From: Pelagibacterales bacterium SAG-MED19
GTDB lineage: Bacteria > Pseudomonadota > Alphaproteobacteria > Pelagibacterales > Pelagibacteraceae
NCBI GenBank assembly: GCA_014654035.1
Contig: JACWDQ010000010.1
Location: 1 to 45,328, forward strand
Direction of reading: 5' to 3'
DNA: 45,328 bases
Shown piece after piece: positions 1-45,328 of this stretch. Under the pieces are notes generated by a model that saw nothing but the letters and a program-made list of their open reading frames with translations, was not told where the DNA came from and made no database searches. The position numbers and the translations under genes were made by a program. Numbering within the stretch: position 1 is the stretch's first letter; the number at the start of each line of letters is the position of its first letter.

Positions 1-2846
1 AGAGGTTTCAAAAATTTACCAGTGTAACTTTCATTTATTTTACATATTTCCTCTGGTTTACCCTCTGCGATAATTTTCCCACCCTTCACACCGCCTTCTG
101 GACCCATATCAACGATATAATCAGCAGTTTTAATTACATCCAGGTTGTGTTCAATTACCACTACCGTATTGCCTAAAGCTACAAAAGTATGAAGAATTTC
201 AAGCAATTTTTTTATATCATGCTGGTGCAATCCAGTTGTTGGTTCATCCAGAATATATACTGTCCTACCAGTTGATCTTTTTGATAATTCTTTAGCCAAT
301 TTTATTCTCTGTGCTTCACCTCCAGATAGAGTTGTCGCTTGTTGTCCAATTTTAATGTAACCTAAACCAACTTTCTTTAATGTAAGTAATTTTGTTTTAA
401 TATTAGATATGTTCTCAAAATATTCACAACCCTCATCAACAGTCATATTTAAAACATCTGCAATACTTTTGTCTTTGAATTTTATTTCTAAAGTTTCTCG
501 ATTATAACGAGTCCCTTTACATTCATCACATTGAATATAAACATCAGGGAGAAAATGCATTTCATAAGTAATTACACCATCACCTTCACAAGCTTCACAT
601 CTACCACCTCTGACATTAAATGAAAATCTACCAGGCTTATAACCTCTAGTTTTTGACTCTGGCAAACCTGTAAACCAATCTCTAATCGGTCCAAATGCGC
701 CTGTGTAAGTAGCAGGATTAGATCTTGGTGTTCTTCCGATTGGTGATTGGTCTATGTCAATTATTTTATCGACTAATTCTGTTCCTTTAAATCCTTTAAA
801 AGGTTTTGGAATTTTTCTAGATTTATTGTTATTTAAAGTTAGATTAAGCGCATTATATAAAGTTTGCAAAACAAGAGTCGACTTTCCACTACCAGAAACT
901 CCAGTAACACACGTTAAGCTACCTAATGGTATTTTCAAATTTACATTATCTAAATTATTTCCTGATGCACCTGTAATTTCTAAAAATCTACCATTTTTTG
1001 CTAACCTTCTTTTTTGAGGGACTTTGATATTAAGTTTTTTCGATAAATATTTTCCAGTAATACTATTTTCATTTTTACTTATTTCTTTAAAAGTACCTTC
1101 AGCTACTACTTGGCCACCATTATTCCCAGCCTCTGGTCCAAGATCAATAATATGATCTGCATTTTCCATAGTTTCAGTATCGTGCTCAACTACGATAACA
1201 GTATTACCTAAGTCTCTTAATCTTTTTAATGCATTTATTAATTTAACATTATCTTTTTGATGAAGACCTATTGATGGTTCATCTAAAACATATAAAACTC
1301 CTGTCAAACCTGATCCTATTTGTGATGCTAATCTTATTCTTTGTGCTTCTCCACCAGAAAGAGTTCCAGATTCTCTAGAAAGAGTTAAATAATCAAGTCC
1401 TACATTCAATAAAAAATTTAATCTTTCATTGATTTCTTTTAAAATATGCTCAGCTATCTTTATTTGTCTTTTATCAAGATTATTCTTTAATTCTTCAAAC
1501 CATTTACTTGCATCTAAAATTGATTTTTCTGTAACTTCACTGATGTGTAATCCATTTATTTTTACACAAAGAGCCTCGTCTTTTAATCTATGACCATTAC
1601 ATCTTTCACATTTTGTATCTGATTGATATTGGGAAATTTCCTCTCTTTTCCAATCACTATCAGTTTCAAGATATCTTCTTTCTAAATTGTTAATAACACC
1701 CTCAAAAGTTTTTTTATGGGAATATTTTTCATAACCATCATCATAATTAAATTTAATCTCTTCATCATCGGATCCATAAAGGATTACATCTTTAATTTTT
1801 TTTGAGAGCTTTAACCATTTTTCCTCTAGTGAAAAATTGTAATGTTTTGCTAATGAAGCAAGTGTTTGAGCATAATATAAGGTAGTTGTTTTTGCCCAAG
1901 GTTCTATTGCTCCATCAATAATACTTTTTTTTTCATTTGGTATAACTAAATTTGGATCAACATTTAATTTAATACCTATTCCTTCACATTCTTCACATGC
2001 TCCAAATGGACTGTTAAATGAAAATAATCTAGGTTCTATTTCTTCAATAGTAAAACCACTTTCAGGACAGGCAAATTTTGTTGAAAAAATTAGTTTTTCA
2101 ATTTTTCTAAATTTTTTTGGCAATGTTTCATCTTCATATTCTACAAATAATAAACCATTTGCCAAATTTACTGCAGTTTCTATGCCTTCAGCCAATCTAT
2201 TTCCTAATGATGAGTTAAGAACAATTCTATCGACTAAAATTGATATATCATGTTTAATTTTTTTATTAATTTCAGGAATTTTTTCAATATCATACAGAAC
2301 ATTATCGATTTTAATTTTTCTAAAACCTCTTTTTTTATAGCCCAAAATTTCTTTTTTGTACTCTCCTTTACGACCTCTTACTATTGGAGCATAAAGATAG
2401 ATAGTTGATTTTTTTGGTAATTGTTTAATCTTATCAACAATTTGTGTAACAGTTTGAGACTCAATTGGTTTCCCTGTAAAAGGAGAATATGGTATTCCTG
2501 CTCTCGCATATAAAACTCTCATATAATCATAAATCTCGGTTACAGTTGCTACTGTTGATCTAGGATTCTTAGAAGTGTTTTTTTGTTCTATTGATATAGC
2601 AGGACTTAAACCTTCAATAAGATCAACATTTGGTTTTTTCATTTTATCCAAAAATTGCCTCGCATAAGCAGATAAACTTTCGACATATCTTCTCTGTCCT
2701 TCAGCATATACTGTGTCAAAAGCAAGAGACGATTTACCGGACCCTGATAGTCCGGTAATAACTACAAATTTCTCTTTAGGAATTTCTAAAGAAATATTCT
2801 TTAAATTATGTTCTTTAGCGCCCTTAATAACTATCTTTTTAATCAT
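1..2846 (-). CDS. uvrA: UvrABC excinuclease subunit A, C-terminal end cut by window edge
   Basis: UvrA is the damage-sensing ATPase of nucleotide excision repair; it dimerises and loads UvrB at lesions. The start is the ATG at 2846 ([20 protein letters not shown]). Visible in order: the first Walker A ([11 protein letters not shown], about residues 30-40), a zinc-finger CxxC pair (CERCNG), the ABC signature [14 protein letters not shown] with [11 protein letters not shown], a second Walker A ([12 protein letters not shown]), and the second zinc module (CEACEGDG ... CDECKGTR). The reading frame is open to base 1 and ends in the usual terminal context (YTGKFLKP), so only a few residues are missing from about 950. 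It is divergent from ssb across 90 bases, as in many alphaproteobacteria. Identification is firm; the stop codon lies outside the window. Confidence 0.97.
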
Positions 2847-2936
2847 AATTTTTGTTGCTTTGACTTAATAAAATTAATATTCAGAGTAAATTGTGATATA
2901 AATCTAATTAATTAATTTAACAAATAATAAAATATT

Positions 2937-3392
2937 ATGGCTGGAAGTTTAAATAAAGTACTTTTAATTGGTCGTTTGGGCGCAGACCCTGAAATCAAAC
3001 AAATGAGCAATGGAAAAAATGTAGCAAGAATAAGCCTTGCAACGAGTCAATCTTGGAAAGATAAAAATACTGGAGAAAAAAAAGAAAAAACAGAATGGCA
3101 CCGTATAGTTGTATTTAATGAAGGTTTAGTAAATGTAGTTCAACAATACTTAAAAAAGGGTGCTCAAATTTATGTTGAGGGTCAATTAACTACCAGAAAA
3201 TGGAAAGACGAACAGTCTGGACAGGATAAATATTCAACTGAAATAGTTATTCAAGGTTATAATTCATCTTTAACTATGCTTGGTGGTGGAAATTCTGGTG
3301 GAGGTATTGCCAATGATAATACACAAACTTCTGACAATAATCAGGATATATCTCAAATATCTAACGATATGGATGACGAAATTCCTTTTTAA
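2937..3392 (+). CDS. ssb: Single-stranded DNA-binding protein
   Basis: SSB coats single-stranded DNA in replication, recombination and repair, and recruits partners through its acidic tail. The 151-residue protein has the OB-fold N-terminus ([16 protein letters not shown], then TEWHRIVVF and [11 protein letters not shown]), a Gly/Asn/Ser-rich flexible linker from about residue 115, and the conserved C-terminal tip DDEIPF, which shows the frame is complete. It is divergent from uvrA and lies 5 bases upstream of gyrA, suggesting a common transcript. AT-rich sequence with a possible -10 (TATAAA, about 2897-2902) precedes it, but the promoter is not clear. Confidence 0.97.
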
Positions 3393-3397
3393 TATTT

Positions 3398-5980
3398 ATG
3401 CAAAAAACTGAAGTTCCTGAGGATAAAAATATAAAATTAATATCTATGCATGATGAGATGAGCTCATCTTATCTCTCTTATGCAATGAGTGTAATAGTAA
3501 GTAGAGCATTACCTGACATTAGAGATGGATTGAAACCTGTACATAGAAGAATTTTGTATGCGATGTATAAAGGTGGTTATGATTGGTCGAAACAATTTAG
3601 AAAATCTGCAAGAATAGTTGGGGATGTTATTGGTAAATATCATCCTCACGGTGATCAATCTGTATATGATGCTTTAGTGCGTATGGTTCAAGATTTTTCA
3701 ATGAGCTTACCCTTAGTTGATGGTCAAGGAAATTTTGGTTCAATTGATGGAGATCCTGCAGCAGCAATGAGATATACAGAAACCAGATTGTCAAAAGTTT
3801 CAGAATATTTAATTAACGATATAGAAAAAAATACAATAATTTTTAAAAGTAATTACGATGAAACTGAAAAGGAACCCACAGTTTTGCCTGCTCAATATCC
3901 AAATTTGTTAGTTAATGGTGCTGGTGGAATTGCTGTCGGTATGGCAACAAGTATACCACCACATAATTTAGGTGAAGTTATAGATGGAACTTTAGCTTTA
4001 ATAGAAAACAAAGATATTAAAATTAAAGATTTAATGAAACATATACCTGGGCCAGATTTTCCCACAGGAGGAGTTATTATAGGTAAAGACATTATTAAAC
4101 AAGGTTACAATAAAGGCCGAGGATCATTTAAAATTAGAGGGGAAATTTCTATTGAAAGTCTTAAAAATGGAAGAGAAAGACTTGTTATTACTTCAATACC
4201 ATATCAAGTTAATAAATCAATTTTGAATGAAAAAATAGCTCAATTGGTAAGAGAAAAAAAAATTGAGGGTATTAAAGACATAAGAGATGAGTCTAATAGA
4301 GAAGGCATAAGAGTTTCTATAGACTTAAGAAACGGTGTAGAACCGGAAACAGTAAAAAGACAATTATATAAAAATACTCAGATTGAAAGTTCATTTGGGT
4401 TTAATACTCTGGCTATAGTAGAGGGGAAACCTGAAACTTGTAACTTAAAAGATTTTTTAACAAATTTTTTAACCTTCAGAGAAGATGTTGTAATTAAAAA
4501 AACAAAATTTGATTTACAAAAAGCAGAGGAGAGAGCTCATATATTAATAGGTCTTTCAGTATCGGTAGAGAATTTAGATAAAATTATCAAAATTATTAGA
4601 AGTTCAAAAACTCCTGATGATGCAAAAAATTCAATTTTAAAAACTAAGTGGAAAATAAACAAATCTCAAAAAATGATCTCATTAATTGAAAATAAGAATA
4701 AAAGCAAAGGCCTTTATTCATTTTCAGAAAATCAAGTAAATGCAATATTGGAACTTAGATTACAAAAATTAACTGCTCTTGGTATTAATGAAATTGAGAT
4801 TGAGATTAAAAAATTAGCAGATCTTATTACTAAATATAAGAAGATTATTTCCTCAAAAAAAGAATTACAAAAAGTTATAAGTGAGGAACTAATAAACATT
4901 AAGGATAGATATTCAATTCCAAGAAGAACAAAAATAATTGATGTTGTTCTAAATTATGATATTGAGGAAACTATTCAAAAACAATCTGTCTTAATTACAG
5001 TAACTTTGCAAGGTTATATAAAAAGAGGATCTTTAAAAAGCGTTAAAATACAAAAAAGAGGAGGTAAAGGAAAAACAGGTATAACTACTAGAAACGAAGA
5101 TTCAGTCGTTCAGACTCTTTCAGTAAATACCCATACTTCAGTTTTATTTTTTTCTACAGAAGGACTAGTTTACCGAATAAAAGCGTGGAAAATACCTGAA
5201 GGCTCTTCAACTTCAAAAGGTAAATCTTTATTTAATATTTTACCTCTTAAAAATCATCAATCTATAAGTTCAATTATGCCTTTTCCTGATGATGATACCG
5301 AGGTTAAAAATTATCAAATTGTTTTTGCAACCTCTCAAGGTAAAATTAGAAAAAATAGTCTCGAAGATTTTTCTTCAATTAATGCAGCTGGTAAAATAGC
5401 AATGAAACTTGACTCAAATGATAAAATTATTGGTGTAAAAATTTGCAAAGATGATCAAGACATTATTTTAAGCACTAAATTAGGAAAATGTATTCGTTTT
5501 GAGTCTAAAAAATTAAGAATTTTCAAAGGTAGATCATCAAAAGGGATTAAAGGAATAGTTTTAGCTCCTAATGATCAAATTGTTTCATTGTCAATAATAG
5601 ATAACGATAAAAGTCTGAAAAATATTAAAAAAACTAAAGATAATAGTTCAGAGCTTAAGGCTAAAGAAAAATTTATTTTATCAATTACAGAAAATGGATA
5701 CGGGAAAAAAACACCACACGTAGATTATAGAGTTACTAACCGTGGTGGTAAAGGAATTATAGGAATAATAAATTCACCAAGAAATGGAAATATTTCATCA
5801 TCTTTTCCTGTTTTTGATGGTGATGAAATTTTAATTTCAACAAATAAAGGAAGAGTCATCAGAGTAGCAGTAAAAGAAATTAGAACGGCAGGAAGAAACA
5901 CACAAGGTGTTCGAATTTTTAAATTATCAGGAGAAGAAAAAGTAGTTTCAGCTGACAAAATTGATGATAATTTAGTTTAA
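3398..5980 (+). CDS. gyrA: DNA gyrase subunit A
   Basis: GyrA is the DNA breakage-reunion subunit of gyrase (A2B2), which introduces negative supercoils. The 860-residue protein has the winged-helix region with [18 protein letters not shown] (about 39-56), the catalytic tyrosine Y126 in [10 protein letters not shown], a coiled-coil/tower region, and a C-terminal beta-pinwheel with the GyrA box KRGGKGKTG that distinguishes gyrase from Topo IV. In the quinolone region [10 protein letters not shown], Gln87 sits where E. coli has Ser83, while the acidic Asp91 (E. coli Asp87) is kept. Its stop overlaps the coaD start by one base (TAATG), indicating coupling. gyrB is not in the window. Confidence 0.97.
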
Positions 5981-6474
5981 TGAATAAAGTTGCAATTTAT
6001 CCAGGTACGTTCGATCCAATTACTTTTGGCCATATCGATGTAATTAAAAAAGGTTTAAAATTATTTGATAAAATTGTGGTTGCTGTATCTGATGTTGAAA
6101 ATAAGAATTATCTTTTTAATTCCGAGGAAAGAATTGAAATTGTTAAAAAAGCTTTATTTTCTGACCTAAAGTTAAACAAAAAAAAAATTTTAGTTATTTC
6201 ATTTACATCTCTTACCACAGATCTTTGTAAAAAACATAAATCAACTATTATTTTAAGAGGTTTGAGAGCTGTATCAGATTTTGAATATGAATTTCAACTT
6301 GCCGGCATGAATAGAAAGTTAAATAATAATATTGAAACATTGTTTTTAATGTCTGATGTTGAAAACCAAATTATTTCATCGAAATTTGTAAAAGAAATAG
6401 TTAAACTTAAAGGTAATATAAAAAAATTTACCACAAAAAGCACTATTAAATTATTAAAAAAAAAATATGAATAA
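5980..6474 (+). CDS. coaD: Phosphopantetheine adenylyltransferase
   Basis: CoaD catalyses the fourth step of coenzyme A synthesis, 4'-phosphopantetheine + ATP to dephospho-CoA. The 164-residue protein is full length and shows the nucleotidyltransferase signature at its N-terminus (YPGTFDPITFGHIDVIKK with the T/HxGH motif), the central ILRGLRAVSDFEYE phosphopantetheine/ATP motif, and the late ISSKFVKEI segment. Its start overlaps the gyrA stop by one base and its end overlaps the next gene by 8 bases, so it is embedded in a gyrA-coaD-ppi-tgt run. This order is common in alphaproteobacteria. Confidence 0.96.
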   Translation: MNKVAIYPGTFDPITFGHIDVIKKGLKLFDKIVVAVSDVENKNYLFNSEERIEIVKKALFSDLKLNKKKILVISFTSLTTDLCKKHKSTIILRGLRAVSDFEYEFQLAGMNRKLNNNIETLFLMSDVENQIISSKFVKEIVKLKGNIKKFTTKSTIKLLKKKYE

Positions 6475-7027
6475 AATTTTTTATAGTGTATTAATTTTTT
6501 TTTTATTTTTAACAAATCTAACAATGTCGGGGGAAAATATTATGATATTAAAACTAAAAGATGGAGATGTAAAAATTGAATTATTTGAAGATGTTGCTCC
6601 TAATCATGTAAAAAGAATTAAGGAATTAGCAAATTCAGGAAAATATGATAATGTTGTTTTTCATAGAGTTATCGATGGTTTTATGGCCCAGACAGGAGAC
6701 GTGAAATTTGGAAATTCTGGGTCAGCGGACTTTGATTTAAAAAGAGCAGGGATGGGTGGATCTGATTTACCAGATCTACAACAAGAATTTAATAGCCTCC
6801 CTCATGATAGGGGAACTCTTTCAATGGCTAGATCTTCAGATCCAAACAGTGCTAATAGTCAATTTTTTATCTGTTTTAAACCAGCACCATTTTTAGATCG
6901 ACAATATACTGTTTTTGGAAAAGTTATAGAAGGTATGGAAAATGTAGATAAAATTAAAAGAGGTGATGAAAAAAACAATGGAGCTGTTTCTGATCCAGAT
7001 AAAATTATTAGTTTTAAATCTTTATAA
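6467..7027 (+). CDS. Cyclophilin-type peptidyl-prolyl cis-trans isomerase, exported
   Basis: This enzyme accelerates proline isomerisation during folding. Residues 1-21 form a hydrophobic signal peptide after a short basic start (MNKIFYSVLIFFLFLTNL), so the mature enzyme should be periplasmic. The cyclophilin core follows: VVFHRVIDGFMAQTGD, the active-site SMARSSDPNSANSQFFI segment, and FLDRQYTVFGKVIEGM. At 186 residues it is a single-domain PpiA/PpiB-type enzyme. The gene overlaps coaD by 8 bases and ends 7 bases before tgt. A cytosolic form from the internal ATG at about residue 25 (MILKLKDGDVKIEL) is possible but less likely given the clear signal sequence. Confidence 0.93.
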   Translation: MNKIFYSVLIFFLFLTNLTMSGENIMILKLKDGDVKIELFEDVAPNHVKRIKELANSGKYDNVVFHRVIDGFMAQTGDVKFGNSGSADFDLKRAGMGGSDLPDLQQEFNSLPHDRGTLSMARSSDPNSANSQFFICFKPAPFLDRQYTVFGKVIEGMENVDKIKRGDEKNNGAVSDPDKIISFKSL

Positions 7028-7034
7028 TTTTTAG

Positions 7035-8147
7035 ATGGCATTGAAAAATTTTGCCTTTAAGATTTTAAAGACAGATAAATATGCTAGATGTGGTTTAATC
7101 GAAACTCATAGAGGAAATATTCAAACTCCAGCCTTCATGCCTGTAGGTACCCAGGCAACTGTTAAGGCTTGTACTATAGATGATATTAAAAAAACTGGTT
7201 CTGAAATTATTCTAGGTAATACATACCATTTAATGATACGACCAGGTGTAGATAGAATAAAAAGAGTTGGTGGATTACATAAATTTATGAATTGTAATTT
7301 ACCAATTCTTACAGATTCAGGTGGTTTCCAAGTCATGTCTCTATCAAAATTAAATAAAATTGATCCTGAAAAGGGTGCAATATTTAATTCTCATATCGAC
7401 GGTAAGAAATTTTATTTGAGTCCTGAAGAAAGTATAAGAATTCAACTTGGCCTAAATTCTGATATCGTTATGATTATGGATGAATGTCCAAAAAATACTA
7501 AAGATTACGAATTAATTAAGAAATCAATGGAACTATCTTTGTATTGGGCTCAGCGATCTAAACATGCTTTTGGCCATAATCCACAAAAAGCAATTTTTGG
7601 TATAATACAAGGAGGTCTTTTTAAAGATCTTAGAATTAAGTCGTTAGAGTCATTAATTAACATAAATTTTGATGGATATGCGATTGGGGGACTGGCTGTT
7701 GGAGAAACACAAAAAGAAATGTTCGGAGTATTAGACGATATTAAAAAAGATCTACCACCAGAAAAACCTCACTATTTAATGGGAGTGGGTACACCAGCAG
7801 ATATTCTTGGTGCTGTAAAAAGAGGTATTGATATGTTTGATTGTGTTTTACCAACAAGATCAGGTAGAACCGGACTTGCTTTTACTTGGAATGGTAGAAT
7901 AAATATTAAAAACAATAAGTATCAAAAAGATGACACTCCATTAGATGAAAATTGTGATAAATTTAGTTTAAATAGATATTCAAAAAGCTATTTAAATCAT
8001 TTGTTTAATACTAATGAAATTCTTGGATCTATGCTTTTAACTCTTCACAATATTAATTTTTATCAAGAGTTGATGTCATCAATTAGAGATAACATTAAGA
8101 ACAGTACTTTTGATGAATTTCACAATAAATACATAGATAAGTTGTAA
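7035..8147 (+). CDS. tgt: tRNA-guanine transglycosylase (queuosine pathway)
   Basis: Tgt swaps guanine-34 for preQ1 in tRNAs with GUN anticodons. The 370-residue protein has all core elements: D94 in TDSGGFQVMSLS, the nucleophile D269 in MFDCVLPTRSGRTG, and substrate-pocket motifs GIIQGG and AIGGLAVGE. The C-terminal zinc site is abnormal. The family motif CxCxxC...H reads CDKFSL (307-312), so only Cys307 and His338 of the four usual ligands remain; the other two cysteines are Lys309 and Leu312. The surrounding sequence (RYSKSYLNHL, LTLHN) is otherwise well conserved, so the gene is not decaying. No other queuosine gene is in the window. Confidence 0.95.
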   Translation: MALKNFAFKILKTDKYARCGLIETHRGNIQTPAFMPVGTQATVKACTIDDIKKTGSEIILGNTYHLMIRPGVDRIKRVGGLHKFMNCNLPILTDSGGFQVMSLSKLNKIDPEKGAIFNSHIDGKKFYLSPEESIRIQLGLNSDIVMIMDECPKNTKDYELIKKSMELSLYWAQRSKHAFGHNPQKAIFGIIQGGLFKDLRIKSLESLININFDGYAIGGLAVGETQKEMFGVLDDIKKDLPPEKPHYLMGVGTPADILGAVKRGIDMFDCVLPTRSGRTGLAFTWNGRINIKNNKYQKDDTPLDENCDKFSLNRYSKSYLNHLFNTNEILGSMLLTLHNINFYQELMSSIRDNIKNSTFDEFHNKYIDKL

Positions 8148-8180
8148 GATAGAAACTATTTGTCCCACAAATTCCTATTT

Positions 8181-8198
8181 GAATTATTTAAATAATTC
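8181..8198. repeat. 18-bp perfect palindrome upstream of tRNA-Lys
   Basis: GAATTATTTAAATAATTC is identical to its reverse complement with no spacer. It sits 34 bases after the tgt stop and overlaps a possible tRNA promoter (TTGAAT at 8179-8184, TATACA at 8201-8206). It may be a protein-binding site, or chance in very AT-rich DNA. It has no GC stem or T-tract and so does not look like a standard terminator. Confidence 0.5.
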
Positions 8199-8230
8199 TA
8201 TATACACAATTAAATTCTTGTGATGAATAT

Positions 8231-8306
<76 letters not shown>

Positions 8307-8314
8307 TTAGTATT

Positions 8315-9142
8315 TTATGATATATTAATGGGAGGGTAATCCAGAATAATTTCACTAGTCCATTCATTTATTTTTTTAATCCTATTATCAGCTGATGGAT
8401 GAGTGCTCATAAATTCAGGTGGAGCTTTGCCTTTATTAAATTCTTTCATTCTTTCCCATATTTTAACTGTTTCCCTAATATCATAACCAGATAAGGATGA
8501 AAAAATCATTCCTAAGTAATCAGCTTCGCTTTCCTGTTTTCTGTTAAAAGGATTCATAATTCCAATTTGCGATAATAAACCAACAGTATTCATTCCTGTA
8601 GCTCTATTAACTTGTGATAATTTTCCTCCAGTAAAAATATCTATTAATTGTGTTCCAGTATTTAAGATTGCACCACGACTAGCTCTTTCTACAGAATGTT
8701 TTGCAACAGCATGTGCTATTTCATGGCCCATTACAGCAGCTAAGCCGTTTTTATTTTTTGTAACATCAAGAATTCCTGTATAAACGGCAATCTTTCCTCC
8801 AGGCATACACCATGCATTTCTTACTTTTTTATTTTCAATAAGTATATATTCCCAATCAAAATTTGTTGTAGGGTCATTTAATTTTGCTTTATAAAAATAT
8901 TCATTTATTGATCCTTCCATTCTTTTACCAATATCTTTTATCAGGTTTAAGGTCTTAGAATCATCGCTCATTTTTTCTTTTTCTTTAATTTTTTCGTAAA
9001 TTTGTGCAGCTTGAGCGTTTAATTTTGCTTCAGGAATTATCTTTAGTTGTCTTCTTTCAGTGATGGGTGCGGTAGAACATGAATTTAGCATTAATCCACA
9101 ACAGCCACATCCTACATATGTTAAAAATTTTCTTCTATTCAT
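8315..9142 (-). CDS. M48-family metalloprotease, predicted lipoprotein
   Basis: This is a zinc-dependent peptidase of the M48 (BepA/LoiP-like) group, which act in the periplasm on envelope proteins. The 275-residue protein begins MNRRKFLTYVG, with a twin-arginine-like RRKF motif, and then a hydrophobic stretch ending in a lipobox-like LNSC (Cys22), so it is probably a lipidated periplasmic protein. The zinc motif HEIAH is at 140-144 in GHEIAHAVAKHS, and the third ligand is in ESEADYLGM (about 204-211). The C-terminal STHPSADNRI is typical of the family. It is convergent with tRNA-Lys and divergent from the DUF502 gene. Whether export uses Tat or Sec cannot be decided here. Confidence 0.9.
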   Translation of the reverse strand: MNRRKFLTYVGCGCCGLMLNSCSTAPITERRQLKIIPEAKLNAQAAQIYEKIKEKEKMSDDSKTLNLIKDIGKRMEGSINEYFYKAKLNDPTTNFDWEYILIENKKVRNAWCMPGGKIAVYTGILDVTKNKNGLAAVMGHEIAHAVAKHSVERASRGAILNTGTQLIDIFTGGKLSQVNRATGMNTVGLLSQIGIMNPFNRKQESEADYLGMIFSSLSGYDIRETVKIWERMKEFNKGKAPPEFMSTHPSADNRIKKINEWTSEIILDYPPINIS

Positions 9143-9172
9143 TTATATTTAATATTGATAATATATTTATTG

Positions 9173-9250
9173 ATGAATCTAAATAATAAAATATTATTAA
9201 TTTTATTTATAATAGCAATTTCGTTCGTAATTTACTCAAGTTTTAGTTAA
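9173..9250 (+). CDS. Possible 25-residue membrane peptide
   Basis: A 25-codon frame (MNLNNKILLILFIIAISFVI, then YSSFS) starts at ATG 9173 and stops 2 bases before the DUF502 gene. The peptide is a basic/polar start followed by a single hydrophobic helix. No clear Shine-Dalgarno sequence precedes it. It could be a small membrane protein or leader peptide translated with the DUF502 gene, or simply AT-rich sequence open by chance. I do not recognise it. Confidence 0.25.
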   Translation: MNLNNKILLILFIIAISFVIYSSFS

Positions 9251-9252
9251 AA

Positions 9253-9867
9253 ATGGCAAAAAATAAAAAAAAATCATTAACACTTGTTCTAAGAAATTAC
9301 TTTATTACTGGTGTTGTTGTTTTAATTCCAATTGGATTCACATTATATCTAAGTAAGATATTAATTGGTATATCTTCAAAAATTATACCACAAAATATAA
9401 ATCCTAATAATTATTTACCTTATGCAATACCCGGTATTGAAATTATAATTTCTATAATCTTTATTACAATAGTTGGTGGTCTATCATTATCATTCCTTGG
9501 CAAAAGAATTCTTAAACTAATTGATGATTTATTTAAAAGAATTCCTTTTCTAAGAACCATTTATTCAGCAATTTTACAAATGACTGAGTCATTTTCAAAC
9601 AAAGACAATGATAAAAAAAGTGTTGTACTGATTGAATATCCAAGAAAAGGAGTGTGGGCAGTAGGTTTTGCCACTAAAGAAAATAAAGGTGAAATGGCAA
9701 AAAAAACTAATCAAAAGTTGATTAATGTGTTTGTCCCAACAACACCAAACCCAACTAGTGGTTTTTTGTTAATGTTCCCAATTGATGATGTTATTTATTT
9801 AAATATGACTTTTGAAGAAGCTTCAAAGTTTATTGTATCAGCAGGTACTTCATCAGGAAATAATTAA
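9253..9867 (+). CDS. DUF502 family inner-membrane protein
   Basis: This 204-residue protein matches the DUF502 family, whose molecular role is not established. After a lysine-rich start it has two transmembrane segments (about 17-38, FITGVVVLIPIGFTLYLS, and about 57-80, IEIIISIIFITIVGG). A conserved soluble part follows, with RIPFLRTIYSAILQ, VVLIEYPRKGVWAVGF and VFVPTTPNPTSGFLLMFP, which are the family hallmarks. The gene is convergent with recG and overlaps its 3' end by 4 bases, so the two are expressed from opposite strands. In alphaproteobacteria DUF502 genes often lie beside recG, as here. Confidence 0.9.
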   Translation: MAKNKKKSLTLVLRNYFITGVVVLIPIGFTLYLSKILIGISSKIIPQNINPNNYLPYAIPGIEIIISIIFITIVGGLSLSFLGKRILKLIDDLFKRIPFLRTIYSAILQMTESFSNKDNDKKSVVLIEYPRKGVWAVGFATKENKGEMAKKTNQKLINVFVPTTPNPTSGFLLMFPIDDVIYLNMTFEEASKFIVSAGTSSGNN

Positions 9868-11921
9868 GCTATATCATTAATTATATCAGCTCTATCATAC
9901 AACTTAATTAAGGGTTTAAATTTACTAATATCTTCTTTAGATTTTTCAATCCTTCTAATTTCTTTTTCCGCTAATAGGAAAAGATCACTATTGTGTATTG
10001 GATCAGCTAATTTGAAATTTTTAATTCCACTTTGTTTAAAACCCAAAATGTCACCGAAACCCCTAATTTTCATGTCTTCTTCAGAAATGATAAAGCCGTC
10101 ATTTGAGTTTTTAAGAATATTTATTCTTTTTTTAGCATTTTCACTTAAATTAGATTTAAATAAAAGTATGCATGAAGATTGCTTATGACCTCTCCCTACA
10201 CGTCCTCTCAGTTGATGTAATTGAGATAATCCAAACTTGTTAGCGTTTTCAATTATTATGACATTAGCATTTGGAAAGTCTATACCAACTTCTATAACAG
10301 TTGTAGAAACAAGTATCTTAAATTTATTTTGTAAAAAATTATTTAAAATGATTTCTTTTTCTTCAATACTAGTTTTTCCATGTAATAAGGAAACTTGATT
10401 AGGAAATAAATCACATAAATATTCATATTTTTTTATTGCTGAGGTGTGGTTTAATTTTTTTGATTTTTCAATTAATGGACAAACCCAAAAAATTTGGTTT
10501 CCTAATTTTATTTCTTTATTTATGAATTTTAAGACATCATCAATTTTACTTTCCAATTTACTATAAGTTTGAATAGGTTTTCTAGACATAGGTTTTTCTC
10601 GAATAATTGATAGATCCATATCACCATACATTGTCATTGTTAAAGTTCTTGGTATAGGTGTAGCTGTCATTAATAAAATGTCACAATTATCACCACCTTT
10701 ATCAGATAATTTTTTTCTTTGATTTACACCAAATTTATGTTGTTCATCAATAATAATTAATCCAAGTTTTTTAAAAGATACTTTTTTTTGAAAAATTGCA
10801 TGAGTGCCAATAATTATATCAATTTTATGTAATTCTAAATTTTTAAGAGTTTCTTTTTTTTCTTTATAATCTGATTTTCCAGAAATCATTCTTACTTTAA
10901 AGTTCTGAGGAAATATTTTTTTTGCTAAGTTGTAATGTTGTTTTGCTAGAATTTCCGTTGGTGCCATTAAAGCTACTTGAAAACCTGAATTGATTGTATT
11001 GATTGCAGCTAGGAACGACACAATTGTTTTTCCACTTCCCACATCACCTTGCATAAGTCTAAACATTTTATTTGGAGAACTTAAATCATTGTTAATTTCT
11101 TTTAGAACTTTTTTTTGATCATTTGTTAATGAAAAATCCAAAGAATTAATGATTAATTCTTGTTTTTTATAATCTATTTTTTTTCTTTTTTTCTTTATTC
11201 TTTTAATTTTTTTTCTGATTTCTGAATTTACTAAAAAAGTAGAAAAAATTTCATCATAAGCAAGTCTTTTGTAAAAATGTTTTTTATAATTTCCTATATT
11301 TTCAGGTTTATGTAATTCTTTAATGGAATCATTCCAACTTATGTTGTCAAATTTACTTAATATCTCTTTTGAGTGCCATTCTTTTAATAAAGGTATCTTT
11401 TGAATTATTTGATTGATAATTTTGTTGTATACTTTTTCTGAAATACCGTCTGTAAGAGAGTATGTATTGTGTTTTTGTTTAATTAAGGATGAGTTTTCAG
11501 AAATATATTTTGGATTAGTTAACTGATATTTATTTCTAAATCTTCCAATTTTTCCACTTATTGTTATATGTTTACCTAAAGGTAAAATTTTTTTGATATA
11601 ACCCTCATAACTATTAAAAAAAATACAATCTATTTCTCCGGTTTCATCTGAGCATAAAACTCTATTAGGTAAATTTCGTATTCTAGGAAAAGAATATTTT
11701 ATAGGAACTAAAGTTATTGTTTGATTTTCCCCAATTCGTAAATCTTTTATCTTAGAAGATAAACTACGATCAGTGTAAGTTTTTGGTAATTTCCATAATA
11801 AATCAAAAATATTATTTATTTTCTTTTTTTTTAATAAATTAGCTGTTTTGATACCTACACCTTCAAGACTAGATAAATCTTTTAATAAAAATCTATAATT
11901 TCTTTCATTATACATTAACAA
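9864..11921 (-). CDS. recG: ATP-dependent DNA helicase RecG
   Basis: RecG remodels stalled replication forks and branched DNA. The 685-residue protein has the N-terminal wedge/OB region (SLEGVGIKTANLL; ITISGKIGRFRNKYQLTNP at about 120-138), then SF2 helicase motifs: Walker A QGDVGSGKTIVSF (about 290), motif II IIIDEQHKFGVNQR, motif III MTATPIPRTLTMTMYGDMD, and motif VI QLHQLRGRVGRG. The C-terminus has the TRG-like SEEDMKIRGFGDILGFKQSG. Length is normal. It is divergent from sdhE across 16 bases; recG-sdhE(-mfd) adjacency is common in alphaproteobacteria, but mfd is absent here. Confidence 0.97.
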   Translation of the reverse strand: MLMYNERNYRFLLKDLSSLEGVGIKTANLLKKKKINNIFDLLWKLPKTYTDRSLSSKIKDLRIGENQTITLVPIKYSFPRIRNLPNRVLCSDETGEIDCIFFNSYEGYIKKILPLGKHITISGKIGRFRNKYQLTNPKYISENSSLIKQKHNTYSLTDGISEKVYNKIINQIIQKIPLLKEWHSKEILSKFDNISWNDSIKELHKPENIGNYKKHFYKRLAYDEIFSTFLVNSEIRKKIKRIKKKRKKIDYKKQELIINSLDFSLTNDQKKVLKEINNDLSSPNKMFRLMQGDVGSGKTIVSFLAAINTINSGFQVALMAPTEILAKQHYNLAKKIFPQNFKVRMISGKSDYKEKKETLKNLELHKIDIIIGTHAIFQKKVSFKKLGLIIIDEQHKFGVNQRKKLSDKGGDNCDILLMTATPIPRTLTMTMYGDMDLSIIREKPMSRKPIQTYSKLESKIDDVLKFINKEIKLGNQIFWVCPLIEKSKKLNHTSAIKKYEYLCDLFPNQVSLLHGKTSIEEKEIILNNFLQNKFKILVSTTVIEVGIDFPNANVIIIENANKFGLSQLHQLRGRVGRGHKQSSCILLFKSNLSENAKKRINILKNSNDGFIISEEDMKIRGFGDILGFKQSGIKNFKLADPIHNSDLFLLAEKEIRRIEKSKEDISKFKPLIKLYDRADIINDIA

Positions 11922-11937
11922 CTAATATATTCTAATA

Positions 11938-12204
11938 ATGGATTTCGATATAGAACAATTAAAAAAAAAAATTATATATAGATCAAATTACCGCGGCACT
12001 AGGGAAATGGATAAACTTTTAGGTACTTTTACAAAAAAATACATTGATACGTTAAAAGATAATGATTTAAAAGATTTAGAAAAATTATTAGATAAAGATG
12101 ATGACTGTTTATATAATTTTTATAAAGGTTTGAAGACTGAAACAATTTTTGAATTAAATAAAATTAATAAACTTTTTAAAAACTTTAAGTATAATAATGA
12201 ATAA
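11938..12204 (+). CDS. sdhE: Succinate dehydrogenase flavinylation/assembly factor SdhE
   Basis: SdhE (SDH5/DUF339 family) promotes covalent FAD attachment to SdhA. This small acidic/lysine-rich helical protein of 88 residues carries the family signature RGTREMD (residues 20-26, matching RGxxExD), the FAD-attachment motif, followed by the short helical bundle with LEKLLDKDDDCLYNFYKG. The length is normal. It starts 16 bases from the recG start on the opposite strand and is followed after 3 bases by tRNA-Ser on the minus strand. The target sdhABCD genes are elsewhere. Confidence 0.92.
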   Translation: MDFDIEQLKKKIIYRSNYRGTREMDKLLGTFTKKYIDTLKDNDLKDLEKLLDKDDDCLYNFYKGLKTETIFELNKINKLFKNFKYNNE

Positions 12205-12207
12205 TTA

Positions 12208-12297
12208 TGGCGGAGAGACTGGGATTCGAACCCAGGAAAGAGTTGCCCCTTTGCCGGTTTTCAAGACCGGTGCTTTCAACCGCTCAGCCATCTCTCC
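12208..12297 (-). tRNA. tRNA-Ser (anticodon TGA)
   Basis: On the minus strand this is a 90-base class II tRNA with a long variable arm and encoded CCA. The acceptor GGAGAGA pairs with TCTCTCC, the anticodon stem CCGGT/ACCGG holds loop CTTGAAA (anticodon TGA), and the T-arm is CTGGG/CCCAG with TTCGAAT. It is convergent with sdhE. Confidence 0.97.
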
Positions 12298-12385
12298 TTG
12301 TAGAAGCTTTTATAATTATAAATATTTAATTCAACTATAAAATAGTCTAATTAACAGGGTTATTAATTAATTAGTAAATAATTAC

Positions 12386-13264
12386 ATGAAACAAGAATTT
12401 AACAAAGGAATAATACTTACTTCTTTAGGATCTTTTTGGTGGGGTTTTATTGGAGTAATATATTTTCAATATGTTTCTTTTATAGGTCATGTAGAACTTG
12501 TTGTTCACCGATGTTTGTGGACAGCAGTTATGTTGATATTTACCACCACTTTTTTTTCAAAATGGAAAATTTTTTTAAAGATTTTAAGTAATAAAGAAAA
12601 AATGATCGGATTATTCATATCTGGATTATTAATTTTTATAAATTGGGCAGTTTGGATTTATGCAGTTGCTACAGATAGAATTATCGATGCTAGCTTTGGG
12701 TATTTTATAATGCCAATAATAAGCGTTTTGCTTGGATATATTTTTTTTAAAGAAAACTTAAATAACAAGAGAGTTGTATCAATTGTTTTAGTTTTCATTT
12801 CAATTTTGATACTTATTTTTTTTAATCTAAAAAGTTTACCATGGGTAGGTATTATTGTTGCGTTAAGCTGGGCCTTCTATAACTTAATAAGAAAAAAAAT
12901 TAATGTTGATACCGATGTAGGTTTATTAGTAGAAAGCTTATACATTTTACCATTTGCATTAATAGTTTTTTATATTTTAACAAAGAATGGTTTTAACGAT
13001 TTCAGTTTATCTAATCCAGGATTAAGCCTTTTTTTATTATTAGCTGGACCTATGACTGTGATTCCCCTTTTTTTATATGTAAGAGGAGTTGAGCTAATAG
13101 GACTAGGTCCTACAGGAATGATTTTTTACATAACTCCAACATTGCAGTTTTTATTAGGTTTTTTTTATTATAATGAGGAATTTTCATTAGTAAAATTTGC
13201 AAGTTTTATTATCATTTGGATTGCTGTAATTATATATCTAAAAGACTTATATGAAACAAATTAG
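12386..13264 (+). CDS. rarD: RarD-type EamA transporter
   Basis: This 292-residue inner-membrane protein has ten predicted hydrophobic helices in the two-EamA-domain DMT arrangement. The N-terminal GSFWWGFIGVIYFQYV and the following HVELVVHRCLWTAVML match the RarD branch (E--HR-LWS), as do AVWIYAV and the late GVELIGLGPTGMIFYITPTLQFLLG. RarD proteins are annotated as chloramphenicol-sensitive permeases, but their substrate is not firmly known. The gene overlaps the following mltB-like gene by 14 bases and heads the long co-directional run up to 20.7 kb. Confidence 0.88.
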   Translation: MKQEFNKGIILTSLGSFWWGFIGVIYFQYVSFIGHVELVVHRCLWTAVMLIFTTTFFSKWKIFLKILSNKEKMIGLFISGLLIFINWAVWIYAVATDRIIDASFGYFIMPIISVLLGYIFFKENLNNKRVVSIVLVFISILILIFFNLKSLPWVGIIVALSWAFYNLIRKKINVDTDVGLLVESLYILPFALIVFYILTKNGFNDFSLSNPGLSLFLLLAGPMTVIPLFLYVRGVELIGLGPTGMIFYITPTLQFLLGFFYYNEEFSLVKFASFIIIWIAVIIYLKDLYETN

Positions 13265-14252
13265 TATTTTTTTATTACTCTTTTTAAGTTTTTTTACAAA
13301 CTTAACAGCTAATGATTTAGTTGAATTTTCTCAATGGAAAAAAAATTTTAAAAATATTGCTTTAGCCAATAACATTTCTGAAAAAACATTTGATATGACT
13401 ATGGCAAATGTTAAATTTTTACCTAAAGTGATCGAATACGATAGGTATCAACCCGAATTTTATGAAGATACTAAAACTTATATTTCAAAAAGAACATCCA
13501 AAAAAAAAGTTAAAAAAGGAATTAATTTTTATAGAGACAACACTGGATTAATTAATGATGTAGAAAAAATTTTTAAGATAGAAAAAGAATTACTTTTGTC
13601 TTTAATGGGTATAGAAACTAATTATGGGACTTATGTTGGAAAGATGGACATATTATCTTCATTAGCGACATTAAGTTATGATAAAAGAAGATCTCAATTT
13701 TTTACAAAGGAATTATTAATTTTACTGAAACTTATTGATACAAATCAAATTGACTATAAAACTCTTTATGGTTCATGGGCAGGTGCTTTCGGTTTTTTTC
13801 AATTTATGCCTTCCACTATTAAAAATCATGCATTGGATTTCAATAAAGATAAAGCAATTGATCTGAAAAATCCAAAAGATGCTTACGCTTCAGCTGCTAA
13901 TTATTTAAATAATATGGGATGGAAATCTAATTCACATTGTTTTTATCAAATAGAATTAAAAGAAAATATTTCATCAAAATATTTAAATGTTTCTGCTAAA
14001 AAATTAGTAAATAAAAAAAAGTTAAAATTTTTTAAAAAATTTATTAAAAACTCCAGTAAATTAGATTCTATCGATGAGAATTTAAAGGTTGCAATTATAA
14101 CACCAGATAAAGATATTATACCTAATGCTGAAACTTTAAATCCAGCATATATAGTATTTGATAATTATGAAATTATTTTAAAATGGAATAGATCATTGAG
14201 ATTTGCCCTTGCTGTTTGTACTTTAAAAAATAAAATAAAAAATGATATTTAG
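13251..14252 (+). CDS. mltB: MltB-family lytic murein transglycosylase
   Basis: This enzyme cleaves peptidoglycan between MurNAc and GlcNAc to give 1,6-anhydro products (SLT family 3/MltB type). The 333-residue protein has a signal peptide (MKQISIFLLLFLSFFTNLTA, about 1-20), catalytic Glu122 in LLSLMGIETNYGTYVG, and the conserved YGSWAGAFGFFQFMPSTI and AYASAANYLNNMGW motifs. There is no lipobox, so it should be a soluble periplasmic enzyme. It overlaps rarD by 14 bases and the SPOR/RlpA-like gene by 11. The mltB-rlpA-dac order is a standard alphaproteobacterial cell-wall cluster. Confidence 0.92.
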   Translation: MKQISIFLLLFLSFFTNLTANDLVEFSQWKKNFKNIALANNISEKTFDMTMANVKFLPKVIEYDRYQPEFYEDTKTYISKRTSKKKVKKGINFYRDNTGLINDVEKIFKIEKELLLSLMGIETNYGTYVGKMDILSSLATLSYDKRRSQFFTKELLILLKLIDTNQIDYKTLYGSWAGAFGFFQFMPSTIKNHALDFNKDKAIDLKNPKDAYASAANYLNNMGWKSNSHCFYQIELKENISSKYLNVSAKKLVNKKKLKFFKKFIKNSSKLDSIDENLKVAIITPDKDIIPNAETLNPAYIVFDNYEIILKWNRSLRFALAVCTLKNKIKNDI

Positions 14253-14988
14253 ATATACTTTATATATATTTTTATGTTTTTTTCTTTACAGTTGTGACCA
14301 ATCCATTGATAAAAACTCAAAAAAATTAAATTTTGAGCTTTTAGATAAGTATAAAAATACAGGATTTGCATTTATAGATAATGAATTAACTTTTAAAAAG
14401 TTAGAGCCAAGATCACTAGAAATTTATCATAAATCTTTAAAAAAAAGGTCGAAAGTAAAAATAACAAACCCTGAAAATAATAAATTTTTGATTGCAGAAG
14501 TTAAATCTAATAAAATTAAATTTTCAAATTTTTATAATTCCGTTTTAAGCTTACGAATCGCAGAAGAACTAGAATTAGATTTTAATAAACCATACATAGA
14601 GATTGTATTACTTTCAAAAAATTCAACTTTTATTGCAAAAAAAGCAAAAATGTTTGAAGAAGAAAGGTCTGTGGCTGAAAAAGCTCCAGTTGATGGAATT
14701 GTAATAAATGATTTAAATAATAAAAAGACTAATAAAAAACAAGTTAAAAAAAGTAAATTCTCTTATTCCATTAAAGTTGCAGATTTTTATTACAAGGATA
14801 CTGCAGAAATTATGAAAAATAGAATTAAAGATGAAGTATCAATAAATAATTCAAGAGTAATTAAATTATCAGAAACAAAATATAGGGTATTAATAGGTCC
14901 TTTTAATGATATAAAAACTTTAAAGGATACTTTTGAAAAAATGAATTATTTTAATTTTGAAAACCTAGAGATTTTGAAAAATGTTTAA
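14242..14988 (+). CDS. RlpA-like lipoprotein with SPOR domain, barrel motif degenerate
   Basis: This 248-residue protein lies where rlpA is expected, between mltB and dac. It has a signal peptide with lipobox LYSC (Cys18). A degraded double-psi-barrel region follows (about 35-135). TGFAFIDN aligns with the RlpA TGxASWYG motif and IYHKSLKKRSKVKITNPEN with HKTLPL-S-V-VTN-EN, but the acidic NDRGPF motif is missing (EVKSNKIKF). After a lysine-rich linker comes a SPOR domain (about 173-248) with YSIKVADFYYKDTAE and YRVLIGPFND, which should bind denuded septal glycan. Known RlpA proteins are lytic transglycosylases; this one probably lacks that activity and may be a septal binding protein. Confidence 0.7.
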   Translation: MIFRYTLYIFLCFFLYSCDQSIDKNSKKLNFELLDKYKNTGFAFIDNELTFKKLEPRSLEIYHKSLKKRSKVKITNPENNKFLIAEVKSNKIKFSNFYNSVLSLRIAEELELDFNKPYIEIVLLSKNSTFIAKKAKMFEEERSVAEKAPVDGIVINDLNNKKTNKKQVKKSKFSYSIKVADFYYKDTAEIMKNRIKDEVSINNSRVIKLSETKYRVLIGPFNDIKTLKDTFEKMNYFNFENLEILKNV

Positions 14989-16132
14989 AAAGATTTTTAT
15001 TATTTTTTTTCTTAATTTTACATTCTGTCTTCCTATAAATGCAAACATAGAAATAAATGCTAGGACAGCTATATTACAAGACTTTTTATCTGGTGAAATT
15101 TTATATGAAAAAGAACCAGATAGATCGATTTATCCTGCCTCAATGACAAAAATAATGACAAGTATCATTGCATTCGATTTGATAAAGTCTGGTGATCTTA
15201 GTTTAGATGAAAAATTTATTATTTCAGAAAGAGCATGGAGATTATCTACTGCTGGTTTTTCTTCCATGTTTGTCATGGTTGGAGATGAAGTTTCGGTAGA
15301 AAATTTGCTTAAAGGTATAATTGTAGCTTCAGGAAATGATGCCTGTGTTGCCTTAGCAGAAGGTATCGCTGGTACTGAAGAGGAATTCGCAATTATGATG
15401 ACTTCTAAAGCACAAGAAATAGGAATGATAAATACCAATTTTGCAAATTCATCAGGATTAAATGATCCAGATAACTACTCAACAGTTAAAGATATAATGA
15501 TAATGTCTAATTATCTTATAAAAAAACATCCTGAGTATTACAAATGGTTCAGTGAAAAAGAATTCACATGGGATAGAACTGGAGGAGATCCTATTACACA
15601 AGGCAATAGAAACCCTTTATTATATAAAAATATGGGTGCTGATGGAATTAAAACAGGTTATTTAGCTGTTGAGAGATATTCTTTGGCATCATCCATGGAA
15701 AGAAATGGCAGACGTTTAGTTGCAGTCGGAAGTGGTTTTGAAACTAAAAATGCAAGATCAAAAGAAAGTTCAAAGCTTTTAATTTATGGACTAACGAATT
15801 TTGATTTAGTTGAAATTTCAAAAAAAACAGAAGCATTTGATTATATAAATGTGTGGCTTGGAAAAGAACAAACAGTTAAAGTTTATACAAAGGAAAATAT
15901 TTACAAAACTATCAAAAAAGGTCAAAAAAAACTTCTTAAAGTCAAAATGATTTACGATGGACCAATAGAAGCTCCAATTAAGAAAGATCAAGTTCTTGCT
16001 AAATTAAAAATTATATATGATGAAAATCAAATAGGGGAATATGAATTGTTAGCTTTAAATGATGTTAAAAAAGTAAATATTTTTACTAGATTATTTAAAT
16101 CCTTGAATTATTTAATCTGGGGTGATGTATAA
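14981..16132 (+). CDS. dac: D-alanyl-D-alanine carboxypeptidase (PBP5/6 type)
   Basis: This enzyme removes the terminal D-Ala from peptidoglycan pentapeptides. The 383-residue protein has a signal peptide (1-21, KKIFIIFFLNFTFCLPINA) and the three serine-penicillin-binding motifs: S54-M-T-K57 in YPASMTKIMTS, S117-G-N in VASGNDACVAL, and K224-T-G in DGIKTGYL. The C-terminal PBP5-like beta domain runs from about 285 to 365, and a short hydrophobic tail (RLFKSLNYLIW) could anchor it to the membrane. It overlaps the previous gene by 8 bases and tmk by about 8-11. Confidence 0.95.
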   Translation: MFKKIFIIFFLNFTFCLPINANIEINARTAILQDFLSGEILYEKEPDRSIYPASMTKIMTSIIAFDLIKSGDLSLDEKFIISERAWRLSTAGFSSMFVMVGDEVSVENLLKGIIVASGNDACVALAEGIAGTEEEFAIMMTSKAQEIGMINTNFANSSGLNDPDNYSTVKDIMIMSNYLIKKHPEYYKWFSEKEFTWDRTGGDPITQGNRNPLLYKNMGADGIKTGYLAVERYSLASSMERNGRRLVAVGSGFETKNARSKESSKLLIYGLTNFDLVEISKKTEAFDYINVWLGKEQTVKVYTKENIYKTIKKGQKKLLKVKMIYDGPIEAPIKKDQVLAKLKIIYDENQIGEYELLALNDVKKVNIFTRLFKSLNYLIWGDV

Positions 16133-16739
16133 AAATCCAGTTATAGTATTCGAAGGTATCGAAGGTAGTGGAAAAACCTACCATTTAAAATGTGTTTCAG
16201 CTTATCTTAAAAAAAAAAAGATAGACTTTATTAAACTACGAGAACCAGGTGGTAGTAAAAATTCAGAAAAAATTAGAAAATTAATACTTAATAATAAAAT
16301 AAATTTTAATAAAAATACTGACCTATTATTATATCTTGCTGCTAGAAGTGAAAATATTGCAATTATAAAAAAAAATTATAATAAGAAAGTAATACTTATT
16401 GATCGTTTTATAGACTCAACTATTGCTTATCAGCATTATGGCTTAGGTGTAAATTTAAAGATATTAAAAACTATTAATAATTACCTTTTAATGGGTCTTA
16501 AAATTAATTTTACTTTTTTAAACATTGTTAATAAAAAAAATATGAAAAAACGACTTAACAAAAGAAAGAATCTAAACAGATATGATAAATTTAGTGATAG
16601 TTTTTATAAAAAAGTTCAAAATGGTTTTTTAAAAATTTCATTTAAAAATAAAAAGAAATATTTAATAATTGACTCAAACAAAGATATTGATTTAAACAAA
16701 AATAAAATTATCAAAAAAATTGATCAATTAATAAGATGA
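16122..16739 (+). CDS. tmk: Thymidylate kinase
   Basis: Tmk phosphorylates dTMP to dTDP. The protein shows the P-loop GIEGSGKT (about residues 12-19), LREPGGS, the DRY/DR-type motif LIDRFIDSTIAYQHYG, and a lysine-rich LID region (KKRLNKRKNLNRYDKF). It is slightly short at 205 residues but complete. Two starts are in tandem: GTG at 16122 and ATG at 16125. Both overlap the end of dac, and the ATG is the more likely start. It overlaps holB by 4 bases (ATGA). The tmk-holB-metG-tatD order is classic for alphaproteobacteria. Confidence 0.94.
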   Translation: MMYKNPVIVFEGIEGSGKTYHLKCVSAYLKKKKIDFIKLREPGGSKNSEKIRKLILNNKINFNKNTDLLLYLAARSENIAIIKKNYNKKVILIDRFIDSTIAYQHYGLGVNLKILKTINNYLLMGLKINFTFLNIVNKKNMKKRLNKRKNLNRYDKFSDSFYKKVQNGFLKISFKNKKKYLIIDSNKDIDLNKNKIIKKIDQLIR

Positions 16740-17656
16740 ATTTAATACCTAAAAATCAATTAGAGTTATTTGAATATGATAAAGAGTTTATTAATTTAAT
16801 TAATCTTTATGAAAATAAAAAATTCCCTACTAAAATTTTATTATCAGGTCAAAAAGGTTTAGGAAAATGTACACTTGCATATCATTTAATAAACTATATT
16901 TTATCAAACGACGAAGATTTTCCATATGATAAAGACAATTTTAAAATTAGTGAAAACAATAAATCTTATCGATTAATCCAAAATGGTAGCAATCCAAATT
17001 TTGATTTAATTGATATTTTACCAGATAAAAAGAATATAGACATAAATCAAATAAGAGATTTGATTTTAAAAATGAATAAATCTTCATTTAATTCTAAGCC
17101 TAGATTTATTCTTATAGATAATGTTGAAAATTTAAATAAGAATAGTTCCAATGCATTACTCAAAAGTCTTGAAGAACCCAATGAAAATATCTATTTTATT
17201 TTAATTAAAAACGAAAAAAAAATTCTTCCTACTATTGAATCAAGATGTCTTAGTTTTAAAATTTCTAAATCTAATGATGAAATAAAAAAAGTTGTACACA
17301 AAATTTTTAAACAAAATATTACTGAGTTATTAGATCCGAATTTATTCAATTATTATTTCACGCCTGGTAAAATTTATAATCTAATAAAATTTTCTAATGA
17401 GAATAAAATTGATATTAAATCTTCAAGTATGAATAATTTTTTATCAAATATTATTGATAAAAACCTATATAAAAAGGATCAATCTATAAAAACAATTTTA
17501 TATGAATTTATTGAGACTATTATAATTAGTTCATCAAAAATTACTAAATACAAAAATTACAACTATTTTATCAAAAGAATTAATGATATTAGAAAATTCA
17601 ATCTAGATGAAGAAAGTTTGTTTATTGAATTTAAATCAAAAATATTAAATGGATAA
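16736..17656 (+). CDS. holB: DNA polymerase III delta-prime subunit
   Basis: HolB is the clamp-loader delta-prime subunit. The 306-residue AAA+ protein has a P-loop GQKGLGKCT (about 39-47), a Walker B-like RFILIDNVENLN, and the clamp-loader motif NSSNALLKSLEEPNENIYFILI with a sensor region ILPTIESRCLSFKI. The C-terminal collar is poorly conserved and lysine/asparagine-rich. The zinc-binding cysteine cluster of many delta-prime proteins is absent. It overlaps tmk by 4 bases and metG by 8. Confidence 0.88.
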   Translation: MNLIPKNQLELFEYDKEFINLINLYENKKFPTKILLSGQKGLGKCTLAYHLINYILSNDEDFPYDKDNFKISENNKSYRLIQNGSNPNFDLIDILPDKKNIDINQIRDLILKMNKSSFNSKPRFILIDNVENLNKNSSNALLKSLEEPNENIYFILIKNEKKILPTIESRCLSFKISKSNDEIKKVVHKIFKQNITELLDPNLFNYYFTPGKIYNLIKFSNENKIDIKSSSMNNFLSNIIDKNLYKKDQSIKTILYEFIETIIISSSKITKYKNYNYFIKRINDIRKFNLDEESLFIEFKSKILNG

Positions 17657-19190
17657 AAATTTTTATATAACTACACCGATATATTATCCTTCTGCTAAAC
17701 CTCATATGGGTCATGCATATTCAAGTATCATTGCGGATTTTTTCGCTAGATTTAAAAAGATTGATGATTATGAGGTTCATTTTTTAACAGGAACTGATGA
17801 ACATGGTTTGAAGATACAACGTTCCGCAGAACAACAAGGTCAAGATCCACAAAAATTTTGTGATAAAATAAGTCAAACTTTTAGAGATCTTTCTAAAAAA
17901 TTAAATTTATCAAATACTGATTTTATTAGAACAACTGAAGAAAGACACAAAAATACAGTTCAATACCTTTGGAAAGAACTTGAAAAAAATGATGATATTT
18001 ATCTATCAAACTATTCTGGTTGGTACTCAGTTTCTGACGAGGCTTTTTATAATGAGGATGAAATCGAAGAAGTTGATGGAAAAAAAATGGCAATTAATTC
18101 TAAGTCACCTGTTGAATGGATTGAGGAGGAGTCATATTTTTTTCGTTTATCTAAATGGGAAAAACCATTGCTAAATCACTATGAGTCAAATCCTAATTTT
18201 ATTTCTCCAGACTCTAGAAAAAATGAAGTTATTAGTTTTGTTAAAAATGGATTAAAAGATTTATCCGTAAGCAGAAAAACATTTACATGGGGTATTCCTG
18301 TCCCTAACAATAAAGACCATGTAATTTATGTTTGGCTTGATGCACTTACAAATTATCTAAGTGCTTTAAATTATCCAAATACTAACGATGAATTATATAA
18401 TAAATTTTGGCCAGCCTCCGTGCACTTAATTGGAAAAGATATATTGAGATTCCACGCTATCTATTGGCCAGCATTTTTATTAGCAGCGAAAATTGAATTA
18501 CCAAAAAAAGTTTATGGTCACGGTTGGATTTTGTCAGGAGATGAAAAGATGTCAAAATCAAAAGGTAATATATTGGACCCTTTAGAAATAATAAAAGAAT
18601 ATGGGTTAGATCCATTAAGATATTATTTAATTAAAGAAGTTTCATTTGGAAATGATGGAAATATATCTCAAGACAGATTAGAAGACTGTATTAATGGTGA
18701 TTTAGCAAATAATTATGGAAATTATTGTCAAAGAGTTACTGCTTTTGCTATAAAAAATTGTGATGGTAAAATACCAAATAAAATTGAATTTCAAAAAGAT
18801 GATTTACAAATATTGGATAAATACAAAAATAATTTAGATAATATAAGATTAAAAATTGATGACCAAAATCTAAATTTTTATATTGATTTTATAGTTAAAT
18901 CACTTTTTGAAGCTAATAAATATTTTAATGATCAAGAACCATGGAAAAAAAAAGATGATCCATTGAGATTGAATACAATCGTTTATACTTCATTAGAAAT
19001 TATTAGAAAAATAAGTTACTTACTTTACCCGATTATACCTAATAGTTCACTTAAAGCCTTAAAAATTTTTTCTTTGTCAGAGTCTGATATTAAATTAAAA
19101 TCAATTATCAATAATGAATCTCTAAGTAAGGGAAGTAATATAAATAAAATTGAAATACTTTTTAAAAAAATAGAAAAAAAAAATGATTGA
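17649..19190 (+). CDS. metG: Methionyl-tRNA synthetase
   Basis: MetG charges tRNA-Met. The 513-residue class I synthetase starts MDKNFYITTPIYYPSAKPHM; its HIGH-type motif is HMGH in AKPHMGHAYSSI (about 19-22) and its KMSKS loop lies in GDEKMSKSKGN (about residue 300). The catalytic domain is followed by the helical anticodon-binding domain (DLANNYGNYCQRVTAF, then QEPWKKKDD). It is the short form without the C-terminal EMAP/Trbp-like dimerisation domain. It overlaps holB and tatD by 8 bases each. Confidence 0.96.
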   Translation: MDKNFYITTPIYYPSAKPHMGHAYSSIIADFFARFKKIDDYEVHFLTGTDEHGLKIQRSAEQQGQDPQKFCDKISQTFRDLSKKLNLSNTDFIRTTEERHKNTVQYLWKELEKNDDIYLSNYSGWYSVSDEAFYNEDEIEEVDGKKMAINSKSPVEWIEEESYFFRLSKWEKPLLNHYESNPNFISPDSRKNEVISFVKNGLKDLSVSRKTFTWGIPVPNNKDHVIYVWLDALTNYLSALNYPNTNDELYNKFWPASVHLIGKDILRFHAIYWPAFLLAAKIELPKKVYGHGWILSGDEKMSKSKGNILDPLEIIKEYGLDPLRYYLIKEVSFGNDGNISQDRLEDCINGDLANNYGNYCQRVTAFAIKNCDGKIPNKIEFQKDDLQILDKYKNNLDNIRLKIDDQNLNFYIDFIVKSLFEANKYFNDQEPWKKKDDPLRLNTIVYTSLEIIRKISYLLYPIIPNSSLKALKIFSLSESDIKLKSIINNESLSKGSNINKIEILFKKIEKKND

Positions 19191-19953
19191 TTCTCACTGT
19201 CATCTCGATCACGAACCACTAATTAGTGATTTATCAAATGTAATACAAAGATCTAAGAATGTGGGTATAAAGAAACTTCTTACTATCTCAACTTCCTTAG
19301 AAAGCTTTTCAAAGATAAAAGAAATAATAAATAAAGATGATATAATTTATGGTACGATTGGTATCCATCCGCATGAAAGTGAAAAAGATATAATTAAATC
19401 AGATGAAATAATAAAAATCTTAAAAAGCAATAATAAAATAATTGGAGTAGGTGAAACTGGATTGGATTTTTATTATAATCATAGTGATAAGAATAAACAA
19501 ATAAATAGTTTTAGAGAACATATAGAAGCATCTATACAATCAGAAATGCCAATAATTGTTCATTCAAGAAATGCTGAAGAAGATACATTTAGGATATTAA
19601 ATGATTATAAAAACAAGAATTTGAAAATTTTGATGCATTGTTTCACTGGATCAAGGGAATTTTCTAAGAAACTTCTTACTTTAGACTCTTATTTTTCAGC
19701 TAGTGGTATTATTACATTTAAAAATTCGATTGATCTTCAGGATACATTTAAGTCTTTACCATTAGATAAAATTTTAATTGAGACTGATAGTCCTTTTTTA
19801 GCACCCGTACCAAAAAGAGGAAAAAAAAATGAACCGTCTTATATTGATTTCACTGCAAAAAAACTCTCTGAAATCTTAAAAATTACTAAGTTAGAACTTA
19901 TTGAAATAACGACCAATAATTTTAATAAACTTTTTTCAATTAAACAATTATGA
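19183..19953 (+). CDS. tatD: TatD-family metal-dependent hydrolase
   Basis: TatD proteins are metal-dependent nucleases of the amidohydrolase-like TIM-barrel fold. The 256-residue protein has all metal ligand motifs: DSHCHLD (residues 3-9), GVGETGLDFYY, IIVHSRNAEED, MHCFTGS, and IETDSPFLAPVPKRGKKNEP. Its length is typical. It overlaps metG by 8 bases and the next gene by 4. The substrate is presumably 3' DNA/RNA ends by family knowledge; nothing here narrows it further. Confidence 0.93.
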   Translation: MIDSHCHLDHEPLISDLSNVIQRSKNVGIKKLLTISTSLESFSKIKEIINKDDIIYGTIGIHPHESEKDIIKSDEIIKILKSNNKIIGVGETGLDFYYNHSDKNKQINSFREHIEASIQSEMPIIVHSRNAEEDTFRILNDYKNKNLKILMHCFTGSREFSKKLLTLDSYFSASGIITFKNSIDLQDTFKSLPLDKILIETDSPFLAPVPKRGKKNEPSYIDFTAKKLSEILKITKLELIEITTNNFNKLFSIKQL

Positions 19954-20723
19954 AATTTGTAATATTAGGATGTGGAAGTTCTATGGGTGTTCCAAGAATA
20001 GATGGATATTATGGAGACTGTGATCCAAAAAATAAAAAGAATAATAGAACTCGTTGTTCAGCTTTTTTAAAAACTAAAGATACAAATATTTTAATTGACA
20101 CATCACCAGATTTAAGAAGTCAACTTTTAAAAAATAAAATAGATAAAATAGATAAAGTTTTTTATTCTCATAAACATGCAGATCAAACTCATGGCATTAA
20201 TGATTTAAGAGTTTTTTATTTAAAGAATAAAAAGCCATTAGCTATCTATGCAGATAAAATGACATCTAAATATTTATTAAAAACTTTTACTTATTGTTTT
20301 AAAAAAATAAATAATGGATATCCTGTTACTTTAAAATTAAATAGATTAAAAAAAAATTTTTTTATTGAAAATGGAAATAAAAAAAAAATTTTAGTTCAAT
20401 CAATTAAAGTAAAACATGGTGATGTTGATTGTATTTGTTATGTTTTTGACAGAAAGATTGCTTACATTAGTGATGTCAAAGAGATCAATAAAAAAGACTA
20501 TAAATATTTTATGAATTTAGAGTATTTGATTATTGATTGTCTCTGGTTAAGAGATCATCCATCTCATTTGAATTTTAATGAGTCAATAGATTTAATAAAA
20601 AAATTTTCTCCCAAAAAAGCAATTCTAACAAACTTACATTCTGATCTTGATTATAACAAATTAAAAAAAAAACTTCCTTCAAATATCATGCCAGCTTATG
20701 ATGGTTTGACTATTAATTTATAA
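19950..20723 (+). CDS. MBL-fold metallohydrolase (PhnP/RNase Z-like)
   Basis: This 257-residue beta-lactamase-fold hydrolase follows tatD, as in most alphaproteobacteria. It begins MKFVILGCGSSMGVPRIDG and has DTSPDLRSQLL, the metal motif SHKHADQTHG (HxHxDxxH; about 74-81), a late VKHGDVDCICYVFDRKIAYISD and the C-terminal ILTNLHSDLDY. The pattern resembles the PhnP phosphodiesterase branch of the superfamily, but no phn genes are nearby, so a role in phosphonate use is not supported. Its 3' end overlaps that of the convergent glutathione peroxidase gene by 6 bases. Confidence 0.85.
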   Translation: MKFVILGCGSSMGVPRIDGYYGDCDPKNKKNNRTRCSAFLKTKDTNILIDTSPDLRSQLLKNKIDKIDKVFYSHKHADQTHGINDLRVFYLKNKKPLAIYADKMTSKYLLKTFTYCFKKINNGYPVTLKLNRLKKNFFIENGNKKKILVQSIKVKHGDVDCICYVFDRKIAYISDVKEINKKDYKYFMNLEYLIIDCLWLRDHPSHLNFNESIDLIKKFSPKKAILTNLHSDLDYNKLKKKLPSNIMPAYDGLTINL

Positions 20724-21260
20724 AATATTTTCTAAAGTTTTAATTAATTTTTTTGATAATGGATTAGTAAATGATGTGTATGTTTGTTCAATTTTACCAT
20801 CTTTATTAATCAAAATTTTGTGAAAGTTCCACTTGGGGACAGCTGATTTGCCATGATTTTCTTTTGCCCATTTAAAAATTTCATGGGCTTTATCACCTTT
20901 TACTTCTGTGATAGTTGTCAGAGGAAAGTTAATATTAAAATTTACTTCACAAAATTCTTTTACATCTGCATTGCTACTTTTCTCTTGATTAAATGAATTA
21001 GATGGAACACCAAGAACAATTAAACCTTTTTCTTTATATAGATCCCACAACTTTTGTAATTCATCATATTGTTTTGTGAAACCACAATAGCTAGCTGTAT
21101 TCACAATTAAGATTATTTTATTTTTGTAATCTTTAAAATTTATTGTCTCACCAGTTATACTTTCTATACTGAAATCATAAATTTTTTTTTCATAGTTTGC
21201 AGTAGCTGAAGTTTTAAAAAAAAACATAATTATCGATAATAGAAATATTACTTTTTTCAT
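20718..21260 (-). CDS. Glutathione peroxidase-family protein, exported
   Basis: This is a thiol peroxidase of the GPx family, which reduces hydroperoxides. The 180-residue protein has a signal peptide (about 1-21, VIFLLSIIMFFFKTSATA), the peroxidatic cysteine in NTASYCGFTKQYDEL, the LGVPSNSFNQEKSS segment with the active-site glutamine, and the PKWNFHKILINKDG motif with the active-site tryptophan/asparagine. It has cysteine rather than selenocysteine and probably uses thioredoxin, as inferred from the family. Its start overlaps the nhaA stop by 4 bases, so the two share a transcript. Confidence 0.92.
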   Translation of the reverse strand: MKKVIFLLSIIMFFFKTSATANYEKKIYDFSIESITGETINFKDYKNKIILIVNTASYCGFTKQYDELQKLWDLYKEKGLIVLGVPSNSFNQEKSSNADVKEFCEVNFNINFPLTTITEVKGDKAHEIFKWAKENHGKSAVPKWNFHKILINKDGKIEQTYTSFTNPLSKKLIKTLENIL

Positions 21261-22438
21261 TTGTTAGGTTTATTTGGGGTAAGTAATATCAAAAAATAAC
21301 CAAATAAAGTCGATAATAAGGACCCAGTTAGTACCCCTATTTTTACACCATCTATATATTGCATGTTTTCAACAAAAGCTAAATTTCCAACAAACAAACT
21401 CATCGTGAAACCAATCCCAGTGAGAACTCCAACACCATAAAAATTGTACCAACTTGTGTCATTTGGCATTTGGGCTACTTTTAATTTTATAGAGATATAT
21501 GAAAATATAAAAACTCCAAGTTGTTTACCTAGAAATAGTCCTAATACGATACCAAGTGGAACCTTATCTAATAACGAAGCAAAAGATAACCCTTCTAAAG
21601 ATACACCAGCATTTGCAAATGCAAATAGAGGCATTATACCAAAAGCAACATATGGACTAATGGCATGTTCTATTTTTATCAATAAAGAAAAATCTTTTTC
21701 TTTTTTTCTATGAGGAATAGTCACAGCTAACAAAACACCAGCAATAGTAGCATGGATACCAGAGTTATGTGTAAAATCCCAAAGGAAGAGTCCAACAACT
21801 AAATAAGGTAGAAACTTTTTAATATTAAATTTGTTAATTAATAATAAAATAATAAAAGCTAATAACATTAAAGTTAAATACTTAATACTTAAATCTCCAG
21901 AGTAGAATAGGGCAATAATTACTATTGCTCCCAAATCATCAATTATAGCTAATGCAGTTAAAAATACTTTTAATGAAATAGGAACTCTTTTTCCAAGTAA
22001 AGATAAAACACCAAGAGAAAATGCGATGTCTGTTGCAGATGGTATAGCCCAGCCATTTAAAGTTTCACTATCACCTAAATTTACAAAAATATAAAATAAT
22101 GCAGGGACTAGCATTCCTCCTACAGCAGCTATAATTGGTAATAAAGCCTGTTTTATATTAGATAACTCACCTTGTAAAAATTCCCTTTTAATCTCTAGTG
22201 TTACAAAGAAAAAAAATATTGCCATAAGAGCATCATTTATCCAATGAATAACGCTAAGTTTTAATCCGAAGTTATTTATTCCGATAAATAAATATTTTTC
22301 TAAAGTGGAAAAATATAGATCAGCAAAGTTAGAATTACTTATATAAAGGGCAATTACAGCTGCAAATAAAAGAAAAAGACCACTAGCAGCCTCAAGTTTA
22401 AAAAACCATTTAAAGGGTTTTGATATATAATTAATCAT
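21257..22438 (-). CDS. nhaA: Na+/H+ antiporter NhaA
   Basis: NhaA exchanges external H+ for internal Na+. The 393-residue, twelve-helix protein matches the family throughout: LEAASGLFLLFAAVIAL, FFFFVTLEIKREFLQGEL, WAIPSATDIAFSLGVL, and the ion-binding Asp pair in ALAIIDDLGAIVIIALFYS. FANAGVSLEG and GFTMSLFVGNLAF complete it. It is placed between a zinc-ribbon protein (3 bases upstream) and glutathione peroxidase (4-base overlap). Sodium-coupled transport suits a marine bacterium. Confidence 0.96.
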   Translation of the reverse strand: MINYISKPFKWFFKLEAASGLFLLFAAVIALYISNSNFADLYFSTLEKYLFIGINNFGLKLSVIHWINDALMAIFFFFVTLEIKREFLQGELSNIKQALLPIIAAVGGMLVPALFYIFVNLGDSETLNGWAIPSATDIAFSLGVLSLLGKRVPISLKVFLTALAIIDDLGAIVIIALFYSGDLSIKYLTLMLLAFIILLLINKFNIKKFLPYLVVGLFLWDFTHNSGIHATIAGVLLAVTIPHRKKEKDFSLLIKIEHAISPYVAFGIMPLFAFANAGVSLEGLSFASLLDKVPLGIVLGLFLGKQLGVFIFSYISIKLKVAQMPNDTSWYNFYGVGVLTGIGFTMSLFVGNLAFVENMQYIDGVKIGVLTGSLLSTLFGYFLILLTPNKPNK

Positions 22439-22440
22439 AA

Positions 22441-22890
22441 CTAAAATAAATCTATAATAAATAATTTAATATCTTTTATAGTTTCAAAAAGACTAAAAAG
22501 TATCAATTCTAAACTAGGGAACATTTGATAAAAAAAATCTTTAAAAGTGTCTAAAATGATAATTAAAGCAATAAAAGAGATAATAAAAACTAAAATATAA
22601 GATAATAATTTACTTAATCTAAAAGATGATTTTTTAATTTCACTTTTATTAATTATAGTTTTTTTAATATTTTCTTTAGTTTCGATAAATTCGTCTATTT
22701 GAGCTTCATCATTAGAAGTTTCTGACTTTATTTCAACTTTATCTACTCGAATATCTGGTTGATGTTGAGAATTTTTATTAAAAAACCAAGTATGATTACA
22801 CGAACCACATTGAATAGTCCTACCCTCATTTGGTATTAATTCTGAGTCAACCTCAAATTTTTTGCTACAATTAACGCATTCTATAATCAT
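22441..22890 (-). CDS. Zinc-ribbon (MJ0042-type) membrane protein
   Basis: This 149-residue protein has an N-terminal zinc ribbon with two CxxC knuckles (IECVNCSKKF at 3-12; IQCGSCNHTWFFN at about 26-38), the MJ0042/zinc_ribbon_5 signature. A charged linker and a transmembrane helix follow (about 96-118, LLSYILVFIISFIALIIIL), then a second hydrophobic tail. Such proteins are common in alphaproteobacteria with unknown function, often beside cell-division genes; here the downstream neighbour is nhaA. It may be a membrane-anchored regulatory or chaperone-like protein, but that is a guess. Confidence 0.75.
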   Translation of the reverse strand: MIIECVNCSKKFEVDSELIPNEGRTIQCGSCNHTWFFNKNSQHQPDIRVDKVEIKSETSNDEAQIDEFIETKENIKKTIINKSEIKKSSFRLSKLLSYILVFIISFIALIIILDTFKDFFYQMFPSLELILFSLFETIKDIKLFIIDLF

Positions 22891-22946
22891 TTTATTTATA
22901 TATCAGATTTATATAAAATTACTCTTATTTAAACAATCTTTGTACT

Positions 22947-22974
22947 TTGAAAAAATTAATAAGTACTGTATTAG
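22947..22974 (+). promoter_or_regulatory. Probable promoter of tRNA-Pro
   Basis: TTGAAA (22947-22952), a 16-base spacer and TATTAG (22969-22974) place a start around 22981, just before the mature tRNA at 22984. The spacing is plausible and the -10 is imperfect. Confidence 0.45.
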
Positions 22975-22983
22975 TAAACCACT

Positions 22984-23060
<77 letters not shown>

Positions 23061-23065
23061 GCATT

Positions 23066-23347
23066 ATGAAAAAAGCTAAAATTTATATTCCCAATAAAAG
23101 TCCTATGCAATCAGGGTTAGGCAAAACCTATAAATGGGTTTTAGAATTTGAGACTAAAGATCCAACTAAGAATCCGTTAATGGGATGGGAAAGCTCTTCA
23201 GATACATTAACAGAATTAAAATTAGAATTTTCATCTAAAGAACTAGCTATAAATTATGCTAAAAAAAAAAAAATTGATTATGAACTAATTGAACCAAAAA
23301 AAAAAAGATTAATCAAAAAATCTTACGCTGATAATTTTTTAGAATAA
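23066..23347 (+). CDS. NDUFS4-like complex I accessory subunit
   Basis: The 93-residue protein matches the ETC complex I conserved region shared with the mitochondrial 18-kDa subunit NDUFS4. Visible motifs are AKIYIPNKSPMQSGLGKTYKW, shortened here as the start, WVLEFETKD, and NPLMGWESSSDTLTELKLEF, followed by the KSYADNF tail. In alphaproteobacteria this subunit is a supernumerary component of NADH:ubiquinone oxidoreductase encoded away from the nuo operon, commonly behind tRNA-Pro. Four bases separate it from the SbmA-like gene. Confidence 0.88.
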   Translation: MKKAKIYIPNKSPMQSGLGKTYKWVLEFETKDPTKNPLMGWESSSDTLTELKLEFSSKELAINYAKKKKIDYELIEPKKKRLIKKSYADNFLE

Positions 23348-23351
23348 TTAA

Positions 23352-24347
23352 ATGTTTAAATTTTTTACACAAAAAGAATGGTTTTTATGGAGTATATTAG
23401 GATCAATTTTTATTTTAGTATCTACTTGGTATCAAGTTCAACTAGACGTTAAAATTAATGAATGGTTTGGTGAATTTTACGATACTTTACAAAAAGCTTT
23501 AACAACACCAAATTCTGTAACTGAAACTGAATTTATAGGATATCTTTTTTCATTCGCAAAAATTGCTGCTCTTTGGATTTTAATCGCTGTATTTACTGGT
23601 TTCTTTACAAGTCATTGGGTTTTTAGATGGAGAACTTCAATGGCAAATTATTATCATGATCAATGGTTAAAAGCTCGATTAACTGAAGGTGCATCACAAA
23701 GAGTTCAAGAAGATACATTAAAATTTGCAAGAATAATGGAAGGCTTAGGTACCGGATTGCTTGATAGTGTGATGACTTTGATTGCTTTTACACCGATCCT
23801 TTGGGGACTATCAAAACAAATTGATATATTACCTTGGATTGGTGAAGTTGATCATGCATTAGTTTGGGTTGCAATTATATCAGCTTTAGGAGGAACACTA
23901 ATACTTGCCGCTGTTGGTATAAAGTTGCCTGGTATTGAGTATGATATACAAAAAGAAGAAGCTGGTTATAGAAAAGAATTAGTCCTTGGTGAAGAAGATC
24001 CAATACGAGCAGCACCACCAACAATTGGTCAATTATATAATCGTGTAAGAGGCATTCACTATAAATCTTACTTTCATTATTTATATTTTAATACAGTTAA
24101 ATGGAGTTACTTTCAGGGGATGGTGATCGTTCCTTATTTGGCGCTGGCTCCAACTATAGTTACAGGTGCAATTACTTTAGGTTTTGTTCAACAAATAACA
24201 AGAGCATTTGGTCGTGTAGAAGGTTCATTACAATATCTTGTTAAAAGCTGGTCAACTATTGTAGAATTTATTTCTGTTTGGAAAAGATTAAAGGAATTTG
24301 AGGATAAATTAAATCAATCTGAAAAATTTAGTCCAAAGATTTCATGA
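23352..24347 (+). CDS. SbmA/BacA-like family transporter
   Basis: This is a membrane protein of the SbmA/BacA-like family (peptide uptake or ABC-type transmembrane domain without its own ATPase). The 331-residue sequence opens FKFFTQKEWFLWSILGSIF and contains VKINEWFGEFYDTLQKAL, FTSHWVFRWRTSMANYYHDQWL and the late QQITRAFGRVEGSLQYLVKSW, all family hallmarks. It has about six membrane segments. It is shorter than typical BacA (about 400 residues). It overlaps glpX by 4 bases. The substrate cannot be told from sequence. Confidence 0.85.
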   Translation: MFKFFTQKEWFLWSILGSIFILVSTWYQVQLDVKINEWFGEFYDTLQKALTTPNSVTETEFIGYLFSFAKIAALWILIAVFTGFFTSHWVFRWRTSMANYYHDQWLKARLTEGASQRVQEDTLKFARIMEGLGTGLLDSVMTLIAFTPILWGLSKQIDILPWIGEVDHALVWVAIISALGGTLILAAVGIKLPGIEYDIQKEEAGYRKELVLGEEDPIRAAPPTIGQLYNRVRGIHYKSYFHYLYFNTVKWSYFQGMVIVPYLALAPTIVTGAITLGFVQQITRAFGRVEGSLQYLVKSWSTIVEFISVWKRLKEFEDKLNQSEKFSPKIS

Positions 24348-25303
24348 CAATAGAAAAAAAATATATTGATCAACTAATTAATGTTACATCTCAAGCTGCT
24401 GTGGCATCATTTTTTTTAATTGGAAAAAAAGATAAAACAGCAGCTGATCAAGCTGCTGTTGATGCTATGAGAACAGAATTAAATCAAATTGATATGATAG
24501 GAGAAATTGTAATAGGTGAAGGTACATTAGATGAAGCTCCTATGTTATATAATGGAGAAATACTCGGTAATAAAAATGGACCTAATTTTGATATTGCAGT
24601 TGATCCAGTTGAGGGAACTAATTTTGTAGCAAATAATTTACCAGGAGCTCTTTCAGTAATTGCTATAGCGGAAAAAGGTAATTTGTTTAAAGCACCAGAA
24701 ACGTATATGGAAAAAATCGCAACAACAAAAGCTGAAAAAGGGTTAATAGATCTTGATTATTCAATTAAAAAAAATATTACCAATTTAGCTGATTTTAAAA
24801 ATACAAGTCCTTCTAATTTAACAGCATGTGTTTTAGATAGACCGAGACATAAAAAAATTATTGACGAACTATCAGCTTTAAAAGTTAAAATAAAACTTAT
24901 AACTGATGGAGATGTAGCTGGAGCCCTTTTAGTAACCAATGCAAAGTATGGAATAGATATTTTTTTAGGAATAGGAGGAGGCCCTGAAGGTGTTTTAGCC
25001 GCAGCAGCTTTGGATGCATTTGATTGTCATTTTCAAGGTAGGTTTATTTTTGATAACGAAAAAGATATCCAAGAAGCTAAATCTAATGGTATTGAAGATT
25101 TAAACAAGAAATATGAGTTAATAGAAATTGTTAAAGGTGAGTCAATTTTTTGTGCAACAGCTATTACTGATACGATGAACATGAAAGGTGTAATCTCTGA
25201 AGGTAATTCTTCTTTTGTTACTGAAACTTTAGTTACACATAAAAGCTTAAATAATAAATACTTTGATATTAAAAAAAACAAGCTTTTATTGAAGCACAAA
25301 TAA
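24344..25303 (+). CDS. glpX: Class II fructose-1,6-bisphosphatase
   Basis: GlpX hydrolyses fructose-1,6-bisphosphate for gluconeogenesis, or sedoheptulose-1,7-bisphosphate in some bacteria. The 319-residue protein has the metal-binding motifs EIVIGEGTLDEAPMLYNGE and AVDPVEGTNFV (about 87-97), plus LITDGDVAGALL and the GIGGGPEGVLAAAAL loop characteristic of the class II family. It overlaps the transporter upstream by 4 bases; 120 bases without a gene follow before tRNA-Glu. The gene marks the edge of the conserved block before the accessory region. Confidence 0.95.
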   Translation: MTIEKKYIDQLINVTSQAAVASFFLIGKKDKTAADQAAVDAMRTELNQIDMIGEIVIGEGTLDEAPMLYNGEILGNKNGPNFDIAVDPVEGTNFVANNLPGALSVIAIAEKGNLFKAPETYMEKIATTKAEKGLIDLDYSIKKNITNLADFKNTSPSNLTACVLDRPRHKKIIDELSALKVKIKLITDGDVAGALLVTNAKYGIDIFLGIGGGPEGVLAAAALDAFDCHFQGRFIFDNEKDIQEAKSNGIEDLNKKYELIEIVKGESIFCATAITDTMNMKGVISEGNSSFVTETLVTHKSLNNKYFDIKKNKLLLKHK

Positions 25304-25423
25304 GATAAAAAGAGTTTTTAACCAAAAATAAAATGAACTTATCTATTAATGAATAAAGATTTCGTACTGGGGTTTATTATAGACTTGATAAATAAAGACT
25401 TTTCAAATAAAAGACCTCAAAAT

Positions 25424-25498
25424 GGTCCCTTCGTCTATCGGTTAGGACACGTGGTTTTCATCCTCGAAAGAGGGGTTCGATTCCCCTAGGGACCGCCA
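25424..25498 (+). tRNA. tRNA-Glu (anticodon TTC) with a T-T mismatch in the anticodon stem
   Basis: This is a 75-base cloverleaf with encoded CCA. The acceptor GGTCCCT pairs with AGGGACC, and the T-arm GGGG/CCCC carries TTCGATT. The anticodon stem is CGTGG/CCTCG around loop TTTTCAT; positions 29 and 41 are T opposite T, while the other four pairs are Watson-Crick. The rest is intact. A weak promoter (TTGATA at 25385, TAAAAG at 25408, 17-base spacing) precedes it. Confidence 0.93.
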
Positions 25499-25500
25499 TT

Positions 25501-25758
25501 ATGACTCACTTTGTTTATTTGATTATCTCAAAAACAAATAATCAAATAATATCATACGTTGGTTATACAAATAACTTACAAAAAAGACTAAAATTGCATA
25601 ATAATTCAAAAGGTGCAAAATTTACTAGAGGTAGGTTATGGGAATTAGCGTTTTATAAAGCTTATAAAACAAAATCTATTGCTTTAAAAGAGGAGTATAA
25701 ATTAAAAAAAAACTATAATTTAAGATCTAAAATTAAAAATACATTTAAAAAAAAATGA
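25501..25758 (+). CDS. GIY-YIG nuclease-domain protein
   Basis: This 85-residue single-domain protein resembles the UPF0213/YhbQ-type GIY-YIG family. The GIY-YIG strands are FVYLIISK (4-11) and YVGYTNN (about 19-25), with the conserved arginine in LQKRLKLHN and the later GAKFTRGRLWEL and ALKEEYKLKK segments containing the catalytic glutamate. It begins 2 bases after tRNA-Glu and overlaps the large glycosyltransferase gene by 4 bases. Family members have structure-specific nuclease activity in a few cases; its role here is unknown, and it is the first protein gene of the accessory region. Confidence 0.88.
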   Translation: MTHFVYLIISKTNNQIISYVGYTNNLQKRLKLHNNSKGAKFTRGRLWELAFYKAYKTKSIALKEEYKLKKNYNLRSKIKNTFKKK

Positions 25759-27872
25759 AAATATCAGTCCTTTTACCATACAAAGAAAATTTTTCTGCAA
25801 ATTACGCAGGAGCTGTATCATTGTTTGTTAAAGATACTGTTATTAATAGTAAATTTTCTAAATCGACTTTTGTTTTTGGTAGTATGCAATATAAAAAACC
25901 TTTTTTAAAAAATTACATTAATATAGATTTAAAAAAAAATTTTTTACAAAGTAATAGCAAAAGTTATATAAAAAAGTTTGTAGATAGTGAAAAGAAAATT
26001 AATTCAGACATAATTGAGATTCATAATAGACCAAATTATATTAAATATCTTAAAGATCTTAAAAATAAAAAAATAATCTTATATTTTCATAATGATCCAT
26101 TGTCTATGAATGGTTCAATTTCAGTTAAAGATCGATTATTTTTATTAAATAATATTGATAAAATCTTATTTAATAGCAAATGGTCTCAAAAACGTTTTTT
26201 CATAAACATAGAAAATGATGAATTACTTAAACAAAAAACTTCAGTATGTTATCAATCAACATCAAAAACTTCGATCGATTTCAAAAAAAAACAAAATATA
26301 ATTTCTTTTATTGGAAAACTAAATTCTGCAAAAGGTTATGATTTATTTGGAAAAGCAATATTACAAATTCTTGATAAATATCCTGATTGGAAATCGATCG
26401 TTATTGGAGATGAACCCAGAGAAAAAATTAATTTCAATCATAAAAATTTGATTTTGAGAGGATACACAAATCATAATACAGTTTTAAAATTATTAGAGAA
26501 AATTAGTATTTCTGTTATTTGTTCCAGATGGGAAGAGCCTTTTGGTAGAACAAGTTTAGAAGCTGCAAGCAGAGGTTCAGCTGTAATTATAAGCAATAAA
26601 GGGGGTTTACCTGAAACTGTAAAAGATGCAATTATTTTGAAAAATTTATCTTCAAAAGAAATATTCAATGAAATTGACAAACTTATTAATAATAAAAAAA
26701 ATTTACTTATTGTTCAAAAAAGAAATTTTAAAAATTTTATTTTTAATCATAAATATATCTCATCAATTATAGACAATATTCGAAGTGATTTTAAAAAGAT
26801 TAATTCTTTTAATATCAAAAAGGAAAGAATTTTAAAAATCATGCATATTACAAATTTAAATGAACGTTTTAATGGAAGATTGCATTACAATACAGGCCGT
26901 AGGATCAATAATGGATTTATAAGAAATGGTCATAATGTTTTGACACTAAGTGATCGTGACACAAGTCATTATCAAAAAAAAATAATTGACCTTAAGGGAA
27001 ATAAAGCACTTCAAAAAAAAATAATTGATAATTTTAACAATTTTAAACCTGATGTTTTAGTATTAGGACATGCAGATAGAGTATCAAATAAAACCTTAGA
27101 AATTATAAAAAATAATAAAAAAAATGTTAAAATATCTCAATGGTTTTTAGACCCTTTGTCCAAATATGGTCCTGATCACATTACTAATTCAAAAAGAATA
27201 TTAGAAAAATTAGATTTTATTGATAACACATTTTTGACAACAGATCCAAAATCATTATCGTTCAAAATTGAAAATGCTCACTTCATTCCAAATCCATGCG
27301 ATAAATCTTTTGAAATTTTAGAAAATTATAAAAAAAAACCTACATTCGATGTTTTTTTTGCAATGAGTCATGGCGTTCATAGAGGTGCACTAAAAAGTGG
27401 AAAGGAAGATGATAGAGAAAGATTTATTAATAAATTAATTACTTTAAACAGAAATTTAAAATTTGATGTTTATGGAATGAATAATGTTCAGCCTGTTTGG
27501 GCTGAACAATTTCTTGAAAAAATATCTAACTCTTATATGGGTTTGAACTTGAGTAGAGGAAAACCAATCAAATATTATAGTAGCGATCGAATAGCACAAC
27601 TTATTGGTAATGGTTTATTAACATTCATTGATCAACGGACTTATTTAAGTGATTTTTTTTCATCAAAAGAAATCATTTTTTATAAAGATATAAATGATTT
27701 AAGTTATAAACTTAATAAATATAAAAAAGATAAGAAAAATGGAAAAAAAATTGCCAAAAAAGGTCGAGACAAATATTTAAAATATTTTAATTCAGATATT
27801 GTGTCTAAATTTATTCTATCAAAAACACTAAATTTCAAATCAAAACAAAAATTTATTTGGGAAAATAATTAG
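25755..27872 (+). CDS. Two-domain glycosyltransferase (GT4 + CgeB-like)
   Basis: At 705 residues this is two glycosyltransferase units in one chain. Residues 1-345 form a GT-B fold GT4 enzyme: IISFIGKLNSAKGYDLFGKAI, the donor-site motif SRWEEPFGRTSLEAASRG (E-x7-E type) and ISNKGGLPETV. Residues about 355-705 resemble the CgeB/Glyco_trans_1_2 family: LHYNTGRRINNGFIRNGH, HFIPNPCDKS, VFFAMSHGVHRG and the C-terminal SYMGLNLSRGKPIKYYSSDR. It is probably cytoplasmic or membrane-peripheral, acting in surface polysaccharide assembly. Sugar and acceptor are unknown. It overlaps the GIY-YIG gene by 4 bases and the next glycosyltransferase gene by 1. Confidence 0.85.
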   Translation: MKISVLLPYKENFSANYAGAVSLFVKDTVINSKFSKSTFVFGSMQYKKPFLKNYINIDLKKNFLQSNSKSYIKKFVDSEKKINSDIIEIHNRPNYIKYLKDLKNKKIILYFHNDPLSMNGSISVKDRLFLLNNIDKILFNSKWSQKRFFINIENDELLKQKTSVCYQSTSKTSIDFKKKQNIISFIGKLNSAKGYDLFGKAILQILDKYPDWKSIVIGDEPREKINFNHKNLILRGYTNHNTVLKLLEKISISVICSRWEEPFGRTSLEAASRGSAVIISNKGGLPETVKDAIILKNLSSKEIFNEIDKLINNKKNLLIVQKRNFKNFIFNHKYISSIIDNIRSDFKKINSFNIKKERILKIMHITNLNERFNGRLHYNTGRRINNGFIRNGHNVLTLSDRDTSHYQKKIIDLKGNKALQKKIIDNFNNFKPDVLVLGHADRVSNKTLEIIKNNKKNVKISQWFLDPLSKYGPDHITNSKRILEKLDFIDNTFLTTDPKSLSFKIENAHFIPNPCDKSFEILENYKKKPTFDVFFAMSHGVHRGALKSGKEDDRERFINKLITLNRNLKFDVYGMNNVQPVWAEQFLEKISNSYMGLNLSRGKPIKYYSSDRIAQLIGNGLLTFIDQRTYLSDFFSSKEIIFYKDINDLSYKLNKYKKDKKNGKKIAKKGRDKYLKYFNSDIVSKFILSKTLNFKSKQKFIWENN

Positions 27873-28759
27873 TGTTCTCAATAATAATTCCAACGTTAAA
27901 TAATTTAGAATACTTAAAATATTGCATTTATAGTATTAAAAAAAATTCAAAGTTTAATCATGAAATAATTCCTCATGTTAATATTGGTAATGATGGTACA
28001 ATAGATTTTTTAAAAGAAAATAACATTAATTTTACTCATACAAATTATAATGCTGGTATATGTGAGGGTATGAATATGGCTGCAAAAAAATCAAGTAGTC
28101 AATATTTGTTGTATGCTCATGATGATTTCTATTTTTGTCCAAACTGGGATGAAATTCTTAAAAAAGAAGTTGAGCTAATAGGACATAAAAATTTTTATTT
28201 ATCTGGAACAATGATGAACAATGGTCAAATACAATTTAACTGCGGAGACTCAGTGAAAAAATTTGACGAAAATAAATTTCTTCAAAACTATAAAAAATTT
28301 AATTATTATGATTTTCAGGGTTCAACATGGGCTCCACATTTAATTCATAGGGAAAATTGGAATAAAGTTGGTGGTTTTAGTGAAGAATTTTATCCAGGTA
28401 CAGGTTCTGACCCTGATTTAAACATGAAGCTTTGGAAAATTGGGATTCGTATTTTTAAAGGTATTAATAATTTCAAAGTATATCATTTTGGTTCAATTGT
28501 TACTAGGAGATACAAAAATCACCCAACAATCAAAACGGAGTCGGGTAGTCGTGGTGGAAAAATTTTCTTACTAAAATGGGGTTTTTCAATACAATTTTTT
28601 AAAAGATTCATTTTAAGATCTGATTCAAAATATGATGGTGAATTATCTGAGCCTAAAAAAAATTTTTTATATTTTATGAACTTATTTATATGTAAAATTA
28701 ATCACATTTATATAAAATATATATATAATTATAAAAATAAAAATAATCTTTTAAAATGA
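27872..28759 (+). CDS. Family 2 glycosyltransferase
   Basis: This 295-residue GT-A fold glycosyltransferase begins FSIIIPTLNNLEYLKYCIYS and shows NYNAGICEGMNMAAKKSSSQYLLY in pieces: NAGICEGMN for the nucleotide-sugar fold, and AHDDFYF with the DxD-type acidic motif. The later GSDPDLNMKLWKIGIR is typical of this family. The start is GTG at 27872, overlapping the upstream stop (TAGTG). It overlaps the RmlC-like gene by 4 bases. It likely adds a sugar in the same glycan made by its neighbours; specificity cannot be assigned. Confidence 0.88.
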   Translation: MFSIIIPTLNNLEYLKYCIYSIKKNSKFNHEIIPHVNIGNDGTIDFLKENNINFTHTNYNAGICEGMNMAAKKSSSQYLLYAHDDFYFCPNWDEILKKEVELIGHKNFYLSGTMMNNGQIQFNCGDSVKKFDENKFLQNYKKFNYYDFQGSTWAPHLIHRENWNKVGGFSEEFYPGTGSDPDLNMKLWKIGIRIFKGINNFKVYHFGSIVTRRYKNHPTIKTESGSRGGKIFLLKWGFSIQFFKRFILRSDSKYDGELSEPKKNFLYFMNLFICKINHIYIKYIYNYKNKNNLLK

Positions 28760-29277
28760 AATTATTAAAAACAAAAATTAACGGACCAAAAATAATCAAA
28801 TCAAAAATTTTTAAAGATAAAAGGGGTTATCTAAGAGAAACATTTAGAAATTATTTTTTAAAAAATGAAAAATTTCCATTTGATGTGATGTCATTTTCAA
28901 AAAGAAATGTCCTTCGAGGACTACATATTCAAACTAAAAAATCTCAATCAAAAATAATAACTGTTACACATGGAAAAATTTTTGACGTAGCTGTCGATTT
29001 ACGTAAAAACTCTAAAACATTTGGAAAGTATGTTTCTTTGATAATTTCAGATAAGTCTGATTTTTCTTTTTATATACCTAAAGGATTTGCTCATGGTTTC
29101 ATGTGTTTATCAAAAAAATGCACTGTAAATTATAAGTGTTCTAATTATAGAAATCCAAGTTACGAGAAAACTCTATTATGGAATGACTCAGATTTAAAAA
29201 TTAAGTGGCCTATCAAAAAGCCTATTTTATCTAAAAAAGATACCAGTGGTCTTAATATTAGTGCTTTTACAAAATAA
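28756..29277 (+). CDS. RmlC-like dTDP-sugar 3,5-epimerase family protein
   Basis: This 173-residue cupin matches dTDP-4-dehydrorhamnose 3,5-epimerase: FKDKRGYLRETF, the catalytic-His motif NVLRGLHIQ, VTHGKIFDVAVDLRKNSKTFGKY, and YIPKGFAHGFMCLSKKC with a tyrosine in the VNYKCSNY position. None of rmlA, rmlB or rmlD is in the window, so it may serve another nucleotide sugar or rely on genes elsewhere. Its end overlaps the AEC transporter start by one base (TAATG), joining it to the sugar operon. Confidence 0.85.
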   Translation: MKLLKTKINGPKIIKSKIFKDKRGYLRETFRNYFLKNEKFPFDVMSFSKRNVLRGLHIQTKKSQSKIITVTHGKIFDVAVDLRKNSKTFGKYVSLIISDKSDFSFYIPKGFAHGFMCLSKKCTVNYKCSNYRNPSYEKTLLWNDSDLKIKWPIKKPILSKKDTSGLNISAFTK

Positions 29278-30179
29278 TGCTTATTTATCTTAAGTTGTTT
29301 GAGGTTTTGTTTCCTGTATTTTTTGTTGTTGGTATTGGTTATTATTTAGGCAAAAAAAACCCAAAAATAGACACAACATTCATCACAAATTTTGCAGCAA
29401 ATGTAGGAACACCTGCAATGATTATTTACGCTTTAAACCCAGTAAATATTTCATTTAACATTTTTATAAATTACTTTTGGTTCTATGCTTTAGCTATTGG
29501 TGGATTTATAATTACTGGAGTTGTCATTCTATATTTTCTGAACACTAAAGATATTATTAGAGAACTTCCCCCATTAGCAATGCCCAATACAGGAAACATG
29601 GGTTTGCCAATATGTTTATTTGCTTATGGCTCTCAAGGTCTTGGTGTTTCAGCAGCTATATCTGCTTTAATTATTTTGTGTCATTTTACTTTAGGAGTTT
29701 TTTTAGCCGACAGAAGATTTAATATAAATGTAATAATTAAAAGCCCTCCTTTTTATGCAATAATAGTAGCCGTAATTTTACTTTATTATGATTTAGAACT
29801 TCCAGGATTTGTTGAAAATACTACTTTTTTATTAATGTATGCAACAATATTTCTTATTTTAATGTCTTTAGGCATTGCATTAACAAGACTAAAAGTTTTT
29901 TCTCTTAATAAAGCTATATTCTCCTCTATAGGACGTGTAATCGTTGGACCTATAATCGGATATTTATTAATTCTATACTTTAATTTAGAAGGTTTTGCTG
30001 CTGGTGTTTTATTAATTCAATGTTCAATGCCTAGTGCCGTTCTGAATTATTTAGTGGCTTCAATATATTCACCTAAAAAAATTGTTGATAGTGTTGCTAG
30101 TACTATTGTTGTGTCAACATTAATGTCATTTGTAACTATTCCAATCGTTGTATTCTTTGCTTTAAAATACTTTAATTAA
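29277..30179 (+). CDS. AEC (auxin efflux carrier)-family transporter
   Basis: This 300-residue protein has about ten transmembrane helices in the AEC/BASS-like arrangement: LFEVLFPVFFVVGIGYYLGK at the N-terminus, FAANVGTPAMIIYAL, and the family hallmarks MPNTGNMGLPICLFAYG and LIQCSMPSAVLNYLVA. Characterised bacterial members transport malate or malonate. The substrate here is unknown. It overlaps the RmlC-like gene by one base but is functionally unlike it, so the shared transcript may be due to compaction. Confidence 0.87.
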   Translation: MLIYLKLFEVLFPVFFVVGIGYYLGKKNPKIDTTFITNFAANVGTPAMIIYALNPVNISFNIFINYFWFYALAIGGFIITGVVILYFLNTKDIIRELPPLAMPNTGNMGLPICLFAYGSQGLGVSAAISALIILCHFTLGVFLADRRFNINVIIKSPPFYAIIVAVILLYYDLELPGFVENTTFLLMYATIFLILMSLGIALTRLKVFSLNKAIFSSIGRVIVGPIIGYLLILYFNLEGFAAGVLLIQCSMPSAVLNYLVASIYSPKKIVDSVASTIVVSTLMSFVTIPIVVFFALKYFN

Positions 30180-30199
30180 TCTATATCCTTCTCCTAAAA

Positions 30200-31048
30200 A
30201 TGAAGGCTATAACTTTTAATCTATTGGCATGGATAATGCTTCCTATAATGGATGGTTTTGCAAAATATTTAAGTGCTGATCTTCCAGTATTACAAATTAC
30301 ATGGGCAAGATATTTTTTCACTGTAGCTTTCACTTTTCCAATTATGTTTTTCTTTTTTCGAAAAAATCTTGTATGGACTGATAAACCAAAATTACAATTT
30401 ATTAGAGGTTTAATTCTTTTAACTGCTAATATTTGTTTCTTTTATGCAATTTCAGTTATTTCATTAGCGAAAGCATTAACTCTTGCCTTTGTTGCCCCTT
30501 TAATTGTTACAGCTTTTTCGCCAGTTTTTTTAGGTGAGAAGGTAGGATTTAGAAGGTGGTCTGCAGTAATTATAGGTTTTATAGGTTCTTTAGTAGTTAT
30601 AAGACCAGGATTTGTAGAAATTAACTTAGCAAGTATAGCGGCTCTTGGAACAGGTATAATGTATGGGTTTTATTTGATCATTACTCGTAAACTAAGTACC
30701 TCAGATAATCCTTTATTAACTTTATTATTAACTGGTGTAGTAGGGGCCATAATTATATCCACTGTAATGCCATTTGTATGGGTTAAACCCAGCTTAAATC
30801 AGTGGTCTATGATGGCTGCAATAGGTATTTTTGCCTGTATAGGGCATTTATTCCTAATATTGTCTCTCAAATACGCTGATGCTTCTAAATTAGCTCCATT
30901 TAGCTACTTTGAGATCATTACAAACATCATTATAGGTTATTATTTCTTTGGTGATTTCCCTGATAATTGGACCTTCATAGGTTTATTTATTATAATATTA
31001 AGTGGTATTTACATCTCAAGAAGAGAGAACTTAGTTAAAAAAATTTAA
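30200..31048 (+). CDS. EamA/DMT-family transporter
   Basis: This 282-residue, ten-helix drug/metabolite-type exporter has two EamA repeats: the first with MDGFAKYLS, LQITWARYFFTVAF and ISLAKALTLAFVAPLIVTAF; the second with ALGTGIMYGFYLIITRKLS and SLKYADASKLAPFSYFEII. The short lysine tail ends the protein. The substrate is unknown. It is 20 bases after the AEC gene and is followed by the 465-base gap without a gene. Confidence 0.87.
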   Translation: MKAITFNLLAWIMLPIMDGFAKYLSADLPVLQITWARYFFTVAFTFPIMFFFFRKNLVWTDKPKLQFIRGLILLTANICFFYAISVISLAKALTLAFVAPLIVTAFSPVFLGEKVGFRRWSAVIIGFIGSLVVIRPGFVEINLASIAALGTGIMYGFYLIITRKLSTSDNPLLTLLLTGVVGAIIISTVMPFVWVKPSLNQWSMMAAIGIFACIGHLFLILSLKYADASKLAPFSYFEIITNIIIGYYFFGDFPDNWTFIGLFIIILSGIYISRRENLVKKI

Positions 31049-31513
31049 GTAATAGGTATTATTTATTTACTAATATATAAAGTATTACATTAAGTATAAA
31101 CATTAAAACATTGTAATTATTGTATTTTATTAATTACTTAAATGATATAATTATTATAATATTCTTAATTATTTAATATTAAATTACCTTAATATGCGGT
31201 GCAAGAGATTTGATTTTTGGCAAATTATAAAAAAAATCAAATAAACCTTTTAAATAGGGGCTTTTTTGAGTTTGTGGTTATGAAAATTCCCTAAAAATAA
31301 GGCAGTCTAAAAGCATTGATATAATTGAATAGTAGAGCGATGCACTAATTGAATATACCATTTAAACGCCCGTAGAGGGGTCTATTTTAGGTATAAGCTC
31401 TTATATGGTACAACTGAAGGGTGAATTATGTTATTTAGGAAGAAATCATATAAAATAGTTAAAAAACCTTGATTTTACTTACTTTTTTAACTTAAAAAAG
31501 CCTCAAAAAAAGG
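31049..31513 (+). other. 465-base gap with a more GC-rich block; candidate leader or non-coding RNA
   Basis: The first ~140 bases are almost pure A/T. From about 31190 to 31440 the base composition rises and the sequence is more complex. It contains an 11-bp stem (ATTTGATTTTT at 31208-31218 with AAAAATCAAAT at 31232-31242), a 10-base direct repeat TAATTGAATA (about 31322 and 31347), and a TACCAT/ATGGTA pair (about 31355 and 31403). There are two micro-frames: 31194-31244 (16 codons) and 31428-31472 (14 codons, MLFRKKSYKIVKKP, preceded by GAAGGGTG). No plus-strand gene follows. It may be a small RNA or the leader of a gene since lost. I recognise no known RNA family. The strand is a guess. Confidence 0.35.
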
Positions 31514-31515
31514 CT
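31494..31515 (-). terminator. Rho-independent terminator of the MGMT gene
   Basis: On the minus strand AGCCT, a 7-base loop TTTTTTG, AGGCT and then a T run follow. The stem starts within the MGMT stop codon region (stop 31514-31516), so it ends the small-membrane-protein/MGMT transcript. Confidence 0.65.
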
Positions 31516-31783
31516 AAATCGCTACCTTTTCAGACCTTAGTAATTTAAGCTTTTGCTTAATTCCACCTCTTCCAGAGTAACCACCAAGAGATCCATCAGA
31601 CCTAATTACTCTATGACAGGGTATTTTTGGAGCATATGGGTTTTTAGCACAAGCATTAGCTACAGCGCGAGCTGATCTAGGGCTTTTTATGCCTATAGCC
31701 ACCTGTTTATAGGTTTTTACCTTACCTTTTGGTATAGCTTTAAGGTATTTCCAGACTTTTAGTTGAAATTTTGTTCCCTGCAT
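31514..31783 (-). CDS. Short methylated-DNA-protein cysteine methyltransferase
   Basis: The protein is 89 residues and holds only the C-terminal DNA-binding/active domain of MGMT (Ogt/Ada-C). It shows the winged-helix start GTKFQLKVWKYLKAIPKGKV, the arginine-finger helix SARAVANACAKNP and the alkyl-acceptor Cys56 in PCHRVI, then GGYSGRGGIKQKL. The N-terminal domain of full-length Ogt is missing, as in other compact family members. The cysteine is present, so it should be a true acceptor rather than an alkyltransferase-like protein. It follows a 58-residue membrane protein gene by 6 bases and ends at a terminator. Confidence 0.88.
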   Translation of the reverse strand: MQGTKFQLKVWKYLKAIPKGKVKTYKQVAIGIKSPRSARAVANACAKNPYAPKIPCHRVIRSDGSLGGYSGRGGIKQKLKLLRSEKVAI

Positions 31784-31789
31784 TTATAT

Positions 31790-31966
31790 TTAGCGTGGAA
31801 TTAATAAAATTATGTAACTTACAAAAAAAATAATAGCCATTACAGACAAGAATATCGTGTTGAAGCTCTTACCAGTATTCCGATATTGAATAAAACTCAA
31901 TATAACAAACCCTAATGAGCTTATTAAGAACCATATCGCAGGAATTTCTCCATCAATTGAACCCAT
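31790..31966 (-). CDS. 58-residue membrane protein upstream of MGMT
   Basis: ATG at 31966 opens a 58-codon frame (MGSIDGEIPAIWFLISSLGF ... IILLIPR) ending at a TAA 6 bases before the MGMT start. It has two hydrophobic helices (about 9-26 and 38-56) separated by a short polar, positively charged turn (QYRNTGKSFN). The arrangement and clean two-helix pattern support a real gene. It is divergent from the recombinase gene across 80 bases. I do not recognise the family; a function in DNA repair is not implied by position alone. Confidence 0.65.
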   Translation of the reverse strand: MGSIDGEIPAIWFLISSLGFVILSFIQYRNTGKSFNTIFLSVMAIIFFVSYIILLIPR

Positions 31967-31986
31967 AATTTATTTAATTTAAACTA

Positions 31987-32015
31987 TTGACATTAAAAAT
32001 CACCTATTATATAAT
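31987..32015 (+). promoter_or_regulatory. Consensus sigma-70-type promoter of the recombinase gene
   Basis: TTGACA (31987-31992), a 17-base spacer and TATAAT (32010-32015) match both hexamers exactly. The expected start is around 32022, inside the inverted repeat at 32014-32042. No other exact-match promoter was seen in the window. Confidence 0.75.
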
Positions 32016-32042
32016 TTCCGATAATTAATGGTTATCGGAAAT
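32014..32042. repeat. Perfect 11-7-11 inverted repeat, candidate recombinase core site or operator
   Basis: The left arm ATTTCCGATAA (32014-32024) and right arm TTATCGGAAAT (32032-32042) are exact reverse complements around the 7-base centre TTAATGG. The geometry is like tyrosine-recombinase cores (dif 11-6-11; loxP 13-8-13), and the inner ATAA/TTAT ends resemble dif arms. It overlaps the -10 box and predicted transcript start and ends 4 bases before the recombinase ATG. It could be a recombination site, an autoregulatory operator or both. Confidence 0.7.
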
Positions 32043-32046
32043 ATTT

Positions 32047-32952
32047 ATGAATAATTTAATAACTGATGTTAAAACCCTAGAAATTGAGACTTTAAAAAAT
32101 TTAAAGAACTCAAAAGCAAGAAACACTCTAAGAGCATACCAGTCTGATTTTAAAGATTTTTCTGCTTTTTGCTCTAATAATGGATTTCCTTCATTGCCAT
32201 CACAACCAAAAATTATTGCTCTTTACATAACAAATCTCTCTAAATCTTCAAAATTCAGTACATTAAAAAGAAGAATAGCATCAATAAGTGTAATTCATAA
32301 ATTAAAAGGGCATTACTTAGACACCAAACATCCAGTAATTATGGAAAACTTACACGGAATTAAAAGAACTTTAGGTTCCAGACAAAAAGCAAAAAAACCT
32401 ATATTAATCAATGATTTAAAATTAATAATTAATGTAATTAGTGAAGAAAAAATTAGAGACAAAGCATTAATCTTACTTGGATTTGCAGGTGGATTTAGAA
32501 GATCTGAACTTGTTAACATTTATCATGAGGACATTGAATTTGTAACTGAAGGTGTAAAAATTTTAATTAAAAGGTCAAAAACAGATCAAACAGGAGAAGG
32601 AAGTATTAAGGCGATCCCCTACTTTGATAATCAAGAATTTTGTCCAGTAATATCTCTTAAAAATTATATTAATTCCAAATCAAATATTAAAAATGAAAGT
32701 AGAATTTTTGATATATCTGATAAATCAGTGGCACTTATAATAAAAAAATATGCAGAAAAAGCGGGATTAGATTCATCAAAATATGCTGGGCATAGTTTAA
32801 GATCAGGTTTTGCAACAACAGCAGCAGAATTTGGAGCTGAAGAGAGAAATATAATGGCAATGACAGGTCATAAAACAACACAAATGGTAAGAAGATATAT
32901 TCAAGATGCAAATTTATTTAAAAACAATGCATTAAATAAAATTAAAATATGA
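32047..32952 (+). CDS. Tyrosine site-specific recombinase, Cre-like layout
   Basis: This 301-residue recombinase has an N-terminal core-binding helical domain (about 10-105; ARNTLRAYQSDFKDFSAFC, LKRRIASISVIHKLKGH) and a C-terminal catalytic domain. All active-site residues are visible: Arg152 in GGFRRSEL, Lys178 in KRSKTDQ, His249-x-x-Arg252 in GHSLRSGFAT, His275 in TGHKT, and nucleophile Tyr284 in RRYIQDA. The HSLRSG and RYIQDAN sequences and overall spacing look closer to Cre and plasmid/phage integrases than to XerC/XerD. It has its own strong promoter and an adjacent 29-bp palindrome. Its stop overlaps the next glycosyltransferase start (ATGA), which is unusual for a mobile-element integrase. 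Confidence 0.9.
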   Translation: MNNLITDVKTLEIETLKNLKNSKARNTLRAYQSDFKDFSAFCSNNGFPSLPSQPKIIALYITNLSKSSKFSTLKRRIASISVIHKLKGHYLDTKHPVIMENLHGIKRTLGSRQKAKKPILINDLKLIINVISEEKIRDKALILLGFAGGFRRSELVNIYHEDIEFVTEGVKILIKRSKTDQTGEGSIKAIPYFDNQEFCPVISLKNYINSKSNIKNESRIFDISDKSVALIIKKYAEKAGLDSSKYAGHSLRSGFATTAAEFGAEERNIMAMTGHKTTQMVRRYIQDANLFKNNALNKIKI

Positions 32953-33785
32953 ATGAGATTACAATAATAATTATTACCTATAAAAGTGAAAAAATCATAT
33001 ACAATTTTATTAAAAAAATACCTTCAACGATAAAAACGGTAATAATAGAAAATTCACAAAACTATAAATTAAAAAAAAATATTGAACTAAATTACAAAAA
33101 TATATCAGTTTATATTAAAAAAAATGATGGCGTAAGTTCAGCATTAAATTTCGCTGTAGACAAAATTGAAACTAAATATTTTTTACAGATTAGTCCAGAT
33201 ATTGAATTTAATTTTAAAGATTTAGAAGTTTTTCTTAAATATACAAAAAAACTAAATGATAATTTTGCTGCCTTAGGTCCAAGATTTTTAGAAGTAAAAG
33301 AAAAAAGCCATAAACAAATTAATGAGAAAATAGAATATGGGAAAATTGACTCAATTCATGGGTCATGCATGTTAATAAATAAAGAAATCTTCGAAAAAAT
33401 AGGTAAATTTGATGATAACTTTTTTCTTTATTTTGAAGAAACAGAATATTGTTATAGAGCAAAAAAAAAGGGATACACTTCATACCAAATTAATTTGATA
33501 AAAGTTAAATCTACAGGAAGATCAGTAGAAACTGAAGATGAAGCCAAAAAAAAATTAAATAATATCTTAATCTGGCATTTTATATGGTCAAAATATTATT
33601 TTAGTTTGAAAAAGAGAGGAAAAATACTTTCTTTAATTATATTCATTCCCCTTCTAATAAGAATAATTTTGAGAATTTTAATATATAAAATTCTCAAAAA
33701 TAATATTTTATTAAACAAGTACAAATATAGACTAAAGGGTTTAATAAAGTCTATGATGGGAAAAAGTTCTGATCTGAGACCTTAA
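32949..33785 (+). CDS. Family 2 glycosyltransferase with C-terminal membrane segment
   Basis: This 278-residue GT-A enzyme resembles rhamnosyltransferase-type GT2 proteins: EITIIIITYKSEKIIYNFI at the start, NDGVSSALNFAVDKIETKYFLQ in two parts (NDGVSSALN; TKYFLQISPDIEF with the acidic motif), SIHGSCMLINKEIF and FFLYFEETEYCYRAKKKGY. A hydrophobic segment near residues 228-248 (LSLIIFIPLLIRIILRILI) followed by lysines suggests membrane attachment. It is translated from the recombinase transcript via a 4-base overlap and is convergent with the minus-strand sugar genes. Sugar specificity is unknown. Confidence 0.87.
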   Translation: MNEITIIIITYKSEKIIYNFIKKIPSTIKTVIIENSQNYKLKKNIELNYKNISVYIKKNDGVSSALNFAVDKIETKYFLQISPDIEFNFKDLEVFLKYTKKLNDNFAALGPRFLEVKEKSHKQINEKIEYGKIDSIHGSCMLINKEIFEKIGKFDDNFFLYFEETEYCYRAKKKGYTSYQINLIKVKSTGRSVETEDEAKKKLNNILIWHFIWSKYYFSLKKRGKILSLIIFIPLLIRIILRILIYKILKNNILLNKYKYRLKGLIKSMMGKSSDLRP

Positions 33786-33790
33786 ATTAA

Positions 33791-34606
33791 TTATTTTCCC
33801 CAAACTTTAAATTGAGTTGAAATTTGGTCTTTTTCAGATAAAGCAAGGTATTTTCTAGTATGTTTATCTGAAATTATTGATTTTAATTGTTTTGAGTAAC
33901 AATAAGTTTCGCTATATATCCAATTATCTTCAGTGAACTTACTACCATCGGAATTTATAACAAAAATATCAAAATTATTTTTTCTAAAATAATTTGTTAA
34001 GCTTTGTTTTCCACTCTCAATTTCCCATGCATCTTCTTTATTTTGAATTTTAATATATTTTAAATAATCAAATAATTTATCACCTTTGATTAAAAAACTT
34101 GATGTTCGTAAATGAGGATTGGGAAATATATTAAATTTTCGCTTTAGTCTCATTTTCCTAAATAAATATGAAAAAATTTTATATTTTTTTTTTAGTTTAA
34201 AAGAATCTAATAGACTTTCATTTGAAGCAGATGTTCCTATTAAGATGTTATTTCCACTATTGCTCATTAATTTTAACAACCAATTTTCACAAATGGGATA
34301 TGAATGACTATTTAAGAAAAAAATTTGTTTATCATGATACAATTCAGCAACTCTTTTGTAGGTTCCAAAATCAAAATCATTTTCATTATATGGATCAACA
34401 AAATTAATAAATTCGAGATCACTTAATTCTTTGATTATATTTGTAATTTGTTTTTGATTTAATAATTTAAAACAAATTACTAAATTATGACTAAAACCTG
34501 AATTAAATTTAAGATAATTATTTTTAAAATTAATAATAGAATCAATATTATCAAAACAAGTAAATAAATAACAGACTATAGGATTATTTTTCGTAATGAA
34601 TTTCAT
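33791..34606 (-). CDS. Glycosyltransferase-like protein, sugar cluster
   Basis: This 271-residue protein has no strong signature I can name. It starts KFITKNNPIVCYLFTCFDN, has FDFGTYKRVAELYHDKQIFF with LNSHSYPICENWLLKLM, which looks like the acceptor/donor part of a GT-A-like enzyme (an LNSH sequence where an acidic DxD would sit), and NPHLRTSSFLIKG, which is common in rhamnan-synthesis-type glycosyltransferases. Its start overlaps the end of the upstream methyltransferase gene by 4 bases (ATGA). Position and motifs support a surface-glycan role, but the assignment is tentative. Confidence 0.55.
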   Translation of the reverse strand: MKFITKNNPIVCYLFTCFDNIDSIINFKNNYLKFNSGFSHNLVICFKLLNQKQITNIIKELSDLEFINFVDPYNENDFDFGTYKRVAELYHDKQIFFLNSHSYPICENWLLKLMSNSGNNILIGTSASNESLLDSFKLKKKYKIFSYLFRKMRLKRKFNIFPNPHLRTSSFLIKGDKLFDYLKYIKIQNKEDAWEIESGKQSLTNYFRKNNFDIFVINSDGSKFTEDNWIYSETYCYSKQLKSIISDKHTRKYLALSEKDQISTQFKVWGK

Positions 34607-35307
34607 TTAAGTAATTGTGTTAAGTTATTTTTATCAAAATCGATTGGATTCATATAATTATTATGATTTTCAAAGTAATCCTTAAATCTTAATTTTTTAA
34701 AATCAGTATTATTTTTTATGGAAAGTTTATTTCGATTTTTTCTTGGAAAGATAATGCCAATCCCCCTATCTGCAATAAATGTATAAGTATCAACATTTTC
34801 TAATGTCCTAACATGAACAATTGATTTCCATACATCTCCATTCCAATCGGAATTTATTCGTGGTGTAATTTGATTCCAAATAGTCCTTGGTAAACAATCA
34901 TGCAATAAAATAACTCCATCTTTATTTAAAAATTTTAATGAGTTTTTAATATCCTTCATAACCTGATGGTATTCATGAAGCCCATCAATAAAAATAATAT
35001 CAAAATTTTCTTTATTTTTAAGAAAAAAATCATCACTAATCAGTTTATGTGTACCACCCTCAACAGGGTCTACACCAATTCTCTTTTCTATTTTAATACT
35101 CGAAAAACTTTGATTCTTGTCACAACCAATTTCTAGATAGGTTTTATAATTCTTAATATTTATTATTGATTGTAGTATTTCATAACGTTTAGGGTATTTT
35201 CCCCAATCGTATCTTTTTTTTTTAAAAAACTTTTCACCATAAAATAGATAAAAAAGTTTTTGAATTTTATATTTGTATTTAAAAAATATATTTTGTCTTT
35301 CAGACAT
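34603..35307 (-). CDS. Class I SAM-dependent methyltransferase
   Basis: This 234-residue protein has a Rossmann methyltransferase core: YKTYLEIGCDKNQSF (motif I), RIGVDPVEGG (motif II acidic end), FDIIFIDGLHEYHQVMKDI and LLHDCLPRT. This is the methyltransferase-24 type often found in polysaccharide clusters. The N-terminal 40 residues are basic and aromatic. It follows the C-methyltransferase gene with no gap (TAAATG) and overlaps the glycosyltransferase-like gene. The substrate is probably a sugar or lipid-linked glycan, inferred from the neighbours only. Confidence 0.8.
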   Translation of the reverse strand: MSERQNIFFKYKYKIQKLFYLFYGEKFFKKKRYDWGKYPKRYEILQSIINIKNYKTYLEIGCDKNQSFSSIKIEKRIGVDPVEGGTHKLISDDFFLKNKENFDIIFIDGLHEYHQVMKDIKNSLKFLNKDGVILLHDCLPRTIWNQITPRINSDWNGDVWKSIVHVRTLENVDTYTFIADRGIGIIFPRKNRNKLSIKNNTDFKKLRFKDYFENHNNYMNPIDFDKNNLTQLLK

Positions 35308-36486
35308 TTAAATTATTTTTGGTTGAGGTATATGTGTAATAAACTTACCACCTCTTTTAATAAATTTCTTTTCTTTATTAAATATTTCTTCTTTAAAATT
35401 CCAGGCCCCCAAAAATATATAATCATAATTATTAAGAATATTTCTATTGTACTTTAAAATCTTAATTTTTTTTCCAGGCATATAACGATTTATTTTTTCA
35501 GGTGTTATATCGATGAAATTTTGAATTAGATCTTTATTAATATTACAATAATTCAATATTGTAACGGCTTTTGCAGTAGCACCATAACCTGCAATTTTTT
35601 TTCCATTATTCTTTATTTTTTGAAGTATTTTCAAAAGATTTTTTCTAGATCTTTGAACATTATTCGAAAATTTTTTGTAAGTTTTAAATTTGTGTAAGCC
35701 ATATTTAATTTCATTTTGAATTTGCTTTTTAACATTATTATTTATTTTGAGATTTTTATTACTCTTTTTTTTAATATAATATCTTATTGATCCACCGTGT
35801 GTTGATAAATTCTTTATATCAAATATTTCAAAATTAAATTTATTAAGTAAATTTTTTACAGATATCGCCGAAAAAAGATAAATATGTTCGTTATAAAACT
35901 GATCGTATGAATTTTTTTTCATACATTCTAAAAGCGATGGGTCTTCAATGATCAAAATACCTTTTTTTGATAATAAATATGATATTGATCTAAAAACGTC
36001 ATTTAAATTACTTATATGTGTTAAAGTATTTGCTGAATAAATTAAATCAATGTTACCATGTTTTCTCTTTAATTTTTGAGCTAATTTATAATTCCAATAT
36101 TTATTATAAGTTATAAAACCTTTTTTTAAAGTAATTTTTGCTAGATTGTTACAAGGCTCAATTCCAATAACTTTCTTTTTATCAAAATTTTTTATTAATG
36201 CACCATCGTTACTTCCAATTTCTAAAATCTTTTTTGGATTAAATTTTTTTTTAATTTCTAATGATAATTTAAAAAATGAATTTTTCATTGTTTTAGACAT
36301 TGATGATCTATAAGGATAAGTATTATTAAACATTTTTTCAGATGGAATCCTTTTAGAAATAGAAACGATTTTATTTTTTGTATTAAAGAATAATTTTAAA
36401 TGATATTTTATTTGAACATTACTATATATTTTCAAATAATTATTTGCCAAAGGTTGTTTTCCTAAATCCAAAAAATATTTGTTCAT
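35308..36486 (-). CDS. Sugar C-methyltransferase-like protein lacking its zinc-binding N-terminus
   Basis: This 392-residue protein has the layout of NDP-sugar C-methyltransferases: LDLGKQPLANNYLK at the N-terminus, the Rossmann motif ILEIGSNDGALIKNF, the ANTLTHISNLNDVFRSI and EDPSLLECM segments with YNEHIYLFS, and a C-terminal domain with IAGYGATAKAVTILNYC. The usual N-terminal zinc-binding module (two CxxC pairs before and after LDLGxQPLAN) is missing: the first pair would precede the start, and the second region reads FFNTKNKIVSISK without cysteines. An in-frame TAG just upstream excludes a longer start. It starts on the last base of the hom stop (TAATG), so it is coupled to hom. Confidence 0.8.
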   Translation of the reverse strand: MNKYFLDLGKQPLANNYLKIYSNVQIKYHLKLFFNTKNKIVSISKRIPSEKMFNNTYPYRSSMSKTMKNSFFKLSLEIKKKFNPKKILEIGSNDGALIKNFDKKKVIGIEPCNNLAKITLKKGFITYNKYWNYKLAQKLKRKHGNIDLIYSANTLTHISNLNDVFRSISYLLSKKGILIIEDPSLLECMKKNSYDQFYNEHIYLFSAISVKNLLNKFNFEIFDIKNLSTHGGSIRYYIKKKSNKNLKINNNVKKQIQNEIKYGLHKFKTYKKFSNNVQRSRKNLLKILQKIKNNGKKIAGYGATAKAVTILNYCNINKDLIQNFIDITPEKINRYMPGKKIKILKYNRNILNNYDYIFLGAWNFKEEIFNKEKKFIKRGGKFITHIPQPKII

Positions 36487-37778
36487 TAATTATAGAGTCT
36501 AATTAATATTGGTTTTTGTAGGATATTTTTATCATTTTTAAATATCGAAAGACATTTGCTTGAATTAGATTCCGTTGTTTTATGCGTAATTATGACAATA
36601 GTTGCTTTATTATTTCTTTTATTAGGTGTTTGTATAATCCTTTTTACAGAAATTTTAAATTTAGCTAAACGGTTTGTAATTTTTGAAAGAACACCAGGTC
36701 TATCTTTGACCTCAAATCTTAAATATAAAGAATTAGTATATTCATTATTACTTAAAACATTGATCTTTTTTCTTTTGTTTGATGGTAAACCAAAAGGTTT
36801 TTTAATATTACCTCTTAAAATAGAGACTAAATCTGATAACAGAGATGAAGATGTAGGTCCTGGGCCTGCCCCCTCTCCTTGCAAAATACTTTCTCCAACT
36901 GGGTAACCTTGAGTAATCACAGCATTCATAACACCATTCACATTACCAATGTAAGTATTTTTTCCCACAAGACATGGATGAACAGTTTCAAATAATTTAC
37001 CATTTACAATTTTTGAAATACCAAGTAATTTAATTCTCATATTTAATTGATTGGCAATTTTAATATCTTTAATATCAATATTTTCTATTCCTTCCATTAT
37101 GCAATCATTTTTAGAAATGAGATTATTAAATGATAAAGCTGATAATATCCGAACTTTTGCGAAGGCATCAAAACCATTTAAATCTAATTTAGGATTACCC
37201 GGCTCAGCATAACCTAGTTGTTGAGCTTTTTTTAAAACTTTGTGGAAAGTTTCGCCAGTTTTTTCCATTTCAGTTAAAATATAATTAGTAGTTCCATTTA
37301 AAATTCCATAAACTTTATTAATCTTATTTGTTGAGAGACCATCTTTTAAAGTTCTAATGACTGGAATACCTCCTGCTACAGCAGCTTCGAATTCTAAATT
37401 TACATTATTATTTTCAGCTATTCTAGCTAAGTAATCGCCATGTTTAGCTATAAGAGTTTTATTGGGCGTTATAACGTTTATTTTATTTTTTAATGCAGTT
37501 TCAACAATTTTTTTTGATATCCCATCAGATAAACCTACGCATTCAAATAATATATCAATTTTATTTTTATCAAAAATTCTTAAAGGATTTTTGTAAAAAA
37601 TATTACGATTAATTTTAAATTTTCTTTTTTTATTTATATTTTTTGCAGATATAGCTACAATTTGTATTTTGTTACCTGTTTTTTTTTCAATTTCTTTTTT
37701 TTTAATATGGAGTTCATTGTAAAGATATATACCTATTTGACCTAAACCAACTATACCTATGTTAAAAATTTTATTCAT
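36486..37778 (-). CDS. hom: Homoserine dehydrogenase
   Basis: Hom reduces aspartate semialdehyde to homoserine, the branch to threonine and methionine. The 430-residue protein shows the NAD(P)-binding NIGIVGLGQIGIYLYNEL, VITPNKTLIAKHGD, FEAAVAGGIPVIRTL, the family motif GILNGTTNYILTEM, and GYAEPGNPKLDLNGFDAFAKV. A C-terminal ACT domain follows (about 350-430, YLRFEVKDRPGVLSKITNRLA), the usual site of threonine feedback. It follows the small lipoprotein gene directly (TAAATG). Homoserine made here could feed metY at 40 kb after acetylation. Confidence 0.95.
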   Translation of the reverse strand: MNKIFNIGIVGLGQIGIYLYNELHIKKKEIEKKTGNKIQIVAISAKNINKKRKFKINRNIFYKNPLRIFDKNKIDILFECVGLSDGISKKIVETALKNKINVITPNKTLIAKHGDYLARIAENNNVNLEFEAAVAGGIPVIRTLKDGLSTNKINKVYGILNGTTNYILTEMEKTGETFHKVLKKAQQLGYAEPGNPKLDLNGFDAFAKVRILSALSFNNLISKNDCIMEGIENIDIKDIKIANQLNMRIKLLGISKIVNGKLFETVHPCLVGKNTYIGNVNGVMNAVITQGYPVGESILQGEGAGPGPTSSSLLSDLVSILRGNIKKPFGLPSNKRKKINVLSNNEYTNSLYLRFEVKDRPGVLSKITNRLAKFKISVKRIIQTPNKRNNKATIVIITHKTTESNSSKCLSIFKNDKNILQKPILIRLYN

Positions 37779-37940
37779 TTAATTATCTATATTTGGAAAT
37801 GGATTTTCTTTGGCATATTGCTGAAGTTTTTTTTTAAATTCATTTAAAGACATGTCTTCAGAAAAATCAAAGTTAGTTCTAGTAATTTTAGATGAACATG
37901 ATGTTAAAAATAGAACTAATATTATCAAAACTTTTTTCAT
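37779..37940 (-). CDS. 53-residue lipoprotein between argC and hom
   Basis: ATG at 37940 opens a 53-codon frame. The start MKKVLIILVLFLTSCSSK is a clear lipoprotein signal with lipobox LTSC (Cys15), then a short polar, probably helical tail (FDFSEDMSLNEFKKKLQQYA, then KENPFPNIDN). It overlaps the argC stop by 4 bases (ATGA) and its TAA is immediately followed by the hom ATG, so it is translated in the argC-hom run. The junctions at both ends and the textbook lipobox make it very likely real. The family and function are unknown to me. Confidence 0.75.
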   Translation of the reverse strand: MKKVLIILVLFLTSCSSKITRTNFDFSEDMSLNEFKKKLQQYAKENPFPNIDN

Positions 37941-38959
37941 TTTAGACCTTGATTATAATTAAAATTAAACTTTAAATTCATATTTTGTATTGCTTGACCA
38001 GCACCACCTTTAATTAAATTATCAATAGCAGATAATATTATTACTTTATTAGAGTATTTTGTTTCACATACTGAAATAAAGCAATTATTTGTATTAATAA
38101 CATTATTTGTACTAATAAATGTATTTTTTTTTAAAATCTTAACAAAATTATTATCTTTATGAAATTTTTTGAGAATTTTTTCAATCTTAGTAATTGAAAA
38201 ACCATTTTTCAATTCTAGATAAATTGTACTTAGAATTCCTCTAAACATAGGAGTTAAATGTGGTGTAAATGTAAAATGTAAATCTGAATTAGTATGTTTT
38301 CTTAATTCCTGATCAATTTCAGAATTGTGTCTATGAAAACCAACACCATACGCGCTTAATGATTCGTATAAATTTTTATCCTTATATTTTTTATGTATTT
38401 CTCTACCAGCACCTGAATAACCTGATTTTGAATCAATAATTATATTTTTTAAATTAAAAGATTTTTTTTTAACTAATGGTATTAATGGTAAAAGAATCGA
38501 TGTAGGATAACAACCAGGACATCCGATAATTTTAAACTTTTTAATTTTGTTTTTAGTTATTTCTGGTAAAGCATAAATACTTTTCTTAATATTATTAATT
38601 GCCTTATGCTTTTGTTTATACCATTTTTGATAATTAGATTTTTTCTCTAATCTAAAATCTGCAGATAAATCTATTAATGTATTTTTTTTAAGTAAATATT
38701 TCGAAATATTTTGAGCCTCACCATTGGGTAGCGCTGTAAATATTATATCAACATCATTTAAAAGTTTTTTATCAAATTTTTTTATTTTAGGTAATTTTTT
38801 AAATTTTAGACTTTTATCATATGAGGAAATATTTTTTCCAACAGATTTACTTCCACATAAATATTTAATATTTATATTCTTGTGTTTAATTAATAATTTA
38901 ATTAATTGAACACCAATGTATCCAGTGGAACCAGCAATTAACGCATCAAGCTTAGGCAT
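37937..38959 (-). CDS. argC: N-acetyl-gamma-glutamyl-phosphate reductase
   Basis: ArgC makes N-acetylglutamate semialdehyde in arginine synthesis. The 340-residue protein has the nucleotide-binding start LIAGSTGYIGVQLIKLL, FTALPNGEA, LSADFRL, the active-site Cys150 in IIGCPGCYPTSILLP, and the conserved His region YGVGFHRHNSEIDQEL. It follows rpsI by 33 bases on the same strand; rplM-rpsI-argC is a standard alphaproteobacterial order. Confidence 0.95.
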   Translation of the reverse strand: MPKLDALIAGSTGYIGVQLIKLLIKHKNINIKYLCGSKSVGKNISSYDKSLKFKKLPKIKKFDKKLLNDVDIIFTALPNGEAQNISKYLLKKNTLIDLSADFRLEKKSNYQKWYKQKHKAINNIKKSIYALPEITKNKIKKFKIIGCPGCYPTSILLPLIPLVKKKSFNLKNIIIDSKSGYSGAGREIHKKYKDKNLYESLSAYGVGFHRHNSEIDQELRKHTNSDLHFTFTPHLTPMFRGILSTIYLELKNGFSITKIEKILKKFHKDNNFVKILKKNTFISTNNVINTNNCFISVCETKYSNKVIILSAIDNLIKGGAGQAIQNMNLKFNFNYNQGLK

Positions 38960-38992
38960 TTTATATTATAACAGTAAATAGTTAAAAAAAAA

Positions 38993-39430
38993 TTATCTTT
39001 TAGAGAATTGGAAGCTTCTTCTAGCTTTTTTTCTTCCTGGTTTTTTTCTCTCAACCGCCCTCGAGTCCCTGGTGGTTAATTTTTCAGTTTTTAGAGTAGA
39101 CTTTAAATTTTCGTCAAACATTACTAATGCTTTGGATATGCCATGGACCATTGCACCAGCTTGACCAGTAGGTCCCCCACCTTTTACACTACATCTAACA
39201 TCGTATTCTGTAGCTTGATTAATTATTTCAAATGGTCTTGTAATTTGCATAATATGATTTGCACTTGAAAAATAATCACTAAAAAGTTTTCCATTTACAT
39301 AAATTTTACCAGATCCCTTTTTAAGCCAGACTTTAGCTATTGAAGTTTTTCTTCTACCTGTGGCGTATTTACTGTCTTTAAAGTCTAACTTCAATTTAGA
39401 TGATTTAGTGTTACTTTGTATATTTTCCAT
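38993..39430 (-). CDS. rpsI: 30S ribosomal protein S9
   Basis: The 145-residue protein has the S9 core: YATGRRKTSIAKVWLKKGSG, VNGKLFSDYF, VKGGGPTGQAGAMVHGISKAL, and the C-terminal KKARRSFQFSKR tail that reaches the ribosomal P-site tRNA. A short lysine/serine-rich N-terminal extension precedes it. It is 1 base after rplM and 33 bases before argC. Confidence 0.97.
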   Translation of the reverse strand: MENIQSNTKSSKLKLDFKDSKYATGRRKTSIAKVWLKKGSGKIYVNGKLFSDYFSSANHIMQITRPFEIINQATEYDVRCSVKGGGPTGQAGAMVHGISKALVMFDENLKSTLKTEKLTTRDSRAVERKKPGRKKARRSFQFSKR

Positions 39431-39431
39431 T

Positions 39432-39890
39432 TTAATTTCTAATAATATTTTTATTATTTAATTTAGCTAATTCAATAACTGTTGGATTTTGAGCTGAATG
39501 TGGATGATCGTTTCCTGAATATATTTTCAATTTTGTAAGTTGTTTTTTGCCTAAAACTCCTCCAGGTAACATTCTTTTAACAGCAAGTTTTAAAGCATGT
39601 CCAGGTTTTTTCTCATATAACTTTTCAGGCGTAGTCTCTTTAATTCCCCCGGGATGCCCTGTGTGTCTGTAATATTTTTTGTTTTGAAACTTTTTTCCAG
39701 TAAACTTTATTTGTTCAATATTTTTTACAATAACAAAATCACCATTATCCATGTGTGGTGTAAAAGTTGTCTTATTTTTTCCTCTTATAATTTTTGATAT
39801 AATTGTTGCTAGTCTTCCCACAACAGCATTTTTAGCATCAATTTCATACCAAGATGATGATAACTGGTCTTTTTTAACAAATTTTGTCAT
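39432..39890 (-). CDS. rplM: 50S ribosomal protein L13
   Basis: The 152-residue L13 shows SSWYEIDAKNAVVGRLATII, RGKNKTTFTPHMDNGDFVIV, YRHTGHPGGIKE, and the late AVKRMLPGGVLGKKQLTKLKIYSG. It starts at ATG 39890 with no clear Shine-Dalgarno sequence. A possible promoter ends about 10 bases upstream, so the 5' leader may be very short. It forms the rplM-rpsI pair and is divergent from metY across 206 bases that hold the riboswitches. Confidence 0.97.
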   Translation of the reverse strand: MTKFVKKDQLSSSWYEIDAKNAVVGRLATIISKIIRGKNKTTFTPHMDNGDFVIVKNIEQIKFTGKKFQNKKYYRHTGHPGGIKETTPEKLYEKKPGHALKLAVKRMLPGGVLGKKQLTKLKIYSGNDHPHSAQNPTVIELAKLNNKNIIRN

Positions 39891-39900
39891 TGTGCCAGGA

Positions 39901-39928
39901 TTAATACTATTAATAGCTATAAAGTCAA
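39901..39928 (-). promoter_or_regulatory. Possible rplM promoter
   Basis: On the minus strand TTGACT (39928-39923), a 16-base spacer and TATTAA (39906-39901) stand 10 bases before the rplM ATG. The -35 is good and the -10 is moderate. If used, transcription would start only a few bases before the start codon. Confidence 0.35.
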
Positions 39929-39941
39929 ATTGATATTTTTA

Positions 39942-39969
39942 TTGTTTTATATTGTTTTTTTGATATAAA
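39942..39969 (+). promoter_or_regulatory. Possible metY promoter
   Basis: TTGTTT (39942-39947), a 16-base spacer and TATAAA (39964-39969) would start transcription near 39976, directly at the 5' edge of the SAM-II aptamer. The -35 is imperfect; the placement is what makes it plausible. Confidence 0.4.
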
Positions 39970-39973
39970 TGAA

Positions 39974-40018
39974 TTTGCCGATTTAATCCTATTGCGGGCT
40001 ATAACAGCTAAAATGGAA
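39974..40018 (+). promoter_or_regulatory. SAM-II riboswitch aptamer
   Basis: The sequence carries the SAM-II conserved pattern: GCCGATTTAATCCTATTGC, then GGGC and the 3' AGCTAAAATGGA. P1 can form GCC (39977-39979) with GGC (39997-39999), and the pseudoknot TCC (39987-39989) with GGA (40015-40017). SAM-II is an S-adenosylmethionine sensor known from alphaproteobacteria. It is followed after about 18 bases by a SAM-V aptamer in the same leader. Confidence 0.82.
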
Positions 40019-40035
40019 AATTTCATACATAATCG

Positions 40036-40092
40036 GTAGGCATTTGAACTATATTGTGCGCCTTGCATTAAGTTAAAGCACTAAAAAAGGAG
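40036..40092 (+). promoter_or_regulatory. SAM-V riboswitch covering the metY ribosome binding site
   Basis: This is an H-type pseudoknot. P1 is AGGC (40038-40041) with GCCT (40060-40063); P2 is GTGC (40056-40059) with GCAC (40078-40081). The loop CATTTGAACTATATT and the 3' TAAAAAAGGAG match what I recall of the SAM-V class of marine bacteria. The Shine-Dalgarno GGAG (40089-40092) directly follows P2, 4 bases before the ATG, so SAM binding should block translation initiation. Confidence 0.85.
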
Positions 40093-40096
40093 TAAT

Positions 40097-41425
40097 ATGA
40101 CAAAAAAAAGAAACCACCCAGAAACCATTGCAATACATGGTGGTGATTATAGGAGTGATCCTGCAACAAACGCTGTTGCTGTACCAATTTATAGAACTAC
40201 ATCATATCAGTTTCAAAGTGTAGATCATGCAGCTAATCTATTTGCGTTAAAAGAGTTTGGTAACATCTATACAAGAATAATGAACCCTACAAATGATGTA
40301 TTGGAAAAAAGAATTGCAGCACTAGAGGGTGGATTAGCTTGTTTAACAGTAGCATCTGGACAAACTGCATCATTATTTTCAGTATTAAATGTAGCTCAAG
40401 CTGGTGATAATATTGTAAGTTCGACGGATCTCTATGGAGGAACTGTATCTTTATTCACACATACCTTAAGTAAACTTGGTATTGAAATAAGATATGCTGA
40501 CCCAATAGATCCTAAAAACTTTGAAAAAAAAATCGATGATAAGACTAGAGCTTTTTATGGAGAAACTTTACCAAATCCATATTTACGCGTATTTCCAATT
40601 AAAGAGGTTTCAGACATTGGTCGAAAATACAACATACCTCTTATAATGGATAATACAGCTGCTCCAGTTATATGTAAACCAATTGAACATGGTGCTGCTA
40701 TAGTAATTCATTCATTAACCAAATATATTGGCGGACATGGAACTGCTATTGCAGGCAGTATTGTTGATAGTGGTAATTTTGATTGGACTGCAGACCCTAA
40801 AAGACAACCATTGTTTAATGAACCAGATGCCAGTTATAATGGAGCTGTTTGGGGCAAGGTTGTGCCTGAACTTACTGGAGCAAACGTTCCATTCGCTGTC
40901 AGAGCTAGAGTTTGTTTATTGAGAGACTTAGGTTCAGCATGTTCACCTGATAATGCTTTTGCTATCATCCAAGGACTTGAAACAGTAGCATTAAGAATGA
41001 AACAACATTGCGCTAATGCAGAATATGTTGTTGATTTCCTGAAAAAGCACAAAGAAGTAATTAAAGTTATTTATTCTACCGAACACGATAAACTAATTAC
41101 TGATAGAGCAAAAAAATATCTAAATGGTGGAAATGGACCCATGGTTGGTATTGAGTTAAAAGGTGGTATTGAAGCTGGTAAAAAATTTATTGAAGCCTTA
41201 AAAATGTTTTATCATGTTGCAAATATCGGTGACGCTAGAAGTTTGGCTATACACCCTGCTAGTACAACTCACAGTCAGCTAAATGAAAAAGAATTAGCTG
41301 CGTCTGGAGTTACTCAAAGTTATGTCAGATTATGTATCGGATTGGAACATATCGATGATATAATCGAAGATCTTGACCAAGCTTTAAATCGATCTTCAAA
41401 AGGATCATTAAAAGCAGTTAGTTAA
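40097..41425 (+). CDS. metY: O-acetylhomoserine aminocarboxypropyltransferase (sulfhydrylase)
   Basis: MetY joins O-acetylhomoserine and sulfide (or methanethiol) to give homocysteine (or methionine). The 442-residue Cys/Met-metabolism PLP enzyme has ETIAIHGGDYRSDPATNAVA, IYTRIMNPTNDVLEKRIAALE, the SGQTASLF phosphate-binding segment, IMDNTAAP, and the PLP lysine K209 in HSLTKYIGGHGTAIAG. The C-terminal SIHPASTTH-type motif reads AIHPASTTHSQL. A tandem SAM-II/SAM-V leader controls it, which fits end-product control. It overlaps the convergent ctaA 3' end by 8 bases. Confidence 0.95.
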   Translation: MTKKRNHPETIAIHGGDYRSDPATNAVAVPIYRTTSYQFQSVDHAANLFALKEFGNIYTRIMNPTNDVLEKRIAALEGGLACLTVASGQTASLFSVLNVAQAGDNIVSSTDLYGGTVSLFTHTLSKLGIEIRYADPIDPKNFEKKIDDKTRAFYGETLPNPYLRVFPIKEVSDIGRKYNIPLIMDNTAAPVICKPIEHGAAIVIHSLTKYIGGHGTAIAGSIVDSGNFDWTADPKRQPLFNEPDASYNGAVWGKVVPELTGANVPFAVRARVCLLRDLGSACSPDNAFAIIQGLETVALRMKQHCANAEYVVDFLKKHKEVIKVIYSTEHDKLITDRAKKYLNGGNGPMVGIELKGGIEAGKKFIEALKMFYHVANIGDARSLAIHPASTTHSQLNEKELAASGVTQSYVRLCIGLEHIDDIIEDLDQALNRSSKGSLKAVS

Positions 41426-42434
41426 ATTTCGTATTTAGATAAAAAAAATAAATACATGAACTAACTAAAAAAATTGAACTTATTTGGTGCATAGATGCTA
41501 TGAATATTTGTGCGCCATATAAAATTGTTAAGATACCTAAAAAAATTTGTAAAATTATAAAACAACCTAATAAATTTACAGAAAAATATAATTCATGCAT
41601 TTTATTTTTATATATTTTGAATAATATTAATAAGTAAAAAAGACCAATTATATACGCTAAATTTCTATGTAAAAATTGAACTAAAGATGGATCATTAAAA
41701 GCTGATAATTTGAAAATATCTATAAAATTATTATCATTGGGAAAATAAGTAGTACCCATAAATGGCCAGGAATTATAAATTTTACCAGCATCCATCCCAG
41801 ATACAAATGCACCAATTGCAATTTGAATAAAAACTAAGATTAAAAAAGTAAATGGAATAAAAGGATTTATCTTGTTAGCAATTTGATTTTTTTTTTTAAT
41901 TATTAAATAGTTCCAAAATATCAAAGATAAAATTAAAAAAGCTATCAGTAAATGAATAGAAAGTCTAAAATGGCTTACATCTACTCTATCAACCAAACCA
42001 CTTCTAACCATGTACCAACCTATAAACCCTTGGGTGCAAATTAGAAAAAAAATGAAATAATAATTTAATAAATATGAAAAATTTATTTTAAAAGAAAAAT
42101 ATATTAATGGAATTAAAAATCCTATACCAATTAATCTTCCTAAAAATCGATGAGCCCATTCCCACCAAAAAATCACCTTAAATTCATTTATCGACATATT
42201 AAAATTTTGCAATTTGAATTCGGGTATCTCTTTATAAAGATTAAAATAAATTACCCAGTCATTTTCATTCATAGGTGGAAGGAATCCTGAGAATAATTGC
42301 CATTCTGTAATTGAAAGACCAGAATCAGTTAATCTAGTTAATCCACCAACAATTATCATGATTGATATAAAGCAAAACATAGAAATTAACCAAAAAGATA
42401 ATTGATCTTTAATTTTTGAATTTAATATATACAT
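41418..42434 (-). CDS. ctaA: Heme A synthase (COX15/CtaA)
   Basis: CtaA oxidises heme O to heme A for cytochrome aa3 oxidase. The 338-residue protein has eight membrane helices. Its heme-ligand histidines lie in WEWAHRFLGRLIG, SHFRLSIHLLIA, LVQFLHRNLAYIIG and IASMHQISSIFL, and the N-terminal GGLTRLTDSGLSITEW is the family signature. This is the type 2 (alphaproteobacterial/mitochondrial) form. It is convergent with metY and separated from the chorismate mutase gene by 43 bases. Confidence 0.95.
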   Translation of the reverse strand: MYILNSKIKDQLSFWLISMFCFISIMIIVGGLTRLTDSGLSITEWQLFSGFLPPMNENDWVIYFNLYKEIPEFKLQNFNMSINEFKVIFWWEWAHRFLGRLIGIGFLIPLIYFSFKINFSYLLNYYFIFFLICTQGFIGWYMVRSGLVDRVDVSHFRLSIHLLIAFLILSLIFWNYLIIKKKNQIANKINPFIPFTFLILVFIQIAIGAFVSGMDAGKIYNSWPFMGTTYFPNDNNFIDIFKLSAFNDPSLVQFLHRNLAYIIGLFYLLILFKIYKNKMHELYFSVNLLGCFIILQIFLGILTILYGAQIFIASMHQISSIFLVSSCIYFFYLNTKFN

Positions 42435-42477
42435 ATTGTGATAAATATAATAATTTTTTGAATATCCAAATATATAA

Positions 42478-42768
42478 ATGTCGCCATTAAAAAAAAATAA
42501 ACTTAATAAAATAAGATTTAAGCTAGATAAATTGGATAATTCATTATTAAAGATTATAAAAAAAAGAACTTTATTAGTTAAAAAAGTGCTCGCTTTAAAA
42601 GAAAAAAAAAATCAAATAATAGATCAGAAAAGAATTAAGTTTATATTAAAGAATATTAGAAAAAAATCTTTAAAAAATAAAATTGATCCAAAAATTACAC
42701 AAAAAATTTGGAAGAATATGATCTTCGCTTATATAGATTTCGAACGGAGAAATTTCAAAAAAAAATAA
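42478..42768 (+). CDS. Chorismate mutase-domain protein (AroQ type)
   Basis: The 96-residue all-helical protein matches AroQ-class chorismate mutase, which converts chorismate to prephenate. Visible are IRFKLDKLDNSLLKIIKKRTLLVKKVL in parts (the LDxLDxxLLxLIxxR helix with the catalytic arginine), LKEKKNQIIDQKRIKFIL with the DxxRE-like segment, and a late ARG/GLU-poor helix KIWKNMIFAYIDFE. It stands alone on the plus strand between two minus-strand blocks and abuts the rpmG stop. Confidence 0.82.
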   Translation: MSPLKKNKLNKIRFKLDKLDNSLLKIIKKRTLLVKKVLALKEKKNQIIDQKRIKFILKNIRKKSLKNKIDPKITQKIWKNMIFAYIDFERRNFKKK

Positions 42769-42960
42769 TTATTTACTATGTGGTGGAAGTTTTTTTTCTA
42801 CAAAAACCTCATGTTTTCGAGTTGATGGATTATATTTTTTTGCTTTAAGTTTTATTTTAGCTTTTTCTCCACCAGCAGGTTTTTTTACATAGTAAAAAAA
42901 AGGACTATCAGGTTTAGCCTCTGGAACAAGTCTTACTTTAACATGTGTTTTTTTTGCCAT
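42769..42960 (-). CDS. rpmG: 50S ribosomal protein L33
   Basis: The 63-residue protein starts [20 protein letters not shown] and has FFYYVKKPAGGEKAKIKLKA in sections, then KKYNPSTRKHEVFVEKKLP, the L33 core. It has no CxxC zinc ribbon (C-minus type) and is slightly longer than usual (50-55). Bases 42833-42952 of this gene recur exactly, inverted, at the window end. It follows the MerR gene by 1 base. Confidence 0.93.
   Translation of the reverse strand: MAKKTHVKVRLVPEAKPDSPFFYYVKKPAGGEKAKIKLKAKKYNPSTRKHEVFVEKKLPPHSK
42833..42952. repeat. Inverted repeat arm A (inside rpmG)
   Basis: This 120-base segment of the rpmG coding region is the exact reverse complement of 45209-45328, including its homopolymer runs. 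It is the genuine copy because it lies in an intact gene. Confidence 0.95.
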
Positions 42961-42961
42961 A

Positions 42962-43333
42962 TTATTTATTAATTTTTAAACTTTTTATAATATTTGATAT
43001 TTTAACCAATTTATTCTTTAAATTATGAGCTTTTATAGATTGATTTTGAATTTCGTCAAGTTTTAAAGGTTCTTTGCTATTTAAAATTTTTTTTACTCCT
43101 TTTATTGTCATACCTTGTTCTTTCAAAAGAAAATGTACCTTTTTTAATATATCTATATTGTGATTGTCATAATATCTTCTATTTCCTTTTAATATTTTAG
43201 GTTTAATTTGTTTAAATTCTTTTTCCCAAAAACGTATTGTATATGTTGGTGAAGACTGACCTTTTTTAGACTTAAGATCTAAAATTTTTACAACTTCACC
43301 TATAGTTTTGTAAGCATTATTTAATTTTGTCAT
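42962..43333 (-). CDS. MerR-family transcriptional regulator
   Basis: This 123-residue regulator has the MerR winged helix: YKTIGEVVKILDLK, PTYTIRFWEKEFKQIKPK, GNRRYYDNHNIDILKKVHFLLKEQGMTIKGVKKIL, where RYYD and the wing are typical. The C-terminal coiled coil (about 90-123) would dimerise it. There are no metal-binding cysteines. It overlaps ihfA by 4 bases; ihfA-merR is the standard alphaproteobacterial pair, with an unknown target. Confidence 0.88.
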   Translation of the reverse strand: MTKLNNAYKTIGEVVKILDLKSKKGQSSPTYTIRFWEKEFKQIKPKILKGNRRYYDNHNIDILKKVHFLLKEQGMTIKGVKKILNSKEPLKLDEIQNQSIKAHNLKNKLVKISNIIKSLKINK

Positions 43334-43626
43334 TTTGTTGATTGGTTTATAAAATCCTTAAAATCTTTCGAAGGTTTAAACAAAACTACATTTCTTTCTG
43401 ATATGATTTTCAGTTCTTTTGTTTTTGGGTTTCTTCCAACTCTTTGCTTTTTTAATTTAATAAAAAATGTACCAAATTTAGAAATTTTAATTTTTTTTTC
43501 TTTTTTAAGATTAGAAATAATTAAAGAAAAAAATTCCTCAATAAGATTTTCAGAAATTTGTTTAGAAAATCCTATTTGCATATAAACGCTATTAACTAAG
43601 TCTTTTTTAGTTAAATTTATTCTCAT
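43330..43626 (-). CDS. ihfA: Integration host factor alpha/HU-family DNA-binding protein
   Basis: The 98-residue protein has the HU/IHF fold: INLTKKDLVNSVYMQIGFS, ISKFGTFFIKLKKQRVGRNPKT (the GRNPKT arm that bends DNA), and FKPSKDFKDFIN. The position between plsX and a MerR gene supports IHF alpha rather than HU. It follows plsX with no gap and overlaps the MerR gene by 4 bases. IHF would pair with an IhfB encoded elsewhere. Confidence 0.88.
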   Translation of the reverse strand: MRINLTKKDLVNSVYMQIGFSKQISENLIEEFFSLIISNLKKEKKIKISKFGTFFIKLKKQRVGRNPKTKELKIISERNVVLFKPSKDFKDFINQSTK

Positions 43627-44631
43627 CTAATAGATATTATCTTTAATCTTATCTATCAAATTTCCTTTAACAATTCTATTACAAACATCAATTGAGTTTG
43701 AAAATCCAATATAATCTGTACCTCCATGACTTTTAACAACAGGGGTATCTAAACCTATAAAAATTGCTCCATTATATAATCGAGGATCTAATCTTTTTTT
43801 AAATTTTTTTAAGTTTGTCATATTCAATAATGATGAGATTTTACCTAGTATAGTTCCACTTAAAGCGTTCTTAAGTTCACTAGTTATAAAATTAGCTGTT
43901 CCTTCAGCTGTTTTAAGGGCTACATTTCCAGTAAAGCCATCTGAAACAATAACATTAACTTCACCGTTCATCAGTTGATTACCTTCAATGTAACCTGAAA
44001 AATTAAAATTATTAGATTTTTTTTCATTTAATTTTTGAAAAGTTTCTTTAATTATTTCATTTCCCTTTAATTCTTCAGATCCTATATTTAGTAATGCAAC
44101 GTTGGGATTATCATTAGGATATAAAGATTTATAAAGAGATGCTCCCATAATTGAAAAATCAACTAAATTTTTAGAGCTACACTCAATATTTGCACCTAAA
44201 TCCAAAACAACACTCATTCCTTTTTTATTTGGCCATAGTGCTGATAAAGCAGGTTTATCAATATTTTCTAACATTTTAAGATTTAATTTTGCAATAACTA
44301 ACAAAGCACCAGTGTTGCCTGCTGATATCACAATATCAGACTCTTTTTTTTTAACACTTTCGATAGATAGCCACATACTGGTATCTTTTCCCCTTTTAGC
44401 AGCTTCAAGGGGACTGTCAGTACTTTTAACAATATTGTTTGTATTAATTATCTCATAAAATCCTTTCTCAATTTTATTATCAATACATTTTAATATTTTT
44501 TCTTTATCTCCAAATATTTTGAAGAAATTTTCATTACTTTTTTTATGGTTATGAATTAAACCATCTATGATTTTTTTTGGCGATCCATCACCACCCATTG
44601 CATCGACTGCAATTTTAATTAAATTTTGCAT
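43627..44631 (-). CDS. plsX: Phosphate acyltransferase PlsX
   Basis: PlsX makes acyl-phosphate from acyl-ACP for phospholipid synthesis. The 334-residue protein begins IKIAVDAMGGDGSPKKIIDGL and has DSPLEAAKRGKDTSMW, VISAGNTGALLVIAKLNL, ALWPNKKGMSVVLDLGANIEC and VVSDGFTGNVALKTAEG, the family hallmarks. In most alphaproteobacteria fabH separates plsX from ihfA; here they abut. Confidence 0.95.
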   Translation of the reverse strand: MQNLIKIAVDAMGGDGSPKKIIDGLIHNHKKSNENFFKIFGDKEKILKCIDNKIEKGFYEIINTNNIVKSTDSPLEAAKRGKDTSMWLSIESVKKKESDIVISAGNTGALLVIAKLNLKMLENIDKPALSALWPNKKGMSVVLDLGANIECSSKNLVDFSIMGASLYKSLYPNDNPNVALLNIGSEELKGNEIIKETFQKLNEKKSNNFNFSGYIEGNQLMNGEVNVIVSDGFTGNVALKTAEGTANFITSELKNALSGTILGKISSLLNMTNLKKFKKRLDPRLYNGAIFIGLDTPVVKSHGGTDYIGFSNSIDVCNRIVKGNLIDKIKDNIY

Positions 44632-44649
44632 TAATATGATTTTATTGAA

Positions 44650-44832
44650 TTATTCCTTAGGGTCTAAAACTTGTCTACCCTTGTACATGCCTGTTTTTAA
44701 ATCTAGATGATGAGAAAGTCTATATTCACCAGACTTTTTATCTTCAACTACATTTTTAGCAGAAAATTTCATATTCTGAGCTCTTCGCATACCAGTTCTT
44801 GCTGGTGTTTGTTTTCGTTTAGGTACAGCCAT
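44650..44832 (-). CDS. rpmF: 50S ribosomal protein L32
   Basis: The 60-residue L32 has [20 protein letters not shown] and a C-terminal [20 protein letters not shown]. It has no CxxC zinc motif, as in other alphaproteobacteria. It lies 18 bases upstream of plsX and 2 bases after the chaperone gene; the usual DUF177 (yceD) gene is absent before it. Confidence 0.95.
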
Positions 44833-44834
44833 AA

Positions 44835-45218
44835 TTATGAACTCTTTACACCTTTTAAAAAATAATTCAAATTTTTTTTCGATAAATCTTCTTTAAAATC
44901 ATTGAAATAATCCACTAAATAATCAATTTTTTCAAAATTACCTAAAATATTAGTAATCTTATTTTTTTTTTCAATATTTGAATAGTCGTCCCAAAAATGA
45001 ATATCTGAAACTATAGCATGAAATAAATTTATATAATCCTTCATTTTTTTATTGATAGATTGGTCACCATACCCAATTTCACGTATGCTTAATTCTAATT
45101 GTCTAAAATTGAAATCATATATTTCTTGTAATAACTTAGAATTATCCTCATTTTTATATACTTTTAATACGAATGCAAAATGTAAAAGGAAAAAAATTAA
45201 CCTATCTGAAAAACACAT
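44835..45218 (-). CDS. Ubiquinol-cytochrome c chaperone, N-terminus replaced at contig end
   Basis: The C-terminal part matches the Ubiq_cyt_C_chap (CBP3-like) family, which assists cytochrome bc1 assembly: [18 protein letters not shown], then [38 protein letters not shown] and the C-terminal helical region. Family members are about 170-180 residues, with 50-60 residues before the D(G)RF---LH segment. Here only about five residues precede it. The apparent start (ATG 45218, MCF) lies in an inverted copy of rpmG sequence (45209-45328), so this start is not genuine. Treat it as a truncated gene whose real 5' end is missing. Confidence 0.7.
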
Positions 45219-45328
45219 GTTAAAGTAAGACTTGTTCCAGAGGCTAAACCTGATAGTCCTTTTTTTTACTATGTAAAAAAACCTGCTGGTGGAGAAAAAG
45301 CTAAAATAAAACTTAAAGCAAAAAAATA
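45209..45328. repeat. Inverted repeat arm B: exact inverted copy of rpmG at window end
   Basis: Every base from 45209 to the window end matches the reverse complement of 42952-42833, with no mismatch and equal homopolymer lengths. On the plus strand it encodes the rpmG segment KVRLVPEAKPDSPFFYYVKK. It replaces the 5' end of the cytochrome bc1 chaperone gene. The junction carries ACATGT, a 6-base palindrome. A chimeric contig end (for example from multiple displacement amplification) is the simplest reading. Confidence 0.9.

Follow-up and report, generated by a model that had tools for sequence, protein, structure and literature searches.

A perfect palindrome overlaps the promoter of a tyrosine recombinase gene

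The window, a stretch of 45,328 nt from Pelagibacterales bacterium SAG-MED19, carries on its plus strand a gene for a 301 aa tyrosine recombinase, proposed here to be a single Xer-type enzyme (32047..32952; PF00589, 67.8 bits; invariant catalytic residues and a Cre-like model, see below). Its promoter consists of a TTGACA -35 element (31987..31992, plus strand), assigned from the sequence and from the equidistant position of TTGAC relative to the core of the site in 144 of 144 relatives, and a TATAAT -10 element 17 bases past it (32010..32015, plus strand). The latter shares two bases with a perfect 11-7-11 palindrome of 29 bp, ATTTCCGATAA/TTAATGG/TTATCGGAAAT (32014..32042, plus strand), which ends 4 bases before the ATG at 32047 and which we propose as the SAR11 dif site of type A. 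This arrangement of palindrome, promoter and start codon, as described in the original prediction, was confirmed in the sequence. The 11-base arms put forward there are perfect in the window, but the outermost two base pairs of each arm are not kept across type A relatives, which have in common a 25-bp part, TTCCGATAA/TTAATGG/TTATCGGAA (32016..32040, plus strand). The asymmetric 7-bp centre TTAATGG (32025..32031, plus strand) is the putative crossover region. The right arm agrees at 8 of 11 positions with what we take to be the right arm of E. coli dif. A second copy in the same genome, a possibility raised with the original prediction, was not found: with up to 3 mismatches allowed, the palindrome is single-copy in the window's draft genome (84% complete).

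The window contains three perfect inverted repeats with arms of at least 11 and centres of 3 to 12 bases. A perfect repeat as large as the palindrome is therefore nothing unusual here, and conservation was the deciding test. One of the other repeats (14-5-14, 33667-33699) lies towards the 3' end of ORF 32949-33785, by a convergent gene pair, and is perhaps a bidirectional terminator; another (12-11-12, 25515-25549) lies 5' of an ORF starting at 25755. Just upstream of the palindrome, the minus strand encodes a short methylguanine-DNA methyltransferase-type protein of 89 aa (PF01035; 31514-31783).

The palindrome is conserved upstream of SAR11 recombinase genes

A homologue of the recombinase was found in 230 of 297 genomes of the family, nearly always in single copy, and in 111 of the 127 family genomes of good quality. 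The 16 good-quality genomes in which it was unmatched include G012 (99% complete) and G019 (96%), and four Pelagibacteraceae drafts of 91-99% completeness (G012, G019, G222, G260) yielded zero PF00589 proteins. Assembly gaps are the likely reason for these recombinase-free genomes; real loss or lineages without the system are also possible.

For comparison of upstream regions, complete genes with upstream sequence were collected from two sets of loci, one retrieved by protein (L002-L031, L062-L081) and the other by the site core in named genomes (L111-L228), each locus being oriented by tblastn. Loci were excluded when partial (8) or when they lacked a homologue (9, namely L123, L132, L143, L144, L149, L166, L190, L197 and L218; in four of these nine the stretch ends at the site). 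Removal of identical proteins (reducing 151 to 145) and of L147, which is not SAR11, left 144 distinct recombinases. A pattern that contains the core had served to fetch 96 of the 144 sites, so that the 48 found by protein are the set without search bias. GATAA-N7-TTATC was present upstream of the ATG in all 48 of these orthologues, whose identity to the window protein goes down to 55% with the position of the site unchanged, and in 144/144 overall. The centre read TTAATGG in 74, TTAATTG in 68 and TTTATKG in 2 cases, and thus TTAATKG in 142 of 144. Across the 144 loci the core ended 6-41 nt, mostly 8-13 nt, before the ATG, and TTGAC was located 31-34 bases 5' of the core in every one. Rather than being absent or varying freely beside orthologous recombinases, the palindrome thus accompanies each of them with a near-invariant centre. 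This linkage of site and gene supports the predicted action of the recombinase on the core site beside its own gene.

At least 118 genome stretches contain an exact 17-base core, and in 108 of those 118 the recombinase gene follows directly downstream in the same orientation; the site is at the stretch end in 4, and 6 do not fit. Exact cores in Nostoc, Aestuariicella, Ignavibacteriales, NORP194 and the SAR11 locus L149 were set aside as chance occurrences, as both the arms and a homologue were absent. When the 297 family genomes were searched with up to 2 mismatches, the site matched in 83 and the reversed control in 8. Among the matches listed, 11 were located away from the recombinase, all of them with 2 mismatches and unlike centres.

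Two explanations that do not involve recombination bear on these data. That the palindrome is a functionless chance inverted repeat, or a transcription terminator, has a negligible probability: the window does hold two other perfect inverted repeats of like strength, but this one is kept together with its centre in 144/144 distinct upstream regions, which excludes a chance repeat, and it is located at a promoter, not behind a gene. A plain operator, at which the recombinase or some other dimeric regulator would do no more than repress transcription from the recombinase promoter, would account for the fixed spacing to TTGAC in 144/144 loci and the overlap with the -10 element, and palindromic form is common among operators. 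We nevertheless judge it very unlikely, because an operator does not need an asymmetric centre that is near-invariant (142/144 TTAATKG). Autoregulation in addition to recombination is a different matter: since the site overlaps the promoter of the gene, the bound recombinase probably limits its own expression.

Arm type changes with the recombinase

Two types of outer arms were distinguished among the 144 sites. Type A (TTCC-GATAA ... TTATC-GGAA) was found in 65 and type B (ATTACTAnn-GATAA ... TTATC-nnTAGTAAT) in 79; of 9 rows left untyped in a first pass, 8 were re-typed as A under other thresholds, the ninth being L147. The arm types correspond to recombinases of different length, 301-307 aa in 62 of the 65 type A and 317-319 aa in 78 of the 79 type B cases. 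In a quick likelihood tree the type B recombinases formed one clade (SH-aLRT 99), and arm type required 1 change on the tree, compared with a mean of 47 for shuffled labels. A recombinase site would be expected to show this pattern, in which the arms differ between recombinase types and the centre is retained. Both arm types occur within each of four genera (g1, g3, g4, g9), which suggests that gene and site have been exchanged as one module.

The recombinase is the only Xer candidate in most closed SAR11 genomes

Arg152, Lys178, His249, Arg252, His275 and Tyr284 were invariant in 42 aligned proteins, so that the R-K-H-R-H-Y signature is intact and the gene product is, as originally described, a complete tyrosine recombinase. 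In G154 and G208 the recombinase is present in two overlapping pieces covering residues ~1-141 and 133-301 (G154:C4:24912-25856; G208:C9:1339-2289), which reflects a frameshift, either genomic or from assembly. The window protein remained below every NCBIfam Xer cut-off, scoring 72 of 330 bits for XerD, 60 of 335 for XerC, 51 of 267 for XerS and 76 of 220 for XerA_Arch, and identity as an XerC, XerD or XerS equivalog was dropped on account of scores far under these cut-offs. It does match PHROG phage integrase families. An AlphaFold model (pLDDT 82.7, pTM 0.65) had Cre as nearest fold, followed by XerA and XerH; the best structural match was Tre, an engineered Cre (Z 24.1, 288 residues, rmsd 3.2), and XerH, as a match of fold alone, gave Z 17.9 over 265 residues (rmsd 3.6).

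A PF00589 search of 23 genomes, 11 of them closed, identified the recombinase as sole PF00589 protein in 8 of the 11 closed genomes; further integrases were found in closed genomes G009, G017 and G063. In none of the 12 Pelagibacteraceae tested did a XerC or XerD model score more than 83 bits. In the sister family each of the two models found two genes above 240 bits in 9/9 genomes, with best scores of 300-324 bits, just under the curated cut-offs. FtsK (PF01580) is encoded in all 12 Pelagibacteraceae, and the gamma domain (PF09397) was detected in the FtsK of the window's genome, the one FtsK scanned. This distribution would fit a loss of XerC/XerD and a takeover by one enzyme.

The site is located at the replication terminus

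GC skew was analyzed in three closed genomes (G005, G003 and G040) and, for the window's draft genome, within the window only. Cumulative skew peaked at the site in G005 and G003 when sampled as 20 x 20 kb, and in contiguous 200-kb stretches the distance from the peak to the site was 1062 bp (G005) and 2371 bp (G040). In the window the peak is at 33896, and most listed ORFs converge on 33.79 kb from either side. The site was situated 166-179 degrees from parB and 164-180 degrees from ftsK in 11/11 closed genomes. The motif GGGNAGGG, which we take to be the KOPS consensus of E. coli, points to the site 3:0 in G005 and 7:0 in G040 (100 kb each side) and 0:0 in the window; this orientation is weak evidence because G itself is skewed.

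From the conserved pairing of site and gene, the terminus position, the lack of XerC/XerD and the agreement of site type with recombinase clade, we consider it very likely that the palindrome is the dif site of a single-recombinase Xer system in SAR11 (Pelagibacteraceae), whose one Xer enzyme would be the product of the adjoining gene. Both the dif identity and the placement at the terminus come from the present analysis and were absent from the original prediction. An operator alone would leave the terminus position, the absence of XerC/XerD and the viral copies described below unexplained. In the proposed mechanism, each inverted arm would be occupied by recombinase protomers, both copies of the site on a chromosome dimer would come together at the division septum, FtsK would move DNA towards the terminus and activate the recombinase, and strand exchange across the 7-bp centre would convert the dimer into two monomers.

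Comparison with known Xer systems

The proposed system resembles XerS/difSL of streptococci and lactococci and XerH/difH of Helicobacter and Campylobacter, which, in the passages of PMC5357621 and PMC9765430 that deal with them, have one recombinase and a site beside its gene near the terminus. XerS and XerH proteins are given there as ~354-362 aa (PMC5357621), compared with 301 aa in the window, and, unlike difSL and difH, the type A arms of the SAR11 site are fully symmetric and the site lies inside the promoter. By description it can also be likened to XerL/dif of Legionella and Coxiella, where the relevant part of PMC9765430 depicts a single recombinase, long uninterrupted arms and a group first said to lack dif/Xer; the same part mentions a mobile element that uses a dif mimic (PMC9765430). 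The L. pneumophila dif and xerL are placed more than 400 kb apart (PMC9765430), whereas site and gene adjoin in SAR11.

XerC/XerD-dif of other Alphaproteobacteria shares with the SAR11 system a terminus site, a short centre and an FtsK with gamma domain, but employs two recombinases on unlike arms, whereas SAR11 has one recombinase that is below all XerC/XerD cut-offs. Cre/loxP is similar in having one recombinase, two like arms, an asymmetric centre and the closest model fold; loxP is composed of 13-bp arms and an 8-bp centre. In contrast to the putatively FtsK-activated SAR11 enzyme, Cre is a phage-plasmid protein and does not need FtsK. The SAR11 case is new in its lineage, in the placement of the site within the promoter of its recombinase, in having two specificities and in the connection to phages.

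Carnoy and Roten, in the part of their 2009 survey that concerns this species, listed Pelagibacter ubique as without dif/Xer, as an example of a small genome from which the system is absent (PMC2731167); the queries stated there were Xer proteins of E. coli and L. lactis and known dif sites (PMC2731167). Among the matches listed from the open-licence PMC literature, none described a dif site in SAR11 or its use by pelagiphages. If the dif reading is true, streamlining in SAR11 would have replaced dif/Xer rather than removed it, SAR11 genomes would gain a terminus marker, and a recombination system would have been described that needs one enzyme, is as simple as loxP and comes in two natural specificities.

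Copies of the site on viral contigs

The exact type A pattern TTCCGATAA-N7-TTATCGGAA was present in at least 120 IMG/VR stretches and its reversed pattern in 2; the type B pattern was found in 30 and its reversed pattern in 0. Among the 163 viral loci examined, thirteen have a gene whose product is homologous to the recombinase at 29-42% identity, and a type A site lies at most ~0.5 kb upstream of every such gene. By their centres these thirteen fall into 6 kinds, and as most of them are GC-rich, most are not SAR11 phages. On one phage-like contig with terminase and portal-like ORFs (L378:6514-7561), a 42% identical recombinase is preceded by a type A site ~9 bases before the ATG, a layout that matches that of site and gene in SAR11.

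In viral loci without a recombinase, TTAA was kept at one end of the centre in 54 of 94 distinct type A sites while the other half varied; ~3 were expected and the maximum in 500 simulations was 11, with the caveat that related phages are not independent. Such one-sided conservation on viral copies fits a crossover region. On fifteen viral contigs A- and B-like sites lie 29-40 bases apart. Dif-like sites of types A and B, some of them in tandem and some with 6-base centres, lie beside terminase genes in pelagiphage isolates and viral contigs (L302:35412, L304:22465, L305:34320-34377, and viral loci that include L084, L087, L092, L097-L100, L102 and L109).

Two viral contigs, L109 and a portion of L099, can be partly aligned with Pelagibacter phage isolates, at ~67-73% identity. 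With centres of 5-8 bases allowed, clear sites were found in 3 of 6 isolate genomes, all intergenic beside the terminase gene and all with 6-base centres: type B without mismatch in Greip, type B with 1 mismatch in HTVC100P, and type A with 1 mismatch in HTVC106P. HTVC010P, HTVC034P and Lederberg contain at best degenerate sites hardly or not above the reversed control, and a plain mismatch search of the six isolates with 7-base centres was no better than in shuffled sequence. PF00589 was detected in 0 of 25 phage records, 19 of which are contigs of 4-17 kb and likely fragments. A second site was found in 0 of 138 host loci (132 with one, 6 with none), loci of at most 8 kb that are too short to hold a ~35 kb prophage.

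The presence of site copies on viral stretches, including pelagiphage fragments without a recognisable integrase, suggests exploitation of Xer, and use of the host Xer by pelagiphages is plausible. With a centre that is homologous mainly on one side, and with sites that are sometimes paired, the viral copies recall IMEX phages (integrative elements exploiting Xer) such as CTXphi (PMC5357621). Unlike phages of the CTXphi type, pelagiphages are tailed double-stranded DNA phages, and some of their sites have 6-base centres. If the dif reading is true, the possible entry of integrase-free pelagiphages into the chromosome becomes directly testable.

Relatives outside SAR11 and a possible origin of the system

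With the L147 member as query, a search of 240 genomes of the class yielded relatives of 26-40% identity in 15, of which 3 belong to Pelagibacteraceae. A GATAA/TTATC-type inverted repeat was present near the gene in 8 of 14 non-SAR11 loci examined (L147, L320, L323, L324, L325, L326, L328 and L329, that of L326 being weak). Seven of the genomes bearing a relative (G358, G390, G502, G516, G526, G554 and G481) also contain a gene scoring 313-359 bits with the XerD model, and six of the seven have a second XerD-model gene at 216-250 bits. We infer from these data an accessory or mobile recombinase family that was adopted by SAR11.

Some observations speak for a further alternative, namely that the gene is the integrase of a mobile element resident near the terminus by happenstance, or of its remnant, and the palindrome the attachment site: viral contigs hold family members whose genes are accompanied by the same arms, accessory members reside in genomes that also have XerC/XerD-like genes, and phage integrase PHROGs match. 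A mobile element would hardly be expected, however, as one gene in nearly every genome that has it (and in 111/127 good genomes), antipodal to parB in 11/11 closed genomes, with no other Xer in 8/11 of these and no second site in the 138 host loci of up to 8 kb, and we assign this explanation a similarly low probability as the plain operator.

Starting from the identification of the palindrome as dif, a more far-reaching scenario can be offered tentatively, as somewhat less probable than its opposite. SAR11 may have swapped XerC/XerD for a member of a recombinase family associated with phages or elements, acquiring along with it an att-like palindrome that now serves as dif, and integrase-free tailed pelagiphages may enter the chromosome at dif by means of this Xer. 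Tandem A and B sites would then serve hosts of either type, and the host A/B split, with both types within one genus, would represent exchange of the Xer-dif module under that pressure. SAR11 bacteria are among the most abundant cell types of the ocean, and if this reading of capture and phage exploitation is true, lysogeny without an integrase would be possible in abundant ocean viruses.

Among the non-SAR11 loci, the repeat was found 3' of the gene in both genomes of one genus. On the Acetobacteraceae metagenome contig L147 (3052-4198) the relative is flanked by the ScpA and ScpB genes, one on each side, and is accompanied by a perfect 13-7-13 palindrome, which shares the centre of the SAR11 site but has it in inverted orientation with respect to the gene.
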